Shown: one piece after another, positions 1-64,000 of the stretch
Position numbering within the stretch: the stretch's first letter is position 1
Layout of the letters: every line of letters starts with the position of its first letter
Origin: Saprospiraceae bacterium
GTDB taxonomy: Bacteria; Bacteroidota; Bacteroidia; Chitinophagales; Saprospiraceae
Assembly: GCA_027488935.1 (NCBI GenBank)
Contig: JAIYAP010000035.1
Coordinates: 1-64,000, forward strand
Length of the DNA stretch: 64,000 nt
Reading direction: 5' to 3'
The notes under the pieces: model-generated
Seen by the model: the letters and a program-made list of their open reading frames with translations, nothing else
Database searches by the model: none
What the model was told of the DNA's origin: nothing
Position numbers and translations under genes: made by a program

Positions 1-1
1 A

Positions 2-715
2 AACGGCGCAGCAGTATCGAGCGAACCTAAAAAGCGCGGTCCAAAGCCAAAAGCAGCATCTGAAAAGGGAGCAGCAGTATCGAGCGAGCCTAAAAAGCGC
101 GGTCCAAAGCCAAAAGCAGCGGCTGAAAACGGTGCAGCAGTATCGAGCGAGCCTAAAAAACGCGGCCCAAAGCCAAAAGCAGCCTCTGAAAACGGTGCAG
201 CAGTATCGAGCGAGCCCAAAAAGCGCGGTCCAAAGCCAAAACCAGCGGCTGAAACTGGTGTAGCAGTATCGAGCGAGCCTAAAAAGCGCGGCCCAAAGCC
301 GAAAGTTGCGGCTGAAAACGGTGCAGCAGTATCAAGCGAGCCTAAAAAGCGCGGCCCAAAGCCGAAACCAAGACCAGTAGTTGAACCTGGTACCGAGGTG
401 CCAAAGAAACCACGTGGCAGAACAGCCGAACAAATGGCTGCATTGCGTGCAATTAAGGATGCGAATAGATTGGCAGCCGGGATTGTTCCAAAAGTGAAAA
501 TTGTGGACCCTAATGCTGAACCGAAAAAACGCGGACCAAAACCAAAAGAAAAGCCAATTAAGGTGATCGAGCTCGGACCCGATGGCGAACCGCTTAAAAA
601 ACGGGGTCAGTCACCAGAGCACATGGAAAAAATTCGCGCAAAACGGATGGAGAATCTTGCAGCAAAAAAAGCAGCAGCAGCGTTACTCGAAACCAATAAA
701 AAGCCGACAGAATAA
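2..715 (+). CDS. Lysine-rich repeat protein, 3' part (5' end outside window)
   Basis: The frame is open from the window edge to the stop at 713-715, so the start lies upstream. The visible 237 residues begin with six copies of a 21-residue unit, roughly AAVSSEPKKRGPKPKAAAENG, followed by two degenerate copies of the basic core near 515-560 and 585-610 and an Ala/Lys-rich tail. The KKRGPKPK core resembles an AT-hook or histone-H1-like DNA-binding tail, so binding to the DNA minor groove is plausible. That is inference from composition; no folded domain is visible. No internal ATG before 398 is needed to explain the gene. A hairpin terminator follows at 741-770. The exact function is unknown. 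Confidence 0.75.
   Translation, partial: NGAAVSSEPKKRGPKPKAASEKGAAVSSEPKKRGPKPKAAAENGAAVSSEPKKRGPKPKAASENGAAVSSEPKKRGPKPKPAAETGVAVSSEPKKRGPKPKVAAENGAAVSSEPKKRGPKPKPRPVVEPGTEVPKKPRGRTAEQMAALRAIKDANRLAAGIVPKVKIVDPNAEPKKRGPKPKEKPIKVIELGPDGEPLKKRGQSPEHMEKIRAKRMENLAAKKAAAALLETNKKPTE
8..385 (+). repeat. 63-bp tandem repeat, six copies
   Basis: Units start at 8, 71, 134, 197, 260 and 323 with a constant 63-bp period, in frame with the coding sequence (21 residues per unit). Copies are nearly identical in the first ~45 bp, and the sixth diverges after about position 367. The array probably extends to the left of the window. Confidence 0.95.
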
Positions 716-740
716 ATTCCTGCAGGCATCGAAATTTAAA

Positions 741-770
741 AAGTCACTCCAACTTTGGGGTGGCTTTTTT
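741..770 (+). terminator. Rho-independent-type terminator
   Basis: A 10-bp stem (741-750 with 757-766, two G-T pairs) with a six-base loop runs into a T-tract at 765-770. It ends the lysine-rich repeat gene. Confidence 0.75.
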
Positions 771-793
771 ATTTTCGCAAAATTTTTCCCCGT

Positions 794-1750
794 ATGAGCA
801 GATTGATTGGACAATATACCGGAACTACCCGTGGTGCCTTGGTTTTGGTATTTGGCGCTATTCATGGCAATGAAACGGCCGGACCGCAAGCGCTAAAAGA
901 GGTATTCCGTATGTTGAAACGCGAATCACTCGTTAATCCCGGATTCGAATTCAAGGGGAGATTGGTCGGATTTACGGGCAATTTGCAAGCCTATAAGGCC
1001 GGACAACGTTTTTTGCAGCACGACTTGAACCGTATTTGGACCGATGAAAACATCCAACGGATCCAACACGCCAAAGATTCCAGTTTGGAGGCAGAAGACC
1101 GCGAAATTGCAGAAATTCACAGCGCTATTCAAACAGAAGTAGATCACTATCAACCCGATGCGATGGTTTTGCTCGACCTGCACACAACCTCAGCGGGTGG
1201 GGGCATATTTTGTATTCCGACCGACCAGTTCACCAGTTTGCGTTTGGCGAAAACCTTGCACGTGCCGGTAATTCTTGGGCTTTTAGAGGGCATTGAAGGG
1301 GCTTTTTTGCAATATGCTACCCGTGCGCATTTCCGAACCAGCAACGAACCTCTGACGACGATTGGCGTTGCTTTTGAATCGGGGCAGCATGAAGACCCCT
1401 TGTCGGTGAGCCGCGCCATTTCAGCCATCATCAGTTGCCTGCGCGCCAGCGGCTGCATCCACCCCGATGATGTCGACAACCGGCATGAAAGTATGCTCCG
1501 ACAATACAGTCAACACCTGCCCAAAGTGACCAAATTGAAATATGTACACCGCATTCAGGCAGGCGATCAATTTAAAATGCGGCCCGGCTATATCAACTTT
1601 CAACGTATTCAACAACAAGAACACTTGGCAGATGATATAACCGGACCGATTTATGCCCCGATGAATGGGTTGATTCTTATGCCATTATATCAAGCAAAAG
1701 GCTCCGACGGCTTTTTTATCGTAGAGGCACAGGATGCCGGGCCCGTATAA
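794..1750 (+). CDS. Succinylglutamate desuccinylase/aspartoacylase family protein
   Basis: A 318-residue zinc-dependent amide hydrolase of the AstE/AspA (M14-like) family, which cleaves N-acyl amino acids. The zinc-binding HGNE motif is at residues 24-27, a DLNR motif follows, and the third metal ligand is in LDLHTTS at His130. I take the start as ATG 794; an in-frame TTG at 755 lies inside the upstream terminator and is unlikely to be used. The substrate cannot be read from the sequence. The gene converges on the PspC gene with only two bases between their stops and no terminator there. Confidence 0.8.
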   Translation: MSRLIGQYTGTTRGALVLVFGAIHGNETAGPQALKEVFRMLKRESLVNPGFEFKGRLVGFTGNLQAYKAGQRFLQHDLNRIWTDENIQRIQHAKDSSLEAEDREIAEIHSAIQTEVDHYQPDAMVLLDLHTTSAGGGIFCIPTDQFTSLRLAKTLHVPVILGLLEGIEGAFLQYATRAHFRTSNEPLTTIGVAFESGQHEDPLSVSRAISAIISCLRASGCIHPDDVDNRHESMLRQYSQHLPKVTKLKYVHRIQAGDQFKMRPGYINFQRIQQQEHLADDITGPIYAPMNGLILMPLYQAKGSDGFFIVEAQDAGPV

Positions 1751-1752
1751 GG

Positions 1753-3933
1753 TTATTGATTGTCGCGTTGCTCAATGTTGGCCGTACCTTCTACCTTTAC
1801 AATACTGCTGGCATCGGCTTTTACCGTAGCCCGGTCTACCACATTCAAGTGTGCGGTGGAGGAGGTATTGGCCGAAATTTCGGCATTGTTTGCCCGCCAG
1901 GTACTGGCTTCTAGGATCGCTCCATCGCTCAAACTGATGTGTAAATCATTCCCGTCGCCGGTCAGGTCGAGTTTTGCTTTATCGGATAACAGCAGGGTAA
2001 AATCGTTCACATCCAGGTAGGCCTTGATTTGCGTTCCACCTCGGGCTGTAATTTTAGCGCTGCCTTCATCAAATCCCCGGAGTACGATATTACCACGACC
2101 GTTGGTGAAGAGTGAAGTGAAGCGGGGGGCTTCGATCAGGATACGCACATTGCCAACCGGTGCCGCGCCATTGGTCGTAAAGGTAATTTTATCGCCCGTA
2201 CGAATCACTTGAACCAGGTTTCGATCCGTTGCACTGCCTTCAATTTTAAATTTAAAGTCATCACTTTCTCGAATTTCGGCATCCAAGTTGCCCTCAATGA
2301 TGAAATTTTCGAAATCTGTATTGCCGCGATAGCCGCTTTCGCCCAATTTAGGACAATCGACACACACCAACCCCTTTGTAGTCATAACAAACAAACGGTT
2401 GGGGTACTCGCGGATATAAGGACCATCCCCTTCATCGCCATACTCGTTGCTGCGGGCAAATTCGAAAATGCCATCCCCAAAAATCACATATTTCCCTACA
2501 GGCACACTGATTTCAAGTTTTACTTCTTGTGCGCGCCATTTTTTACCTTTGGAAATCACCAAACCCAAAGGTACTTTCAAGGTATTTCCCTGCATGGTGG
2601 GCGCAAAATCGACCATGGAGGCGTTTTCTTCGGCATTTAAAATAGAACTCCCACGCGAACGCACCGTTTTATTGCACTCAAAAGCAGCGCCATCAGCCTG
2701 TTTTACCAAAATGGTGGATAGCCCTTTGATGCGCAGTTGTGTATCGTCAATATTTACCCCTTCTGAATGAATGCCCCACCAATGGGTATTGCCTTCGTCG
2801 TAATGCAGATCGGATGCCGAGATGTGCAGCGTATCCGAATTCAGGCTGCTCAAATCAATTCTTTCTTTGATAAAACCGCCTTGCCAATACTCTTTTGCGG
2901 CAGAACCACCCAAAATAAAGGCTAACACTAAGTTTATACTCCAAAATATGCCCAAAAAAGCGCTAAGCCATCCGGGAGGACGTACTTTAAACAGTGCCCT
3001 CGTAAATGTAAGACACAAGCCAAGCAACGGAATGGAAATCAAAAAGAAGATATTGGTAAATCCGAGCCAGGTGGTGGTGGTGGAATAAGGGCTGAAATAT
3101 TCCAAATATGGTGCCGCCGTAAATATTCCAAAGATACTTACCACCCAAACCAGGGCAAAACTCAAAAAGACAACCACCGCTACTGCAATGCCGATTGCAA
3201 TACCAAAACGGGCTAAAAAGCGCAAGACAAAAGCAAATATTTGACCTATTGCTGCAACGCCTGCACTGATGGCTGCATTACCGGAAGAACCGCCTTTTTT
3301 TTTATTGCCATTGCCAAATTCATTCACCTTATTGCTCAACCGTTCAAAGCCCTCTTCAATTTCGCGGGCAATATTGTCTACGTTGGCAGGTTCGCCGCGC
3401 ATGGCCAAGCGGTCGGCTGCCGAACGCGCAGGTGGCACTAAAATCCAGAGCAACAGGTATGCGGGAATCCAGAATCCGGCAGACAAGAAGGTCAATAGCA
3501 CAAAAATAAGGCGCATCCAAACCGGGTCGCCCATACCCACGTAAGCCGACAAACCGGAGCAAATACCTGCTACCACAGTGTCTTCTTCATCACGGAACAA
3601 GCGTTTTCCGGTTTGGATAGACGAAGTACGGCTGCTGCTGCTGCGTTTGGATTTGTTGCTGGTTGCTGCGGGTTCGCCTCCAAAATCTTCGGGTTGGCCC
3701 ATCACCTGTACTGCCGCCTGCACATCGGGCAGCATCACAATGGTACGGTTTCCCATGCTGGTGTGGATGAGTTCGCCGAGGCGCATCTCAATATCGTGTA
3801 CAATTTCATCGCGGCCTTCACTTTCGCTAAACCGGTTGCGGATATTGTCGAGGTACGCCGAAAGAAATTCGTAAGCGTCATCGTCTATGGTGATGGCATA
3901 ACCGCCAAGGTTGATATTCAGAATTTTATTCAT
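1753..3933 (-). CDS. PspC domain protein with C-terminal beta-helix (GIN/DUF2807) domain
   Basis: A 726-residue membrane protein. Residues 1-85 form a Bacteroidota-type leader domain (MNKILNINLGG start, then a DIEMRLGEL and VMGQPEDF stretch like the domains that partner PadR regulators). A Ser-rich linker and a PspC domain at about 109-169 follow, including a transmembrane hairpin. More membrane segments lie around 225-380, and the C-terminal third is a beta-rich, Asn/Gly/Thr-rich region of the auto-transporter-head-like DUF2807 type. PspC proteins respond to envelope stress. I chose the ATG at 3933 rather than the one at 3978 because MNKxxNINLGG is the usual family start. It is the last gene of the leftward lipoprotein-PadR-PspC operon. 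Confidence 0.8.
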   Translation of the reverse strand: MNKILNINLGGYAITIDDDAYEFLSAYLDNIRNRFSESEGRDEIVHDIEMRLGELIHTSMGNRTIVMLPDVQAAVQVMGQPEDFGGEPAATSNKSKRSSSSRTSSIQTGKRLFRDEEDTVVAGICSGLSAYVGMGDPVWMRLIFVLLTFLSAGFWIPAYLLLWILVPPARSAADRLAMRGEPANVDNIAREIEEGFERLSNKVNEFGNGNKKKGGSSGNAAISAGVAAIGQIFAFVLRFLARFGIAIGIAVAVVVFLSFALVWVVSIFGIFTAAPYLEYFSPYSTTTTWLGFTNIFFLISIPLLGLCLTFTRALFKVRPPGWLSAFLGIFWSINLVLAFILGGSAAKEYWQGGFIKERIDLSSLNSDTLHISASDLHYDEGNTHWWGIHSEGVNIDDTQLRIKGLSTILVKQADGAAFECNKTVRSRGSSILNAEENASMVDFAPTMQGNTLKVPLGLVISKGKKWRAQEVKLEISVPVGKYVIFGDGIFEFARSNEYGDEGDGPYIREYPNRLFVMTTKGLVCVDCPKLGESGYRGNTDFENFIIEGNLDAEIRESDDFKFKIEGSATDRNLVQVIRTGDKITFTTNGAAPVGNVRILIEAPRFTSLFTNGRGNIVLRGFDEGSAKITARGGTQIKAYLDVNDFTLLLSDKAKLDLTGDGNDLHISLSDGAILEASTWRANNAEISANTSSTAHLNVVDRATVKADASSIVKVEGTANIEQRDNQ

Positions 3934-3996
3934 GGTGTCAAAGTATGGTTGGTTTCTTCCGGAAAGCACCGGTTGCATGGTTGTTTAAAACGGGTT

Positions 3997-4374
3997 TCAG
4001 AATTCGGCGTCGGTTTTGGGGGCATCTGTTGCGCCGTTGTTGGCAGCGCCATTTTGCAAGGTCTGATCTACCGACTGTACCAGTTTTTGCCAGCTGGCAG
4101 TAAGTCCTTCCAAAAATTGTTTTCCGGTTTCGGTGATTTTGAAATATTTACGTGGCGGTCCGGAGTTACTTTCCCGCCAGGTATAGTCTAATAGACCATC
4201 ATTTTTAAGCCGCGTCAGGAGCGGATACAGTGTACCTTCCACTACGATCAGATCATTGGCTTTTAACTGGGCGATAATATCGCTCGGGTAAAATTCTTCT
4301 TCGTCGATGATGGCGAGAATACACAGCTCCAATACGCCTTTCCGCATCTGTGCTTTTGCATTTTCCAAATCCAT
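3997..4374 (-). CDS. PadR family transcriptional regulator
   Basis: A 125-residue winged-helix protein of the PadR family. The N-terminal half has the family pattern: KGVLELCILAII, then a YPSDI recognition segment, then VVEGTLYPLLTRLKNDGLL and a basic wing with GPPRKYF near residues 80-90. PadR proteins are usually repressors of adjacent membrane-stress or efflux genes. Here the gene sits 3 bp after a small lipoprotein gene and 63 bp before the PspC gene, so autoregulation of this operon is the simplest inference. The C-terminal helix, normally the dimer arm, is short. Confidence 0.9.
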   Translation of the reverse strand: MDLENAKAQMRKGVLELCILAIIDEEEFYPSDIIAQLKANDLIVVEGTLYPLLTRLKNDGLLDYTWRESNSGPPRKYFKITETGKQFLEGLTASWQKLVQSVDQTLQNGAANNGATDAPKTDAEF

Positions 4375-4377
4375 ATT

Positions 4378-4626
4378 TTACTTTTTAGTTGTTGTTGAGA
4401 GAGATACCGGTTTTACAATAGATTCCGTGGGGTGGGGCGGAATTTCAAGTGGAGGTTCTGTGGGGCGCGCCAGTTTTGAACTTACACCGATTCTACCCAT
4501 ACCCCATTGGGATAAATTGAGGCCAAAACTCCGATGGTGTGCGCTTGTATGGCAAGCACTCAGGGCAAAACAGCCGAATAAAAGCAGGCAAGCAAGCGTA
4601 TTTGATCCTTTTTTGTTCGTTTTCAT
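4378..4626 (-). CDS. Small lipoprotein heading the PadR-PspC operon
   Basis: An 82-residue protein with a basic N-terminus, a hydrophobic signal segment and a lipobox LSAC with Cys25 as the lipidation site. The rest is short, Pro/Ser/Thr-rich and has no recognisable domain. I chose ATG 4626, not the more upstream start at 4692, because the promoter -7 box lies at 4659-4666, downstream of 4692 in the direction of transcription. It is separated from padR by 3 bp and probably co-transcribed. Function unknown. Confidence 0.6.
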   Translation of the reverse strand: MKTNKKGSNTLACLLLFGCFALSACHTSAHHRSFGLNLSQWGMGRIGVSSKLARPTEPPLEIPPHPTESIVKPVSLSTTTKK

Positions 4627-4658
4627 GTAAAATGGTGGTCTAAGTCGCTTTGATACAG

Positions 4659-4689
4659 CAAAGGTAAGACTAAAAATAGTACTATGCAA
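4659..4689 (-). promoter_or_regulatory. Bacteroidota-type promoter of the lipoprotein-padR-pspC operon
   Basis: Read on the minus strand: TTG (4689-4687), 20-bp spacer, TACCTTTG (4666-4659), matching TTG-N19-20-TAnnTTTG. Predicted transcript start near 4652, about 26 nt before the ATG at 4626. Confidence 0.7.
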
Positions 4690-4819
4690 CACATAGAACC
4701 ATCTTAGGCCGGGTACTTTCCTTAACTATTGAACCTTGTTACGCAATTGACGTTGATAATCAATTAGTTGTGTTTTTAAAAATTTTTAAAAAAAAATTAT
4801 TTTTTAATTTTTTTCAAAC

Positions 4820-4850
4820 TTGGCAGATTGTGTAACAAGTATTACCTTTG
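4820..4850 (+). promoter_or_regulatory. Bacteroidota-type promoter of DUF177-rpmF
   Basis: TTGG at 4820-4823, 19-bp spacer, TACCTTTG at 4843-4850. The transcript should begin near 4857, which rules out the in-frame TTG at 4848 and supports ATG 4878. Upstream (4693-4819) is AT-rich DNA between this and the divergent promoter. Confidence 0.75.
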
Positions 4851-4877
4851 CAGCCCGATTTTCAAAATGAAGTGGCC

Positions 4878-5396
4878 ATGAACGCTTTCGTCGCGTATTC
4901 CATCCCCATCATGGGTTTAAAGTTTGGAATACACCAATTTACTTACGCTATCGACACTGGATTTTTCAGCCATTTCGAGGGCACCCCTGTTGAAAAGGGT
5001 TTGGTGCATTTTGATTTGGTGTTAGACAAGCGGCCGGACATGTTGATTTTAGATTTTGGGTTGCATGGCTATGTGGAGGAGATTTGCGATCGTTGTACAG
5101 CGCCCATTCATTTGCCTTTGGAAGACGAGCGTCAATTAATTGTAAAGTACGGCGAAGCGGAAGGGGAGGAAGAAGATGAGGTGGTATTTATCAGCCGGGA
5201 AGCATCTGAATTGAATGTGGCCAAATACTTGTATGAATTTACAGTACTGGCCTTACCAATAACCAATACGTACGATTGCCAGGCGGATGCAACGCCGCCT
5301 TGTAATCAGGAAATATTGAAGTACCTGAATCAAAATCCCGATGATACGCCGACCAATCCAATTTGGGAAGCGTTGAAAGGGGGCAAATACAAATAA
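4878..5396 (+). CDS. DUF177 (YceD-like) protein
   Basis: A 172-residue protein of the DUF177/YceD family, which is typically encoded just before rpmF, as here. In E. coli and plants the family is linked to 23S rRNA accumulation and ribosome assembly. A CDRCTAPI motif is near residue 75 and a second Cys pair (CQAD...PPCNQ) near residues 135-145, consistent with a possible metal site. An acidic stretch (EGEEEDE) precedes a conserved DL-type region. The start is set by the promoter at 4820-4850. A 69-bp gap separates it from rpmF, so both probably share a transcript. Confidence 0.75.
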   Translation: MNAFVAYSIPIMGLKFGIHQFTYAIDTGFFSHFEGTPVEKGLVHFDLVLDKRPDMLILDFGLHGYVEEICDRCTAPIHLPLEDERQLIVKYGEAEGEEEDEVVFISREASELNVAKYLYEFTVLALPITNTYDCQADATPPCNQEILKYLNQNPDDTPTNPIWEALKGGKYK

Positions 5397-5465
5397 TTCG
5401 CTTTTTTTATAGCATGCACAGGTTGCACCTGGTAGGCTTGGAAAAGGTTCAAATTACTTAGCGTT

Positions 5466-5675
5466 ATGCCAAATCCTAAGTGGCGGCACTCGAAACGTCG
5501 TAAACGTGCCCGCCGTACGCACTACAAAACGGAAGTTCCACAAATCGCAACCTGTAAAACTACGGGTGAACCACACTTGTTTCACCGTGCTTACAAGGTA
5601 AATGGCGATCTGTACTATCGTGGTCAGGTTATTGTTCCGGGAAAACATTCCGGTGCTGAAGCTGCCGAGGCTTAG
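5466..5675 (+). CDS. rpmF: 50S ribosomal protein bL32
   Basis: A 69-residue basic protein with the bL32 pattern: MPNPKWRHSKRRKRARRTH at the start, then a TCKTTGEPHLFHRAY segment. Only one Cys remains of the zinc-binding set seen in many bL32 proteins; His residues take similar positions, so zinc binding may be lost or weak. The short Ala/Glu-rich C-terminus is typical. It follows the DUF177 gene, the common arrangement, and is followed by a long hairpin at 5734-5770. Confidence 0.95.
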   Translation: MPNPKWRHSKRRKRARRTHYKTEVPQIATCKTTGEPHLFHRAYKVNGDLYYRGQVIVPGKHSGAEAAEA

Positions 5676-5733
5676 ATAGTCCTTTGCCATGTTGCTTTTG
5701 AGGAGGCTCCAGTCCCGCTTGTCGGGGCCCTGT

Positions 5734-5770
5734 GGGGCTTTTTCTATTTATACAAAATAGAAAAGGCCCC
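5734..5770 (+). terminator. Terminator hairpin after rpmF
   Basis: Arms 5734-5749 and 5755-5770 pair over 16 bp with one G-T pair. The top of the stem holds T-rich and A-rich tracts, so it can act in either direction. Confidence 0.65.
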
Positions 5771-5789
5771 GCATTGCCATTCTTTTTCC

Positions 5790-5816
5790 TTGCATGTTGC
5801 GGAATGGCTATCTTCG
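5790..5816 (+). promoter_or_regulatory. Probable ridA promoter
   Basis: TTG at 5790-5792, 16-bp spacer, TATCTTCG at 5809-5816, a one-base variant of TAnnTTTG. It lies 28 bp before the ridA start. Confidence 0.45.
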
Positions 5817-5844
5817 CGTTTTTTACAACTGTAAATTTGTTTAT

Positions 5845-6228
5845 ATGAAAACGATTGTAAATACCCCGGCCGCACCCATGCCTATTGGCCCCTACAACCA
5901 ATCGGTCGTGATCGGTCAACTGGTTTTTATTTCCGGCCAAATTGCGATTGATCCTTCCACCGACGAATTGGTACTTGACAACATTGAGGCGGAAACGCAC
6001 CAGGTGTTGAAAAACTTGAAAGCTATTTTGGAAGCAACCGGCTCCAGCCTCGAAAAAGTGGCCAAAGTAACCGTATTCGTAAAGGATATGAATATGTTTG
6101 GACGCATAAATACTGTGTATGCCGAATATTTTCAGGCCGAATTTGCGCCCGCGCGCGAACTCGTGCAGGTGTCTGAACTGCCCAAATTTGTCAACATCGA
6201 AATTTCTGCCATCGCCCACACCACTTAA
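5845..6228 (+). CDS. ridA: RidA family reactive intermediate/imine deaminase
   Basis: A 127-residue protein of the YjgF/YER057c/UK114 family. RidA proteins are trimeric and hydrolyse reactive enamine/imine intermediates such as 2-aminoacrylate released by PLP enzymes, protecting other PLP enzymes. The substrate-binding arginine is Arg104 in APARELVQV, followed by the family signature LPKFVNIEISAIA at about 112-124. IGPYNQ near residue 14 is also typical. ATG 5845 is chosen; an in-frame upstream start at 5794 precedes the promoter. trpS follows 25 bp downstream. Confidence 0.93.
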   Translation: MKTIVNTPAAPMPIGPYNQSVVIGQLVFISGQIAIDPSTDELVLDNIEAETHQVLKNLKAILEATGSSLEKVAKVTVFVKDMNMFGRINTVYAEYFQAEFAPARELVQVSELPKFVNIEISAIAHTT

Positions 6229-6253
6229 ACGGTAAAACAAGGCCTTGTTTGCT

Positions 6254-7255
6254 ATGAAAAATGTTTTGTCTGGTATCCAGCCTACGGGCGATTTGCACAT
6301 TGGAAACTACTTCGGCGCGGTTCAAAACTGGGTGCGCCTGCAAGAGGAATACAATTGCTTTTTTTGTGTGGTCGATTATCACTCTATGACCATGCCCTAC
6401 AATCCCGAAAAATTGCGGGAAAATACCTGGAACATGGTTTTCTGGCTCACGGCCTGTGGCGTGAAACCCGAATGTTTGTTTGTCCAAAGCCTGGTGCCCG
6501 AACATGCCGAACTCGCATGGGTGCTCAATTGTATGGTGCCCTACGGCGAAGTAACGCGCATGACGCAGTTTAAGGACAAAACAGACCAGTTGCACGAAAA
6601 AGACAAAGACGCTTTTGTAAGCCTGGGGTTGTTTACCTATCCGGTGCTGCAAGCGGCAGATATTCTGATGTACCATGCGCATTACGTACCTGTGGGCAAA
6701 GACCAGGAGCAACACCTCGAATTGTCGCGCAACATTGCACAACGCTTCAACAGCCAATTTGGAAAGGAGTATTTCCAAATTCCGGAACCCTTATTTACCG
6801 ATACCCCCAAAATCCTTTCGCCCGCCGATCCGAATCGGAAAATGAGCAAAAGTTTGGGTGAAAAACACTACATCAACCTGTTTGGCGAAGAAGACCGGGT
6901 GCGCAAACAAATTAAATCGGCCGTAACGGATACCGGTGACACCCCGGCGGGTGAAATGAGCACCGGCGTGGCCAATTTGTTTGAACTCTTGCGCGCCTGC
7001 AACAGCATGGAACTACACGATAGTTTGATGGCCGACTATAAAGCCGGTACCCTCAAATACAGCGCTTTGAAGGAAGCAGTAGCCGATGCATTGGTTGGCT
7101 TGATTAATCCCTTCCGCGAACGCTTGGCCGAATTGAATGCCGACAAACGCAAAGTGAAAGCGCAAATTCAGGAAAGTAGCGCCGAAATTCGCAAAACTGC
7201 GCAGCAAACTTTGCGGGAAGTCCGAGAAATTGCGGGACTTTTGCCTTTAAAGTAA
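6254..7255 (+). CDS. trpS: Tryptophan--tRNA ligase
   Basis: A 333-residue class I aminoacyl-tRNA synthetase that charges tRNA-Trp. The HIGH-like motif is HIGN at residues 15-18 and the KMSKS loop (RKMSKSLG) is near 195-201, both intact. AACGVKPE-type and GEVTRMTQFKDK segments are typical of bacterial TrpRS. Length matches the family. ATG 6254 is preferred over the TTG at 6245 because MKNVLSGIQPTG is the usual start. It lies 25 bp after ridA and is probably co-transcribed. Confidence 0.97.
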   Translation: MKNVLSGIQPTGDLHIGNYFGAVQNWVRLQEEYNCFFCVVDYHSMTMPYNPEKLRENTWNMVFWLTACGVKPECLFVQSLVPEHAELAWVLNCMVPYGEVTRMTQFKDKTDQLHEKDKDAFVSLGLFTYPVLQAADILMYHAHYVPVGKDQEQHLELSRNIAQRFNSQFGKEYFQIPEPLFTDTPKILSPADPNRKMSKSLGEKHYINLFGEEDRVRKQIKSAVTDTGDTPAGEMSTGVANLFELLRACNSMELHDSLMADYKAGTLKYSALKEAVADALVGLINPFRERLAELNADKRKVKAQIQESSAEIRKTAQQTLREVREIAGLLPLK

Positions 7256-7351
7256 AGGTCGTTTTCATATTGTGATTATACAGTTGTACGATTTTTGCAA
7301 AGTTTACGTTTAAAAGCATTCAACTTTTAAATCACTGTTTTTGACCGCCGC

Positions 7352-8518
7352 ATGAATAAATTGCGCTTTGTTGTTTCGCTTCTTTGTTGGGTGCTGATTT
7401 TGTCGCCTGTATTTGCTCAAAAAGAAACCGTTAAGCCCGGAGGGAGCCCAGGACAAGTAAATAAGATAAATCCTGCCGCCAAAACAAAAACACCCGATCA
7501 GCTGACCGAGCGCGAAGCACCAGAAAGCCTTGAAATCGTGGATTTGGATGCCTTTAAGCCCAAAGCGATCGATACCACGGTATCCTTGTCTGTAATTTCT
7601 TTCGGTTCTTGTAATAGATTGGATAAGCCACAAACGATGTGGAATGCCGTTGCCGCCAATAATCCAAACCTGTGGATTTGGCTCGGTGATATTATATATG
7701 CGGATACCTCAAATATGAAGGTGCTGGCGGGCTATTATAAAAAACTGAAAAACGGTCCAGAGTATAAAAACTTGCGCGCCAAGGCCCAAATTGTCGGGGT
7801 GTACGACGACCATGATTATGGGTATAACGATGCTGCGGGTGGCTATCCGTTTAAAAAGGCTTCCAAAAAATGTCTGCTCGATTTTTTAGATGTGCCCGTC
7901 AATCATGTTACGCGGAAACGAGAAGGGGCCTATACTTCCTATACTTTTGGAAAACCCGGGCAAAAAATCAAGGTAATCGTGCTGGATACCCGGTATTTCC
8001 GCGATACCTTATATGCAGATCCTTCCAAACAAAAACGCTATTTGCCCAATATGGAAGGCGATGTTTTGGGCGCTGCCCAATGGAAATGGCTGGAGCAGGA
8101 ATTGCGCAACAGCCAGGCCAACCTGAATATCTTGTGCACCTCAGTACAGGTTATTTCCGACGAACACCCGTATGAAAAATGGGGTAACTTCCCTAATGCC
8201 CGGAAAAGGTTGCTCGGGTTAATATCAACGGTCAAGCCTAAAAACCTGATTATTATTTCAGGAGATCGCCATATGGCCGAAATTTCAAAGATGGATTTGC
8301 AGGGCTTACCGTATCCTTTGTACGATTTTACGTCCAGTGGGATTACGCATATCCGTTCTGGTACCACGGAAGCCAATAAGTTTCGGGTGGGTGACATGAT
8401 TGTCAAACGCAATTTTGGTCTGCTAAAAGTGCAGTGGGAAGGCTCCAAACCGACCGTTACGATGGAAGTGCGGGGTTTGCAGAATGAATTGTTTCAGACG
8501 ATTGTGGTGAAATATTAG
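7352..8518 (+). CDS. Secreted PhoD-like alkaline phosphatase
   Basis: A 388-residue protein with a signal peptide ending near VFAQ (residue 23), then a Lys/Pro-rich linker. It is followed by a PhoD-type metallophosphoesterase domain: SFGSCN, WLGDIIYADT, DDHDYGYND and SGDRHMAE carry the metal ligands. The C-terminus has the conserved FTSSGITH motif. Family members hydrolyse phosphate mono- and diesters at the cell surface. The last ~203 bp (from 8316) are repeated downstream at 9184-9386, so this gene's 3' end has been exchanged or duplicated by the insertion of a toxin-antitoxin cassette. Confidence 0.88.
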   Translation: MNKLRFVVSLLCWVLILSPVFAQKETVKPGGSPGQVNKINPAAKTKTPDQLTEREAPESLEIVDLDAFKPKAIDTTVSLSVISFGSCNRLDKPQTMWNAVAANNPNLWIWLGDIIYADTSNMKVLAGYYKKLKNGPEYKNLRAKAQIVGVYDDHDYGYNDAAGGYPFKKASKKCLLDFLDVPVNHVTRKREGAYTSYTFGKPGQKIKVIVLDTRYFRDTLYADPSKQKRYLPNMEGDVLGAAQWKWLEQELRNSQANLNILCTSVQVISDEHPYEKWGNFPNARKRLLGLISTVKPKNLIIISGDRHMAEISKMDLQGLPYPLYDFTSSGITHIRSGTTEANKFRVGDMIVKRNFGLLKVQWEGSKPTVTMEVRGLQNELFQTIVVKY

Positions 8519-8519
8519 G
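8316..8519 (+). repeat. Direct repeat, left copy (phosphatase 3' end)
   Basis: This 203-204 bp segment matches 9184-9387 at a constant offset of 868 bp with no gaps, roughly 85% identical by eye. Similarity starts at CTTTGTACGATTTTACG and stops just after the TAG stop codon. Confidence 0.93.
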
Positions 8520-8561
8520 GAGGTGCGTGCTGTTTTTTATGCACAGTTTGTTTAAAACACC

Positions 8562-8569
8562 TATTTTTG
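8562..8569 (+). promoter_or_regulatory. -7 box of the DUF433/DUF5615 pair
   Basis: TATTTTTG is a perfect TAnnTTTG box 18 bp before the ATG at 8588. No clear -33 element is seen at the right spacing. Its presence argues against the in-frame TTG at 8567 as the start, since that codon lies inside the box. Confidence 0.55.
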
Positions 8570-8587
8570 TCTGTAAAACATAAGTAT

Positions 8588-8830
8588 ATGGCACTTAATT
8601 GGCAAGAACGCATCGTATCCGATCCTAAAATCATGTTCGGAAAACCGGTAATTCGCGGTACACGCATCCCGGTGGAATTGGTCTTGGAAAAGTTAGCCAA
8701 TGGTGAGACCATTGAAGATTTGCTGGTAGCCTATCCTCGGATCACGCGAGAAGATGTTTCTTCCTGCTTGTTTTATGCGCAGCACAGTGTGAAAAATGAT
8801 ATTATCTACACCCCAGAAGTTGCTGCCTAA
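8588..8830 (+). CDS. DUF433 family antitoxin
   Basis: An 80-residue protein of the DUF433 family: GKPVIRGTRIPVE (residues 19-31) followed by LANGETIEDLL and YPRITREDV is the family signature of this winged-helix-like antitoxin. Such proteins pair with DUF5615 PIN-like toxins in type II toxin-antitoxin modules. The stop TAA (8828-8830) overlaps the ATG of the downstream gene by one base (TAATG), indicating translational coupling. The pair lies between direct repeats of the phosphatase 3' end, which suggests recent acquisition. Confidence 0.9.
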   Translation: MALNWQERIVSDPKIMFGKPVIRGTRIPVELVLEKLANGETIEDLLVAYPRITREDVSSCLFYAQHSVKNDIIYTPEVAA

Positions 8831-9177
8831 TGCTGTTGGCCGACGAAAGCGTTGACTTTACAATCGTCGAAAAACTTCGAGCACAAGGAATCGAGGTTTT
8901 TGCGATTGTTGAGCAAGCGCCATCTATTCCAGATGACGAGGTGTTAAGCATTGCTTTTCACTTAAACGCACCCTTAATTACAGAAGATAAAGACTTTGGT
9001 GAACTCGTTTTTCGACTGAAATTACCGCATCGCGGCATTATTTTGCTTCGATTGGGATCAGTTCCAAAAGAAAAAAAAGGTGAAATTGCCGCTAAAATAA
9101 TTTTGGAGCATTTAGATGAATTGTTAGACGCCTTCAGTGTTTTTGATGGAAAAATACTTCGAATCAGGCCTGTTTGA
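8830..9177 (+). CDS. DUF5615 family PIN-like toxin
   Basis: A 115-residue PIN-fold protein. MLLADESV supplies the first acidic residue, SIPDDEVL the second, and LITEDKDFGELV the third, as in DUF5615 toxins. The C-terminus has GIILLRLG and ends in RIRPV. PIN-domain toxins are RNases that cleave RNA when not held by the antitoxin. The three acidic positions are intact, so it is likely active. It is translationally coupled to the DUF433 gene. Confidence 0.88.
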   Translation: MLLADESVDFTIVEKLRAQGIEVFAIVEQAPSIPDDEVLSIAFHLNAPLITEDKDFGELVFRLKLPHRGIILLRLGSVPKEKKGEIAAKIILEHLDELLDAFSVFDGKILRIRPV

Positions 9178-9183
9178 CCTTTA

Positions 9184-9386
9184 CTTTGTACGATTTTACG
9201 TCCATGAAGTCTACTCATACCCGTTCGAATATCTCCGAAGCCAACAAGTTTCGAATAGGCGATATGATTGTAAAACGCAATTTCGGCCTGTTAAAAGTAC
9301 AGTGGGAAGGCTCCAAACCGACCGTTACGATGGAGGTGCGGGGTTTGCAGAATGAATTGTTTCAGACGTTTATAGTGAAATATTAG
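9184..9386 (+). pseudogene. Duplicated 3' fragment of the PhoD-like phosphatase gene
   Basis: It encodes the last 66 residues of the phosphatase in an open frame up to its own TAG. It lacks all catalytic parts and has no start codon of its own apart from a TTG at 9174 that lies in the tail of the toxin gene. Ten residues differ from the intact copy, seven of them in the segment around the conserved FTSSGITH motif (here FTSMKSTH), which argues that it is no longer functional. It is probably the displaced original 3' end, or an incoming one. Confidence 0.88.
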
Positions 9387-9404
9387 GAAGGAAATTCAAA
9401 ATAA

Positions 9405-9443
9405 AAAAGCCGGTCAATCCCATAAAAGGATTAACCGGCTTTT
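9405..9443. terminator. Bidirectional terminator
   Basis: Arms 9405-9420 and 9428-9443 pair over 16 bp with one mismatch, with an A-run on the left and a T-run on the right. It separates the rightward phosphatase fragment from the leftward PLP-enzyme operon. Confidence 0.85.
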
Positions 9444-9471
9444 CTTATGCCTTATGTTTCAAATCTACCTC

Positions 9472-10716
9472 TTACCCAATCGCCTCCGGCACATAATTCT
9501 TGTACTTCCCGGCTTTCAAATTTTCTCCAATGGACGTAAACGCCTCTAAAGTCAGTTGAATATCTTCGTCGGTATGGGCAGCGGTAGGAATCAGGCGAAG
9601 AATGATCATGCCTTTTGGAATGACCGGATACACCACGATGGAGCAGAATACGCTGTAATTTTCGCGCATGTCTTTTACAAGGGCCATGGCTTCTTCCGGT
9701 TCACCTTGCAGATAAACAGGCGTTACGCAGGTATTGGTATCGCCCAGGTCAAATCCGCGGCTACGCAGACCGTCCTGTAGTTTGTGTACATTCGACCACA
9801 GTTTTTCGCGCAGTTCCGGTTTGTTTTTTAGCAATTCAAACCGTTTCAAGCCGCCTTCCACGATGGGCATCGGCAGTGATTTGGCAAAAATCTGGGAGCG
9901 CATGTTATACCGCAGGAAGCGGATGATTTCAGGCTGGCCGGCGATAAAGGCGCCAATGAGGGCCATACTTTTGGCAAACGTGCTGAAATACAGGTCTACA
10001 TCGTCGGTAACGTCTTGTTCTTCGGCAGTTCCGGCGCCGGTTTTACCCAGCATTCCAAAGCCGTGGGCGTCGTCGATGAGCAATCGGAAGCCATACGTTT
10101 CTTTCAGGGCTACGATTTCACGCAATTTGCCCTGATCGCCGCGCATACCAAATACGCCTTCGGTGATCACGAGGATGCCGCCGCCTGTTTCTTCGACGAG
10201 TTTTTTGGCGCGGTCGAGGTTTTTAGCGAGGCTGTTGATGTCGTTGTGGGTAAAGGCAAACCGTTTGCCCAAGTGCATGCGCAAGGCATCTACGATACAG
10301 GCGTGGCTTTCTGCGTCGTACACCACCACATCGTGGCGGGTAAGCAGCGCGTCGATCACCGACATGATGCCCTGGTAGCCGTAATTGAGCAGATAACCGT
10401 CTTCTTTGCCGACAAAATGGGCTAGTTCGGTTTCCAATTTGCGGTGTTGACCAGTTTCGCCCGACATCATGCGCGCGCCCATTGGGTACGCGAGGCCCCA
10501 TTTAGCAGCGCTTTCGGCATCAGCCTGGCGTACTTCGGGGTGGTTGGCGAGGCCTAAGTAGTTGTTGATACTCCAACAAATCACTTCACGGCCTTTAAAA
10601 AGCATGCGGTTGCCCAGCGCTCCTTCAAGGCGTGGGAACATGTAGTAACCTTCGGCTACTTCGGCGTATTTGCCAAGTGGGCCGGATTGTTTCAAAATTC
10701 TATCGAACAAATCCAT
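9472..10716 (-). CDS. Alpha-oxoamine synthase family PLP enzyme (candidate CapB-like acyltransferase)
   Basis: A 414-residue fold-type I PLP enzyme of the alpha-oxoamine synthase family (8-amino-7-oxononanoate synthase, 2-amino-3-ketobutyrate CoA ligase, serine palmitoyltransferase, cysteate C-acyltransferase). The family decarboxylates an amino acid and condenses it with an acyl-CoA/ACP. Visible residues: His138 (AESHACIVDA), Asp216/His218 in DDAHGFG, and the PLP lysine Lys249 in STFAKS. Substrate cannot be read directly. The cystathionine-beta-synthase-like enzyme 63 bp upstream makes cysteate the best guess, which would make this the first committed step of sulfonolipid (capnine) synthesis. 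Serine palmitoyltransferase is the main alternative. Confidence 0.85.
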   Translation of the reverse strand: MDLFDRILKQSGPLGKYAEVAEGYYMFPRLEGALGNRMLFKGREVICWSINNYLGLANHPEVRQADAESAAKWGLAYPMGARMMSGETGQHRKLETELAHFVGKEDGYLLNYGYQGIMSVIDALLTRHDVVVYDAESHACIVDALRMHLGKRFAFTHNDINSLAKNLDRAKKLVEETGGGILVITEGVFGMRGDQGKLREIVALKETYGFRLLIDDAHGFGMLGKTGAGTAEEQDVTDDVDLYFSTFAKSMALIGAFIAGQPEIIRFLRYNMRSQIFAKSLPMPIVEGGLKRFELLKNKPELREKLWSNVHKLQDGLRSRGFDLGDTNTCVTPVYLQGEPEEAMALVKDMRENYSVFCSIVVYPVIPKGMIILRLIPTAAHTDEDIQLTLEAFTSIGENLKAGKYKNYVPEAIG

Positions 10717-10779
10717 CTCGATACAGGAATGATTATTGAAAAATGTGATTGAATTTGGGCTGTTAAGGCGCCTTACGGT

Positions 10780-11781
10780 TTATGCCTCCACCGAAGCCAC
10801 ACTGGGCTCCAGGAACCCTTGCGCTTCCATCCAACTGTCGTTGAATATTTTACTGACATATTTTGAGCCGTGGTCGGCAAAAATGAGTACAACTACATCG
10901 TCGGCAGTCAGTTCACTTTTTATTTGCTCTAAGCACTGAAGTGCGCCGCCGCTGGAATAACCGACCAGCATGCCTTCCTGGCGTGCGATGGCGCGTGCGC
11001 GCAAGGCACTGTCTTTATCGGTTACTTTCACGAAACGATCCACCAAGCCGAAGTCGAGGTTGGCGGGAATGATATTTTTGCCGGTTCCTTCGATGCGGTA
11101 GGAATAGATTTCATTTTCGTCGTAAATGCCCGTTTCATGGTATTTTTTCAAAACAGAGCCAAAGGCATCTACTGCGATGATTTTTAATGCGGGATTTTGT
11201 TCTTTCAGGTATTTGCCCGAACCGCAAAGGGTGCCACCGGTGCTGGTACTGCCAATAAGGTGGGTGATGCGGCCGTGGGTTTGTTCCCAAATTTCGGGGC
11301 CAGTGCTCAGGTAGTGGGCGTCGGCGTTATCGTGGTTGAAATTCTGGTTGACGTAAAAAGCGCCGGGAATATCTTTTGCCAATTGTTCGGCGCGGCGGTA
11401 GTAAGAGTTGGGATCGTTTGGTTTTGCGTCTTGCGGACAAAGAATCACCTCCGCGCCCATGGCCTTTAGGTTGTTCATTTTGTCCTCCGAAATTTTGCTG
11501 GTAACGGTCAGCACGCATTTGTATCCTTTGATGGCGCAAACCATGGCAAGACTAAAGCCGGTATTGCCGCTGGTAGCATCTACGACGGTAGCGCCTGGCT
11601 TCAATTGGCCTAATCGTTCGGCACGTTCGATCATGTGCAGGGCGATCCGGTCTTTTGCGCTCAAGCCTGGATTGAAAGATTCCACTTTAGCGTACACTGT
11701 AGCTGGCATGTGGGCTACTGTTTGGTTTAATCGGATGAGTGGGGTCTTGCCGATTGTTTCAAGGATATTATTGAAAACCAT
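10780..11781 (-). CDS. Cystathionine beta-synthase/cysteine synthase-like PLP enzyme (candidate cysteate synthase)
   Basis: A 333-residue fold-type II PLP enzyme. The PLP lysine is Lys43 in NPGLSAKDRIA; TSGNTG at 70-75 binds substrate; the phosphate loop GSTSTGGT is at 177-184; GYSSGGAL is near 295. There is no CBS regulatory domain. Family members replace a beta-substituent of serine derivatives. In Bacteroidota a CBS-like enzyme (CapA) makes cysteate from O-phosphoserine and sulfite for sulfonolipids, and the adjacent alpha-oxoamine synthase fits that role. Ordinary cysteine synthase is the alternative. ATG 11781 is preferred: the promoter -7 box lies at 11830-11823, so the upstream in-frame start at 11850 would precede the transcript. 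Confidence 0.8.
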   Translation of the reverse strand: MVFNNILETIGKTPLIRLNQTVAHMPATVYAKVESFNPGLSAKDRIALHMIERAERLGQLKPGATVVDATSGNTGFSLAMVCAIKGYKCVLTVTSKISEDKMNNLKAMGAEVILCPQDAKPNDPNSYYRRAEQLAKDIPGAFYVNQNFNHDNADAHYLSTGPEIWEQTHGRITHLIGSTSTGGTLCGSGKYLKEQNPALKIIAVDAFGSVLKKYHETGIYDENEIYSYRIEGTGKNIIPANLDFGLVDRFVKVTDKDSALRARAIARQEGMLVGYSSGGALQCLEQIKSELTADDVVVLIFADHGSKYVSKIFNDSWMEAQGFLEPSVASVEA

Positions 11782-11822
11782 TCCCAAAACTTTTTGAAAT
11801 GAATACGGATAACTTGCCAATA

Positions 11823-11851
11823 CAAAAATAGGTAATTTCTGAATTGACAAA
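11823..11851 (-). promoter_or_regulatory. Promoter of the PLP-enzyme operon
   Basis: On the minus strand: TTTG (11851-11848), 17-bp spacer, TATTTTTG (11830-11823). Predicted start near 11816, about 35 nt before the ATG. Confidence 0.65.
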
Positions 11852-11872
11852 AGAAAATAAGCATTACATGAA

Positions 11873-11925
11873 AACAGGCAAGGGGAAGGGCCTGTTTAAA
11901 GTCGACAAGGTAAGTTGACTTTAAA
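11873..11925. promoter_or_regulatory. Two adjacent hairpins upstream of the PLP-enzyme operon
   Basis: Hairpin A: 7-bp stem AACAGGC (11873-11879) with GCCTGTT (11890-11896). Hairpin B: 12-bp stem (11895-11906 with 11914-11925, one G-T pair) with a 7-base loop. Neither has a T-tract. They lie between the proximal promoter and a second -7 box at 11947-11954, so they would be in the leader of a longer transcript. Confidence 0.55.
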
Positions 11926-11946
11926 GAAGATTGGACAATTCTGACA

Positions 11947-11954
11947 CAAAAATA
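11947..11954 (-). promoter_or_regulatory. Second, distal -7 box for the PLP-enzyme operon
   Basis: TATTTTTG on the minus strand, a perfect TAnnTTTG; no clear -33 element. Confidence 0.35.
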
Positions 11955-12129
11955 GTTAAAAAGGAGCGAACGGCGGGCAGAATTTTTATTTTAAAACGAA
12001 TTAACAAAAAAAAATCATCGATATGTACAATATATGGATGAAACGATTCATCTTTGAGTGTTGATTTTATTTCATAATCTGTTTTTTTTAATCAAACATT
12101 ATTTACTCACTTTCCAATCCGTTTCTATT
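11955..12129. other. AT-rich intergenic DNA without a recognised gene
   Basis: Runs of A and T with no open frame of note. The only promoter-like match on the plus strand is CATCTTTG at 12049-12056, one base off TAnnTTTG, ahead of the small open frame at 12130. Confidence 0.6.
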
Positions 12130-12222
12130 ATGCTTATTCTTTATGTTACAATCGCGGCGTTGCTGTTGGTTCGAGCGCTTCCTCAGGTTGCGTCTTATTT
12201 GACCGCAGGTGCGCGCCGCTAA
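12130..12222 (+). CDS. Possible 30-residue hydrophobic peptide
   Basis: ATG 12130 to TAA 12222 encodes 30 residues: a hydrophobic stretch (VTIAALLLV) that could span or associate with the membrane, then an Arg-Ala-Leu-Pro segment and a basic end (GARR). A strong hairpin follows 55 bp downstream, as expected for a short transcript. There is no ribosome-binding site, normal for this phylum, and only a weak promoter match upstream. It may be a small membrane peptide or a chance frame in a small RNA gene. I recognise no family. Confidence 0.35.
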   Translation: MLILYVTIAALLLVRALPQVASYLTAGARR

Positions 12223-12276
12223 GGCCCCCGCCTGGAATCTCCCATTTCTTTAATCCAGTACACCTTCGTGAAATTT

Positions 12277-12304
12277 GAAGGCTGCCAGTCCCCCGGCAGC
12301 CTTC
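12277..12304. terminator. Hairpin terminator
   Basis: A perfect 10-bp GC-rich stem (12277-12286 with 12295-12304) with an 8-base loop. The T-richness downstream is modest. It separates the small rightward unit from the 3' end of crtB. Confidence 0.65.
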
Positions 12305-12336
12305 TTCATTATTAGTGGGTTAATACGGTGGTGTTT

Positions 12337-13179
12337 TTATAAAAAATTAAGCCGATGCCGCAAGGCTGAACTAAAAAGTAGGTAAATTTTACGTTTGTCC
12401 GACACCCGAAACCGCTTTTCCGCAACGTGTTGTGCACTTGCCCTACTGATTTTGGCAAACAGTTGGGTGTAATATTTATAAGCGAGGTACACGCCAAACC
12501 GGGAACTTTCCGGCAAGCTGCGAATACCTTCCAGGGCTTCATCGAAATCGGATTTGATGTCGCGTTCAATCTGGAGTTTTTGATCATTGGTGAAACTTTG
12601 AAAACTTACGCCCGGGAAATACACCCGACCGCGTTCGTCAAAGTCACTTTTTATATCGCGCAGGAAGTTGATTTTTTGAAAAGCAGCGCCCAGTTTGCGC
12701 GCCGGTTCCTTGAGTTTTTGGTACGCCTCCTCATTGCCTTCTACAAACACCCGCAGGCACATCAAGCCTACTACTTCTGCCGAGCCATAAATGTATTCGT
12801 CATAGCCACTGGGGTCGTACGCATCTTTGTGGAGATCCATTTCCATGCTGCGCAAAAAGGCCTCAATCAGTTCATGCTCAATATTATATTGGTGTACCGT
12901 TTGTTGGAAGGCATGCAATACCGGGTTCAGGCTGATTTTTTCATCAATTGCTTGATAGGTTTCTTTCCGAAAACGCTCAAACAGGCTGGATTTATCGTAT
13001 TCATGGAAGGTATCTACAATTTCATCGGCAAACCGTACGAAACCGTAAATCGCATAGATGGGTGTTCTCAAGCGTTTGTGAAACACCCGAATACCCAATG
13101 AAAACGAAGTAGAATAACGTGTCGTGATCAGTTTGCTGCATTCGGCGCAGGTAGCATGGTATAGCGCAAGATGATCCAT
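12337..13179 (-). CDS. crtB: Phytoene/squalene synthase family protein
   Basis: A 280-residue all-helical prenyl synthase that condenses two geranylgeranyl diphosphates to phytoene. Both Mg2+-binding aspartate motifs are intact: DEIVD at residues 52-56 and DIKSD at 175-179 within QKINFLRDIKSDF. Pairing with crtI 6 bp upstream supports phytoene rather than squalene synthesis. The peptide RDIKSDFDE occurs twice (about 174-182 and again some 25 residues later) with different codons. The second copy sits outside the active-site motif and may be an old duplication or chance. The gene makes carotenoid pigment precursors at the membrane. Confidence 0.92.
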   Translation of the reverse strand: MDHLALYHATCAECSKLITTRYSTSFSLGIRVFHKRLRTPIYAIYGFVRFADEIVDTFHEYDKSSLFERFRKETYQAIDEKISLNPVLHAFQQTVHQYNIEHELIEAFLRSMEMDLHKDAYDPSGYDEYIYGSAEVVGLMCLRVFVEGNEEAYQKLKEPARKLGAAFQKINFLRDIKSDFDERGRVYFPGVSFQSFTNDQKLQIERDIKSDFDEALEGIRSLPESSRFGVYLAYKYYTQLFAKISRASAQHVAEKRFRVSDKRKIYLLFSSALRHRLNFL

Positions 13180-13185
13180 AGTGTT

Positions 13186-14661
13186 TTATTTAAATTTTTG
13201 CTGAATTTCGGATGCAACCACCTGCCCGCTGATCAATGATGGGGGGACGCCCGGGCCAGGCACAGTTAGTTGCCCGGTGTAATACAGGTTATCGAGGTGG
13301 CGGTTTTTGAGGCTGGGTTTTAAGAAGGCGGTTTGGAGCAGTGTATTGGCCAGGCCGTATGCATTTCCTTTAAACGCATGGTAATCCTGCACAAAATCGG
13401 CATGCGCGAACGAACGCTTGTACACGATATGTTCCCGAATGGGTTGTTCGGTAAGGTGTTCGAGGCGTTTAAGGATAACATCAAAGTATTTTTCCCTGAT
13501 TTCGGGCGTATCTTCCAGTCCGGGTGCAACCGGGATCAGGAAAAACAGGTTTTCATACCCTTCTGGCGCCACGTTGGGATCGGTGATGGAAGGAGCGCTC
13601 ACATAAAAGAGCGGCTGTTCGGGCCACTTCGGCGTATCATAAATCTCTTTTGCGTGCAAGCCAAAATCGGTATCAAAAAAGAGGTTGTGGTGCAGGAGGT
13701 TTTTGAGGCGTTTGTTGACACCTACATAATAGAGCAGGCAGGAAGGCGCCATGGTGCGGCTTTCCCAATACCGATCGGAGTAATTGCGCGCTTCCGGGGG
13801 CAATAGTTTGGTTTCAATATGGTGGTAATCGGCAGCGCCCACAATCACGTCTGCCGAGTAGGTATTCCCATCGGTGGTAATTACTTTAGAAACGTGCTTT
13901 TTTTGTACTTCCAGTTGAGACACTTCCTGGTTTAACAAAATTTCTACGCCTAGTTCGGTGGCCAATTCCATCATGCCATCAATAATAAGGTGCATGCCCC
14001 CCATCGGGTACCAGGTACCTAATTGCATATCGGCATAATTCATTAGGCTGTACAATGCAGGCGTGTTTTGCGGGGTAGCACCGAGGAATAATACCGGGAA
14101 TTCGAGCAGTTTGATCAATTTTTCATTTTTGAAAAGTTGCCGCACATGCTTTGACATCGAAGTAAACATTTGGAGGCGAAACATGCTCGAAATGATGCGC
14201 CAATCTGCAAATTCAAGGATGCTCAGGCTGGGTTTTCGCACAAAATCGTTCATGCCCACCTGGTATTTATACCCGGCTTCTTTCAAAAACTTGCGCAATT
14301 GAGGGGTGCTCCCGGGTTCGTAGTGCTCAAACATGGCCTCCAAGGCTTCCATATTGGCAGGCACATCCATCTTATCATGTTCCCCAAACCATACCCGATA
14401 AGATGGGTCCAGGCGGGTTAATTGGTAATAATCGGATACTTTTTTTCCAAAACGGGCAAAAAACTGCTCGAATACATCAGGCATCCAATACCAGGATGGC
14501 CCCATATCAAACATAAAACCATCTTGTGTAAATTTGCGCGCACGTCCACCAGGGACAGCGTTTTTTTCCAAAACAGTAACACTAAAACCATCCGCTGCCA
14601 GGCTGCATGCAGCAGCCAGACCCGCAAAGCCCGAACCAATAACAATAACTTTTTTCGACAT
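13186..14661 (-). CDS. crtI: Phytoene desaturase (CrtI family)
   Basis: A 491-residue flavoprotein. The N-terminal FAD-binding motif is GSGFAGLAAA (residues 8-17), then LEKNAVPGGRARKF and the family DMGPSWYWMPDVF stretch. The C-terminus has the GQLTVPGPGVPPSLISGQ signature of CrtI desaturases. It introduces double bonds into phytoene to give neurosporene or lycopene. Length is normal. It is the first gene of a two-gene operon with crtB. No cyclase or hydroxylase gene is in the window, so the final carotenoid cannot be named. The 264-bp upstream gap to the divergent kinase gene shows no clear promoter. Confidence 0.93.
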   Translation of the reverse strand: MSKKVIVIGSGFAGLAAACSLAADGFSVTVLEKNAVPGGRARKFTQDGFMFDMGPSWYWMPDVFEQFFARFGKKVSDYYQLTRLDPSYRVWFGEHDKMDVPANMEALEAMFEHYEPGSTPQLRKFLKEAGYKYQVGMNDFVRKPSLSILEFADWRIISSMFRLQMFTSMSKHVRQLFKNEKLIKLLEFPVLFLGATPQNTPALYSLMNYADMQLGTWYPMGGMHLIIDGMMELATELGVEILLNQEVSQLEVQKKHVSKVITTDGNTYSADVIVGAADYHHIETKLLPPEARNYSDRYWESRTMAPSCLLYYVGVNKRLKNLLHHNLFFDTDFGLHAKEIYDTPKWPEQPLFYVSAPSITDPNVAPEGYENLFFLIPVAPGLEDTPEIREKYFDVILKRLEHLTEQPIREHIVYKRSFAHADFVQDYHAFKGNAYGLANTLLQTAFLKPSLKNRHLDNLYYTGQLTVPGPGVPPSLISGQVVASEIQQKFK

Positions 14662-14925
14662 AAGAAGCAGATGGGTTTGATAGAAAGTCGTGCCTTCTAA
14701 TTATTCCCACAAAATTCAAACAAATAATACAATTTGGGGCGTTTAGGAGGGTTAATAAATTGCCTGCTCTAACAACAAACAGGTTGTTTTGTTTAATAAA
14801 CACAAAATAAGGTTAAACAAAGTGATAAAAGTGAAATCTTTTTGAGTGAATTCCGTTTCTTACGGCGATAAATAAATGGTAAACCCCAACCGAAATAACA
14901 CTAATACTCGAAATTACTGTACAAA

Positions 14926-16125
14926 ATGGATATATACGCCCGTAAATCATCTTGGAAATGGTACCTGGCTGCCGGCGGTGTCCTGATTGTATCATTATCG
15001 CTGGTTTATACCAAATATATCGCCGACCAATTGGCCGCGCGTGAAATTCAGCAAGTTTCTATTTGGACCGAAGCGCAACGCTCTTTAAATAAGGTAGAAA
15101 TTGATACATTTCAGTTTTTTCACTGCGATTTGACCCTCGAAGCCAGGGTGCTTGAGTTGAATACCACCATTCCCGTCATTTTAGTGAACCAATCGGGCGA
15201 AATTGAAGATGCCCTCAACGTGGAGGGAAGTGTGGGGACTTCTATTGATACAAGTAAGGTGCGTAAAGCGCTTAATGCCATGTTTGCAAGTGGTACCGTC
15301 GACTCTATTGATGCTTCGCTTCCCCGGGAACAGATTATTAAAAAGGTTTATTTTGCCCATTCTGTGTTGTTATCGCAGCTTAAATGGTATCCTTTTGTGC
15401 AATTGTTGCTGATCGGTTTGTTCATTGTATTTGGGTATATGGCTTTTAGTGCTGCACGCAGGGCAGAAGAGAATCAAGTTTGGCTGGGAATGGCCAAAGA
15501 AACGGCCCATCAACTGGGCACCCCCATTACAGCCATTTTGGGCTGGATAGAAACATTGCGCTTAACCAATGAAGATCATGCCTCCAATTTGGAGATGTTC
15601 GATGAGTTAGGGAAAGACGTAACGCGCCTGGAACTGGTTGCCGATCGTTTTTCTAAAATAGGTGCCCTGCCAGAATTGTCACCCGTCAATTTATATGAGC
15701 AACTTGAATTGTGCCGCGATTATATGCAACGTCGGGCACCGCGCAAAGTAGCCTTCGTTTTTCCAGACCCCCAGGCCGAACTTCCATTGATGGTGTCTAT
15801 CAATCCGCCGCTTTTTGACTGGGTGGTGGAAAATTTATTGCGCAACGCCATTGACGCCATTGAAGGCGGAATCGGAACGATAACGGCCGTAGTTTATAAG
15901 GAAGCCAACTTTGCCTGTATTGATATCAGTGATACGGGCAAAGGAATACCTGCGAATAAATTTAAAACGGTGTTTAAACCAGGGTATTCAACCAAAACGC
16001 GGGGCTGGGGATTGGGCCTTTCTCTTTCACAACGTATTGTACAACAATATCACAGCGGTAGAATATTTGTAAAGCGCTCGGAGCCCGGCAAGGGTGCTAC
16101 CTTTACTATAAAATTACCCATTTAA
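14926..16125 (+). CDS. Orphan sensor histidine kinase
   Basis: A 399-residue membrane kinase. Transmembrane segments at about 11-29 and 156-176 enclose a periplasmic sensor region. The phosphoacceptor is His195 in AKETAHQLGTPI; the N-box NLLRNAIDAIEG is near 303-312; DTGKGIP, FKPGYST and GWGLGLSL complete the ATP-binding domain. No HAMP domain is obvious, and no response regulator lies nearby, so its partner is elsewhere. The gene is divergent from crtI. Its last 4 bp overlap the stop of the convergent membrane-protein gene. Confidence 0.9.
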   Translation: MDIYARKSSWKWYLAAGGVLIVSLSLVYTKYIADQLAAREIQQVSIWTEAQRSLNKVEIDTFQFFHCDLTLEARVLELNTTIPVILVNQSGEIEDALNVEGSVGTSIDTSKVRKALNAMFASGTVDSIDASLPREQIIKKVYFAHSVLLSQLKWYPFVQLLLIGLFIVFGYMAFSAARRAEENQVWLGMAKETAHQLGTPITAILGWIETLRLTNEDHASNLEMFDELGKDVTRLELVADRFSKIGALPELSPVNLYEQLELCRDYMQRRAPRKVAFVFPDPQAELPLMVSINPPLFDWVVENLLRNAIDAIEGGIGTITAVVYKEANFACIDISDTGKGIPANKFKTVFKPGYSTKTRGWGLGLSLSQRIVQQYHSGRIFVKRSEPGKGATFTIKLPI

Positions 16126-16655
16126 ACCTTCCAAAAATGGTTTAATACCCAGGAAAGTACCACCCAGCCTGCCAATGCTGCGAGGGCGATGACTAGGGAG
16201 CCTCTTTTTTTTATACTAAAATAAAGAAAACTCACTACGCCACAATATGCCCCCATCAGGATCGCGGCACGCAAGAGTGGTTGCCAAATGCCTTGGATAC
16301 TATACGTGACAAATATATCGACCGATCGAAAGAGCACAATAGCCAAAAAGCCACTTGCAAAAGATAGCCAGGCCGCTAGAAAACTTGAAAAATTGGGCTG
16401 GATTTGGAGTGTATTGCGTGCATAAAACAGCATTCCAAACGTAAAGATTAAAAAATGAATGCCGGTATCGGTTTCAATTTGAAAGCCATTCAAATCTACG
16501 AAATACACCGGGAAAGGATCGTATAAAACGCGTAAGTTGTTGCCCAACAATGCGATTGCCATACCCAAGGTTACCATGGTCCATAACTGAACCCGGTCTT
16601 GTTCTGTTTTTACAGACGGTTTTTCCAGGGGATCATCAATAATCGGTTGCATCAT
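16122..16655 (-). CDS. Multi-pass membrane protein of unknown function
   Basis: About 177 residues with a hydrophilic N-terminus and four or five predicted membrane spans (MVTLGMAIALLG, IHFLIFTFGMLFY, WLSFASGFLAIVLF, LLRAAILMGAYCGVVSFLYF, LVIALAALAGWVVLS). No motif is recognised. ATG 16655 or 16652 is likely; a further in-frame ATG at 16676 overlaps the divergent paaZ promoter. Its 3' end overlaps the histidine kinase gene tail-to-tail by 4 bp. Confidence 0.65.
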   Translation of the reverse strand: MMQPIIDDPLEKPSVKTEQDRVQLWTMVTLGMAIALLGNNLRVLYDPFPVYFVDLNGFQIETDTGIHFLIFTFGMLFYARNTLQIQPNFSSFLAAWLSFASGFLAIVLFRSVDIFVTYSIQGIWQPLLRAAILMGAYCGVVSFLYFSIKKRGSLVIALAALAGWVVLSWVLNHFWKV

Positions 16656-16660
16656 ACAGG

Positions 16661-16689
16661 TTGCATTGTGGGGCAAATGGCTATTTTTG
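16661..16689 (+). promoter_or_regulatory. paaZ promoter
   Basis: TTG at 16661-16663, 18-bp spacer, TATTTTTG at 16682-16689, 28 bp before the ATG at 16718. This excludes the in-frame start at 16661. Confidence 0.7.
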
Positions 16690-16717
16690 CCACGTCTATT
16701 TTAAAAGTAAAAAAACG

Positions 16718-18772
16718 ATGAATTCAGTTCAAAATTATATCCTGGGACAATGGATTAGCGGATCCGGTGCAGGAATTCCACAGTTTAATGCCTATACGGG
16801 CGAAGTAATCAGTATGGTGCACAGCGAAGGCCTGGATTATCGGGAAATCTTGGATTTTGGCCGGAAAAAAGGTGGTAAAGTTTTGAGGCGGATGGACTTT
16901 CATACGCGCGGTCGCATGCTCAAAAGTCTTGCAATGTACCTGATGGAGCGCAAGGAGCAATATTACGCAGTGAGCCATTTGACAGGCGCCACCCGCCAGG
17001 ATTCGTGGGTGGATATTGAGGGCGGTATTGGTAACTTATTTGCTTACAGTAGTTTGCGTCGCCGATTTCCAAATGAAACGTTCTTTGTAGAGTCCGAATC
17101 GGTGCGTTTATCCAAAGAAAATGGATTTATCGGGCATCATATCCTGACGCCCAAGCACGGTGTGGCCATTCATATTAATGCCTTCAACTTTCCGATCTGG
17201 GGTATGCTCGAGAAAATTGCAGTCAATTTACTGGCGGGCGTACCTGCGGTCGTAAAAGCCAGTGAGCAAACTTCTTTTTTGACCGAAGCCATGGTGCGCG
17301 ATATTGCCGCATCGGGTATTTTGCCGGAAGGCGCCTTGCAATTAATTGTGGGATCAGGCAGGGGATTGCTCGATGAATTGAATGCCCAGGACGTGGTTAC
17401 CTTTACTGGAAGTGCCGAAACGGGCAAGAAATTGCGGGTGTCACCCTCCATTGTACAACACAGTGTGCCTTTCAACATGGAAGCTGACTCGCTTAATGCG
17501 GCTATTTTAGGCGCAGATGCGGTACCCGGAACCCCCGAATTTGATTTGTTTATTAAAGAGGTGCGTCGTGAAATGGTGACCAAGGCTGGGCAAAAGTGTA
17601 CGGCAGTGCGCAGAATTATCGTACCAGAATCCTTACTCGAAGCGGTGCAACAAGCACTCACCAAAGAATTGGCTAAAACGGTGGTAGGCGATCCGTCCCA
17701 GGAAGGGGTACGCATGGGCGCGCTGATCAATCGCCAGCAACTGGATCGGGTACAAGAAAAACTGGCACAACTTAGCGTATTTACACCGATTATATATGGT
17801 AACCAAACAGAACTACAAGTAATCGGTGGCAACCGCGCGCAAGGTGCGTTTATGTCGCCCGTTCTGATGCTCAATGCCAAACCCCTCGAAACCGTGCTTT
17901 CGCATGAAACGGAGTGTTTCGGCCCTGTGGGTACCTTAATGCCTTATAAAGATCTGGAAGAGGCCATTGAATTAGCACAAATGGGCAAAGGTTCGTTGGT
18001 GAGCACCATTTGTACCTTCGATCCGAAAATTCAACGGGAATACATTACCGAAGCGGCGGCGTTTCATGGCCGTATTTTGATGCTCAACCGTGCATCGGCC
18101 AAGGAAAGTACCGGACACGGTTCGCCCATGCCTTTGTTGGTACATGGCGGACCCGGACATGCCGGTGGCGGAGAAGAAATGGGTGGTATGCGCGGGGTGT
18201 TTCATTATATGCAACGTACTGCTATTCAAGGACATCCAACGGATATAACCAATGTGACCCGGCAATTTCAGGTGGGCGCAGCGCAAACAGAAACGCCGGT
18301 ACATCCTTTCCGCAAGTATTTTGAAGAACTGTTTATCGGCGAAACCCTCATTACAGCCAAGCACACCATCAGTGTGGCAGACATTCATAATTTTGCCAAC
18401 GTAAGTGGGGATAATTTTTACGCTCACATGGATGAAACGGCCCTGGAAGGAACACCCTTCACGGGGCGGGTGGCGCACGGCTATTTTATCTTGTCTAAAG
18501 CCGCTGGATTGTTTGTGGATGCTAAAAAAGGGCCTGTTTTGCTCAATTATGGCTTGGAAGAATGCCGGTTTGTGAAACCCGTCTACCCGGGTATGACCAT
18601 CGGGGTAAAACTGACCGTAAAAGAAAAGTCCGAACAGGAATATGATCCAAGTCGCGAAGGCATTGCCGCCATTCCACGTGGTATTGTGAAATGGCTGGTT
18701 GATGTGTACGATGAAACCGGCGAAACCGTTGCAATTGCTACGATTTTAACCATGGTACGCTGCCAGGTTTAA
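16718..18772 (+). CDS. paaZ: PaaZ: oxepin-CoA hydrolase/3-oxo-5,6-dehydrosuberyl-CoA semialdehyde dehydrogenase
   Basis: A 684-residue fusion of an aldehyde dehydrogenase (about 1-520) and a MaoC-type hydratase (about 540-684). In aerobic phenylacetate degradation it opens the oxepin-CoA ring and oxidises the resulting aldehyde with NADP. Catalytic positions are all present: Glu255 (MEAD), Cys294 (GQKCTAV) and the hydratase pair Asp565/His570 in GDNFYAHMD, with spacing like E. coli PaaZ. No other paa gene is in the window, so here it stands alone under its own promoter. The rest of the pathway must be elsewhere, or the protein acts on another substrate. Confidence 0.93.
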
Positions 18773-18834
18773 TCGTTAAAAGGGTGCATTAACCTATTAA
18801 TTAGGTGGTTGGTCGGTTATTTGCAAAAATATAT

Positions 18835-18865
18835 GTTGGCCTTTTGAGGGAAATCTGTACTTTCG
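18835..18865 (+). promoter_or_regulatory. Promoter of the T9SS cargo gene at 18900
   Basis: TTG at 18835-18837, 20-bp spacer, TACTTTCG at 18858-18865 (one base off TAnnTTTG). Confidence 0.5.
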
Positions 18866-18899
18866 ATGCGCATAATTGTGCAAACGAAAACCTTTTGCT

Positions 18900-19574
18900 T
18901 TGAAAAATTTACAAACCCTGTTTTTATACTCCTGCATTTGTTTGGCTTCCACTATGCAGGCACAAACTTTTTTTGCCAATCCAGGCCCCCTGTACACGCA
19001 ACAGGTTGCGCTCAATCAGGCAAATTTGTGTTTTATCCATTTCGATAATCCATCGGGGGATTCCCTTTTGCTGCGTTGGCGCAAATTAGAGGCAAGCATG
19101 CCCCAAGGCTGGGATGCCGATATTTGTGATTATGGGACTTGCTATATCAACATCCCCAACACCGCCTTAATGCATTGGGTACATGATACCATTCAACCTT
19201 ATTTGAAATTAATTGTGCAGCCAGGGGCGGTGGAAGGTGCCGCATGGTTTTGGTTTCGCGTTTCAGAAGAAGGCAATACCAGTAATTTTGTGGATGTGTA
19301 TTACGATTTGCACACCAGTGGCGTAATTAGTACACAGACGCCTGATAATCACGCATTTGCTGTGTATCCAAATCCGTCAAATGGCGTTTTTTTAGTAGAA
19401 AATAGAACGTCGTATACTACCATGGCCTATTTGAGTGATCAAACTGGGCGTTTGTTGGCTACGCAAGTATTTGAGCCAGAAACTGCAGCACAAATTTTGA
19501 TCGATCCACTTGCGCCAGGTGTCTATTTTTTACGCATCAACGGCAAGTATCAAACACTCATTGTCCAGAAATAG
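18900..19574 (+). CDS. T9SS type A sorting domain protein, small
   Basis: A 224-residue secreted protein that probably starts at TTG 18900, since no in-frame ATG precedes the signal peptide (MKNLQTLFLYSC...MQAQ). Another TTG at 18876 would lengthen the N-terminus by 8 residues. The middle is beta-rich (SWFWFRVSE-like segments, with two Cys in CDYGTCY). The C-terminus has the type IX sorting domain: VYPNPSNGVFLVEN near 155-168, then GVYFLRINGKYQTLIVQK. The body has no recognised domain. The gene lies 58 bp before the gingipain-like protease gene and may be co-transcribed with it. Confidence 0.75.
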   Translation: MKNLQTLFLYSCICLASTMQAQTFFANPGPLYTQQVALNQANLCFIHFDNPSGDSLLLRWRKLEASMPQGWDADICDYGTCYINIPNTALMHWVHDTIQPYLKLIVQPGAVEGAAWFWFRVSEEGNTSNFVDVYYDLHTSGVISTQTPDNHAFAVYPNPSNGVFLVENRTSYTTMAYLSDQTGRLLATQVFEPETAAQILIDPLAPGVYFLRINGKYQTLIVQK

Positions 19575-19632
19575 GGGATATTACCCTGCCAATTGTCTTT
19601 CCATTATTATTTCAGCCAATAAAGCGTTACGC

Positions 19633-22600
19633 ATGAAAAATTTAATTACCTTTTTGTTGTACTGTCTTTCTATCACCGCGATGATCGGTCAGGTAACAAG
19701 TCAAAGTCGATTGGTGGTACAAGCGCCAACGCTTTCTGAGTCGACCATACAATACACCTTATCTGGTGTAAATCAATATGCTGTGACAACTGAAAAGGGT
19801 ACCGCTTATATCATTCAAGTGGATAAAGGCACCCCTATGTTGGAGGCAGGTGCTCCAGATCTGCCAAAGGTAGCGGCTACTTTGATGATTCCTGCCCAAG
19901 GCAGTATGGAAGTAGTGGTTGCTGAATCCGAATTTCAGGATTTCCCAGGGGTGCTTGTTGCACCCTCAAAAGGCAACCTGCTCCGAACCGTCGATCCCGC
20001 AACGGTTCCTTACACGTTTGGTCCGAAATACGAGCATGACGTGTTTTTTCCGCAAAATTTGGTGTCCCAACAAGATCCATTCATCCTGCGGGATGTACGC
20101 GGACAAGCGTTCTGGATCCATCCAGTGCAATACAATCCGGTACAAAAAGTACTTCGGGTGTACACAAAATTAACAATTCGAATAAAACAAACAGCTACAC
20201 CGGGTATCAATGAAATGGGCCGCTCTATTGAAAAAGGCTCCAGTCGGGTGTTTCGCGATATGTATCAGAAGTTGTTTTTAAACTATAAAGCGGGGTTTGT
20301 AAGTTCCAGCCGTTCGGTGCAAAATCCGGAGCAATTGCTCATTATTGCGAAAGATGACCTGGTTCCGGGATTGGAAGAATATGTGCGCTGGAAACGCCAG
20401 TCGGGCATCCAAACCACGCTCGTTTCGGCCTCTGAAGTGGGTGGGCAGGATTCGTCGGCCTTGTTTAATTTTGTAAAAAACTACTATACGGAACATGGCA
20501 TTAGTTATTTATTGCTGGTAGGCGATGAATATTCTTTGGTGCCGCTGGTTCGTCCGGGCAGCACCTATTCGTGCGACAATTGCCTGGGTTACATGGAAGG
20601 CGACGACCATTTTCCAGAAATTTTGGTGGGTCGTTTTCATGCTGCCAACCTGGATCAGCTGAAAATTATGGTACAGCGCAACCTCGAATATGAAAAATCC
20701 CCCTTGGTAGATGCCGAGGCCAACTGGTGCGCAACAGGTATGGCATCTTGCTCAGCGGAGGGCCAGGGTTTTGGCGATGACAGCCAGGCCGATTACGAGC
20801 ACGGCAATGAATGGAAGACGAAACATTTGGCCGATGGCTATGAAAAGTATTGGGAATTTTATGACGGTGATCAAACTGCGATTTCTCCAACACCCGGCGA
20901 TGTGTCTTCGGATAAACCAACCAATCCTGAAAATACCGAATTGGTAGCACTCATGAACAGCCGTGGGGTGAGTTTGTACAATTATACCGGACATGGTTGG
21001 GAGCAAGGCTTGGCAAGTGGTAATTTTAACACAGAAGCCGTTGCAACTTTGCGCAATGTGCACCGGTACCCGATCGTGGTTGCCGTGGCTTGTTGTGCGG
21101 GTAATTTTACGAATAATGGCGGTGGCGATTGCTTGGGCGAGGCATTCCAACGTGCCGGGGATCTTTCAAATGGTACGCCTTATGGTGGTATTGCAGGTTT
21201 GTTCTCGAGTGATTTTCAGAGTTGGTCCCCACCGATGGAAGGGCAGGATGGCATGAATCAATATCTGGTAGATGCGGACGGCGTAACGTTGCACCCGAAC
21301 CTAGGTGCAATGGCTGCTTTCGGCAATGCCTTAATGATAGCGGCTTATGGACAGGGCGGCATTGACATGGCGGATGTTTGGAACCCGTTTTTTGATCCAA
21401 CCACGGTACCACGAACGCGTTTGCCGCAAACATTAACCGTTAACCACCCTGCAGAATTTGTGGTTGGTTCTACCAGTTTGACGGTGGCTTGTGCACAGGA
21501 AGGCGCGCTGGTCGCATTGTATCAAAACGATCAAGTATTGGCCGTGGCGTATGTGGAAGGGGGCGTTGCTTCCTTGCAATTTCCTGCACTGATTGATGTT
21601 TCGGAGGTAACGCTTACCGTAAGTCAGTTCAATTTTATTCCATATCAAGGTGTTTTACAATCGGCCAGTATTGCGGGGCCTTATGTTGTAAATCAAAGTG
21701 TTGTGCTGGATGATGCACTCACCGGAAACAACAACCAACATGCAGATTATGGAGAAACGGTGGCATTTAACGTAAGTTTGTTGAATGCTGGCGGACAAAT
21801 TGCCAACGCAACCACCGCTGTATTAAGCACCGAAGATGACCATGTAGTGATTACGGATGCAACCGAATTGTTTGGCGACCTCGATGCGGGCACGGTGAAG
21901 GAAAATATTGCGGCATTTACATTTACCGTAAAGGACGATGTTGCGGATGGTTATGTGGTAAAATTCAAATTGAGCATTTCCTTCGAGAGCGGTCAAATAT
22001 TAGAAGTGCCGGTACAGGTTGTGCTGCACGCACCTAAACTCGAAGTGGGTACTTTCACCATGCTTGATTTACAAGGCGACGGAGATGGCCGCTTCGAAAG
22101 TGGCGAGGTTGCTACAGTGACGATCAAAAACTTGAATATCGGACAAAGTAAAAGTCCTTGGGCAACGGGTAAACTAACCACGACTTCTCCCTGGTTGAGC
22201 ATCAGTGATGCATTCCAATTGGGTGCCCTGGATGCCGTAACAGGTACCGCCGATGCTACTTTCTACGTAACTATTGCCGCAAATGCTCCAAAAGTAGTGC
22301 TGGCCGAACTAAGTTACGAGGTGAACGCAGGCAACTACAACGCCAGCACAACCTTCGATGCATTCCTGATTAACCCGATTGTGGAAGATTTTGAATCGCA
22401 TAATTTTACGGTTTATCCATGGGTAATGGGCGGCAATAAGCCCTGGGTGATTACTGCCGGTAATACATTTACGGGTGATTATTGCTCCCGTTCAGGCACC
22501 ATCACCCACAACCAGCAATCTGAAATGCTGATGACGCTTGATTTTGCAGTGGATGGCGATATAAGTTTCGCACGCCGGGTCAACACTGAAGAAGGATTTG

Positions 22601-23085
22601 ATTTTCTTATCTTTTCAATAGATGGCGTTGAAATTGAAAAATGGAGCGGTGACATTGCGTGGAGTCTGGTAAGTTTTCCAATTTCAGCAGGGGTACACAC
22701 CTTGAGTTGGGTATATAAAAAAGATGAAATTGGCAACCAAGGCTTTGATCGGGTTTGGGTAGATGATATTTCTATGCCGCCTTACCAAATTGTGGTGGCA
22801 ACCAACAACCCGATGGAGGGCGATTTGCAAGCGACCATTGCCCCTAATCCAAGCAATGACCGCCAAACATGGTTGCAGGTGGATATGCCCACTGCCCAAC
22901 AAGCAAACCTGACCTTGTATGATGGAGTAGGACGGATTGTGCGTATTTATGCTTCGGATGAATTATTCCTGGAAGGTAAATACAAGGTAGCACTTGATTT
23001 AAATGGATTGACTCCCGGAATGTATTACCTCGAATTTCTATCCAATAACAGCAGAAAAATGTTGAAACTGGTAAAATCGAATTGA
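19633..23085 (+). CDS. Gingipain-like C25 family cysteine protease with T9SS sorting domain
   Basis: An 1150-residue secreted protein. It has a signal peptide (residues 1-24), then a propeptide-like region to about 230. The peptidase C25 domain follows (LLIIAKDDLVPGLEEYV to about 600), with the catalytic His454 in YTGHGWEQGL and Cys487 in VACCAGNF. Several Ig-like beta domains come next, then a jelly-roll-like segment (VEDFESHNF...) and a type A T9SS C-terminal domain (IAPNPSND, GMYYLEFLSNN, KMLKLVKSN). Secreted C25 proteases digest external protein and can process other surface proteins. ATG 19633 begins the signal peptide. Specificity (Arg or Lys) cannot be told. Confidence 0.9.
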   Translation: MKNLITFLLYCLSITAMIGQVTSQSRLVVQAPTLSESTIQYTLSGVNQYAVTTEKGTAYIIQVDKGTPMLEAGAPDLPKVAATLMIPAQGSMEVVVAESEFQDFPGVLVAPSKGNLLRTVDPATVPYTFGPKYEHDVFFPQNLVSQQDPFILRDVRGQAFWIHPVQYNPVQKVLRVYTKLTIRIKQTATPGINEMGRSIEKGSSRVFRDMYQKLFLNYKAGFVSSSRSVQNPEQLLIIAKDDLVPGLEEYVRWKRQSGIQTTLVSASEVGGQDSSALFNFVKNYYTEHGISYLLLVGDEYSLVPLVRPGSTYSCDNCLGYMEGDDHFPEILVGRFHAANLDQLKIMVQRNLEYEKSPLVDAEANWCATGMASCSAEGQGFGDDSQADYEHGNEWKTKHLADGYEKYWEFYDGDQTAISPTPGDVSSDKPTNPENTELVALMNSRGVSLYNYTGHGWEQGLASGNFNTEAVATLRNVHRYPIVVAVACCAGNFTNNGGGDCLGEAFQRAGDLSNGTPYGGIAGLFSSDFQSWSPPMEGQDGMNQYLVDADGVTLHPNLGAMAAFGNALMIAAYGQGGIDMADVWNPFFDPTTVPRTRLPQTLTVNHPAEFVVGSTSLTVACAQEGALVALYQNDQVLAVAYVEGGVASLQFPALIDVSEVTLTVSQFNFIPYQGVLQSASIAGPYVVNQSVVLDDALTGNNNQHADYGETVAFNVSLLNAGGQIANATTAVLSTEDDHVVITDATELFGDLDAGTVKENIAAFTFTVKDDVADGYVVKFKLSISFESGQILEVPVQVVLHAPKLEVGTFTMLDLQGDGDGRFESGEVATVTIKNLNIGQSKSPWATGKLTTTSPWLSISDAFQLGALDAVTGTADATFYVTIAANAPKVVLAELSYEVNAGNYNASTTFDAFLINPIVEDFESHNFTVYPWVMGGNKPWVITAGNTFTGDYCSRSGTITHNQQSEMLMTLDFAVDGDISFARRVNTEEGFDFLIFSIDGVEIEKWSGDIAWSLVSFPISAGVHTLSWVYKKDEIGNQGFDRVWVDDISMPPYQIVVATNNPMEGDLQATIAPNPSNDRQTWLQVDMPTAQQANLTLYDGVGRIVRIYASDELFLEGKYKVALDLNGLTPGMYYLEFLSNNSRKMLKLVKSN

Positions 23086-23087
23086 TT

Positions 23088-23990
23088 TTAAAACATGCGC
23101 ATCGAAGAAAGCATTCGATGCAGGTAAGCCCAACCCGACAAACTTGCCCAGGCAAATCCAAGGGTGTTTAGGCTGCCATGCCAGATTTTCATATTCGGAA
23201 TATTTACCCAATTGATCGGGTACACAAATCGAAGGGCGTATAAACTCGCCAAGGTAGCGCCGGCGCATAAACACAATGCGCCGGCGCCCCATAACCACCG
23301 CGCGGTTGGCGGCATATTGGCGTTAAAGACCAAACGCAACTGCTGAAATACGACTCCCAACGCCATAACCGCAAAGCCAATTCCCGCAATCCATTCAATT
23401 ACAGGACTATAGCCCAACTTGGTGAGGGTTATGCCCGTTGCCACCAAAGGCATTCCGAACAGGGAAGCCCACGCAAGTATTCGGTTAAACGGGGATCGAT
23501 CGGATTGATAAAGGATGGCAATAAGGAGTGTAAGCACAAAACCCGCCAGGTGAAAATGCGCAGCCGTAAGCCCTACAATGGTCGCATCAAATCCCAAAGG
23601 GGCAAATTGAGCAAGCCAACTGAGCGACCAAACCGCCCCAACTGTCCAATAAATTAAGGCTGCACATTCCACTACTTTTCCAAGACTGCGCGCTGGATTG
23701 GAAAATACCTGGATAAAAAACTGGAGACTCGTCCAAGCCGCAATTGCCAGGTAAGGAAGCGCCAAAATGGCTGCGTAAGGACTAGGATATACTAAATAGG
23801 CCACTAAAAGGCCAAAAACAGCGATCCAATAAATATTTCGCCACGGTAACTTCAATAATTCAAACCCCAGTGGAACCAAAACAAGGGCAGCAAATACAAC
23901 CAGAGCACCTTCCCAATGGGATTGTAACCAGGGGAGTCCCGCCAATAAAAGGAAAATACACCAGGCCAAAGGGCCAATAAAGGGCTTCAT
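23088..23990 (-). CDS. YndJ family membrane protein
   Basis: A 300-residue protein made almost entirely of membrane spans (eight to ten). GLTAAHFHLAGF near 160 and MKIWHGSLNTLGFA near 270 are the conserved His-containing segments of the YndJ family. Function is unknown; the family name derives from Bacillus. It overlaps the upstream DUF1990 gene by 4 bp (ATGA), so the two are translationally coupled, an arrangement also known elsewhere. A spore or cell-surface role in Bacillus cannot be carried over. Confidence 0.8.
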   Translation of the reverse strand: MKPFIGPLAWCIFLLLAGLPWLQSHWEGALVVFAALVLVPLGFELLKLPWRNIYWIAVFGLLVAYLVYPSPYAAILALPYLAIAAWTSLQFFIQVFSNPARSLGKVVECAALIYWTVGAVWSLSWLAQFAPLGFDATIVGLTAAHFHLAGFVLTLLIAILYQSDRSPFNRILAWASLFGMPLVATGITLTKLGYSPVIEWIAGIGFAVMALGVVFQQLRLVFNANMPPTARWLWGAGALCLCAGATLASLYALRFVYPINWVNIPNMKIWHGSLNTLGFAWASLSGWAYLHRMLSSMRMF

Positions 23991-24562
23991 CGGCTGGCTT
24001 TTTGTACAAATTGAACCATCGCAGCCTTGGAGTCGCGCTGGAATTTTTTTTGAAAAACACGGGGCAGGGGATAGGTCAACCGTGCCAGCAAATGACGTGG
24101 ACGCGAAAAGGCTTCAAGTCGATAATATACTTTTCCGGTTTCGTCGCGTTCTACCAAAAATAGTTCTTCGCCTTGTTCTGCATGCCCGGGTAAGGTGCCA
24201 TAAGCAAACCCAAAACGATTCGGCTCCTCAATTACGTACACAATGCGGCAGGAATTGATCCACCACATCCCCATGACTTGAGCAAGCATGGCGATGGTTT
24301 GATTGGTTTGAATAGGTGCCTGCTGCGGTGCAATTTGGGTCCAGGGTGCCGGAAACATCACCCATTGCTGTACTGCAAGTTTAGCAGCCTCCCAGGCTTT
24401 ATTCCCTTCACCCAACAGAAACAAGTTTTTATCAACATCAAAGTCGGGCGGCGCTGAGGCTGTTCGGGTAGCACCTACTATGGGGTAATTGAAATCAAGC
24501 GGCTCTTCCCTTGCGATAAATTGCGCAATGTTAGCGGCTGACGGTTTAAATAAGCGGACCAT
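23987..24562 (-). CDS. DUF1990 family protein
   Basis: A 191-residue soluble protein of the DUF1990 family. Visible family features are GEGNKAWEAAK (about 51-61), CRIVYVIEEPNRFGFAYGTLPGHAEQGEE and a RLEAFSRPRHLLARL segment near 150-164. The fold is related to START/Bet v1-like lipid-binding proteins in some predictions, so a lipid or small hydrophobic ligand is a weak inference. It is coupled by a 4-bp overlap to the YndJ gene. Confidence 0.85.
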   Translation of the reverse strand: MVRLFKPSAANIAQFIAREEPLDFNYPIVGATRTASAPPDFDVDKNLFLLGEGNKAWEAAKLAVQQWVMFPAPWTQIAPQQAPIQTNQTIAMLAQVMGMWWINSCRIVYVIEEPNRFGFAYGTLPGHAEQGEELFLVERDETGKVYYRLEAFSRPRHLLARLTYPLPRVFQKKFQRDSKAAMVQFVQKASR

Positions 24563-24669
24563 TTGAATGTTTTTTTAGGTGGTTTGTGGCACGATCATGC
24601 GGTACCTAATAAAAAACACAGTGGCTTTGCTCTTGTTCAATATTTTCAATAAAAAATGAAAATTTGTTT

Positions 24670-25530
24670 TTAAAGATCAAATTTGAGGTGTTTTACCGTT
24701 TGACCCCTGGTAATCAGTTGTTTTAAGGAATCGATGCCAATGCTGAGGTGGGTATCTGCAAATTGTGCTGTAACCGCTTTATCGCTCTCCTGGGTTTTGA
24801 TGCCTTCGGTGGTCATGGGCATATCGCTCACTAACAAGAGTGCACCGGCGGGAATTTTATTTTTAAAAGCGGCAACAAAAATGGTGGCCGTTTCCATATC
24901 AATCGCAATGCAACGCAGGTCGCGCAGGCGTTGTTTGAAATCTTCCCGATGCTCCCATACCCGTTTGTTGGTGGTGTACACAACGCCGGTCCAATAGTCC
25001 TGTTCGTAGTCACGGATGGTGGTCGAAACGGCTTTTTGCAGGGCAAATGCTGGCAATGCGGGCACTTCCGGCGGCAAATAGTCATTGCTGGTCCCTTCGC
25101 CCCGGATGGCAGCAATGGGCAAAATCAGGTTACCAATGTTGTTTTTACCCGTTTTTAGGCCACCACATTTACCTAAAAACAATACTGCATGCGGCTGAAT
25201 GGCCTCCAACAAATCGATGATCAAGCCTGCATTGGGGCTGCCAATCCCGAAATTGATGATGGTTATGTTTTCGGCCGTGGCGGCTTGCATGGGTCGTTCG
25301 AGCCCGGAAACAGGAACCTGATGTTTTTCGGCAAACATTTTTACATAGCCGCTAAAGTTGACCAGCAAGATATACTTGCCAAATTCCTGCAAGGCCATGC
25401 CGGTATAACGCGGCAGCCAGTCGCTCGTAATACGGTCTTTTGCGGCCTTTTCGCGCAAGATGTTCTCCTGGGCAACGGCATCCAGGTCTACTTGTTTGAT
25501 GGAATCATGCTGATTTTCTGCTGTGGACAT
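24670..25530 (-). CDS. amn: AMP nucleosidase (short form)
   Basis: A 286-residue nucleoside phosphorylase-fold enzyme that hydrolyses AMP to adenine and ribose 5-phosphate. Family motifs: INFGIGSPNAGLI near residue 92, VLFLGKCGGLKTG near 115, GEGTSNDYLPPE near 143, and the catalytic region CIAIDMETATIF near 205 with LLVSDMPMTTEGIKT after it. It is the short Bacteroidota form without the extra N-terminal domain of the E. coli enzyme. It lies 22 bp after the GH3-beta-lactamase gene and is likely the second gene of that operon. Confidence 0.88.
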   Translation of the reverse strand: MSTAENQHDSIKQVDLDAVAQENILREKAAKDRITSDWLPRYTGMALQEFGKYILLVNFSGYVKMFAEKHQVPVSGLERPMQAATAENITIINFGIGSPNAGLIIDLLEAIQPHAVLFLGKCGGLKTGKNNIGNLILPIAAIRGEGTSNDYLPPEVPALPAFALQKAVSTTIRDYEQDYWTGVVYTTNKRVWEHREDFKQRLRDLRCIAIDMETATIFVAAFKNKIPAGALLLVSDMPMTTEGIKTQESDKAVTAQFADTHLSIGIDSLKQLITRGQTVKHLKFDL

Positions 25531-25552
25531 GGCGGGTGTTTTTGTTGTATGC

Positions 25553-28477
25553 TTATTTTTTAATAGACTGATAGATAATGCTTTGTAGGCGCGGCCGGTA
25601 ATTTCCCGAAATCAATTTGTTGTTTTCCATGGTCGGATAAGTCCGGTTGGAACAAAAAATGAAGATCAAGTTTTGATCGGGGTCGGCCCAGGCACAAATA
25701 CCCGTAAATCCTGTATGCCCGAACGTATTGGGCCCGGCTTTTTCACTCATATTGCCCGTCGCTTTCGGATCGAGTTCTTTCATATCAAAAGCAATGCCTC
25801 GGCGGGTACTACCGGGATAACGGATCGTCCAGGTATTGACGGTTTCGGGTCGAATATATTGTTTGCCAAAATAAGAACCACCATTCAGAAACAGCTGAAA
25901 AATTTTGGCCAGGTCGTTGGCATTGCTAAACAATCCGGCATGTCCGCTTACGCCTCCCAGCATGGCGGCGCCCATATCATGTACATACCCCTGTATCCGC
26001 TGCTGCCGGAAATACCGGTCTTCTTCGGTCGGAACACATTGGGCACTCAATCCGAGTTGCCAGGGATTGAAGGTTGCGCGCAGTCCCAAGGGTTTATAAA
26101 ACTGCTGTTCGGCGTAATCGTCTAATTTCTGGTTACTCACCCGTTCTATTGTTCGCGCCGTGAGGTATAGTCCGAGGTCGGAGTATTTATAGCCTTTTTC
26201 GCTGCGTAAAGGCGACAAAAAGATTGAATTCCATACCGTATCCACCCAATTATTGTCCATATACATATCGGGTGCTACCGGAATTTGCGAATCTTCATCC
26301 AACTGTCGGTGGTAAATATGGGCATTGGGCAGGCCGTTTTCCAGGGTTTTTTGGTAAAACGGAATCCAGGGCTGCAAACGCGCCTGGTGGGCCAAAATAT
26401 CCCGCAATTTGAGTTTTTCTTTGTTGGTATTTGCCAATTCTGGCAGGTATTTACCGATTTCAGTGTCTAATTTAATTTTTCCGGCATCGTACAATTGCAT
26501 GGCGCACAAGGTGGTGGCGGCTATTTTGGTTACAGAGGCAATATCGTACAAATGGTCGTTGCGCACCGGGGTGATCGGCTCATAGGTAAAATTGCCATAC
26601 GATTTTTGCCAAATTACGCGGTTGTTCCGGGCAACGACAATCTGACAACCGGGTGCTGCGCCTGCCGCGATCATTTCCTGCACCAGCACGTCCATCTGAG
26701 CCAGGGTATCGCTGTTCATGCCTACTGATTCCGGGATATCATAAGCAAGGCGTTTTTCAGGAAATTGGGTGCGAATCCCTTGTCCAAAATAAGCAGATAA
26801 AGACGCACTGATGGGCAATTTACCTTTAAAATCGAGAGCGCCAAACAAGCCTTGGGCAGCCACCCGTTGGGTCATAGGGTCTTCATTGTAGGCTTGAAGC
26901 AATAGTTGCGGATCATTGAAGTACTTCAAACTGTACGGATTGCCAAAAACCGTTAGCACCACCGTATGTTGTTTGCACAATTGCTGAATCAGCAATACCT
27001 CTTCCGTGGTGATGCCAAAATTGTCGGCCGATCTGGAGCGCATTTGATGCAAACTCAGCAAAATGACGTTAAACGGCCGCAATTGTTCAATTAACTGGGC
27101 ATTTCGAAGTGAATCGATGACTTTGGGGGCATTAAAATGCGTCATGGGGGCATAATACCCACACGTTGTTTGAAAAACGGTCTGATTGGTGTCGCCCAAT
27201 GCCAGGGTGGCGAAATTGTAGTGCTCCAAACTGTCAAAACCAACGAGATTTTGGGCATCCCGCACCAGGGTGAGGGCGTTTTCAATCAATTTTCGTTTGA
27301 GCAATTGGGCCTGAGGACGGTTTAAGTCCTGGCGCAGGTTGTTCAAATCTACCCGCTGTGGCTGGGTAAGTCCAAGGCGGTATTTCGCACGCAACACGCG
27401 TTTTACACTCATTTCGAACTCTGTACGTGCATATTCGCCGGTATTGAGGGCATTTTGCACGGCTTTGATGGCAGCACCCACATCGCCGGGCAACAGGATG
27501 ACATCATTGCCGGCCTTCAAGGCTTCTACTTCGGCCAATCCGGGTGCAAAATACTTGGCAACCCCCTGCATTTCCATGGCATCGGTCACAATCAGTCCAT
27601 CGTACCCCATTTTAGTGCGCAAAAGGTCGTAAATGGCTGCCCGGCTTAAAGTTGTCGGCCGGTTTGGACGGTTATCAAGCGCCGGAATATTCAGGTGTGC
27701 GACCATAAAAGAACCGATTCCGCTGCGGGCCATGGCACGAAAAGGATACAATTCGAGGCTGTCGAGGCGTTGCAGGTTGTGTGCAATAACGGGTAAATCC
27801 AAGTGCGAATCGGTATTGGTATCGCCGTGGCCGGGAAAATGCTTTGCACAGGCCATAATGCCTGCCGCCTGCATGCCGCGCATATATTCAATACACTTGG
27901 CCGTCACATTGCTGCGGTCTTCACCAAAGGAGCGGTCATTGATCACCGGATTTTCCGGGTTGTTGTTAATGTCGGCAACCGGGGCAAAATTGAGGTGAAT
28001 ACCCATGCGTTTGCATTGACGGCCCACTTCCGCGCCAAATTCATAAACCAGGTAATTGTCCTGAATGGCGCCGAGCATTAATTGTTTCGGATAGGCAATG
28101 GAGGTTTCTTTCAACCGCATGCCCAGGCCCCATTCGGCATCAATGGATACCATCAGTGGTACGCTGCTGGCGGCCTGACAACGGTTGGTAAGCTCAGCCA
28201 GCATTTCAGGACTGCCCTGAAACAAACAAATGCCACCCACCTGGTAGCGTTTTACCAATCCTTCTACTTCTTGCTCGTATTTTGGACTGCGTTCGTCGGT
28301 TGCCCGGATGGTCATCAGTTGTGCAATGCGGAGGGTGTCCGGCATGCTATTGTACACAGAATCAACCCACGCCGATTCTTTAAAATCTAAGGCATGTGAA
28401 AAGTTATATCGAAAATTTCGATTGGCACTCAACGAAACCAGGGTCGCCACAAGCAGCAGTAAAGCAGAATATCTCAC
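25553..28477 (-). CDS. Fusion of GH3 beta-N-acetylglucosaminidase and beta-lactamase-family serine hydrolase
   Basis: A 974-residue exported protein that starts at a GTG (28477) directly before a signal peptide. The N-terminal half (about 35-370) is a NagZ-type glycoside hydrolase family 3 domain, with KHFPGHGDTNTDSH carrying the catalytic His and VTDAMEMQG the nucleophile Asp. A GH3 C-terminal-like domain covers 370-570. The last 380 residues are a class C beta-lactamase/penicillin-binding-like domain: SVTK as SxxK, YSDLG in place of YxN, and GHTGFTG as the third motif. The combination suggests hydrolysis of peptidoglycan fragments in the periplasm. The substrate of the serine hydrolase half is unknown. 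Confidence 0.9.
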   Translation of the reverse strand: MRYSALLLLVATLVSLSANRNFRYNFSHALDFKESAWVDSVYNSMPDTLRIAQLMTIRATDERSPKYEQEVEGLVKRYQVGGICLFQGSPEMLAELTNRCQAASSVPLMVSIDAEWGLGMRLKETSIAYPKQLMLGAIQDNYLVYEFGAEVGRQCKRMGIHLNFAPVADINNNPENPVINDRSFGEDRSNVTAKCIEYMRGMQAAGIMACAKHFPGHGDTNTDSHLDLPVIAHNLQRLDSLELYPFRAMARSGIGSFMVAHLNIPALDNRPNRPTTLSRAAIYDLLRTKMGYDGLIVTDAMEMQGVAKYFAPGLAEVEALKAGNDVILLPGDVGAAIKAVQNALNTGEYARTEFEMSVKRVLRAKYRLGLTQPQRVDLNNLRQDLNRPQAQLLKRKLIENALTLVRDAQNLVGFDSLEHYNFATLALGDTNQTVFQTTCGYYAPMTHFNAPKVIDSLRNAQLIEQLRPFNVILLSLHQMRSRSADNFGITTEEVLLIQQLCKQHTVVLTVFGNPYSLKYFNDPQLLLQAYNEDPMTQRVAAQGLFGALDFKGKLPISASLSAYFGQGIRTQFPEKRLAYDIPESVGMNSDTLAQMDVLVQEMIAAGAAPGCQIVVARNNRVIWQKSYGNFTYEPITPVRNDHLYDIASVTKIAATTLCAMQLYDAGKIKLDTEIGKYLPELANTNKEKLKLRDILAHQARLQPWIPFYQKTLENGLPNAHIYHRQLDEDSQIPVAPDMYMDNNWVDTVWNSIFLSPLRSEKGYKYSDLGLYLTARTIERVSNQKLDDYAEQQFYKPLGLRATFNPWQLGLSAQCVPTEEDRYFRQQRIQGYVHDMGAAMLGGVSGHAGLFSNANDLAKIFQLFLNGGSYFGKQYIRPETVNTWTIRYPGSTRRGIAFDMKELDPKATGNMSEKAGPNTFGHTGFTGICAWADPDQNLIFIFCSNRTYPTMENNKLISGNYRPRLQSIIYQSIKK

Positions 28478-28629
28478 AGTGATGTTGTATTTTAAAAGCG
28501 GGGTTTGTGCGCAAAGTTCAGAAAAAACGCTTACTCCTGCGCAAAGGATTCAGAAAGGGCATGTAACTTTTATATAAAGCGGGCTTTTATTTTGCTTGGT
28601 TTTGGTTTCTTTGCATAAAAATACATCCA

Positions 28630-29478
28630 ATGCAAACGTATATTCGAGTAGGTGTAGTGCAATGGGAGGCCAAAGTATTTGAGCACTTTGATGCCTTTTG
28701 TAGCGAAATTTTGGGAAATATTCGCGCCTTGAGTGCCTATAAACCCGATTTTATACTGTTTCCCGAATATTTCAGCCTTTGTTTGGCCAATCGAGCCAAT
28801 GCAGGCAACGATTTGCAAATGCTGCATTATGTAGCTTCGTTTTCCGAACGCTTAAAAGGGGCTTTTCAGGAGTGGGCACAGCAATTTCAGGTCAATATTA
28901 TTGCCGGAAGTATGCCTGTGATTGAGCAGGAAGCGCTTTTCAACATCAGTTACCTCTGCCACCGCGATGGTCGTTTGGACCAATACGCGAAGGCCCACTT
29001 GACACCTTTTGAACGGAGTTGGCAACTTACCGCCGGTGATGCGATTGATATTTTTGAAACAGATTGTGGACCTATCGGCATCCTTATTTGTTATGATGTT
29101 GAATTTCCGGAAGCGGCACGCAAGCTCGCTTTGCAAGGCGCCAGACTACTTTTTGTGCCGTTCCAAACCGATACAATCCATGGCAATAATCGGGTTCGTT
29201 TTTGCGCCCAGGCCCGCGCGGTTGAAAATGAATGTTACGTGATTGCCAGTGGTATGGTGGGCAATATGCCGCAATTGCCTTTAATCGAGTTTCAATACGC
29301 ACAATCGGCGGTTTTTGCGCCTGCTGACCACTATTTTCCTGTCAATGGGGTGGTAAACCAGGCCAGTGCAAATATTCCGGGCGCATTTTATGTAGAATTG
29401 GATCAAACGCTGCTTACCCGCCTGCACATCGCAGGAAGCGTACGCACCATCACCGACCGCCGACCATCTTTATATTAA
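28630..29478 (+). CDS. Carbon-nitrogen hydrolase (nitrilase superfamily)
   Basis: A 282-residue amidase-fold enzyme with the full Glu-Lys-Cys triad: Glu in LFPEYFS (near 47), Lys in YAKAHLTPFE (near 121), Cys in LICYDVEFPEAARK (near 156). It hydrolyses an amide or related C-N bond; the substrate is not evident. The stop lies 3 bp before a GNAT acetyltransferase gene. In some bacteria the two domains are a single protein, so they probably act in one pathway. Confidence 0.88.
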   Translation: MQTYIRVGVVQWEAKVFEHFDAFCSEILGNIRALSAYKPDFILFPEYFSLCLANRANAGNDLQMLHYVASFSERLKGAFQEWAQQFQVNIIAGSMPVIEQEALFNISYLCHRDGRLDQYAKAHLTPFERSWQLTAGDAIDIFETDCGPIGILICYDVEFPEAARKLALQGARLLFVPFQTDTIHGNNRVRFCAQARAVENECYVIASGMVGNMPQLPLIEFQYAQSAVFAPADHYFPVNGVVNQASANIPGAFYVELDQTLLTRLHIAGSVRTITDRRPSLY

Positions 29479-29481
29479 AAT

Positions 29482-30072
29482 ATGGAGGATCTTAAAATTC
29501 AGGCGCTCACCGGTGTTGCAGCGCGCGTTTATGCCGAGGACCTGGCCGCACTGCGCATTGCAGTTTTTGCCGAATGGCCTTATTTGTACCAAGGTAGCCT
29601 CGAATACGAGCGGAAATACATTCGCACCTTTTTGAAGGCGCGGGATAGTGTGCTGGTGCTGGCCATGGCGGGTGAAAAAGTAGTGGGCGCTTCTACCGGC
29701 TTGCCTATGTTGCGGGAAACACCCAATATTCGCAAGCCATTTCAAGACCGGGGTGATGATTTATCCCAGATTTTTTACTTTAGCGAGTCTGTTTTGCTGC
29801 CCGAATACCGCGGAAAAGGCATTGGATTGGCCTTTTTTGAACATCGGGAAACCTGGGCGCGTACGCATGGGTACACGCGTGCGGTGTTTTGCGGGGTAGT
29901 GCGTCCAGAAAAACATCCCTTGCGGCCGACTGCTTATGTGCCGTTGGATGCGTTTTGGCGCAAAAGAGGTTTTGAAAAAATGGAAAATGTGCATTGTGCG
30001 ATTTCCTGGCAGGACTTAGACGAACCCCAGGAAACCACAAAACAGTTGGCTTTTTGGCAAAAAATGCTTTAA
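29482..30072 (+). CDS. GNAT family N-acetyltransferase
   Basis: A 196-residue acyltransferase. The acetyl-CoA-binding motif A is LLPEYRGKGIGLAFFEHR (about 101-118), preceded by the beta-4 strand FYFSESV. An LRPTAYVPLDAFWRKRGFEKM segment near 157 is typical of the subgroup joined to nitrilases. The acceptor is unknown. It sits 3 bp after the nitrilase gene and 6 bp before the stop of the convergent beta-helix gene. Confidence 0.85.
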   Translation: MEDLKIQALTGVAARVYAEDLAALRIAVFAEWPYLYQGSLEYERKYIRTFLKARDSVLVLAMAGEKVVGASTGLPMLRETPNIRKPFQDRGDDLSQIFYFSESVLLPEYRGKGIGLAFFEHRETWARTHGYTRAVFCGVVRPEKHPLRPTAYVPLDAFWRKRGFEKMENVHCAISWQDLDEPQETTKQLAFWQKML

Positions 30073-30078
30073 AAAACG

Positions 30079-31578
30079 TTAAAACTCAATTTCATAACAA
30101 CCTGCATCCGGTTGTACGACATCGCGGGTTTTTCCATCTAAGTCTGTCGTAATCCCGCCAATTGGCACAGCGTACCGGTTGGCGATGGATTTGAGGGTAT
30201 CCAAATGGAAGTCGTTTTCATTCAGATCCACAAAAATCACATCCTGATTTGTTGCGTTTAGACAGGGCTTGCAGTTGTCAAAGAAGTCGGGATAAGCATT
30301 GGGTTTGATCAAATCGCGCACCTTTACAATACAATTTTCGAGTTTGTAATTAAATTGCAAAGGGTTATTGATCCGATCTACCAGGGTGATTTGGTCCGTT
30401 CGGCTGCCTGTAAAAATGCAGTTTTTGAACCGGGCGAATAGCGTATTGATCAAAAAATTGGAACACGATTCATCGAGGCAAAGCACGTTGCCCATTTTAA
30501 CCGCCTCTCCATCGACGCCATAACTGGTGGCTGTACAATAATTAAAGGTGTAATTGCCGCCGTATTCCAATTGAATCGAATAGCCGGTATTTTGGTAAAA
30601 AAGGCAGTTTTCGGCGGTAATTTTTGCATGTATGCCAATCAGCCCACTGCTTGCGGTATTATAAATTTGGCTATTTCGGATGGTCAAATCGGCTGCCGAA
30701 TCGACCCGAACACCAATAATAGAGTTGCGGATGATACAGTTTTCGATTTTATGCCCTTTGGTGCCTGCCTGCAACCAGATTCCGGTCCATTGGCCTGCCT
30801 CCTCGTCAAATTCCGGCTCCAGGCGGTCGTCTTCAAAAATGACCGGATTTTCTTTGGTGCCTTCCACGATTAATTTTCCGCTGCCCGCAAATGCGATAAA
30901 GCCATCGTTGTATCGATAGGAGAGTCCGGTTGCCGGGTCGATGGCTTTGGCCAGTCCCCCGTGGGTGTACACGCGCGCACCCGCCGGGATGCGTACGGTG
31001 CATTCGTCAATGACCAGCACACCGTATATTACATAAGGCCGTTTATCGTCCCACACCCATTCGCCGCCATTGCAACCAAAACCGTTGACCGATCCGGCGC
31101 TAAACCGGGAGGGCAGGTACACCGCATTTTGCCCAAATGCTTCCAGGGTTACGGATTGTATGTTGCCATTGGTTTCAAAAATAATGGCTTCATTCAGCAC
31201 AAAAGGGCTGGAACTCGGTGGTTCATTCGGATTGATGGTCACCTCTGCGAACACATACATGCTGTCGTTGGGGGCAATTTCGAGGTTGCTGTGTTCGTCG
31301 CCCGGGAGGCCATCTACGTTGAGGTTAAACCGCGATGCAGCACCTTTTTCAAGGTAAATTTTGGAAATTCGGATGCTGCTTTTGTGGCGGTTGTATATTT
31401 TAAGGATACGCGTCGCGGAGCCGAGGGAAGTAAAAACCGTATCAAAACGCAAGGTATCCGTGCTGAAGGCAAGTTTGTCTTCGGGGTTGGTGGTAAACCG
31501 TTCTTTTTGACAAAAAGAAAACAGGAGGGTAGCGCCCAGCAGCACAAAAAACAAAATCGGGAAATGCTGTTTCATCAT
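30079..31578 (-). CDS. Right-handed beta-helix repeat lipoprotein or secreted protein
   Basis: A 499-residue exported protein. The signal segment ends at Cys23 (SFCQKE). The residue before Cys is Phe, which is unusual for a lipobox, so lipidation is likely but not certain. Residues 35-150 form an Ig/ASPM-like beta domain (DTLRFDTVFTSLGSATRILKI). From about 150 the chain has parallel beta-helix character with repeated Asn and Ile (IENCIIRNSIIGVRV, LTIRNSQIYNT, ITAENCLFYQN), ending in a DLDGKTRD...AGCYE motif. Surface polysaccharide binding or lyase activity is possible, but no catalytic residues are identified. Confidence 0.75.
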   Translation of the reverse strand: MMKQHFPILFFVLLGATLLFSFCQKERFTTNPEDKLAFSTDTLRFDTVFTSLGSATRILKIYNRHKSSIRISKIYLEKGAASRFNLNVDGLPGDEHSNLEIAPNDSMYVFAEVTINPNEPPSSSPFVLNEAIIFETNGNIQSVTLEAFGQNAVYLPSRFSAGSVNGFGCNGGEWVWDDKRPYVIYGVLVIDECTVRIPAGARVYTHGGLAKAIDPATGLSYRYNDGFIAFAGSGKLIVEGTKENPVIFEDDRLEPEFDEEAGQWTGIWLQAGTKGHKIENCIIRNSIIGVRVDSAADLTIRNSQIYNTASSGLIGIHAKITAENCLFYQNTGYSIQLEYGGNYTFNYCTATSYGVDGEAVKMGNVLCLDESCSNFLINTLFARFKNCIFTGSRTDQITLVDRINNPLQFNYKLENCIVKVRDLIKPNAYPDFFDNCKPCLNATNQDVIFVDLNENDFHLDTLKSIANRYAVPIGGITTDLDGKTRDVVQPDAGCYEIEF

Positions 31579-31883
31579 GTTGCAAAAGTAAGCAAGATTA
31601 AAAGTAGATCATTCGGAAATTCCCGTATTTTTGCATGTTGTTAAAAATTATATTTTGCCAGGCAGGCCCTGTAAAGTATAATTTCCTTTCAAAACGGGGC
31701 TGTTTACAAAACTTTAACATCTAATTTTGAAAGCCTTTTAACTTTTTCTTAACGCATTCTTTAACTTTGCATCGGCTTTGCTGAAATGACTTTGCAAAAT
31801 GCAATGCTTGGGCACAAACTGCGGAAAATTTTATTCGGAATTTGTGTTTAAGTGTTTAAGAATCAAATTTTTGTAGCGTAGGC
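31579..31883. other. 305-bp divergent intergenic region with promoter-like boxes
   Basis: It holds no gene. Plus-strand -7 boxes are TATTTTTG (31626-31633) and TAACTTTG (31762-31769), the latter 115 bp before the glycosyltransferase start. A minus-strand box, TACTTTTG (31590-31583), is only 5 bp from the beta-helix gene start, which would leave almost no leader. No -33 element is clear. Confidence 0.45.
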
Positions 31884-32618
31884 ATGTTTGCAGATCCAAA
31901 TGGGATTCCGGTTATTGATGTGATTATACCGGTGTACAATGAAGAAGTTGCTTTACCATTCGTATTGGCGGGCATTCCGAAAGCGTGGGTTAGACAAGTA
32001 ATTGTTTGCAACAATGGTTCGACGGACAAGACGGTGGCAGTGGCGTTAGCGCATGGGGCAATTGTGGTAGATCAACCGTTACGTGGATACGGCAATGCAT
32101 GTTTGGCGGGTATTCAATTTTTGAAAAACCTGCCAGTAACAGAACAACCGGGAATAATCGTTTTTTTAGATGGCGATTATTCAGATTATCCGGAGGAACT
32201 GCCAAATGTGGTGGTGCCTATTTTGAAGGACGGACAAGATTTGGTTATCGGTTCACGCAGCAAAGGCGGGCTGGAACCGGGAGCGATGACCGTGCCACAG
32301 CGATTTGGCAATTGGTTAGCGCCCTTCATGATCCGAATCTTTTTTAAGTATCGTTTTAGTGATTTGGGGCCTTTTCGTGCTATTCGATGGGATAAATTGC
32401 TGGCGATGGACATGCAAGACCGCAATTTTGGTTGGACGGTGGAAATGCAGGTAAAAGCGGCCATTATGCAACTGAAGTGTACCGAGGTTGCCGTAAGGTA
32501 CCGCAAACGCGCAGGGGGCAAAAGCAAAGTATCGGGAACGATCAAAGGTTCTGTACTTGCTGGCTGGAAAATCATTTCGACTATTTTTAAATTAAATAAT
32601 TGGAAACCAACACTTTAA
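31884..32618 (+). CDS. Family 2 glycosyltransferase (DPM1/polyprenyl-phosphate type)
   Basis: A 244-residue GT-A fold transferase: DVIIPVYNEE (about 11-20) at the nucleotide site, NNGSTDKT (about 42-49), and the DGDYSDYPEE metal-binding region (about 94-103). GSRSKGGLEPGAMTVPQRFGNW resembles polyprenyl-phosphate mannosyl/glucosyl transferases. There is no C-terminal membrane anchor. The donor and acceptor sugars are unknown. It lies 56 bp before a processive membrane glycosyltransferase and may be co-transcribed. Confidence 0.85.
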   Translation: MFADPNGIPVIDVIIPVYNEEVALPFVLAGIPKAWVRQVIVCNNGSTDKTVAVALAHGAIVVDQPLRGYGNACLAGIQFLKNLPVTEQPGIIVFLDGDYSDYPEELPNVVVPILKDGQDLVIGSRSKGGLEPGAMTVPQRFGNWLAPFMIRIFFKYRFSDLGPFRAIRWDKLLAMDMQDRNFGWTVEMQVKAAIMQLKCTEVAVRYRKRAGGKSKVSGTIKGSVLAGWKIISTIFKLNNWKPTL

Positions 32619-32674
32619 TCCAAAATTAACAACACGCTTCGGCTCATTCACTGCACTTTCAACTCAAATATTAT

Positions 32675-34222
32675 ATGTACGGTATCCATTCGCTTTTTCA
32701 AGCATTCGAGTATCAGGCTTTTGTAGATTTTGGTTACCTGATGCTCCTTATTTATTTCGTCGCCATGAGCGCAGTAACCATTTACTGCCTCTTGCAATTC
32801 CATTTGCTGTACCTGTACAAACGCTTTCACCGGGAAAATCCGAGCATCGAGTATCGTCAATACGATCAAAACGATGAATCCGTACCTTTTGTGACCGTGC
32901 AGTTGCCCATGTACAACGAAATGTATGTGGCTGAACGCATCATCGACTTTGTTGCAGCACAAGAGTATCCGAAGTCACGCTTCGAAATACACGTACTGGA
33001 TGACTCTACCGACGAAACGGTTGATATCGTTGCCAAAAAGGTAGCAGCCCTCCGTGCCGAAGGGTATAATATCGAACATATCCACCGCGTAAACCGCCAA
33101 GGTTACAAAGCAGGTGCTTTGCAAGAAGCGATGCCGCGTTCCAATGCCGACTTTATCGCGATTTTTGACGCCGACTTCACGCCGCGTCCTGATTTCTTGC
33201 GTACGACCATGCCTTATTTTGAAGATGAAAAAGTGGGCATCGTACAAACGCGTTGGGCACATATCAACGCTGATTACAGTCTTTTGACCCGTTTGCAGGC
33301 ACTTCAATTGAACGTGCACTTTACCGTAGAACAGGCAGGCCGCTCGTATGGCAATTTGTTGCTGCAATTCAACGGTACTGCTGGTTTGTGGCGCAAAAAA
33401 GTAATCAACGAAGCTGGTGGCTGGCAAAGTGATACCCTCACAGAAGACCTTGACCTGAGTTTCCGCGCACAAATTGCCGGTTACAAAATCCAGTATTTGG
33501 AAAAATTGGAAAGTCCTGCCGAATTGCCGGTGGAGATGAATGGCTTGAAAGGTCAGCAGTTCCGCTGGAACAAGGGCGGCGCACAAAATGCCCGCAAATT
33601 GTTGCGCCTTATCTGGAACGAAAGCAATGGCAAACTCAATATGATGCAAAAAGTACACGCTACCAGCCAATTGTTAGCGTATGGTGTGTTCTTGTGGGTG
33701 TTTATCGCTGCCTTGAGCAGTATTCCACTCGCGTTTGCTTTTAGCGAACTGGGTATTTCTACACACTTCCTGTCTTTCTCGGTATTGGGTCTGTTCTCTG
33801 TGGTAGGCATTTCTTACACGGCCAATATTACCGCGGTGTTGCATCGTACTGAACCGGCTACTTTGTGGGAAAAAGTGCGCTTTTTTGGGTTGTTTATCTC
33901 GTTTATGCCAATTTCAATGGGTTTGTCGCTGTACAACGCGATTGCTGTGATTGAAGGCTACCGAGGTAAAGCATCTGGTTTTGTGCGTACCCCAAAATAC
34001 GGCATCAATGGTCAGCAAAAGAGCTTCAAAAGCGCAAGTTATGTCGCGAAGAAAATTTCCTGGGTAACCATTATCGAAGGTGTTATGGCCTTGGTGTTTA
34101 CGACTTCAGCCATTGTAGGTTTGTTGACCGATAATACCGCATTTTTGCTGTTCCACTCCATGTTGGCAGTAGGATTTGGTACCATTTGTTACTATTCCAT
34201 CAAGCATTTGCAAATGCGCTAA
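32675..34222 (+). CDS. Processive membrane glycosyltransferase, cellulose synthase/CslA-like
   Basis: A 515-residue family 2 glycosyltransferase. It has an N-terminal membrane segment (about 20-48), then the catalytic GT-A domain with QLPMYNE, LDDSTDET (first Asp), IFDADFTP (DxD), LTEDLDLS (TED) and QQFRWNKGG (QxxRW). Four C-terminal membrane spans follow (about 325-515). The family makes beta-linked polymers (glucan or mannan) or glycolipids at the inner membrane. The complete D, DxD, TED, QxxRW set implies activity. The upstream 244-residue transferase is probably functionally linked. A strong terminator follows. Confidence 0.9.
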   Translation: MYGIHSLFQAFEYQAFVDFGYLMLLIYFVAMSAVTIYCLLQFHLLYLYKRFHRENPSIEYRQYDQNDESVPFVTVQLPMYNEMYVAERIIDFVAAQEYPKSRFEIHVLDDSTDETVDIVAKKVAALRAEGYNIEHIHRVNRQGYKAGALQEAMPRSNADFIAIFDADFTPRPDFLRTTMPYFEDEKVGIVQTRWAHINADYSLLTRLQALQLNVHFTVEQAGRSYGNLLLQFNGTAGLWRKKVINEAGGWQSDTLTEDLDLSFRAQIAGYKIQYLEKLESPAELPVEMNGLKGQQFRWNKGGAQNARKLLRLIWNESNGKLNMMQKVHATSQLLAYGVFLWVFIAALSSIPLAFAFSELGISTHFLSFSVLGLFSVVGISYTANITAVLHRTEPATLWEKVRFFGLFISFMPISMGLSLYNAIAVIEGYRGKASGFVRTPKYGINGQQKSFKSASYVAKKISWVTIIEGVMALVFTTSAIVGLLTDNTAFLLFHSMLAVGFGTICYYSIKHLQMR

Positions 34223-34247
34223 GGCTTGATTTTTAAGATATTTTTTG

Positions 34248-34291
34248 ACCGCCGCGTTTGGGAGCTTGCTCCTGGACGCGGCGGTTTTTTT
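34248..34291. terminator. Strong terminator after the glycosyltransferase
   Basis: The outer stem is 10 bp of GC-rich DNA (34248-34257 with 34276-34285), and a second short stem GGAGC/GCTCC sits in the loop. A T-run to 34291 follows. The T-run overlaps the stop codon of uvrC on the other strand. Confidence 0.9.
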
Positions 34292-36101
34292 ATTTCTCTC
34301 CTTCAAAATACCCCCGCACCTTCTTAGCCGCTACTTTCCCAATCAAAGTCTCCAATTCCGCAGGATCCGTTTCCCGTACCCGCGCAATAGAGCCGAAATG
34401 CTGCAACAGTTTTTCGGCTGTTTTGGTGCCAATGCCGGGTATTTCGGTGAGTTCGGTTTTGATAAAGTCTTTGCTGCGCTGATTGCGGTGAAACGTAATG
34501 GCAAATCGGTGCGCCTCGTTCCGGGCCTGTTGCATCAATTTCAGCGATTCTGATTTTTTATTGATGTACAACGGAACTGGATCTTCCGGGAAAAAGATCT
34601 CCTCCAGGCGTTTGGCGATGCCGACCACCGTTACCTGTTGATCGATGCCCAGGATGCGCAAACTTTTCATAGCCGCACTCAATTGCCCTTTGCCGCCGTC
34701 AATGATAATCAATTGAGGCAAACTTTCGCCTTCCGCGAGCAGGCGTTTGTAGCGTCGAAACACCACTTCCTCCATGCTGGCAAAGTCGTTGGGGCCTTCT
34801 ACGGTTTTTACATTGTAATGCCGATAGTCTTTTTTCGAAGGTTTGGCATTTCGAAACACCACACACGATGATACGGGATTGGTTCCCTGGATGTTCGAGT
34901 TGTCAAAACATTCAATGTGCAGGGGAACGGCTTCCATTTGCAGGTCAGTTTGCAGGGTACGCAAGATGCGTTCGGCAGAGGTTTGACGCCCGGTTTGGTT
35001 GGCGGCCTGGCGCTTCCGTTGCATTAAATGGTATTGCACATTTTTTTCGGAAAGATCGAGCAGCTTCTTCTTATCACCGATTTTAGGCACGGTAATAATC
35101 AGATTTTCGCCATTCGGTATGATCAATGGAATGGGCAGGATAAGTTCGGCCGTAATGGAATTGAACCGTTCGCGCAGGTTTTCAATGGCAAATAACAACA
35201 GGGTTTCGCGGTCTTCATCCAGGTTTTTGGTCAATGTAAGGGTGTAAGTAATGATCACCGCGCCATTGACTACTTTGAGGTAATTGACATATGCTTCTTT
35301 TTCATCTTCTGCAATGGAAAACACGTCCACATCTTTGATATTGGGGTTAACCACGGTGCTTTTGCCTTGATAATCTTCAAATAGCAGCAGTTTGTCTTTT
35401 ACCAATTGCGCTTGTTCAAACTGCAAATTTTCGGCAAAATGCTGCATTTCATCGCGTAAATGGGTTTTTACCGCCGAAAAATTGCCCTTAAGCACGTTTT
35501 TAATCTGTTCAATTTTCTTGTTGTAACTTTCTTCACTTTCATAGGCTACACAAGGGGCTGCACAGTTTTTGATGTGATATTCTAAACAAGGCTTAAATTT
35601 GCCTTTATCAATATTTTCTACGGATAAATTGAGGGTACACGTACGTAATTGAAATAGTTTGCGAATTAATTCAGTTATTTGTTCTACGCGAAACTTATTG
35701 AGGTAAGGGCCAAAATAAGTGGAGCCGTCGCGGATGGTCTTGCGGGTCAAAAACACCCTGGGAAAACGCTCTAATTTGATACAAATGTAAATCAAAGGCG
35801 ATTTTTCGTCTTTGAGCATTACATTATACCGTGGAAGGTGTTTTTTGATCAGGGAGTTTTCGAGCAGCAGGGCATCATATTCGGTTTCTACCAGGGTAAA
35901 TTCAATATGATGGGCGTGTTTGACCATCACCTTGGTTTTGGCCAACTGGTGCTTTTTTTCTCCAAAATAGGAGGAGAGCCGGTTGCGCAGGTTTTTGGCC
36001 TTGCCGACATATAAAATAACCCCATCCGGCGCGATGAATTTGTAAATGCCCGGATCGCTGGGAATGGTGGGTGAAAAAGCCTTGAACTGCTCGTTGGTCA
36101 T
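34290..36101 (-). CDS. uvrC: Excinuclease ABC subunit C
   Basis: A 603-residue nucleotide-excision repair endonuclease that makes both incisions beside a UvrB-bound lesion. Domains: GIY-YIG nuclease at about 18-95 (GIYKFIAPDGVILYVGKAKN), the CXXC-like zinc region around 165-190 (KPCLEYHIKNCAAPC), UVR helix region near 205-240, and the RNase H-like second nuclease domain with CFDNSNIQGT and IIIDGGKGQ. Tandem helix-hairpin-helix motifs come at the end (EIPGIGTKTAEKLL). Length and motifs are typical, and nothing is missing. Confidence 0.97.
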   Translation of the reverse strand: MTNEQFKAFSPTIPSDPGIYKFIAPDGVILYVGKAKNLRNRLSSYFGEKKHQLAKTKVMVKHAHHIEFTLVETEYDALLLENSLIKKHLPRYNVMLKDEKSPLIYICIKLERFPRVFLTRKTIRDGSTYFGPYLNKFRVEQITELIRKLFQLRTCTLNLSVENIDKGKFKPCLEYHIKNCAAPCVAYESEESYNKKIEQIKNVLKGNFSAVKTHLRDEMQHFAENLQFEQAQLVKDKLLLFEDYQGKSTVVNPNIKDVDVFSIAEDEKEAYVNYLKVVNGAVIITYTLTLTKNLDEDRETLLLFAIENLRERFNSITAELILPIPLIIPNGENLIITVPKIGDKKKLLDLSEKNVQYHLMQRKRQAANQTGRQTSAERILRTLQTDLQMEAVPLHIECFDNSNIQGTNPVSSCVVFRNAKPSKKDYRHYNVKTVEGPNDFASMEEVVFRRYKRLLAEGESLPQLIIIDGGKGQLSAAMKSLRILGIDQQVTVVGIAKRLEEIFFPEDPVPLYINKKSESLKLMQQARNEAHRFAITFHRNQRSKDFIKTELTEIPGIGTKTAEKLLQHFGSIARVRETDPAELETLIGKVAAKKVRGYFEGEK

Positions 36102-36254
36102 GTGTAATGCACCTTTATTATGGTCAACACCTTGTGGTTGTTGGTCGGAAGCGCAAAATCTGCGTTTTCCGCCAATTCAAACCTTGCTTATGCGCAAAGA
36201 TGAATGTCCTTTTTTAATCTATTTTATAAATCATCGACAACTTAACAGAATCCC

Positions 36255-38534
36255 ATGCGGATGTGTTTGTTTCGCCTAGTTTTTTCCTGTTGTTGCTTGT
36301 TTGGTCCGCACCGTATGTTGCACGGGCAGGCTTTTCAACGGGTATATGCCGACCCGGGTGGCCGCTACTTGATTGCGCACGATGTACAGCAACAAACGGC
36401 GGGTAGTTTTTTGATCAGTGGTGAATACCGTGATCAATACGCACATGCATTTATCCTCCGAACAGACACCACGGGCAATCCTTTATGGTCAAAAATCTAT
36501 TATCCGCCGGATACGACCTTTGAATTTCCAGCGGGCTGGAATGTGCGGCCCATATCGGATGGCGGCGCCTTCGTACACGCACAAAAATCAATCAATGGTG
36601 CTATTCGAGGGCAAATTTTGTATAAAATCGATGCATTCGGTGCGGTAAGTTGGGGGGCTTTTGCGCCTGCCATCCTGGATCGGTACAGCCTGAGCCTCCA
36701 AACGGACGGGTGTTATTTGGGAGGCTATAACCGTCCGGCAGAACAACTTTTTTTAGGGAAACTCAATTTTGCCGGACAAACCTTGTGGGAGTATCAATAC
36801 ACTGCGGGCACCTTTGATTTGTACCGCATTTTTTGCCAGGAACCGTTTGACGATAAATTGTTGCTTGCGGTGGGCGTAGAACAAAAACAGCCCGGTGGTG
36901 GTTCATTTGGACCCAATCATACGGTAATGATGGCGTTAGATGCGCAAGGTAATGTGTTGAAAAAGGCCTTTTTTCCCAATATTTTTATTCAGGCCTTAAA
37001 GCCCCTCCCCAATGGAGATATTGCTTTTTTGGCGCGTTCGGAAGGGATCGACTGGGTGGGTATTGGGGTCATGGATGCCAATTTTAACTGGAAATGGTTT
37101 AAAGAACTGCGTTTAAGCGGCGGGGGCTTAATTTTAAAAGACATTTCCAGCGGCCAATTGAGTCTTTCAGGCGATGGCAACTTGTTAACCAGCATTTTTT
37201 ACCTGGGCGGCGGCGGTAGTCTGCTCCTGCGGCATACCCTTGATGGACAATTACAAACGCAAAAGGTGTATTTGGCCGGACGATTTGGGAATACGCTGTG
37301 TAATGCAGGCACCCAGGACTTCATACGCATGGCAAATTTATCGTCCGATCGGTTTGTTTTTAGCAAACCAAATGGGGAAGGATCTTTGCCCAACTGTGTC
37401 ACCCAAGAGGCATGTGGGCTAAAATTGGTGGATACAATCTTTAAAAGCAGCCCGATTGAGATCAAGCGCAGCGTTTTTTCCTGCATACAACCGGAAACCG
37501 TCCTCGCCAAGGACCTAAGTGTTTCTATCGGTGATTTTTGTTACGATCCGGGCGATTTGGATGCCCGTTTTAGTATGGCAGATTCGGTGATTTGCCCCGG
37601 GGAAGCGATTCGGGTAAAACGCTTGCTGGGGGTAGAAGATTACCCTTTCGGCAGCTCTAATTGGCAATTTGGCGGGGCGACTCCTGCTACGGGATCCAGT
37701 GCGGAAGTAGGGATTGTGCGGTATGAAAAACCGGGTAATTATACCGTTTGGCATCAATTTCAGGTAGGCGGATGTTTGGATACGGCTGTTCAATATCTGG
37801 CCGTAGATACACCACCCGAGGTTGCAATTGGGCGCGATTCAGTACTTTGTACAGGCGATTTGGTTACGCTGGAGGCCGGGTTCAACCCGAATTACCAATA
37901 TGCCTGGAATACCGGTGAGGTGTTATCTTCCATTGTTGCCAACAAATCGGGGCAATTTGCTGTTACTGTTACAGATCAAGCAGGTTGTTTTACCACAGAT
38001 GCCTTGCAATTGACATTTTTAAGCCATCAAACGGTTGCATTAGGCAAGGACACCCTCGCGTGCAATGGCCAAACCATCCAAATTGCGCCCGTCGAAACCA
38101 CCCAGGGTATCTCCTTATTGTGGAGCAATGGGCAACAGACGCCTTCCATCACCGTCGCCGAGTCAGGCACTTACACGGTACAGGTACAAACACAAGCCTG
38201 CTCATTTCAAGATACGATTCAGGTTGATTTCGCAGATTGTCCGGAATGTAAAACCTATGTTCCGAATGTATTTATACCTGATCGTGAAGGGCTTAATGGC
38301 GTTTTTCAGGTATTTAGCGATTGCGCGCTTGGCCAGATACAAATGCAGGTGTATGACCGTTGGGGGAGCCTTGTATTTTCCAGCAGTGGGGCAAATCCAT
38401 ATTGGGATGGGCAAATTCAAGGGCGTGCTGCCTTGCCTGGTGTTTATATGTATCAAGCACAGGTACAGTTAGAAGGCACCAATCGACCAACCCTCCCAAA
38501 AGTATTGCAGGGGCAAGTGACCTTGCTTCGGTAA
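36255..38534 (+). CDS. Gliding-motility-associated (T9SS type B) C-terminal domain protein
   Basis: A 759-residue secreted protein. After the signal peptide (to about residue 27, LHGQ) comes a beta-propeller-like region to about 400 with repeated DGxF/LxG strands. Three PKD/Ig-like domains follow around 430-650 (DSVICPGEAI, DSVLCTGDLVTLEAG and DTLACNGQTIQIAP are their starts, each with a Cys pair). The C-terminal sorting domain is CPECKTYVPNVFIPDREGLN to the end, with a YDRWGSLVF and WDGQIQGR core. Such proteins are exported by T9SS and often bound to the cell surface. No catalytic domain is visible. Confidence 0.85.
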   Translation: MRMCLFRLVFSCCCLFGPHRMLHGQAFQRVYADPGGRYLIAHDVQQQTAGSFLISGEYRDQYAHAFILRTDTTGNPLWSKIYYPPDTTFEFPAGWNVRPISDGGAFVHAQKSINGAIRGQILYKIDAFGAVSWGAFAPAILDRYSLSLQTDGCYLGGYNRPAEQLFLGKLNFAGQTLWEYQYTAGTFDLYRIFCQEPFDDKLLLAVGVEQKQPGGGSFGPNHTVMMALDAQGNVLKKAFFPNIFIQALKPLPNGDIAFLARSEGIDWVGIGVMDANFNWKWFKELRLSGGGLILKDISSGQLSLSGDGNLLTSIFYLGGGGSLLLRHTLDGQLQTQKVYLAGRFGNTLCNAGTQDFIRMANLSSDRFVFSKPNGEGSLPNCVTQEACGLKLVDTIFKSSPIEIKRSVFSCIQPETVLAKDLSVSIGDFCYDPGDLDARFSMADSVICPGEAIRVKRLLGVEDYPFGSSNWQFGGATPATGSSAEVGIVRYEKPGNYTVWHQFQVGGCLDTAVQYLAVDTPPEVAIGRDSVLCTGDLVTLEAGFNPNYQYAWNTGEVLSSIVANKSGQFAVTVTDQAGCFTTDALQLTFLSHQTVALGKDTLACNGQTIQIAPVETTQGISLLWSNGQQTPSITVAESGTYTVQVQTQACSFQDTIQVDFADCPECKTYVPNVFIPDREGLNGVFQVFSDCALGQIQMQVYDRWGSLVFSSSGANPYWDGQIQGRAALPGVYMYQAQVQLEGTNRPTLPKVLQGQVTLLR

Positions 38535-38587
38535 AATCAGTCTAAATACCAGTTTTGCATCGGTACGGGCAAAATTAATACCGGAGG

Positions 38588-38618
38588 AAGTCTGGCAATT
38601 CGATTATTTGCCGGACTT
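38588..38618 (+). terminator. Hairpin after the type B T9SS gene
   Basis: 11-bp stem (38588-38598 with 38608-38618, one G-T pair) and a 9-base loop. No T-tract follows, so termination strength is uncertain. Confidence 0.45.
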
Positions 38619-38742
38619 TGCGACGCCATTTCAAAACATTCTTTTTGAAAGTCATGAAAGCGTACATTTAATTTCATCTTACCGTCGGCAAACGAAGTAA
38701 TAGATGGTCTGTTGCCGGGGTCATTTTCACCGTATTCAACGC

Positions 38743-39777
38743 ATGGGAACTATCCAACCACAGTACGATCCAGCAATCCTAAAAACACTTCCGGGTATTG
38801 TCAAATCGTATCAATTGCCCAACACCAAGAAAGCCGTTATCCAAATTTTAAATTCCTTTTTGCCATTTGTAGCCATTTGGGTGGCCATGTATTTGCTGAT
38901 TGATATTTCGATTGCAGCAGTGATCGGTCTTGCCATCGTGAATGCCTTCTTTTTGGTGCGTATTTTCATCATTCAACACGATTGCGGGCACCAGTCTTTT
39001 ACAACAAACCGGAAAGCCAATGACATTATTGGCCAGATTTGTAGTTTTTTGAGTTTCATTCCTTACCGGTATTGGGCCAAGGCGCACAATTTTCACCATG
39101 GACACAACGGTGTTTTGTGGGAATACCGCGATATCGGTGATATTCAGGTATATACCGTGGAGGAGTACAAAGCCTTATCTTCTTTTCAGCGGGGTAAATA
39201 CAAGCTTTACCGCAGTTTTCCGGTATTGTTTTTGATCGGCCCGATGTGGTATATTTTGGTAAATAACCGCATCCCGCTCATTCGTTTGAAGGGTTGGGAG
39301 CATGCACACCGCGCTTTGTTGCTCAATAACATTTACCTGGTACTGATTCATGCAGGTATTGTTGCGTTGTTGGGTTTCAAGGCATTATTATATGTACACT
39401 TGCCGATTTTGGTGGCGTTTGGCATCATTGCGATTTGGTTTTTCTACGTGCAACACCAGCATGAAATGTCGTACAAGCAATGGAAAGATCGTTGGGATTA
39501 TGTAGTGGCTGCTGTACAGGGTAGTACGTATTATAAATTACCAAAAATGTTTCAGTGGCTCACCGGCAATATCGGCTATCACCATATTCACCATTTGAAT
39601 CCGTTGGTGCCCAATTATGCCTTGGCAAAATGCCACCATGAAAATCCGATTTTTGATCAGGTGGCCAATAAAATTACGTTTTGGCAAAGTTTGCGTTGTA
39701 TTTTCCATAAACTGTGGGATGAAGACCAGCAGCGCATGATTACCTTCCGTGAATTTTATCGCCGGTATCAAAAATAA
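38743..39777 (+). CDS. Membrane fatty acid desaturase
   Basis: A 344-residue di-iron membrane desaturase. The three histidine boxes are HDCGHQS (about 82), HNFHHGH (about 118) and HYHIHHLNP (about 282), all intact. Membrane spans flank them (about 42-80 and 205-245). The set and spacing fit acyl-lipid desaturases of the delta-12/omega-6 kind, which insert double bonds into membrane fatty acids. ATG 38743 is preferred over 38704, since MGTIQPQYDP aligns better with a soluble start. No FadR/DesR-type partner is nearby. Confidence 0.88.
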   Translation: MGTIQPQYDPAILKTLPGIVKSYQLPNTKKAVIQILNSFLPFVAIWVAMYLLIDISIAAVIGLAIVNAFFLVRIFIIQHDCGHQSFTTNRKANDIIGQICSFLSFIPYRYWAKAHNFHHGHNGVLWEYRDIGDIQVYTVEEYKALSSFQRGKYKLYRSFPVLFLIGPMWYILVNNRIPLIRLKGWEHAHRALLLNNIYLVLIHAGIVALLGFKALLYVHLPILVAFGIIAIWFFYVQHQHEMSYKQWKDRWDYVVAAVQGSTYYKLPKMFQWLTGNIGYHHIHHLNPLVPNYALAKCHHENPIFDQVANKITFWQSLRCIFHKLWDEDQQRMITFREFYRRYQK

Positions 39778-39810
39778 TCGGTATAAAAGCGCGTTAAAAC
39801 GGCATAATTT

Positions 39811-39856
39811 CAACAACAACGGCTGCACACCTGAAAGCGTGCAGCCGTTGTTGTTG
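39811..39856. promoter_or_regulatory. Perfect 18-bp inverted repeat overlapping a promoter
   Basis: Arms 39811-39828 and 39839-39856 are exact reverse complements with a 10-base loop. There is no T-tract on either side. The right arm ends 8 bp before the symporter -7 box (39865-39872) and so covers its -33 region. It may be the desaturase terminator or an operator. Confidence 0.75.
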
Positions 39857-39864
39857 GAAAAAAC

Positions 39865-39872
39865 TACTTTTG
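39865..39872 (+). promoter_or_regulatory. -7 box of the symporter gene
   Basis: TACTTTTG, a perfect TAnnTTTG, 67 bp before the ATG at 39940. Confidence 0.5.
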
Positions 39873-39939
39873 CGCCAGCAAGTCCTGTCGAACCCGCAGG
39901 CTGCAATGGGTTTGACCCGGTTACTAACAATGCTTCCTT

Positions 39940-41505
39940 ATGCAATTAACGCCTTTACTCGTACTTGGTATCCTCTTCCTGTATTTTGCTATGCTGGTTG
40001 GCGTTGCCTGGTTTACCGGCCGAAATGTGGGTAATGAAGGTTTTTTCTTGGCCAATCGGAAGGTACCTTGGTATGTAGTGGCCTATGCCATGATCGGTAC
40101 CAGTATCAGCGGCGTAACCTTTATATCTATTCCCGGTAAAGTAGGCGGAGCGGGCCTGAATATGGCCTTTTCCTACATGCAAATGGTTTTGGGGTATCTG
40201 GTCGGTTATTTGGTCATCGCAACCGTGTTGATGCCTATGTATTACCGCATGAACCTAACCTCCATTTATGGATACCTGGAGGAGCGGCTTGGGCATGCTG
40301 CTTACAAGACTGGCGCAGGATTTTTTATCCTTTCGCGCACCCTCGGTTCTGCAACGCGTATGTTTTTGGCAGCAACTGTTTTACAGATGTTTGTTTTTAG
40401 TCATTTGGGCGTACCCTTTCCAATCACGGTTATTTTAATGTTGGCCTTGATTTATGGATATACCTATAAAGGTGGTTTAAAAACAATCATTTGGACCGAT
40501 ACCATCATGACGACCTTTTTCCTGGCGGCTTTAATTTTTACAGTAGCCACCATCGGGAAAGCGTTGAACCTCACTGCGGGCGAAATCATTCCAGCGGTGA
40601 TGAACAGCCGGTATGGCAAAATATTTTTCTTTGACAACTTTTTGACCGATCCCAATCATTTTGTCAAGCAATTTGTAGGCGGTGCACTCATTGCGATTGT
40701 GATGACCGGGCTGGACCAGGATTTGATGCAAAAAAACCTCGCTTGCAAGAACATCCGGGAAGCACAGAAAAACATGCTGGTGTTTTGTATTTATCTGGTG
40801 CTCATCAATTTCCTGTTTTTGGTATTAGGAGCGCTCTTGTACCTGTATGCGGGTTCACTTGGACTGGAAATTCCTGCAAGAACGGATCATTTGTACCCTA
40901 AAATAGCCTTTGACCACTTAGGGGTTGGTGCGGGCATTTTCTTTATCCTGGGGTTGATTGCCAGCACTTATGCGAGTTCGGATTCTGCTTTGACGGCTTT
41001 AACAACCAGTTTTTGTGTTGATTTTTTAAATTTTGAGAAAAATAAATTGGAAGCAGATCCTTACGCTTCCGACTGGATTGAGCAACAACGCACACATGAG
41101 CGGGAGCAATGCCGAACCCGAACGTTTGTACACCTCGGATTTTCGGTGCTATTTGTGCTCATTATACTGTTACTCAATGCATACAGCAACGATGCAGTGA
41201 TCAACCTGGTATTTCGCATTGCGGGGTACACGTATGGTCCCTTGCTAGGGTTATTTATGTTTGGCATGTTTACCAAATTTCAGTTGCATCCATGGGATGT
41301 TACACTGCCCCTTCAACGGCTGGTGCCAAGCTGGCCAAAGGTGAACATTTCGTTGGTGACACTTGTATGTATTACAGCACCGCTACTCAGTTGGTTGATT
41401 GAAATTGGTATAAAACCATGGTTTGATGTAGGTTTTTTGACCATTTTGGTGAATGGCTCCATTACTTTCCTTGGGCTGTGGATGATTTCTTACCAGGAGG
41501 ATTAA
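39940..41505 (+). CDS. Sodium:solute symporter (SSS family)
   Basis: A 521-residue protein with 13 or so membrane spans of the SSS family. Sodium-dependent transporters of this type carry sugars, amino acids, proline, pantothenate or sialic acid. Typical parts: FLANRKVPWYVVAYAMIGTSISGVTFISIPG (split over residues 36-66), the GYLVGYLVI span, and SSDSALTALTTS near 348. The substrate is not evident. A leucine-rich C-terminus with a long cytoplasmic loop (about 365-395) is normal. It precedes parE under a separate promoter. Confidence 0.9.
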   Translation: MQLTPLLVLGILFLYFAMLVGVAWFTGRNVGNEGFFLANRKVPWYVVAYAMIGTSISGVTFISIPGKVGGAGLNMAFSYMQMVLGYLVGYLVIATVLMPMYYRMNLTSIYGYLEERLGHAAYKTGAGFFILSRTLGSATRMFLAATVLQMFVFSHLGVPFPITVILMLALIYGYTYKGGLKTIIWTDTIMTTFFLAALIFTVATIGKALNLTAGEIIPAVMNSRYGKIFFFDNFLTDPNHFVKQFVGGALIAIVMTGLDQDLMQKNLACKNIREAQKNMLVFCIYLVLINFLFLVLGALLYLYAGSLGLEIPARTDHLYPKIAFDHLGVGAGIFFILGLIASTYASSDSALTALTTSFCVDFLNFEKNKLEADPYASDWIEQQRTHEREQCRTRTFVHLGFSVLFVLIILLLNAYSNDAVINLVFRIAGYTYGPLLGLFMFGMFTKFQLHPWDVTLPLQRLVPSWPKVNISLVTLVCITAPLLSWLIEIGIKPWFDVGFLTILVNGSITFLGLWMISYQED

Positions 41506-41523
41506 AAACATTTTGTTTTTTAT

Positions 41524-41554
41524 TTTGCACTGTGAAAACATAATGTTATTTTTG
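41524..41554 (+). promoter_or_regulatory. parE promoter
   Basis: TTTG at 41524-41527, 19-bp spacer, TATTTTTG at 41547-41554: a full match to the Bacteroidota consensus. Predicted start near 41561, about 53 nt before the ATG. Confidence 0.85.
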
Positions 41555-41613
41555 TGCGCGCTTAGATTTCAAAAAAACACCATAAATCAATTAAAAAAAC
41601 GCAAGATTCGAAG

Positions 41614-43515
41614 ATGGCAGAAGTTCGTTATACGGAAGACGAGATCAAATCCCTTGACTGGCGCGAGCATATTCGGTTGCGTCCGGGTATGTATATTGGC
41701 AAATTGGGCGACGGTTCCAGTCCCGATGATGGTATTTACGTATTGGTAAAGGAGGTGTTGGACAACTCGATTGATGAATTTGCCATGGGATATGGCAAAC
41801 AAATTGACGTAAGTATCAATGAACAAGGTGTGACGGTGCGCGATTATGGCCGAGGCATTCCACTCGGAAAAGTGGTAGATGTTGTCAGTAAAATCAATAC
41901 AGGCGCAAAATATGACTCCAAAGCCTTCAAAAAATCAGTTGGTTTGAATGGCGTTGGTACCAAGGCGGTAAACGCACTTTCTGAATATTTTCAGGTAGAG
42001 GCATACCGGGAAGGTCAGTGCAAAAAAGCTGATTTTCAATTTGGTATCTTAAAGAGTGAAAGCAAAGTAGAGGCCACCAAAGAAGAAAATGGCACGACCA
42101 TTCGCTTTCGGCCGGACAACGGCATGTTTCGCAACTTTCGCTGGGTCTTTGAATTTGTAGAACAGCAATTGTGGAATTATGCCTACCTCAATGCAGGCCT
42201 GCGGATCAATTTTAACGGAAAAATCTTCCTTTCGAAAAACGGTCTGCTCGATTTACTGGAGAAGAAAACCATCGCGGAAAATGTACGCTACCCAATCATT
42301 CACCTGCGCGGGGAAGATGTAGAAATTGCCATGACCCACGGCGATCATTACGGGGAGCAGTATTATTCTTTCGTTAATGGTCAAAATACAACCCAGGGCG
42401 GTACCCACTTGGTGGCCTTTCGGGAAGCCTTGGTAAAAGTCGTACGAGAGCACTTTAAGAAGCAATTTGACACCAAAGATATCCGCGAAAGCATCATTGC
42501 CGCCGTGGCAGTACGGGTTGAAGAGCCAGTGTTTGAGAGCCAGACTAAAACACGGCTTGGTTCAGAACGCATCGCACCCGATGGACCTGCCATTAAAGGT
42601 TGGATGTCCGATTTTCTGGGAAAAGCGCTAGACGATTTTTTGCATAAAAATCCGGAGGTCGCCAAAGAAATGCTGAAGCGGATTCAGCAATCTGAGCGCG
42701 AGCGCAAAGAAATTGCTGATGTAAAGAAAATTGCCAATCAAAGGGCTAAAGCGGCCAATATTCACAACAAGAAGCTACGGGATTGCCGGTTTCACCTCAA
42801 TGAAAAGGCTACCGAAGAAAAACGTTTAGCAAGCACCATTTTTATCACGGAAGGAGACTCGGCCAGCGGATCGTTGACCAAAGCGCGTGATGTTGATTCG
42901 CAAGCAGTGTTTAGTTTGCGCGGTAAACCCTTGAACTGTTATGGTATGACCAAAAAAGTGGTGTACCAAAACGAAGAGTTTAACCTGTTGCAACACGCCT
43001 TGAATATTGAAGATTCACTGGATGATTTGCGTTACAACCGGGTGGTGATCTCCACCGATGCCGATGTCGACGGCATGCACATCCGCTTGTTGTTGTTGAC
43101 GTTTTTCTTGCAGTTTTTCCCTGATTTAGTGCGCAATGGGCATTTGTATATCCTGGATACACCTTTATTCCGGGTACGCGACAAGCAGCACACGTATTAT
43201 TGCTATTCCGATCAAGAGAAAAAGGCAGCCATCAAAAAGTTGCGTGGTAAAGCTGAAATCACTCGATTTAAAGGATTGGGAGAAATCAGTCCAAACGAAT
43301 TCGCAGATTTTATCGGCGACGGTATTCGCTTAGATCCGGTAATTCTGCCTGAAGACACGAACCTCGATCACGTATTGGATTACTACATGGGCAAGAATAC
43401 CCCAGAACGACAGGAGTTTATTATCGACAACCTGCGACTTGAAATTGACATCATTGATACACCGGAAGAAGAGGCACAAATTCAACCTGTACCAGAAGAA
43501 GAAATTGTTGGATAA
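41614..43515 (+). CDS. parE: DNA topoisomerase IV subunit B
   Basis: A 633-residue GHKL ATPase subunit of a type IIA topoisomerase, needed for decatenating daughter chromosomes. Motifs: RPGMYIG (24-30), [12 protein letters not shown] with the Mg-binding Asn, [23 protein letters not shown] as the ATP lid, QTKTRLGS, and the TOPRIM region with [11 protein letters not shown] and [12 protein letters not shown]. The length (short, no large insertion) and the RYNRVVIST segment favour ParE over GyrB, but gyrB cannot be fully excluded. A parC gene is not visible downstream. Confidence 0.9.
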
Positions 43516-43531
43516 ATATACGATTGAGCGC

Positions 43532-43591
43532 CACCGCAATAGGTTATTGTACATTGCCTTGATGCGCAATTGCGTAAAACCTATTGTGGTG
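43532..43591. repeat. Intergenic inverted repeat after parE
   Basis: Outer arms CACCGCAATAGGTT (43532-43545) and AACCTATTGTGGTG (43578-43591) pair over 14 bp with one G-T pair. A shorter inner stem ATTGC/GCAAT (43553-43557 with 43566-43570) sits inside. No T-tract follows. The rest of the gap to folE (43592-43777) shows no clear feature except AT-rich DNA. Confidence 0.6.
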
Positions 43592-43777
43592 ATTTGCTAA
43601 GTTATTGGTTGTTTTGTTTAACTTATTTTTATATTTTTTAGAATTCATTAAACAGTAAAGCAGATAATTTGTTAAAACTTCGGTACTTTCAATAATGAAT
43701 GAAAATAGGGTACACATTGGCCCGAATTGAATTACCCGATTTCCTTCTTTACCTTTTTATGTCTAAATCCATTTTAC

Positions 43778-44473
43778 ATGGCTGACCTTTTGCTCAATGG
43801 CCACTTTATGGCGCATGCTGACTCTGACGATTTTGGCGATCTGCATATTTCCAATGCTGCGGACACTCCGATGCATCCCAACGCATTTGACTTGACCGAT
43901 GCTGAAAAAGTTGAGCAGATTACCGATCATTTTGCTCAAATAATGAATATATTAGGACTTGATCTGGAGGATGATAGTCTTAAAGGCACCCCAAAACGGG
44001 TTGCTAAAATGTATGTTCAAGAAATTTTTAAAGGTTTGAATGCGCAAAACAAGCCCGCAGTCACCACCTTCGACAATAAATACAAATATCGTCGATTGGT
44101 GATTGAGCGCAATATTCCGCTTCAAAGTACCTGTGAACACCATTTTCAACCCATTTTTGGCGTAGTACACATCGCCTATATTCCCAATACCAAAGTAATT
44201 GGGCTTTCCAAACTCAACCGTATTGCGGACTTTTTTGCGCGCCGCCCGCAGGTACAAGAACGCCTGACCATGCAAATTGCGGAAGAACTCAAGCGCGCCT
44301 TACAAACCGATGATGTGGCGGTGTACATTGATGCCAAACACATGTGTGTACAGGCACGCGGGGTAGAACACCACGGCGCAAGTACCATCACGGCCGAATA
44401 CTCCGGGAAGTTTCTCAATGAAGCTACCAAACAGGAGTTTTTGATGGCGATTCATTCAAAAATGCCGGATTAG
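43778..44473 (+). CDS. folE: GTP cyclohydrolase I
   Basis: A 231-residue protein that makes 7,8-dihydroneopterin triphosphate from GTP, the first step of folate and pterin synthesis. The zinc ligands are in STCEHHFQPIFG and CVQARGVEHHG; GLSKLNRI and the QERLTMQIAEEL helix are typical. The N-terminal ~45 residues are an acidic, variable extension. I set the start at ATG 43778; an ATG at 43808 is also possible, and the TTG at 43727 is unlikely. A bidirectional terminator follows. Confidence 0.95.
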   Translation: MADLLLNGHFMAHADSDDFGDLHISNAADTPMHPNAFDLTDAEKVEQITDHFAQIMNILGLDLEDDSLKGTPKRVAKMYVQEIFKGLNAQNKPAVTTFDNKYKYRRLVIERNIPLQSTCEHHFQPIFGVVHIAYIPNTKVIGLSKLNRIADFFARRPQVQERLTMQIAEELKRALQTDDVAVYIDAKHMCVQARGVEHHGASTITAEYSGKFLNEATKQEFLMAIHSKMPD

Positions 44474-44516
44474 TATTTTCTGGCAGGCCTAGGATATCAT
44501 TCTCGCAAATAAAAAA

Positions 44517-44560
44517 GGGTTGGTTGCTTTACCTTCCAGGAGCAACCAACCCATTATTTT
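44517..44560. terminator. Bidirectional terminator between folE and the acyl-CoA dehydrogenase
   Basis: A perfect 12-bp stem (44517-44528 with 44541-44552), loop of 12 bases, A-run before and T-run after. It serves both convergent genes. Confidence 0.9.
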
Positions 44561-44575
44561 TTGAGAAAATTCTAT

Positions 44576-46375
44576 TTAGAAGCACCAACCATTGGCTTTC
44601 AATAAAGCACTTGCAACGAGGCGGCGCTTTTCTTTCACGTTGACCGCCGGGTATTTGGTAAAACGTTTCAAACCCATCAGGAACGTTTTCAGCAGGTCAC
44701 CTTCCGCAAATGAAGCAAGTGCATCTGTTGCATACTTGGTCATTTTGGCCGTTACATCATGGAAATACACTTGCAACATCGCATCATAAATTTCTTGCGG
44801 TTGTTCTTTTTCCATATGAACAAGTTTTTCTACCCGCAATAACATCGATTCGCTGGCAAACAGTTCGATGAGCATATCGGCGCAATTCATCAAAATTTCT
44901 TGCTCGTCTTTCAAAACGAGTTTGCCATCCATTTGCATCTTCGCTGCAGCGCCTGCCGTCATCAGGACGATTTTTTTGAAATCAGCTAGTGCTTTATGTT
45001 CTTCAGCGTATAAACCTTCCACTTTTTCAAAAGAAGGCATGGAAGAAAGTTCTTTTTGAACCGCCCAGGCTGGTGTGACAATATCCAATTGACCTTTCAA
45101 GGCACGTTTGAACAATTGATCGACCATCAGCATGCGGTTAATTTCATTGGTTCCCTCATAAATCCGGTTGATCCGACTATCGCGATATGCACGTGCAGCA
45201 GGATATTCTTCACTAAAACCAATGCCGCCGTGGATTTGTACATTTTCATCCACACAAAAATCGGTCACTTCCGAGCCTAAAATTTTCAGGATAGAGCATT
45301 CAATGGCATATTCTTCGGCTGCTTCGAGCATGGCCTGTCCATAAGCATCACCCTCTGCTTCAGAAGCTGCTTTTTTATCTTGCATCAATTGAGATGTGCG
45401 ATAAGCTGCACTCTCGGCTGCAAAATTGCGAATGGCCATTTCTGCCAGTTTGTGTTGGATAGCGCCAAATGTGCCAATGGATTGACCGAACTGAAAACGT
45501 TCGTTGGCGTAACGTGCAGCCATGTTGATGGTTTCTTTACAACCACCGATGCACATAATACCCAATTTATAACGGCCAATATTGAGTGCGTTAAAAGCGA
45601 TAAGGTGACCTTTACCAATGGCGCCAAGCACATTTTCAACCGGAACCTGTGCATTTTCAAAGAAAACCTGGCGTGTTGAGGACCCTTTAATGCCCAATTT
45701 GTCTTCCTCCGCACCCAACGTCATACCGTTAGTACCTTTTTCTACAATAAACCCAGTAAACTTATCGCCGTCAATTTTAGCAAAAACGATAAAGATATCG
45801 GCAAATCCCGCATTGGAAATCCACATTTTTTGACCATTCAGGACATAATGGGTGCCCGCTTCGTTCAAATCGGCGCGTGTTTTGGCTGCCAATGCATCGG
45901 AACCGCTACCTGGTTCGGTCAAACAATAAGCTGCTTTTAGGTCGCCGCTAATTAGACCTGGCAGGTATTTTTCTTTTTGCGCGTCATTGCCAAAGTAAAG
46001 AATCGGCAACATGCCAATGCCCGTGTGGGCGGCAAACGAAACAATGAAGGAACCCGATGGTCCGAGCACTTCCGAAATCACCGAATTGGTATTGGTGTCC
46101 ATTTCGGTTCCACCGTATTGTGCAGGCATGTGTGCGCCAAGTAAACCTAGGTCGCCCATTTTTTTTAAAAGGCCAGGTGCCAAACCAGGTTCGAGTTTTT
46201 CAATGCGTGCACGCATCGGATCAATTTCATTTTTGATAAAATCGACCGTCATTTGTTTGACCATTAATTGTTCTTCACTGAGTTCTTCGGGGATGAAAAT
46301 ATCCTCCGGTTTGCTGTCGTGGATCAAAAAGGCGCCGCCTTTGAGTACAGTTGTTTTTGCAATGGTATCTTCCAT
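44576..46375 (-). CDS. Acyl-CoA dehydrogenase, very-long-chain type
   Basis: A 599-residue FAD flavoprotein of fatty acid beta-oxidation. Visible parts: YCLTEPGSGSDA (about 150) and WISNAGFADIF at the flavin site, RYKLGIMCIGG, FGQSIGTFGAIQHKLAEMAI, and the catalytic Glu region IYEGTNEINRML (about 405). The long C-terminal helical extension (about 420-599) resembles mitochondrial VLCAD and bacterial long-chain forms. It has a -7 box at 46429-46422 and shares a divergent 237-bp intergenic region with eno. Confidence 0.93.
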   Translation of the reverse strand: MEDTIAKTTVLKGGAFLIHDSKPEDIFIPEELSEEQLMVKQMTVDFIKNEIDPMRARIEKLEPGLAPGLLKKMGDLGLLGAHMPAQYGGTEMDTNTNSVISEVLGPSGSFIVSFAAHTGIGMLPILYFGNDAQKEKYLPGLISGDLKAAYCLTEPGSGSDALAAKTRADLNEAGTHYVLNGQKMWISNAGFADIFIVFAKIDGDKFTGFIVEKGTNGMTLGAEEDKLGIKGSSTRQVFFENAQVPVENVLGAIGKGHLIAFNALNIGRYKLGIMCIGGCKETINMAARYANERFQFGQSIGTFGAIQHKLAEMAIRNFAAESAAYRTSQLMQDKKAASEAEGDAYGQAMLEAAEEYAIECSILKILGSEVTDFCVDENVQIHGGIGFSEEYPAARAYRDSRINRIYEGTNEINRMLMVDQLFKRALKGQLDIVTPAWAVQKELSSMPSFEKVEGLYAEEHKALADFKKIVLMTAGAAAKMQMDGKLVLKDEQEILMNCADMLIELFASESMLLRVEKLVHMEKEQPQEIYDAMLQVYFHDVTAKMTKYATDALASFAEGDLLKTFLMGLKRFTKYPAVNVKEKRRLVASALLKANGWCF

Positions 46376-46421
46376 GGTAATACGAATGGTTGGTGTTTTA
46401 TAAAATAGCGAATTTTCGCTA

Positions 46422-46429
46422 CAAATATA
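46422..46429 (-). promoter_or_regulatory. -7 box of the acyl-CoA dehydrogenase gene
   Basis: TATATTTG on the minus strand, perfect TAnnTTTG; start near 46415. No clear -33 element. Confidence 0.5.
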
Positions 46430-46499
46430 AAGGAAATAAAATCACATTGTAAAAGAAAAATAAAGTATTTAACATTAAGATTGTGTTAGGCCTTAGCGT

Positions 46500-47899
<1,400 letters not shown>

Positions 47900-47926
47900 A
47901 GATTTTGAGTAACATCTTGTAATATT

Positions 47927-47967
47927 AAGTGTCCGCTTCGTTGTTTTCGAAGCGGACACTTTTTTTG
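47927..47967 (+). terminator. Terminator after eno
   Basis: 14-bp stem (47927-47940 with 47948-47961), 7-base loop, T-run to about 47966. Confidence 0.9.
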
Positions 47968-47994
47968 AGGTGTCACCTTGGAAGGTGTCACCTC
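47967..47994. repeat. Second hairpin with repeated AAGGTGTCACCT-type half-sites
   Basis: Arms 47967-47979 and 47982-47994 pair with a single central T-T mismatch. Each arm contains AGGTGTCACCT, itself nearly palindromic. It lies between the eno terminator and the TonB receptor stop and looks like a dispersed intergenic palindrome. Confidence 0.6.
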
Positions 47995-48015
47995 GGAATA
48001 TCTCAACTCAAGAAC

Positions 48016-50259
48016 TTAGCGCAATCCCCCCGGCGCATACCGAACGCCCAAATTGGCTACCCGTCCCATCATGGGCGCCCAGATCTGTGATCCATTGAAA
48101 TAGGGGCTGTTGGGCTCATTCGCCGCAATAATCGCGTGGTGTTGCTGATAACTGCTGATGTTCTCCATCCCGACGTACACTTCTATATTTTTCCAATGGT
48201 GGGTTATCTGCCCACTCCAAATGGTATATATAGGGGTGGTTTGTTCAAATCCATGGGTATATTCATGCGGAATAGCGCTGTTATCGGGAAGGCGTTGTGG
48301 CCCAACAATATGCGTGCGCAGGTTGAACATCCACTTTTTATTGGGGGTGGTGTAGTCTAGGGTAACCAATCCGCGGTATTTCGCCAGCAAGGGCGGTGTG
48401 CGCACGACGCCATTTGCATAGGTGGTTTTTACATCGTTTATTTTGTAGCTCAGTTTTATTTCAAAGCCTTGGAAGAGGTTATACTGTGCTACTGCCAAGA
48501 TACTGTTGGAATAAGAGGGGCCACTCAGGTTGTAAAAAAATACGCTGGTAGGGGATTGGTCAACATCTACAATTACCTGGCGCAGGAAGTCGGTGCGATA
48601 ACCATCCAGGCTAAAACTTGCATTTTGGCCTCTGATTTTGAAACTTTGCGTGAAATTGATGCCATAATTCCATGCTTTTTCGTATCCCAAATCAGTTGCG
48701 AAATCAAGCACCCGGTTGCTGGCCAATAAACTCAGGTTTTCCGCCATCAGGTTGGGGGAACGGTATCCCAATCCGCCGGAGATCCGCACAACGGTCTTTT
48801 CTGTAAAATTGTATTTGGCGCTAACCCGGGGTGTAAATTGCCACCCAAAGCGGGAATTGTGGTCCATGCGTGCACCTGCAACCAACACCAAATCAGGACC
48901 TTCCATCCGTACGGTCGGATGACTGTATGTATACTCTGCCATCGCTCCTGTAATGGTCTCCTTTCTGCTCAAATCACCATCGTTTACCTTTTCGGTTATA
49001 TGGTCATATTGCAAGGAGGGTGCCAGGACAACTTTATGTTGTGTATTTTGAACAATGGTTTGATATAAAGTTTGTAGGTATAGCGATTGTTGTGTAGCGG
49101 TATACACATTTGGTCCAAACACTGAATTCGTACGATGCCAGGATACAGATGCGATATTACCCAGTTCATTGTACGGTTTGCCAAACAAGCCTTCTTTGCC
49201 GTATTTGGCCCATGCTTCTACCCGTTCATTGCGTTGGTCTACACCAAAAAAACCGTTGTGGCTATGCGAATCGTCAATCTGGCCACTCACACGATGATCG
49301 CTGACGGCTTGCACATTAAATTGGGCACAACCCTTGGGCCCATCGTAAATTACCCGGTATAAGGCATTGATTTGCTGGCGATTGGGGGCATCGTAAAAAT
49401 TATCGCGGTTCATATCCCATCGATTTTTTACAAAATTACCATGCAGCAGTAGCCCTTGAGAAAGGTTGATGTTGTGTTTTTTATTTAAATGCACGTTGAT
49501 TTCACCCCGCCCTTCCGTAGAAGTAAAAGCATTGATGAAAACAGGGAGGTCGCTGGCGGGTTTTACCAGATCAATATTAATTTGTCCGGTAATACCCGAG
49601 TTCCCATTTTTAACAGTGCTGGCTCCTTTGGCCAGAATGATACCCTTTAGCCAGGTGCCTGGGATAAAATCGAAGGCAAAAGGCGTGGCGATTCCACCCA
49701 TCGCGGGCCTGTTTTCGACCAAAAATTGGCTGTAGATACCCCGTAAACCAAGCATTTGTATTTCCCGGATGCCCGTAACCGCATTGGGGTAGCTGACGTC
49801 AATGGCTCCATTGGTTTCAAAACTTTCCGATAAATTGCAACAGGGTGCTTTGCGGAGTTCTTTTTGGCTAATACTTTCCAGGTTTCTAGTTTCTAGGGTG
49901 GAAACACTGTTCCCAAATTGTTGCTCCGAAACCTGCACCTCTTTTAATTGGGAGGAACCTGTAATTTCAATCCATAAATTGTTCTCTCCAGGTAAAACTA
50001 CAACCTCAGACACTGGATAATTGAAATATTGAACAACCAGGGTCCCTCCTTCTGCCCGCGCAGGCAGGTTAAAATAGCCTGATGTATCCGTAATTGTACC
50101 GGTGCGCGTATCCTTCCAATAAACACTGGCACCTACCAGCAGTTCTTCTTTTTCATTGGTTACTAGTCCGTGCAGGGGGGCAAGTTGGGGTGTTTGTGCT
50201 AAAAGAAAGCAGGGAAGGCCAAAATATAGTATGGCAACTCCTAATATTGCATTTTTCAT
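48016..50259 (-). CDS. TonB-dependent receptor, probably for a metal or metallophore
   Basis: A 747-residue outer-membrane receptor. A signal peptide ending in LLAQ (residue 22) is followed by a carboxypeptidase-regulatory-like domain (about 28-110). The plug domain has the unusual APCCNLSESFETN motif and MLGLRGIYSQFLVENRPAMGG, then a beta-barrel to the C-terminus ending in aromatic/Tyr-rich strands. The two plug cysteines are shared by a family of Bacteroidota receptors found next to Cys-rich HYC_CC_PP-type proteins and thought to take up copper or other metal. That pairing is seen here: the Cys-rich gene is 113 bp upstream on the same strand. The start ATG 50259 precedes the signal peptide. 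Confidence 0.82.
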   Translation of the reverse strand: MKNAILGVAILYFGLPCFLLAQTPQLAPLHGLVTNEKEELLVGASVYWKDTRTGTITDTSGYFNLPARAEGGTLVVQYFNYPVSEVVVLPGENNLWIEITGSSQLKEVQVSEQQFGNSVSTLETRNLESISQKELRKAPCCNLSESFETNGAIDVSYPNAVTGIREIQMLGLRGIYSQFLVENRPAMGGIATPFAFDFIPGTWLKGIILAKGASTVKNGNSGITGQINIDLVKPASDLPVFINAFTSTEGRGEINVHLNKKHNINLSQGLLLHGNFVKNRWDMNRDNFYDAPNRQQINALYRVIYDGPKGCAQFNVQAVSDHRVSGQIDDSHSHNGFFGVDQRNERVEAWAKYGKEGLFGKPYNELGNIASVSWHRTNSVFGPNVYTATQQSLYLQTLYQTIVQNTQHKVVLAPSLQYDHITEKVNDGDLSRKETITGAMAEYTYSHPTVRMEGPDLVLVAGARMDHNSRFGWQFTPRVSAKYNFTEKTVVRISGGLGYRSPNLMAENLSLLASNRVLDFATDLGYEKAWNYGINFTQSFKIRGQNASFSLDGYRTDFLRQVIVDVDQSPTSVFFYNLSGPSYSNSILAVAQYNLFQGFEIKLSYKINDVKTTYANGVVRTPPLLAKYRGLVTLDYTTPNKKWMFNLRTHIVGPQRLPDNSAIPHEYTHGFEQTTPIYTIWSGQITHHWKNIEVYVGMENISSYQQHHAIIAANEPNSPYFNGSQIWAPMMGRVANLGVRYAPGGLR

Positions 50260-50372
50260 CGTATCGCAAGATAGAAAGCGCAGGATGCGCTGTGAAAATA
50301 ATCCCAATTTACAAACAAGGGATGTCTGTAAAGGGAGATAAAAAGGCTACAGGAGCCTAAGCGATCGAATAT

Positions 50373-50840
50373 TTAACAAAGGAATTGGTGGTGCAAAATG
50401 CAAAGTTCCCGGCCACTGGGAAGCGGAGGCGATGCTGGAAATGCAACAACATCGGGAGCAAGAGGAAGGTAAGCAGGCGCTGAAAAAGCATAGATTGGGG
50501 CATAAAGGAAAGGCAAATCGGCAAGAACTTGGCCCTTTTCAAGCGATTGATCAACGATAAAGGCCGTTTTCAGTTGAAAAACCTTGACCGTTTTGTGGGT
50601 ACAACCGTGGTCTTTTTGGGTACCGGCCTCCTTTTGCTCGCAGCAAGCGCGCACCTTTTTTTTGCAGCAACTCGCGGTATTCGTGCGTTTTTTTGCCAGA
50701 CAAACGGCATCACTACGGAAAAAAGCAATACTGGTTTTTCCTAGGCAATAGCAATAAATTTGTTCAATACTGATCCCTGCCGTTGCGATAAACAAGGCAA
50801 GTATCCAAGTCCAAACAAAATATTTTTTTGCTACAAGCAT
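50373..50840 (-). CDS. Cys-rich small exported protein, HYC_CC_PP-like
   Basis: A 155-residue protein with an N-terminal membrane/signal segment, then a Cys/His cluster: IYCYCLGK, AVCLAKK, SCCKKKVRACCEQK and HGCTHKTV, and a final HHQFLC. This is the layout of the Bacteroidota HYC_CC_PP family, a putative metal-handling protein linked to TonB receptors. The ATG at 50840 is chosen; the -7 box at 50869-50862 makes the start at 50864 impossible. Copper is the usual guess, but this is inference. Confidence 0.6.
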   Translation of the reverse strand: MLVAKKYFVWTWILALFIATAGISIEQIYCYCLGKTSIAFFRSDAVCLAKKRTNTASCCKKKVRACCEQKEAGTQKDHGCTHKTVKVFQLKTAFIVDQSLEKGQVLADLPFLYAPIYAFSAPAYLPLAPDVVAFPASPPLPSGRELCILHHQFLC

Positions 50841-50861
50841 GGTTTTAACTCCTTTATGTTG

Positions 50862-50869
50862 CAAACATA
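50862..50869 (-). promoter_or_regulatory. -7 box for the Cys-rich protein/TonB receptor unit
   Basis: TATGTTTG on the minus strand, perfect TAnnTTTG; transcript start near 50855. Confidence 0.5.
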
Positions 50870-50918
50870 CAGGGATTGGGCTGATTCACGAAATATAAAT
50901 CGAGTATTTGCAAGTTCT

Positions 50919-52010
50919 TTACACTTCTTCAGGGCCTTCACCTACCCAATCCTGTTGTACGTACCCGTTTTCGCAGTGCTCAAGAAGTTGCTCATCTATA
51001 AATGCCCGAACTTCATGTACAATATCACCTGGATAAAGCAAGTGGATATTCGGGCCAGCATCCAGGCTGAAATACACTGGATTACCCGTTTCTGCCCGGT
51101 ATTGACGCACTTTTTCAATAATTGAAATGGATCCGGGCTGCATCAACATATAGGAAGGATTGCTGCACATCATCAGGGCATGCAGGGTAAGTGCTTCATC
51201 TTCTGCTATTTTACCAAAAGTTTCGAGATCGCCCGCTTTCATCGCATCCATAAGGGTGTTGAGTCTTGCGCGCGCCTGTGCATAACGGGGTTCGGCGTAC
51301 GGATTTCCATCCATAAGGGCATGGCCTGCACTGCTGGAAACGCTTTTTTCCTGGGATGACACAATTAGAATATCATCATGGAAATCTTTAAACTGATCAT
51401 GTATCATAGCACCAACGGGCGTTGCGTACTCATTTGAAGATCCTGCTACTGCGGCCGTTTCACCCCATACTGCTGCATGGCCAAAAATAGAACGGCAAGC
51501 ACTTCCACTGCCCAGGCGTGCGATATAAGACGCCTTCCGATCAAAATCACCTGGTTCGGGGAGGGTGCCGAACAGGGCATCTTCCAGCGAGCACAGACAC
51601 AGGGCCAATGCAGACATACCCGAAGCCGAGGATGCGATACCAGCCGAGTGGGGGAAGGAGTTGCCGGTATGTACCGTGAGTTTGAGTTGTTTTAAAAAAG
51701 GAAAAATAGGCAGCAGACTTTCCAAAAAGGCCAAGGTTTTGGTGCGAAACGCATCGTTTTCTTCCTGATGAAAGAAAAAATCCAGGTCAATTTGGCCGCT
51801 GGTATTTTCTGTTAATTCGTATTCCAACATCGTATCAGTGCAGGAAGCCGCAAGGGTGAGGCTTAGCGACGGATTACGGGGCAATTGTATGCCATATTTG
51901 CCCCAATATTTGATAATCGCGAGGTTGCTGGGACTGCGCCAGGTGAATTGGCCTGCTTCAATGGATGCGCTGGGATCGAGGAGCAATTTCGGATTTTCGT
52001 ACATTTGCAT
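50919..52010 (-). CDS. mvaD: Diphosphomevalonate decarboxylase
   Basis: A 363-residue GHMP-fold enzyme that converts mevalonate 5-diphosphate to isopentenyl diphosphate with ATP. SNLAIIKYWGKYG near residue 29 is the signature start; NSFPHSAGIASSASGMSALAL (split over about 118-138) is the ATP-binding loop, GSGSACRSIFG near 172, and SLDAGPNIHLLYP near 310 near the catalytic Asp region. It shows that isoprenoids here come from the mevalonate pathway, which also feeds the carotenoid genes crtI-crtB. Neighbouring pathway genes are not adjacent. Confidence 0.92.
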   Translation of the reverse strand: MQMYENPKLLLDPSASIEAGQFTWRSPSNLAIIKYWGKYGIQLPRNPSLSLTLAASCTDTMLEYELTENTSGQIDLDFFFHQEENDAFRTKTLAFLESLLPIFPFLKQLKLTVHTGNSFPHSAGIASSASGMSALALCLCSLEDALFGTLPEPGDFDRKASYIARLGSGSACRSIFGHAAVWGETAAVAGSSNEYATPVGAMIHDQFKDFHDDILIVSSQEKSVSSSAGHALMDGNPYAEPRYAQARARLNTLMDAMKAGDLETFGKIAEDEALTLHALMMCSNPSYMLMQPGSISIIEKVRQYRAETGNPVYFSLDAGPNIHLLYPGDIVHEVRAFIDEQLLEHCENGYVQQDWVGEGPEEV

Positions 52011-52074
52011 GTGTTGCGTTGAAAAGAAGAAAAGATTGCTGCAAAGAAAGGCAACACGCAGTAAAAACTACCAC

Positions 52075-52102
52075 TTGAATTCAAATTCCTGTTCTACTTT
52101 TG
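52075..52102 (+). promoter_or_regulatory. Promoter of the PASTA protein operon
   Basis: TTG at 52075-52077, 17-bp spacer, TACTTTTG at 52095-52102; start near 52109, 37 nt before ATG 52146. Confidence 0.7.
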
Positions 52103-52145
52103 CAATCATTATTACCCACCACTTTTTCAATTGACCGAATCGGCC

Positions 52146-52985
52146 ATGATGCAAAGACTCCGCCGCTGGGCGCTCGAAATATATGCTTTTCTTACTGCGC
52201 CATTTGTCGTTAAGAATTGCCTGGGTATGATTGGTCTGTGCAGCTTTATTTTGCTGCTTACTTTTTGGTGGCTGCGTTGTTACACCAACCATGGCGAGAG
52301 TGTGCAAGTACCAAGTTATGTGGGCATGAGTTACCGGGAAGCAGCAAAAAAAGCCCGTGCCCGCGATTTTGAAGTATCCATTAGTGACTCTATTTATGTG
52401 TTGGGCAAGGCGCCTGGTGAAGTGATTTCCCAAAACCCAAAAGCAGAAAGTCGGGTCAAGGAAGGGCGCACGATTTATTTTACGGTTGCAAAAAACAATC
52501 CGGATATTTTGAAGCTACCGGATCTGGCATCTGGTGATGATTATGATATTTACAGTCGTAAACTGAGTTTGATGGGTTTGAAACCGCGTATTGTGGCCCG
52601 GGTTGCGGATCCGATTGCCGAACCGAATACCATTGTGGCCGTCATATACCGGGGCGATACCGTGACACAGAAGATTCGCAATGGATTTAAGGTGGAAATG
52701 GGTGCTGCGATTGATTTTGTGGTGAGTGACAAGGTGTTATTGAATGTCAATATTCCAGATTGTGTTTGCCAAACACTGGATGCAGCCAAGTTTTTAATTC
52801 AAACCAGCAACTTGAATGTAGGTACCATTATTCCCAATGGCACCGTGACCAATCAGGGCGATGCATATGTTTGGAGACAAAGCCCTGCATACGACCCCAA
52901 TGGCTTAATGCGGGTTGGGGAACAAATTGACTTGTGGATTACTCAAGAAAAACCTGCCGACTGTAGTTCGTCGACAGCGCATTAA
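52146..52985 (+). CDS. Membrane-anchored PASTA domain protein
   Basis: A 279-residue protein with one membrane span (about 28-48, GMIGLCSFILLLTFWWL), a short cytoplasmic N-terminus and three PASTA-like domains outside: about 56-118, 123-195 and 200-272 (each starts with a VPSY/LPDL/IPDC strand and ends with a FTVA/FVVS/LWIT strand). PASTA domains bind peptidoglycan and usually belong to Ser/Thr kinases or PBPs; here no kinase is attached. It begins a run followed closely by a rhodanese and a lipoprotein protease. Confidence 0.82.
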   Translation: MMQRLRRWALEIYAFLTAPFVVKNCLGMIGLCSFILLLTFWWLRCYTNHGESVQVPSYVGMSYREAAKKARARDFEVSISDSIYVLGKAPGEVISQNPKAESRVKEGRTIYFTVAKNNPDILKLPDLASGDDYDIYSRKLSLMGLKPRIVARVADPIAEPNTIVAVIYRGDTVTQKIRNGFKVEMGAAIDFVVSDKVLLNVNIPDCVCQTLDAAKFLIQTSNLNVGTIIPNGTVTNQGDAYVWRQSPAYDPNGLMRVGEQIDLWITQEKPADCSSSTAH

Positions 52986-53016
52986 TCATAGTTTTTAACC
53001 AGTAAAGTGTACAACA

Positions 53017-53328
53017 ATGGATATTACGGTTCAGGAATTGCGTCAAAAAATTCAAGCAGGTGAAAAGTTCGTTTTTATCGATGTCAGAGAACCCTGGGAA
53101 TATGAAGAATTCAACATCGGTGCTCGATTGATACCACTCAATACCCTCATCAGCCAGATGTCGGAATTGGACGACCATAAAAATGATGAAATTGTGCTGC
53201 ATTGTCGCTCTGGTGCCCGCTCCGGAATGGCCCAAAGCATGATGGCTGCCAACGGTTTTTCCAATGTTCGAAATATGACAGGCGGCATCATGGCCTGGCA
53301 GGATGCATTTGGTAAAACACAACGATAA
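53017..53328 (+). CDS. Single-domain rhodanese
   Basis: A 103-residue rhodanese fold (about 5-100) with the active-site loop HCRSGARSGMA; the catalytic Cys is near residue 62, and DVREPWEYEEFNIGA carries the family's Asp-Arg and Glu. Such small proteins transfer sulfane sulfur or sense sulfur species. It follows the PASTA gene by 31 bp and precedes the protease gene by 2 bp, so co-transcription is likely. Confidence 0.92.
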   Translation: MDITVQELRQKIQAGEKFVFIDVREPWEYEEFNIGARLIPLNTLISQMSELDDHKNDEIVLHCRSGARSGMAQSMMAANGFSNVRNMTGGIMAWQDAFGKTQR

Positions 53329-53330
53329 AA

Positions 53331-54605
53331 ATGCTTTTTTTAGGCAAAAAAATTGTATTTCTGTGCATTATTGCAGGTTTTATAGCAGCCTGCAACCCGG
53401 TGCGTACGGCGCTTTTTATGCCTGAAACGAATACCGTTGCCAAGGCATATCCGCATGCTAATATGAGCATAACCGATTTTGCAGGCTGTACCAATTGGAA
53501 AAACTACCTGCCAGATCCATCCAAACCTGCGTATATGCCTGCGCGTTTGGTTCGAGTCAATTTTCATGTGATGAACAGCCGCGACAGCAGCCATAATTTT
53601 CAACCCGAGGCCGCCCGTAATTACTTGCGGGAACTTTTGGGTCATGTGAATGCTGAACTGGATACCAATGTGCGCAATTGGCGATCCCCAGAAAATACAG
53701 GGGTGCTGCCCAAAGGCTTTCGCTTTGTGATTTCCCCCCAACCGGTACCCGGCGACGATGGTTTTTATTTCCATTACGATGACGAATTGTATTATTATGT
53801 GTCGCAAGGAAAAAATGCCAACAACTATAGTCGCAAAGTGATTGATAAATATGCGGTTGGAAAAGATTCTATCATCAATGTTTTCCTGATGGTTCATCCC
53901 GATGACAGCATTAAATCAAAAACATACCGGGCCAATGGGCAGGGCATTGCGCTTGGTACAGCCTTTAAAATGGCAGGTTTGTACGAGAGCAAGGAATCGT
54001 CCAAATCCTTCGATGGGCTTTTTAACCATGAGTTGGGGCATGTGTTTGGCTTGCAGCATGCCTGGATGGAAGACGGTTGTCCGGATACGCAAAACCATCC
54101 CAACAAATGCTGGACCTATACCGATGAGGAGCCTTGTCGGTCGCAGGCAACAAATAATATGATGGATTACAATGCCTACCAAATAGCACTCACGCCGTGT
54201 CAACTTGGGAAACTTCATGGTACGTTGGCAAATGAAGCGCATATTGCCCGTAAATGTCTTGTGCCTGTTTGGTGCCAACGGAACCCTGAACGCGACATCG
54301 TGATTTCAGATTCCGTGGCATTCATGGGTGCGCGCGATTTTGAAGGGAATATTACGGTTGCGGATGGTGGAATTCTGTATTTGTCTTGCCGTGTTTCGAT
54401 GCCCGAAAATGCCTATATTATGGTTGCTCCAGGCGGCAAACTGTGGCTGGATGGCTGTAAGTTGCACAATAGTTGTGGAAAAAATTGGCAAGGTATCCTG
54501 GTTCAAAGCAGACGATTTGTAAAAGGGCAGGTATTGGTCCGGCGTTCTCCAACTATCCTAAATGTTCAAAGAAAAAAAGGGCATTATCATACGCAAGTGA
54601 AATAA
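53331..54605 (+). CDS. Lipoprotein metalloprotease (M43/pappalysin-like)
   Basis: A 424-residue lipoprotein: lipobox IAAC with Cys21. The protease domain (about 75-300) holds the zinc site HELGHVFGLQH near 228-238 (HExxHxxxxxH) and the Met-turn NNMMDYN near 280, with several Cys residues (GCPDT, NKCWT, EPCRS) between. The C-terminal part (about 320-424) is a beta-helix-like repeat (GGILYLSC, GGKLWLDGC). It should act at the cell surface or in the periplasm. Start ATG 53331 is 2 bp after the rhodanese stop. Confidence 0.82.
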   Translation: MLFLGKKIVFLCIIAGFIAACNPVRTALFMPETNTVAKAYPHANMSITDFAGCTNWKNYLPDPSKPAYMPARLVRVNFHVMNSRDSSHNFQPEAARNYLRELLGHVNAELDTNVRNWRSPENTGVLPKGFRFVISPQPVPGDDGFYFHYDDELYYYVSQGKNANNYSRKVIDKYAVGKDSIINVFLMVHPDDSIKSKTYRANGQGIALGTAFKMAGLYESKESSKSFDGLFNHELGHVFGLQHAWMEDGCPDTQNHPNKCWTYTDEEPCRSQATNNMMDYNAYQIALTPCQLGKLHGTLANEAHIARKCLVPVWCQRNPERDIVISDSVAFMGARDFEGNITVADGGILYLSCRVSMPENAYIMVAPGGKLWLDGCKLHNSCGKNWQGILVQSRRFVKGQVLVRRSPTILNVQRKKGHYHTQVK

Positions 54606-54666
54606 TATTGCGTTTTGTTCTCCGATCCATTAAACCGAACACGTTAACACATTCAATAAAAAAAAT

Positions 54667-54870
54667 ATGTCAAATAGGATCCATATCCTTCCGTTTTTCG
54701 TTTTGCTGATGGGCGCTTTGTTCCTGTTGCCAGCCTGTAGCAATAAAAGCGGCTGCCCTGCCCAAGAAAGTTTAAAACCTAAGGTGAATCGCAAAGGCGA
54801 AATTGTCGCTTCCCGCAACAAACATCAAGAGGGGCTTTTTCCTAAAAAAATGAAAAAGCGCATGAAATAA
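54667..54870 (+). CDS. Small lipoprotein
   Basis: A 67-residue protein with a hydrophobic signal, lipobox LPAC (Cys24), a second Cys in GCPAQ and a short Lys-rich tail (KKMKKRMK). No domain is recognised. It lies 61 bp after the protease gene. Confidence 0.65.
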   Translation: MSNRIHILPFFVLLMGALFLLPACSNKSGCPAQESLKPKVNRKGEIVASRNKHQEGLFPKKMKKRMK

Positions 54871-54964
54871 TCAAAGGTGTTAGATAATTTATGCCTTTTT
54901 TGTTCAAATTGGTAATTATGGCGTAATTTTAGTGGGTTTGTTTTTCAACAAAATAAAAACCACT

Positions 54965-57900
54965 ATGTACCCTCATCCCTACCGATTTGTTGCCTTCATC
55001 TTTTTGTTATGCTGCCATTTTAACATTTTTGCAGCAAACGAATTACCCGTTCAGCCAGCCACAATTCTGGTTGATACCATTGATCCTCAAATTACCTGCC
55101 CCGCAGATGTGGTCATTAACCTGCCACCCAATACCTGCGATACGGCTTATCAATTTACCATCGTTTATACCGATGATCAGCCGGATGTGACCTTGGTTCA
55201 GGCACAAGGCCTGCAATCGGGCGATCGTTTTCCGATTGGCACAACCCTCAATTTTTATGTAGCCCTGGATGCAGCAGGCAATACCGCTACTTGTTCATTT
55301 AATGTAACCGTAAATCCGGTTTCAGGACCATTGCAATGCATGGATGAAGTGGTTGTCAAATTAGACAATGATTGTTTGTACCTGCCTCCCGTAACCGCGT
55401 TTTTAGAAGTAAACACCTTTGGCTGTCCATCTAATTATGGATTGGAAGTTGATAAAACACCACCCTTTGGCAATGGTCCGTGGTCTCCAGCACTTTTTAC
55501 AGCCGGAGATATCAATAAATACTACCAATTCAGGGTCACCGATTTTACAACGGGCAATAAATGTTGGGGACAAGTGCTGGTGGTGGACAGCATGCCGCCG
55601 GTGCTTACTTGTACAAATATTATTACCAATTGTGCAATTGAGTCTACTACCCCCATTTTCCTGAGAGATAGTTTGGGCTTTGCTACTGCATTCCCAGTTG
55701 TGGTCGATAATTGCCAATTGAGCCAGGTTGCCCCGGTATTTGTTGATTTATCTACCCAATTACCCTGTAATCAAGCTTCCAACGGCGTACGTAAATCCAT
55801 TAGTCGGGTGTGGACTGCTTCTGATTTGGTGGGCAATAAGGCAAGTTGCACCCAGATCATTAGTTTAAAAGCCGATGCTGCCGAGGTTATTTTTCCTGCC
55901 GATACGACCTATTATGATTGCGGTGCATCCTTTGCACCTTTGAGTTTTACCGGAACCCCCTACTTTCAGGTGGGGAATCGGCGTTACCCGGTTTTTGAGA
56001 CGCAATCGTGTGCGCTGGATGCCAATTATTTTGATACCCTGGTACCAGTAGCGCTTTGCGATGGTGCGCGCCGGGTACAGCGGACTTGGAAGTTATATGA
56101 TTTGTGCGGGCAGCAGCCCATTGCCAATTTTCCAACCATCGGCATCCAAATCATTGATATTGTGGATACGACAGGGCCTGTGATTAGTTGCCCTGCCGAT
56201 GTGACGGTCGATTTGCCCACCGTAGATTGTTCAACACCGGTTGACTTGCCTGATTTTATCATCAGTGATCCTTGTTCCCGGATTGCCAGCCTGGAGGCCA
56301 GTTATGTTATTCATAATTTTAATTTTAGCCTTGCCGGTACTTTTATGGATGTACCGGGTGCGCCGAGTTCGGGGTTTGATACCTTGGGTGTGATGGGAGC
56401 CATTGATGATGTGCCATCTGGTGTTACGAAAGTCGTGTACACTGCAACAGATAATTGTGGTAACAGTAGTATTTGTGCTTTCAACTTACATGTTTGGGAT
56501 CAGGTGGCCCCCATTGCGTTGTGCGATACGCTTCCAACGGTTTTTTTAACAGGCGGTTTTGCAACAGATGTAAACGCCTCGCTTTTTGATTATAATTCAA
56601 GTGATGCTTGTGCGCCAATTGATTTTAGGGCAAAACGTCAGGAATCAGGCACTTGTCAACCCAACACCCAGTTTTACAAGCAGTTGCGATTTTGTTGTGC
56701 TGATATAGGCGATACCATTCCGGTGATTTTACGGGTTTATGATGTTCAATTGCCCGCCGATTCTGTCAGTAATGATTTTGCACCGGGTCAATACAGCGAT
56801 TGTTTGGTAGAAGTTATTGTCAAGGATACCCTTCCACCGCAATGCGCCGCGCCAAAGGATACCGTAGTGCTTTGTACCAATTTTAACCCCAGTTTGCCTT
56901 ATGGATCGTCCACGGTGATATCCTGTCAGGTTGATTCCGTGCTATTGAGTATTGATTATAGTTTGTTTGATAGTACTTGTAAAAAGGGCATCATTCAGCG
57001 CAACTTTCAAACTTATTTCAACGGAATAGCAGGCGGCCAGTGTAGTCAAAAGATTACCGTAGATTATGTGCAAAATTACGCAATCCGGTTTCCAGACGAT
57101 GTTATTGTATTCACCTGTAATGGAAACAACGATTTTGGAACACCGCAAGTGCACAATATGGCTTGCGAAAACATCAAAATTTCGTACACCGATGAGACCT
57201 TTAATATTGTGCCAGATGCCTGCTTCAAGATTGAGCGTCTTTGGAAAATCACGAATCTGTGCCTCTATGATTCCGCAGCGCCGCTGATTAAAGTGCCTAA
57301 TCCGAACCCGAATGCCATTTCCAACCACATAAGTAATTTACCCGGCCCGATTCTATCTCAAGCTGGAACACCAAGCCCCTGGTCACCAAGCGAAGTCAAA
57401 ATATTCCCAACAGATCCCCAACCAACCAATTACAGTGTATTTTGGAAAGCAGATGCCAATGGGTTTGAGTACAAGCAAATTATTAAAATAATAGACACGC
57501 AGGATCCGATTGTTCAAAACTGTCCAAGCCAAACAAAAGCGTTGCTCGATAAAAGTGATAACGACCCGTTACTTTGGAATGAAACATCCTTTATTGATAC
57601 CCTAACACAGATAAAAGATTTGGCGGAAGGTGATGTGGACAGCCTGATACTGAAGGCAACTGATTTGTGTAGCAAGGACAACATTACATTTCGATATCTT
57701 TTATTTCTCGACTTGAATCAGGATGGCATCCAGGAAACGGTGCTGAGTAGTACCCTCGGTAATGTTTTTGGACCAGGATTTGTTGCATTTAACAATTACA
57801 ACAATCCGAATTACACGGGAGGTACTGCCCGCGCATTTGATCAGCGCCCGGTCACGAACAACCAAAAATACCGTTTTGCCCTGCAAGTTTTGCCCGAAAC

Positions 57901-59590
57901 AAATGGGAGAAGTGCTCGAATTGCCTGGAATACTTTGAGTAACCCACAGGCGTATGTACCCGCGCAACTCCCATACGGCCGCCATCGCGTAAAGTGGTTT
58001 ATTGAAGATAATTGCGGAAATGAATCGGTTTGTGAATATAACTTTACCATAAAAGATGGCAAAGAACCAGTTGTTTCTTGCAACCAGAATGTGAGTAAAA
58101 CCCTGGCCGCAAACCATCAGGTGAGTGTGAGCGTAACCGATTTGGTTCAAAATTACAGCGATAACTACACGCCAAACAGCCAGTTGCTCTTGAGCATCCG
58201 GGAGGCAGGCAGCAATGTGGCGCTATTTCCCAATGGTGCCGGGTTGGGCCTAGCCATCTTTACGTGCGCGGACACGGGTGTGCATGAAATGGAGTTGTGG
58301 GTGCGCGATTTAAATGGTTTTGAAAGTTTCTGTACAACACAAGTAACCATCAACGACAACGATGGCAATTGTAGTAATCCACCCGTTGGTACCTTTCTAA
58401 CGGGCAATGTGCGTACCGAGCCTGGATACGGAGTGCCCCAGGTCGGAATGAATTTTGAATCCACAAGCAACAACCTGCCTTACAATTTATTTAATGCGAC
58501 CTATACCGATACAATCGGAAATTACAGCATTGATTTGTCGCCTTACCCTATCCCGTATAACTCCGTGGTATTCCCTACAAAAGATGCAAATCCGCAAAAT
58601 GGGGTGTCAACCTTTGATCTTTTGCAAATATCAAAGCATGTACTGAATATTCAAGCGTTGAATTCGCCTTATAAGATGATTGCGGCAGATGTAAACCGGA
58701 GTAATTCGATTACTAATTTTGACATAGTAGAGGCGCGAAAATTGATTTTGGGTCTTTATACCGAATTTCCAAATAACACCTCCTGGCGATTTGTGCCAAT
58801 ATCGCATACTTTTTTAAACCCGTTTAACCCGTTTCAGGTTGCTTTTCCTGAGTCCATTGCATTATCATCTCAAATGGGCTTTGATTTTATGGCCATTAAA
58901 GTGGGCGATGTCAACAACAGCGCTCAAACGGACAGCCTGGATATAACGGATGACAGAACTGGTGGTTTGGCCGTTTTTGAAGTTGCAGAACGGGATTTTG
59001 AGGCAGGAGAACGGTTTGTCGTACACCTGCAGCCGCTTGAGGCGTTAGCTGGATACCAGTTTTCATTGCAATATGATGATTTGGAACTTATAACAGCGCA
59101 ATCAGAATCCCTCGCTGTACAGGAGCACCTTGGAATATTCCCGAAAGTACTGACCGCGTCCTTTGAAACGGGCAGTCCGGCACTGGACCTATATTTTGAG
59201 GCAAAAAAGGCAGGGAAACTTAGTGATCAATTGCAGTTTTCCAACTTGATTACCACTTCAGAAGCCTATTCTATTTCAGAAGCCCTGTTGCGCCCGGTAT
59301 TGTTTTTTACCCGTGCTGCTGGTTCGGATAAAACGGTGGAACTATTCCAGAATATTCCCAATCCATTTTCAGACCAAACTACAATTGGTTTCCGGTTGCC
59401 CGAAAAAGGCCTTGTGCAATTGCTGGTTCAGGATCAAACAGGCAGGATCATTTTCCAAGAAACAAAAACGTATGAGGCAGGTATTCAAACAATACAGTTG
59501 AATACCGAAATATTCGCAGGACCCGGTGTGTATTACTACCAGTTGGATACCGAACAGGGGCGGGCCATCAAAAAAATGGCCAAATATTGA
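54965..59590 (+). CDS. Giant HYR/dockerin protein with T9SS type A sorting domain
   Basis: A 1541-residue secreted protein; the signal peptide ends near AANE (residue 24). Repeated HYR-type Ig-like domains follow, each opening like DPQITCPADV, GPVISCPADV, PQCAAPKD or DPIVQNCPSQ, with paired cysteines. A dockerin type I-like pair of Ca-binding loops lies near 1210-1260 (KDANPQNGVSTFD and AADVNRSNSITNFD), then a cohesin-like or Ig domain, then the type A T9SS domain (NIPNPFSDQT...GVYYYQL...KKMAKY). Such proteins are surface adhesins or matrix proteins. The start ATG 54965 precedes the signal peptide. Confidence 0.82.
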   Translation: MYPHPYRFVAFIFLLCCHFNIFAANELPVQPATILVDTIDPQITCPADVVINLPPNTCDTAYQFTIVYTDDQPDVTLVQAQGLQSGDRFPIGTTLNFYVALDAAGNTATCSFNVTVNPVSGPLQCMDEVVVKLDNDCLYLPPVTAFLEVNTFGCPSNYGLEVDKTPPFGNGPWSPALFTAGDINKYYQFRVTDFTTGNKCWGQVLVVDSMPPVLTCTNIITNCAIESTTPIFLRDSLGFATAFPVVVDNCQLSQVAPVFVDLSTQLPCNQASNGVRKSISRVWTASDLVGNKASCTQIISLKADAAEVIFPADTTYYDCGASFAPLSFTGTPYFQVGNRRYPVFETQSCALDANYFDTLVPVALCDGARRVQRTWKLYDLCGQQPIANFPTIGIQIIDIVDTTGPVISCPADVTVDLPTVDCSTPVDLPDFIISDPCSRIASLEASYVIHNFNFSLAGTFMDVPGAPSSGFDTLGVMGAIDDVPSGVTKVVYTATDNCGNSSICAFNLHVWDQVAPIALCDTLPTVFLTGGFATDVNASLFDYNSSDACAPIDFRAKRQESGTCQPNTQFYKQLRFCCADIGDTIPVILRVYDVQLPADSVSNDFAPGQYSDCLVEVIVKDTLPPQCAAPKDTVVLCTNFNPSLPYGSSTVISCQVDSVLLSIDYSLFDSTCKKGIIQRNFQTYFNGIAGGQCSQKITVDYVQNYAIRFPDDVIVFTCNGNNDFGTPQVHNMACENIKISYTDETFNIVPDACFKIERLWKITNLCLYDSAAPLIKVPNPNPNAISNHISNLPGPILSQAGTPSPWSPSEVKIFPTDPQPTNYSVFWKADANGFEYKQIIKIIDTQDPIVQNCPSQTKALLDKSDNDPLLWNETSFIDTLTQIKDLAEGDVDSLILKATDLCSKDNITFRYLLFLDLNQDGIQETVLSSTLGNVFGPGFVAFNNYNNPNYTGGTARAFDQRPVTNNQKYRFALQVLPETNGRSARIAWNTLSNPQAYVPAQLPYGRHRVKWFIEDNCGNESVCEYNFTIKDGKEPVVSCNQNVSKTLAANHQVSVSVTDLVQNYSDNYTPNSQLLLSIREAGSNVALFPNGAGLGLAIFTCADTGVHEMELWVRDLNGFESFCTTQVTINDNDGNCSNPPVGTFLTGNVRTEPGYGVPQVGMNFESTSNNLPYNLFNATYTDTIGNYSIDLSPYPIPYNSVVFPTKDANPQNGVSTFDLLQISKHVLNIQALNSPYKMIAADVNRSNSITNFDIVEARKLILGLYTEFPNNTSWRFVPISHTFLNPFNPFQVAFPESIALSSQMGFDFMAIKVGDVNNSAQTDSLDITDDRTGGLAVFEVAERDFEAGERFVVHLQPLEALAGYQFSLQYDDLELITAQSESLAVQEHLGIFPKVLTASFETGSPALDLYFEAKKAGKLSDQLQFSNLITTSEAYSISEALLRPVLFFTRAAGSDKTVELFQNIPNPFSDQTTIGFRLPEKGLVQLLVQDQTGRIIFQETKTYEAGIQTIQLNTEIFAGPGVYYYQLDTEQGRAIKKMAKY

Positions 59591-59614
59591 TCATCTGGTA
59601 ACATAAGGAGGATA

Positions 59615-59652
59615 GCCTGGTCAAAAAGTCTACTTTTTGATCAGGCAATTTT
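59615..59652. terminator. Terminator between the giant T9SS gene and pbpC
   Basis: 15-bp stem (59615-59629 with 59632-59646, one G-T pair) and a T-run after; convergent genes end on both sides. Confidence 0.8.
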
Positions 59653-59665
59653 TTATAAAGCAAGC

Positions 59666-62116
59666 CTAGTCTTTTCCAATAATTTCAAAAGCCTGTTCCA
59701 GTCGGTAGCCGTCTTTATCCACTAAAGTAAGCAGGTGTTTTCCAATAGCAGGTTGTAACGACATTTCGTGAAAAGACTGGGTGCTTCCAAGATAAGTGCC
59801 ATCCAGGTGCCAATAAATGAGGGTTTCTGCTTTTCGATGGGTCGCTTTAAAAACGGTGCTGCCGCGTTTTCCATCGAGGTCAATGGGGACATAAATTTTG
59901 GTATTGAATTTTGGATAAATAAACTGCATTGGATTGTGTTCAGAACTTGCCGAAGAAGCAATACAATCGGCTCGGAAGGGTGGGGGGCTTAAATAGGATG
60001 GGTTTTTACTTTTAAAATAAAACTCTTCCATCGGGGGTAATACAAACCAGGGCACATGTTGAATATTGGAGGCCAGTTCGCAATCGCTCGAAACTTGAAA
60101 CTGTCTGCTTGCATCGAGGTGTAGCAGCTGATGATAAGGACAAACCGGAGCATTTAATCCACTTTTAGGAATCCAAACCGTATCGGCGGTGCAATAATTT
60201 CCTGCCCGGTACCCGCTTTGGTGGCAAACCGTGGCCTGCTCCATGGCATCATAGGGTGGATCAAACCAGTTATTGCCTGGGAGTTGTTCAAAAATTTCAA
60301 ATAACACGGGCGCTGCTTTTTCTACCCCAATCAAACCAGGACGTCCTTCTCCATCGGCATTGCCTACCCAAACGCCGACCGCATACGCCGGCGTGACGCC
60401 CGCTGCCCAGGCATCCCTGAATCCAAGACTTGTGCCTGTTTTCCAGGCAATGCGTTGGCTGGCATCAAACAACTCCCATTCACCCGAACTGCTGGGGCGT
60501 TCTACCTGCTGCATGGCTTGAAACGTGTACCAAATAGCACCAGCTTGTAATAAATCGGACGAAGTAGAAAGAGCGGGTTTGGGTGGTGGCCGATCAGCCA
60601 AAAAAAACGGCGGTCGAAAATCGTGGGCATCGTACCGGCCATTTCGTGTATAAAAATTGCCGAGGGTACGTGCCATACAGGCGTACGTGTTGGTAACATC
60701 GAGTAAATTCGCCTCAGCCCCCCCTAAAATCAACGACAAGCCATAATGGCTCGGTGGAAATGGGAGGGTGTTTAGTCCCAGCCTTTTTAAATTAAAATGA
60801 AATTTTTCTAAACCATAGTGCTGCAATAAAAGCACAAAGGGTACATTGAGCGATCGAATAAGTGCACGTTTGGCAGGTACGGCGCCATCGTACGTTTCAA
60901 AATAATTTTCTGGTTTGTAGGCACCTAATTGGGTAGGGACATCTTGCAATAAACTTTCCGGTAAAATATCCCCACTTTCGAGCGCGAGTGCATACAAATA
61001 AGGTTTTAAAATACTGCCCGTACTCCTTGGAGCGGCCAGAATATCTACTGATTCACCATGTTCCTTTCCTGCGCCCACTACATTGCCTACATAAGCGAGT
61101 ACGGCACCAGTTTTCACATCCATTACGATGGCCGCCATATTATGAATATCATTACCTCGGTATACTTCCTGTCGTCTTGCCAAAATATCAACGACCCTTT
61201 GTTGCAATACACGGTCAATGGTCGTAAAAAAGCGGTTATTAGGTCGTTTTTTACCCGATTGCTCCTTTTGTTGCGCCAACTTTTCTAACAAATGCGGAGC
61301 AAGCATGGGTAAGGGCAGTGGTTGTTCAGGCAAGGGTTCTTCTTTGGCTAAATCACAAGCTAAGGCGGTGATTTTTCCTTGAAGTTGCATGCGATCCAGC
61401 AAGCTGTTTCTTTTGTTTAATAAAGCCTCCCGGTTACGTCCAGGATGAATCAGGGCAGGACTGTTTGGAAGCACCGCGAGGGTTGCCGCTTCGGCCCAAC
61501 TCAACAATTCGGGTCTTTTACCGTAATAACGCCAGGCAGCAGCTTCCAAGCCAACGACATTGCCACCAAAAGGGGCATGCGCTGCATACAAACGCAAAAT
61601 ACTTTTTTTGCTGTAGCCCAATTCAAGGCGCGTGGCCATCAATACTTCCATACTCTTTTCCCAAATCGTCCTTGGCGGATTTTGACGCGCCATACGGATC
61701 ACTTGCATCGTGATGGTGCTGCCGCCACTGACGATTTTGCCTTGGGAAACATTCAGCCAGAGTGACCGCAGCATGCTGATTGGGTCAATGCCTGGATGCC
61801 ACCAAAAGCGTTTGTCCTCAAAAGCAACCAGACAAGCGCTGTATTTTTCCGGAATCGATGCAGGCTCGGGAAAGCGCCATTGTCCGTCAGGTGCAATTTT
61901 TGCCCCTAACAGTTCGTGGTGATGGTCTTCCAATACCACCGAAAAAGGCGCATTAAACAGGGGGTAAGGCAGGCAAAATAGCCAAATCAGCAATCCAAGG
62001 CCAATTACCCCACTACGAATGGGGCGTTTTTTTATCCACGGAACCAATTGGACAAACCACCTCCGTAGCCAATCCGTGATTCTTTGGGAAAAAAACGATA
62101 ATTGGGGATGCTTCAT
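59666..62116 (-). CDS. pbpC: Penicillin-binding protein 1C
   Basis: An 816-residue bifunctional peptidoglycan synthase. It has an N-terminal membrane anchor (about 34-52), then the GT51 glycosyltransferase (EDKRFWWHPGID near 98, GGSTITMQ near 130). The transpeptidase domain has SxxK in RSTGSILKP near 366, SLN in RSLNVP and KTGTS near 560. A PbpC-type C-terminal Ig-like domain (about 725-816) follows. All active-site motifs are present. It is transcribed leftward, 40 bp after the outer-membrane protein gene, and so may share a transcript with coaX. Confidence 0.93.
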   Translation of the reverse strand: MKHPQLSFFSQRITDWLRRWFVQLVPWIKKRPIRSGVIGLGLLIWLFCLPYPLFNAPFSVVLEDHHHELLGAKIAPDGQWRFPEPASIPEKYSACLVAFEDKRFWWHPGIDPISMLRSLWLNVSQGKIVSGGSTITMQVIRMARQNPPRTIWEKSMEVLMATRLELGYSKKSILRLYAAHAPFGGNVVGLEAAAWRYYGKRPELLSWAEAATLAVLPNSPALIHPGRNREALLNKRNSLLDRMQLQGKITALACDLAKEEPLPEQPLPLPMLAPHLLEKLAQQKEQSGKKRPNNRFFTTIDRVLQQRVVDILARRQEVYRGNDIHNMAAIVMDVKTGAVLAYVGNVVGAGKEHGESVDILAAPRSTGSILKPYLYALALESGDILPESLLQDVPTQLGAYKPENYFETYDGAVPAKRALIRSLNVPFVLLLQHYGLEKFHFNLKRLGLNTLPFPPSHYGLSLILGGAEANLLDVTNTYACMARTLGNFYTRNGRYDAHDFRPPFFLADRPPPKPALSTSSDLLQAGAIWYTFQAMQQVERPSSSGEWELFDASQRIAWKTGTSLGFRDAWAAGVTPAYAVGVWVGNADGEGRPGLIGVEKAAPVLFEIFEQLPGNNWFDPPYDAMEQATVCHQSGYRAGNYCTADTVWIPKSGLNAPVCPYHQLLHLDASRQFQVSSDCELASNIQHVPWFVLPPMEEFYFKSKNPSYLSPPPFRADCIASSASSEHNPMQFIYPKFNTKIYVPIDLDGKRGSTVFKATHRKAETLIYWHLDGTYLGSTQSFHEMSLQPAIGKHLLTLVDKDGYRLEQAFEIIGKD

Positions 62117-62155
62117 AGTTGGATTGAATCAAGCGATATAACCCTGCTGAAATGA

Positions 62156-63529
62156 TTACTCAAAACGACGTTTAAAGAACCAGGTATTATCGTTTAAGGT
62201 GAAGCCGAGGGTAACTTTGGCGTATTGTTCTTCAATACTAGTTCCGGCACCGTTGCGACCCAATTCGAATGCTACATTTACAAAAGAAGTTTGTTGGCGT
62301 GGCAGGGTGATCGGAAATCCTAAGCCAAGGGTAATTCCAATATTCTCAAACGATTTTCCTTCTATGTAACGTGGGTCTTCTCGCAAAAACGCACCAGCGC
62401 GATACCGTACTCGTTTGAAGTACCGGTTGTAGGAAATGGCGTTTGGGGTATATTCTATACCTCCTGAAACGGAGAATGCATTGCGCATGGTTTCAGGACG
62501 GGCTTCATTTTCGTAATTTTTCCACATGTCGAGCCCAAATTGCAAACCCGCTTTAAAGCGAACAGCATTGACATATTGAATACCCACCGTAAAGGCTGCG
62601 GGCATGGTCATCTTTTGGTTCAGGGCATTTTCGCCGGTAAAATTAATCAACGTATCCGGGCTAGCGAAAGTACCACCTGCACTGGTGTTTCGAGAGCGAA
62701 CAAATAAGTCTTCGTTAATGACATTCATTTTGGTATTGCCATGCGCTGTAAATCCGAGGGTAAACCAACGTTTTGGGGTTGTTTTGTCCGTTTCAAAATA
62801 TTCCAGCATCACGTCATGCTGCACCCCGACATTATAAACAAAGCCTTTAATGGTCAGGTCATTCCGACTATTGTTCAAAAAGGAGTAGGTATTGGCTGCA
62901 TCAAAATCATTGATCGATTCATAGCGTGATTTGCCGAAAGCCCATCCTAAAGTTAGTCCGAAAGACGTATTGTTGTATTTAGCAGCGCCGTTCCAGGCTA
63001 AACGATATGTACCGCCGTTGCCTTGGAAGGTGTTGTTTACCAAACCCAAATCGGCAGTGGAGTCACTCGAAACAGTTTTATAACCCACTAAAGAATAGGG
63101 AGTTAATGAAACGCCCATCCCATAACGCCATGGGGATTTTACTTTATCAAGCACCTCATTGATTGGACTGTTGAGTGTAAAGCCAAGTGCCAGGTATGCG
63201 AGATTGCCGCTCCAGTTGTTGAGGGTAGCGTTTGTTGAGCTATACTGACTATATGTTGCATACATACCAGTTTCGAGGGTAGTCGTTTTCAGGTGTGCAA
63301 AGGATGCAGGGTTTGAAAGGTTGAGGTGATAGGGATCGTGGAAGGCAGCAGTTTGGCCAGCCCATCCGGCCTGATTGGCAAAATATTGCGGGAGCAGATC
63401 GCCAATTCCAAATCGCGAGTATGCAGAATTTTGTTTGGGCTGGGCGATCAAAAACGTTGTGCAGAAAAATAAAAGCAACGCGGAAATGAGTAGTCGCATG
63501 TATATCTTTTGTTTGGGCCTGCCGGCCAT
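62156..63529 (-). CDS. Outer-membrane beta-barrel protein next to coaX
   Basis: A 457-residue protein with a signal peptide (about 10-30, ending LIAQ) and repeated beta-strand-like segments with alternating aromatic residues to a C-terminal Phe (WFFKRRFE). No specific family motif is visible; the layout resembles Bacteroidota FadL-like or uncharacterised OMPs. The start ATG 63529 overlaps the coaX stop (TAATG), implying translational coupling. An ATG at 63499 would give a more compact signal peptide and is possible. Confidence 0.65.
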   Translation of the reverse strand: MAGRPKQKIYMRLLISALLLFFCTTFLIAQPKQNSAYSRFGIGDLLPQYFANQAGWAGQTAAFHDPYHLNLSNPASFAHLKTTTLETGMYATYSQYSSTNATLNNWSGNLAYLALGFTLNSPINEVLDKVKSPWRYGMGVSLTPYSLVGYKTVSSDSTADLGLVNNTFQGNGGTYRLAWNGAAKYNNTSFGLTLGWAFGKSRYESINDFDAANTYSFLNNSRNDLTIKGFVYNVGVQHDVMLEYFETDKTTPKRWFTLGFTAHGNTKMNVINEDLFVRSRNTSAGGTFASPDTLINFTGENALNQKMTMPAAFTVGIQYVNAVRFKAGLQFGLDMWKNYENEARPETMRNAFSVSGGIEYTPNAISYNRYFKRVRYRAGAFLREDPRYIEGKSFENIGITLGLGFPITLPRQQTSFVNVAFELGRNGAGTSIEEQYAKVTLGFTLNDNTWFFKRRFE

Positions 63530-64000
63530 TAAGGGTGTTGATTAAAATTCAGAATACTATTTAAACCGATCATCGTCAGGTCGGTAGAAACTGAAAGTGA
63601 TTTTATTGCAAGTTGCGGAAAAAAGAAATGGGCATCTCCGCCTGTTAGTAAGACCTGCAAAGGACTTAATTTTTGCTCGAATAACCTCGAAAAACCTTCT
63701 ATTTCCAAAACAGCACCATACAAGGCTCCATTTTGGAGCGCTGTTTCGGTGCTATATCCGATTATTTGATCGGGCCAGTGTTGGGCAACTTCGGGAAGCC
63801 TAGCGGTGAAATGATGCATGGCTTTGATACGCATGGCAGCCCCAGGTGCGATATTGCCCCCCAAATACACCGCATTTGATGTAATCAGGTCGTATTTTAT
63901 ACAAGTTCCACAATCAATAACCAGACAATTGGTTTTTGGAAAAAGTTTTTGCGCGCCGGCAATTCCGGCAAGTCGATCTTTTCCCAGGGTTAAAGGTGTT
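63529..64000 (-). CDS. coaX: Type III pantothenate kinase, C-terminal part (start outside window)
   Basis: The frame is open from the window edge to the stop at 63529-63531. The visible 156 residues hold LGKDRLAGIAGA, LVIDCGTCIKYDLI (an acidic Asp typical of CoaX active sites) and YLGGNIAPGAAMRIKAMHHFTARLP, all family signatures, followed by VLLTGGDAHFF. CoaX phosphorylates pantothenate, the first step of coenzyme A synthesis. It reads into the OMP gene by a TAATG overlap. Confidence 0.93.
   Translation of the reverse strand, partial: TPLTLGKDRLAGIAGAQKLFPKTNCLVIDCGTCIKYDLITSNAVYLGGNIAPGAAMRIKAMHHFTARLPEVAQHWPDQIIGYSTETALQNGALYGAVLEIEGFSRLFEQKLSPLQVLLTGGDAHFFFPQLAIKSLSVSTDLTMIGLNSILNFNQHP

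Follow-up and report, generated by a model that had tools for sequence, protein, structure and literature searches.

The gene pair described here has its nearest described counterpart in CapA and CapB of Capnocytophaga ochracea, reportedly the subject of work by Liu et al. in 2022 that PMC12927429 and PMC10191378 cite. The two C. ochracea proteins carry the consecutive accessions C7M8J5 and C7M8J6 in the available part of one source (PMC12927429), suggesting that their genes lie side by side. Enzymes of the CapA family make L-cysteate from O-phosphoserine and sulfite, according to the accessible sections of a review (PMC10191378); the same sections describe Alistipes as obtaining its cysteate from an archaeal-type synthase rather than from CapA. 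A second point of reference is a condensing enzyme, SulA of Alistipes finegoldii (PDB 7u7h; PMC9304779, seen as excerpts). The sulfonolipids themselves, unusual sulfur-containing membrane lipids of gliding bacteria, have been linked, in excerpts of two papers, to gliding, choanoflagellate development and host inflammation (PMC9304779, PMC11211663). Within the portions of the open-licence literature that we searched, the genes named for sulfonolipid synthesis are CapA, CapB and ketoreductases, with none named for N-acylation. For sphingolipids, a ceramide pathway consisting of serine palmitoyltransferase (SPT), CerS/aca and CerR/epi is described, in the parts of the papers open to us, for Bacteroides (PMC10865984, which names CCNA_01212 and BF9343_4218 as CerS) and for Rhodobacteria such as Caulobacter (PMC11324152, PMC9386255), and in Rhodobacteria an epimerase gene and an acyl-CoA N-acyltransferase gene adjoin spt (PMC9386255). 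Excerpts of the review also ask why sulfonolipids and sphingolipids seem to be mutually exclusive in Bacteroidota (PMC10191378).

We analysed a window of 64,000 nucleotides from the genome of a Saprospiraceae bacterium (G000; 6.28 Mb in 88 contigs, 99.96% complete), which carries a putative capA-capB pair on its minus strand. The capA gene (10780..11781) runs from an ATG at 11781 to a stop at 10780, and NCBIfam and Pfam matches, together with a tree, point to a 333-aa cysteate synthase of the PLP beta-family without the CBS regulatory domain; an ORF listing begins the same frame at an upstream TTG at 11850, which would give 356 aa. After a gap of 63 bp with no stable hairpin (10717..10779; -3.6 kcal/mol) comes capB, also called sulA (9472..10716; ATG at 10716, stop at 9472), whose 414-aa product is a predicted cysteate fatty-acyltransferase by its PDB matches, catalytic residues and Lys279. 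A sequence-only reading of this DNA had already placed the pair at 9472-11781 with a gap of 63 bp, and it is correct in every position. A promoter-like pair of the Bacteroidota -33/-7 type, TTTG ... TATTTTTG, a pattern match made without a chance control, is found on the minus strand (11823..11851), with 41 bp between it and the start codon of capA, upstream of which it stands. On the other side, 26 bp past the capB stop, is an intrinsic-terminator-like hairpin of 19 pairs with a T tail, also on the minus strand (9403..9445), and folding of the surrounding 101 bases gives -34.4 kcal/mol; terminator-like sites in the region number 6, against 7.6 expected in shuffles, and this hairpin has the longest stem of the 6. 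With a promoter-like pair before capA and a terminator-like hairpin after capB, the two genes are likely to form a two-gene transcription unit and to be co-transcribed. Upstream of the pair are genes for phytoene synthase and a CrtI-like protein, and downstream is a DUF433/DUF5615 pair. The best three named matches to capB are 79-82% identical and come from two Saprospiraceae MAGs and one contig labelled Thermoanaerobaculia, which sets the genome near Saprospiraceae MAGs.

Likened by description rather than by sequence, the locus resembles that of C. ochracea in having the two enzymes side by side, in having the family's CapA without a regulatory domain, and in having a CapB that falls in the cysteate acyltransferase clade. 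It differs in that the CapA of the window sits on a separate Saprospiraceae branch, and in that the same genome also has an SPT cluster. The capAB arrangement itself is already known; what is less ordinary is that the genome also holds a sphingolipid-type cluster, and that this cluster contains a candidate N-acyltransferase. We consider it very probable, from family membership, clade and key residues, that capA and capB are a sulfonolipid-pathway pair that makes the sulfonolipid base. CapA would combine O-phosphoserine and sulfite to give L-cysteate, and CapB would condense cysteate with a fatty acyl thioester to give 3-ketocapnine and CO2; a ketoreductase and then an N-acyltransferase, both encoded elsewhere, would complete the sulfonolipid. 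Read in this way, the pair adds a Saprospiraceae-type genome to those in which sulfonolipid genes are known.

Neither of the later steps appears to be encoded beside the pair, a point also made by the sequence-only reading and upheld as far as tested, in that no counterpart to the GNAT and epimerase-type proteins described below turns up in the window at 6 kb or less from capB. This absence is uninformative, since the ketoreductase genes of C. gleum and A. finegoldii are likewise reported, in the available part of the source, not to lie near cfat and cys (PMC11211663). In other genomes an SDR gene lies directly upstream of capB (L008, and L180 of genome G378) or between a GNAT gene and capA (G288), and these SDRs are CapC candidates in those genomes. 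Searching the host genome with the L008 SDR gave 16 matches at E 1e-10, the best of them 28% identical, and no clear capC ortholog; the host thus has at least 16 proteins from which the ketoreductase might be drawn, and SDRs are too numerous for this search to decide anything about capC.

On another contig of the host genome (C83), genes for SPT, a 389-aa tandem GNAT protein and an epimerase-type oxidoreductase follow one another closely on the same strand, preceded by a TetR-type gene. Compared by description and not by sequence, this cluster resembles the ceramide pathway of Rhodobacteria and Bacteroides in having SPT together with a GNAT of acyltransferase type and an oxidoreductase of epimerase type. 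The triad recurs at 6 of the 8 SPT loci that we fetched from a sample of the class, the host's own included, and is absent from the other two (L142, L143). In a genome of the same genus, the SPT and GNAT genes are followed by one for a protein that has both an FA_desaturase and a Lipid_DES domain, the latter a sphingolipid delta-4-desaturase domain, and then by the epimerase gene.

The GNAT of C83 is related (24-31% identity, E 1e-18 to 1e-55) to a gene found downstream of capB elsewhere. Such a tandem GNAT gene lies downstream of capB, in convergent orientation, in 43 of the best 80 named capB loci. The gap has a median of 73 bp and spans 3 to 4205 bp, with 32 of the 43 loci at 260 bp or less; the bacteria concerned are related to one another, and the 43 loci stand for few events. 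In this orientation the gene is not co-transcribed with capB, and the GNAT may instead acetylate something else, its place beside capB or SPT being a relic of synteny, an explanation that we regard as somewhat doubtful but as a serious contender. A relic fits less well with G288, a genome of another family (L144), in which GNAT, SDR, capA and capB are consecutive on the minus strand and the GNAT/SDR and SDR/capA frames overlap, or with the same-genus genome, in which the GNAT gene stands between SPT and the Lipid_DES desaturase, ahead of the epimerase. In G321, from the host's own family (L176), capB is followed by the GNAT gene on the same strand. A tree of 36 hand-chosen GNAT rows requires 4 changes in capB adjacency, all 4 forced by well-supported branches, and 3 changes in SPT adjacency, 2 of them forced, suggesting that several lineages gained or retained the association with the two condensing enzymes; capB adjacency in separate lineages, and SPT adjacency in two, likewise speak against a relic. 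By contrast, none of 20 further GNAT loci that we fetched has capB or SPT adjacent, their neighbours being mostly unrelated, a point in favour of the relic.

The distribution of the GNAT family across genomes bears on the same choice. Among 80 genomes of the host's family, GNAT is present in 30 of 30 with SPT, in 21 of 33 with CapB alone, and in 2 of 17 with neither gene (CapB alone versus neither, p=0.0007, uncorrected for kinship), and its presence in 30 of 30 against 2 of 17 speaks against the relic. SPT and GNAT lie at most 1.5 kb apart in 25 of these 30 SPT-containing genomes; in two of the five exceptions (G360, G361) SPT is within 350 bases of the contig start. In the class sample of 148 genomes, 110 have GNAT at E 1e-20. 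If three partial matches that are weak (G214, G262, G283) are set aside, the counts are 13 of 13 with SPT, 91 of 123 with CapB alone and 3 of 12 with neither (p=0.001, likewise uncorrected for kinship); with the three counted, they are 92 of 123 for CapB alone versus 5 of 12 for neither, and the association weakens to p=0.037, which favours the relic. So do the many genomes that have CapB without SPT and lack GNAT, 32 of 123 in the class sample (31 if a weak partial match is included) and 12 of 33 in the host's family. Given these genomes, the GNAT family cannot be the only solution, and a universal role for the tandem GNAT in sulfonolipid N-acylation is too strong a claim.

We propose, from its gene neighbourhoods and distribution, that the tandem-GNAT family is a candidate for the sulfonolipid N-acyltransferase, and the comparison thereby offers a concrete candidate for a pathway step that has no named gene in those parts of the literature that we searched. 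The single member of the family in the host genome at E 1e-20, encoded on C83 between SPT and the epimerase-type reductase, would be the most likely enzyme for that step, and, if this is right, having only one copy means that one enzyme may serve both lipids. In its full form, a reading to which we give slightly less than even weight, the tandem-GNAT family would be both the N-acyltransferase of bacterial sulfonolipid synthesis and the ceramide-type one of these Bacteroidota, its members having repeatedly exchanged one partner, CapB or SPT, for the other, and the one copy in the window's genus, encoded in the SPT cluster, would N-acylate both capnine and sphinganine. A single organism would then produce both lipid classes, with the final step in common.

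A search of the PDB by sequence gave five matches to the GNAT, all with E above 0.2, and no NCBIfam family matches the host's GNAT or the two other GNATs that we scanned. The predicted structure of a capB-adjacent GNAT (pLDDT 88.8) is a tandem GNAT, with 2wpw as the best Foldseek match (E 3.9e-14) and 7q3a as the best VIA match (Z 22.6, rmsd 3.5, 305 aligned). These best fold matches are tandem GNAT proteins, mostly acetyltransferases, with N-myristoyltransferases at Z ~14-15. The acetyltransferases among the nearest solved folds could be counted in favour of acetylation of another substrate. The fold match does not by itself indicate a function.

A genome with both capAB and an SPT cluster bears on the suggestion that Bacteroidota make either one lipid or the other. 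In the host-family sample of 80 genomes, 50 have CapB, 30 have an SPT-like gene and 17 have both, SPT being present in 17 of 50 with CapB versus 13 of 30 without it (p=0.48, no association, kinship uncorrected). Six of the 30 SPT matches are weaker, at 46-50% identity (G307, G309, G333, G336, G366, G370), and among these only G366 is counted in the 17 genomes with both. The class sample of 148 genomes has CapB in 130, SPT in 13 and both in 7, and here the association is negative, with SPT in 7 of 130 genomes with CapB versus 6 of 18 without it (p=0.0014, kinship uncorrected); removing two weaker SPT hits (G194, G254) gives 5 of 128 versus 6 of 18 (p=0.0005). Strict mutual exclusion of SPT and CapB is thus not what we find: the negative association in the class sample is absent from the host-family sample, where 17 of 80 genomes hold both genes. 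These 17 genomes are counter-examples to the either/or suggestion at the level of genes, which is what was read here, rather than of lipids.

The assignment of capA requires more care than that of capB. PALP is the single Pfam domain of the protein and there is no CBS domain, in agreement with the earlier description of a CBS-like enzyme without a regulatory domain. Its top NCBIfam model is the CapA model NF053679 (486 bits, E 2.9e-146), with the cystathionine beta-synthase (CBS) model TIGR01137 108 bits lower at 378 bits, and it is under the cut-offs for the cysteine synthases (TIGR01139, CysK, 273 against 351 bits; TIGR01138, CysM, 250 against 394 bits). The 378 bits do not reach the TIGR01137 cut-off of 510, in a model that covers the regulatory part too, and the host's own full-length CBS (contig C62, 452 aa, with the CBS domain PF00571) also misses that cut-off, at 488 bits. 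The 486 bits are in turn below the curated NF053679 cut-off of 600. Ten other proteins were scanned with this model, and 3 pass and 7 fail: those that pass are of Flavobacteriaceae type (L036, L040, L127; 651-653 bits), and those that miss are four Saprospiraceae relatives (L004, L005, L133, L008; 485-511 bits), two capB-linked rows of other families (L132, 545 bits; L130, 355 bits) and a short protein that the tree places with CBS (L129, 464 bits). Moreover, the CapA model gives the host's own CBS 460 bits, so that it separates CapA from CBS weakly, and that CBS is 57% identical to the CapA of the window. These scores leave room for the view that capA is a short CBS or cysteine synthase of cysteine metabolism that lies beside capB by accident, and a tree was needed.

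Our tree of 51 rows contains 24 of 71 capB-linked proteins, 16 of 27 full-length CBSs, 6 unlinked short proteins and 5 PDB chains. The CapA of the window falls in a clade of 28 rows, supported at 98/99, whose other members are the 23 remaining linked rows, 3 of the unlinked short proteins and PDB 9k2p, whereas the host's own CBS groups with the CBSs; L130 is a long branch. PDB 9k2p bears a generic name only, and the link from this clade to a characterised CapA runs through the NCBIfam model. A further comparison used 17 sites that tell the two groups apart: each is fixed to 90% or more for one residue in 66 other linked CapAs, and for a different one in 26 full-length CBSs. The window protein has the CapA state at nine of these (76, 77, 95, 100, 148, 206, 230, 235 and 236), including F76-S77 directly after the SGNTG loop and K235-N236, and the CBS state at 5 and another residue at 3, whereas the host's own CBS has the CBS state at all 17. 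Although the 5 of 17 CBS-state sites and the sub-threshold score are what a short CBS might show, we consider that reading very improbable, given the position in the tree, the nine CapA-state sites, the recurrence of capA beside capB, and the presence in the host genome of both a full-length CBS and a CysM-like gene. We conclude that the window protein is a predicted CapA by phylogeny, though not a member by the curated model, and that it appears to belong to a divergent Saprospiraceae branch below the NCBIfam cut-off, one that lies beyond the current curated model.

Of the 80 best named capB loci, which are mostly flavobacterial, 61 also hold a capA match. The window and L133 bring the number of such loci to 63, and in all 63 the two genes share a strand. 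A genome of the same genus (G339, L177) has the pair at 77% and 81% identity. We examined 15 distinct capB loci from the host's family (seven named Saprospiraceae loci, the window, L133, L176, L177 and L179-L182). Five of them have capA adjacent and one (L008) has it at a distance of about 2.4 kb; no capA was seen in the other 9, a few of which are incomplete. The capA-capB link is therefore looser in the host's own family than in flavobacteria, most of whose loci have capA beside capB.

The product of capB matches Aminotran_1_2 and alpha-oxoamine synthase models, as the sequence-only reading had it, and its best PDB match is 28eh, annotated as Cysteate-C-fatty acyltransferase (609 bits, E 3.5e-182), with 7u7h at 567 bits. 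These cysteate acyltransferase scores are more than 2.5 times that of any SPT; the best SPT (3a2b) scores 223, the best Kbl 209 and the best BioF 149 bits. A tree of 28 rows unites the capB rows with both solved cysteate acyltransferases in a single clade at 100/100, apart from SPT and Kbl. Placing both enzymes by phylogeny, the check suggested by the sequence-only reading, puts capB in the cysteate acyltransferase clade and capA in the CapA clade, and neither of the groupings that this reading named as contrary was seen; BioF and the cysteine synthases were judged by score rather than by tree, BioF at 149 against 609 bits, and CysK and CysM at 273 and 250 against 486 for CapA. That capB encodes a serine palmitoyltransferase, a glycine C-acetyltransferase or BioF is scarcely credible: the fold and catalytic residues are common to all alpha-oxoamine synthases, and SPT, Kbl and BioF are the nominal NCBIfam matches, there being no CapB model among them, but every one of these matches is far under its cut-off (SPT 283/500 and 279/640 bits, Kbl 284/460 and 254/493, BioF 279/426), the residue at 279 is lysine, and other genes of the host genome encode an SPT, at 671 bits against a cut-off of 640, and a Kbl, at 674 bits against a cut-off of 493.

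That lysine is the diagnostic residue. The active sites of SulA and SPT are described, in the available excerpts, as differing only at Lys281 of SulA, which is Ala in SPT (PMC9304779). Lys279 of CapB corresponds to this position, where lysine is also found in 92 of 92 other capB rows, while PDB 3a2b and the host's own SPT have A and two Kbls have N. The identity of the window capB as a cysteate fatty-acyltransferase is thus strongly supported by sequence comparison, and trees, scores and the SulA-type lysine together bear out the earlier preference for a CapA-CapB pair over cysteine or biotin synthesis. The match to SulA is full-length, with Asn53, His140, Lys251 (the Schiff-base lysine), Lys281 and Arg376 of SulA all kept, the catalytic residues as Asn51, His138, Lys249 and Arg374 of CapB; at one further position the two enzymes differ, Gly255 of SulA being Leu253 in the CapB of the window.

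At one position the window CapB (9472-10716, minus strand), the predicted cysteate acyltransferase, departs from SulA, the Alistipes finegoldii enzyme: Gly255 of SulA, which helps to hold Lys281, is replaced by Leu253. In the alignment, leucine occupies this position in the window CapB and in three of the 92 other capB rows, with the remaining 89 having S, G or N. For CapA, the only strong match to the query in most CapB-positive genomes of the class sample is a full-length CBS, as judged by open-frame length.

Immediately upstream of the window capAB pair, on the same strand and 555 bp from capA, lie genes whose domain matches indicate a phytoene synthase and an amine-oxidase-type (CrtI-like) protein (open reading frames at 12337-14661, minus strand). 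On the other side are two plus-strand genes with domain matches to DUF433 (8567-8830) and DUF5615 (8830-9177), which overlap by one base and resemble a toxin-antitoxin module.

In four genomes of the window's family, capB is followed directly, on the same strand, by a glyoxalase-superfamily gene of ~353 aa (L180 4224-5282; L181 4194-5261; L182 1728-2786; L008 7491-8552, the same gene as L183 2053-3114). In one relative, G378, two genes lie directly upstream of capB (L180 6620-8196, minus strand): domain matches mark one as a sulfite exporter of the TauE/SafE type and the other as an SDR, an arrangement that is suggestive because sulfite is a substrate of CapA.

Among SPT-positive, CapB-negative genomes of two families (f61 and f79), the tandem-GNAT gene adjoins a gyrB/parE-like gene at five loci (L165, L166, L167, L174 and L175), with a coaD-like gene next in line at four of the five; both labels were assigned by eye. 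The GNAT proteins encoded at these five loci are possibly ceramide synthases of the Bacteroides type.
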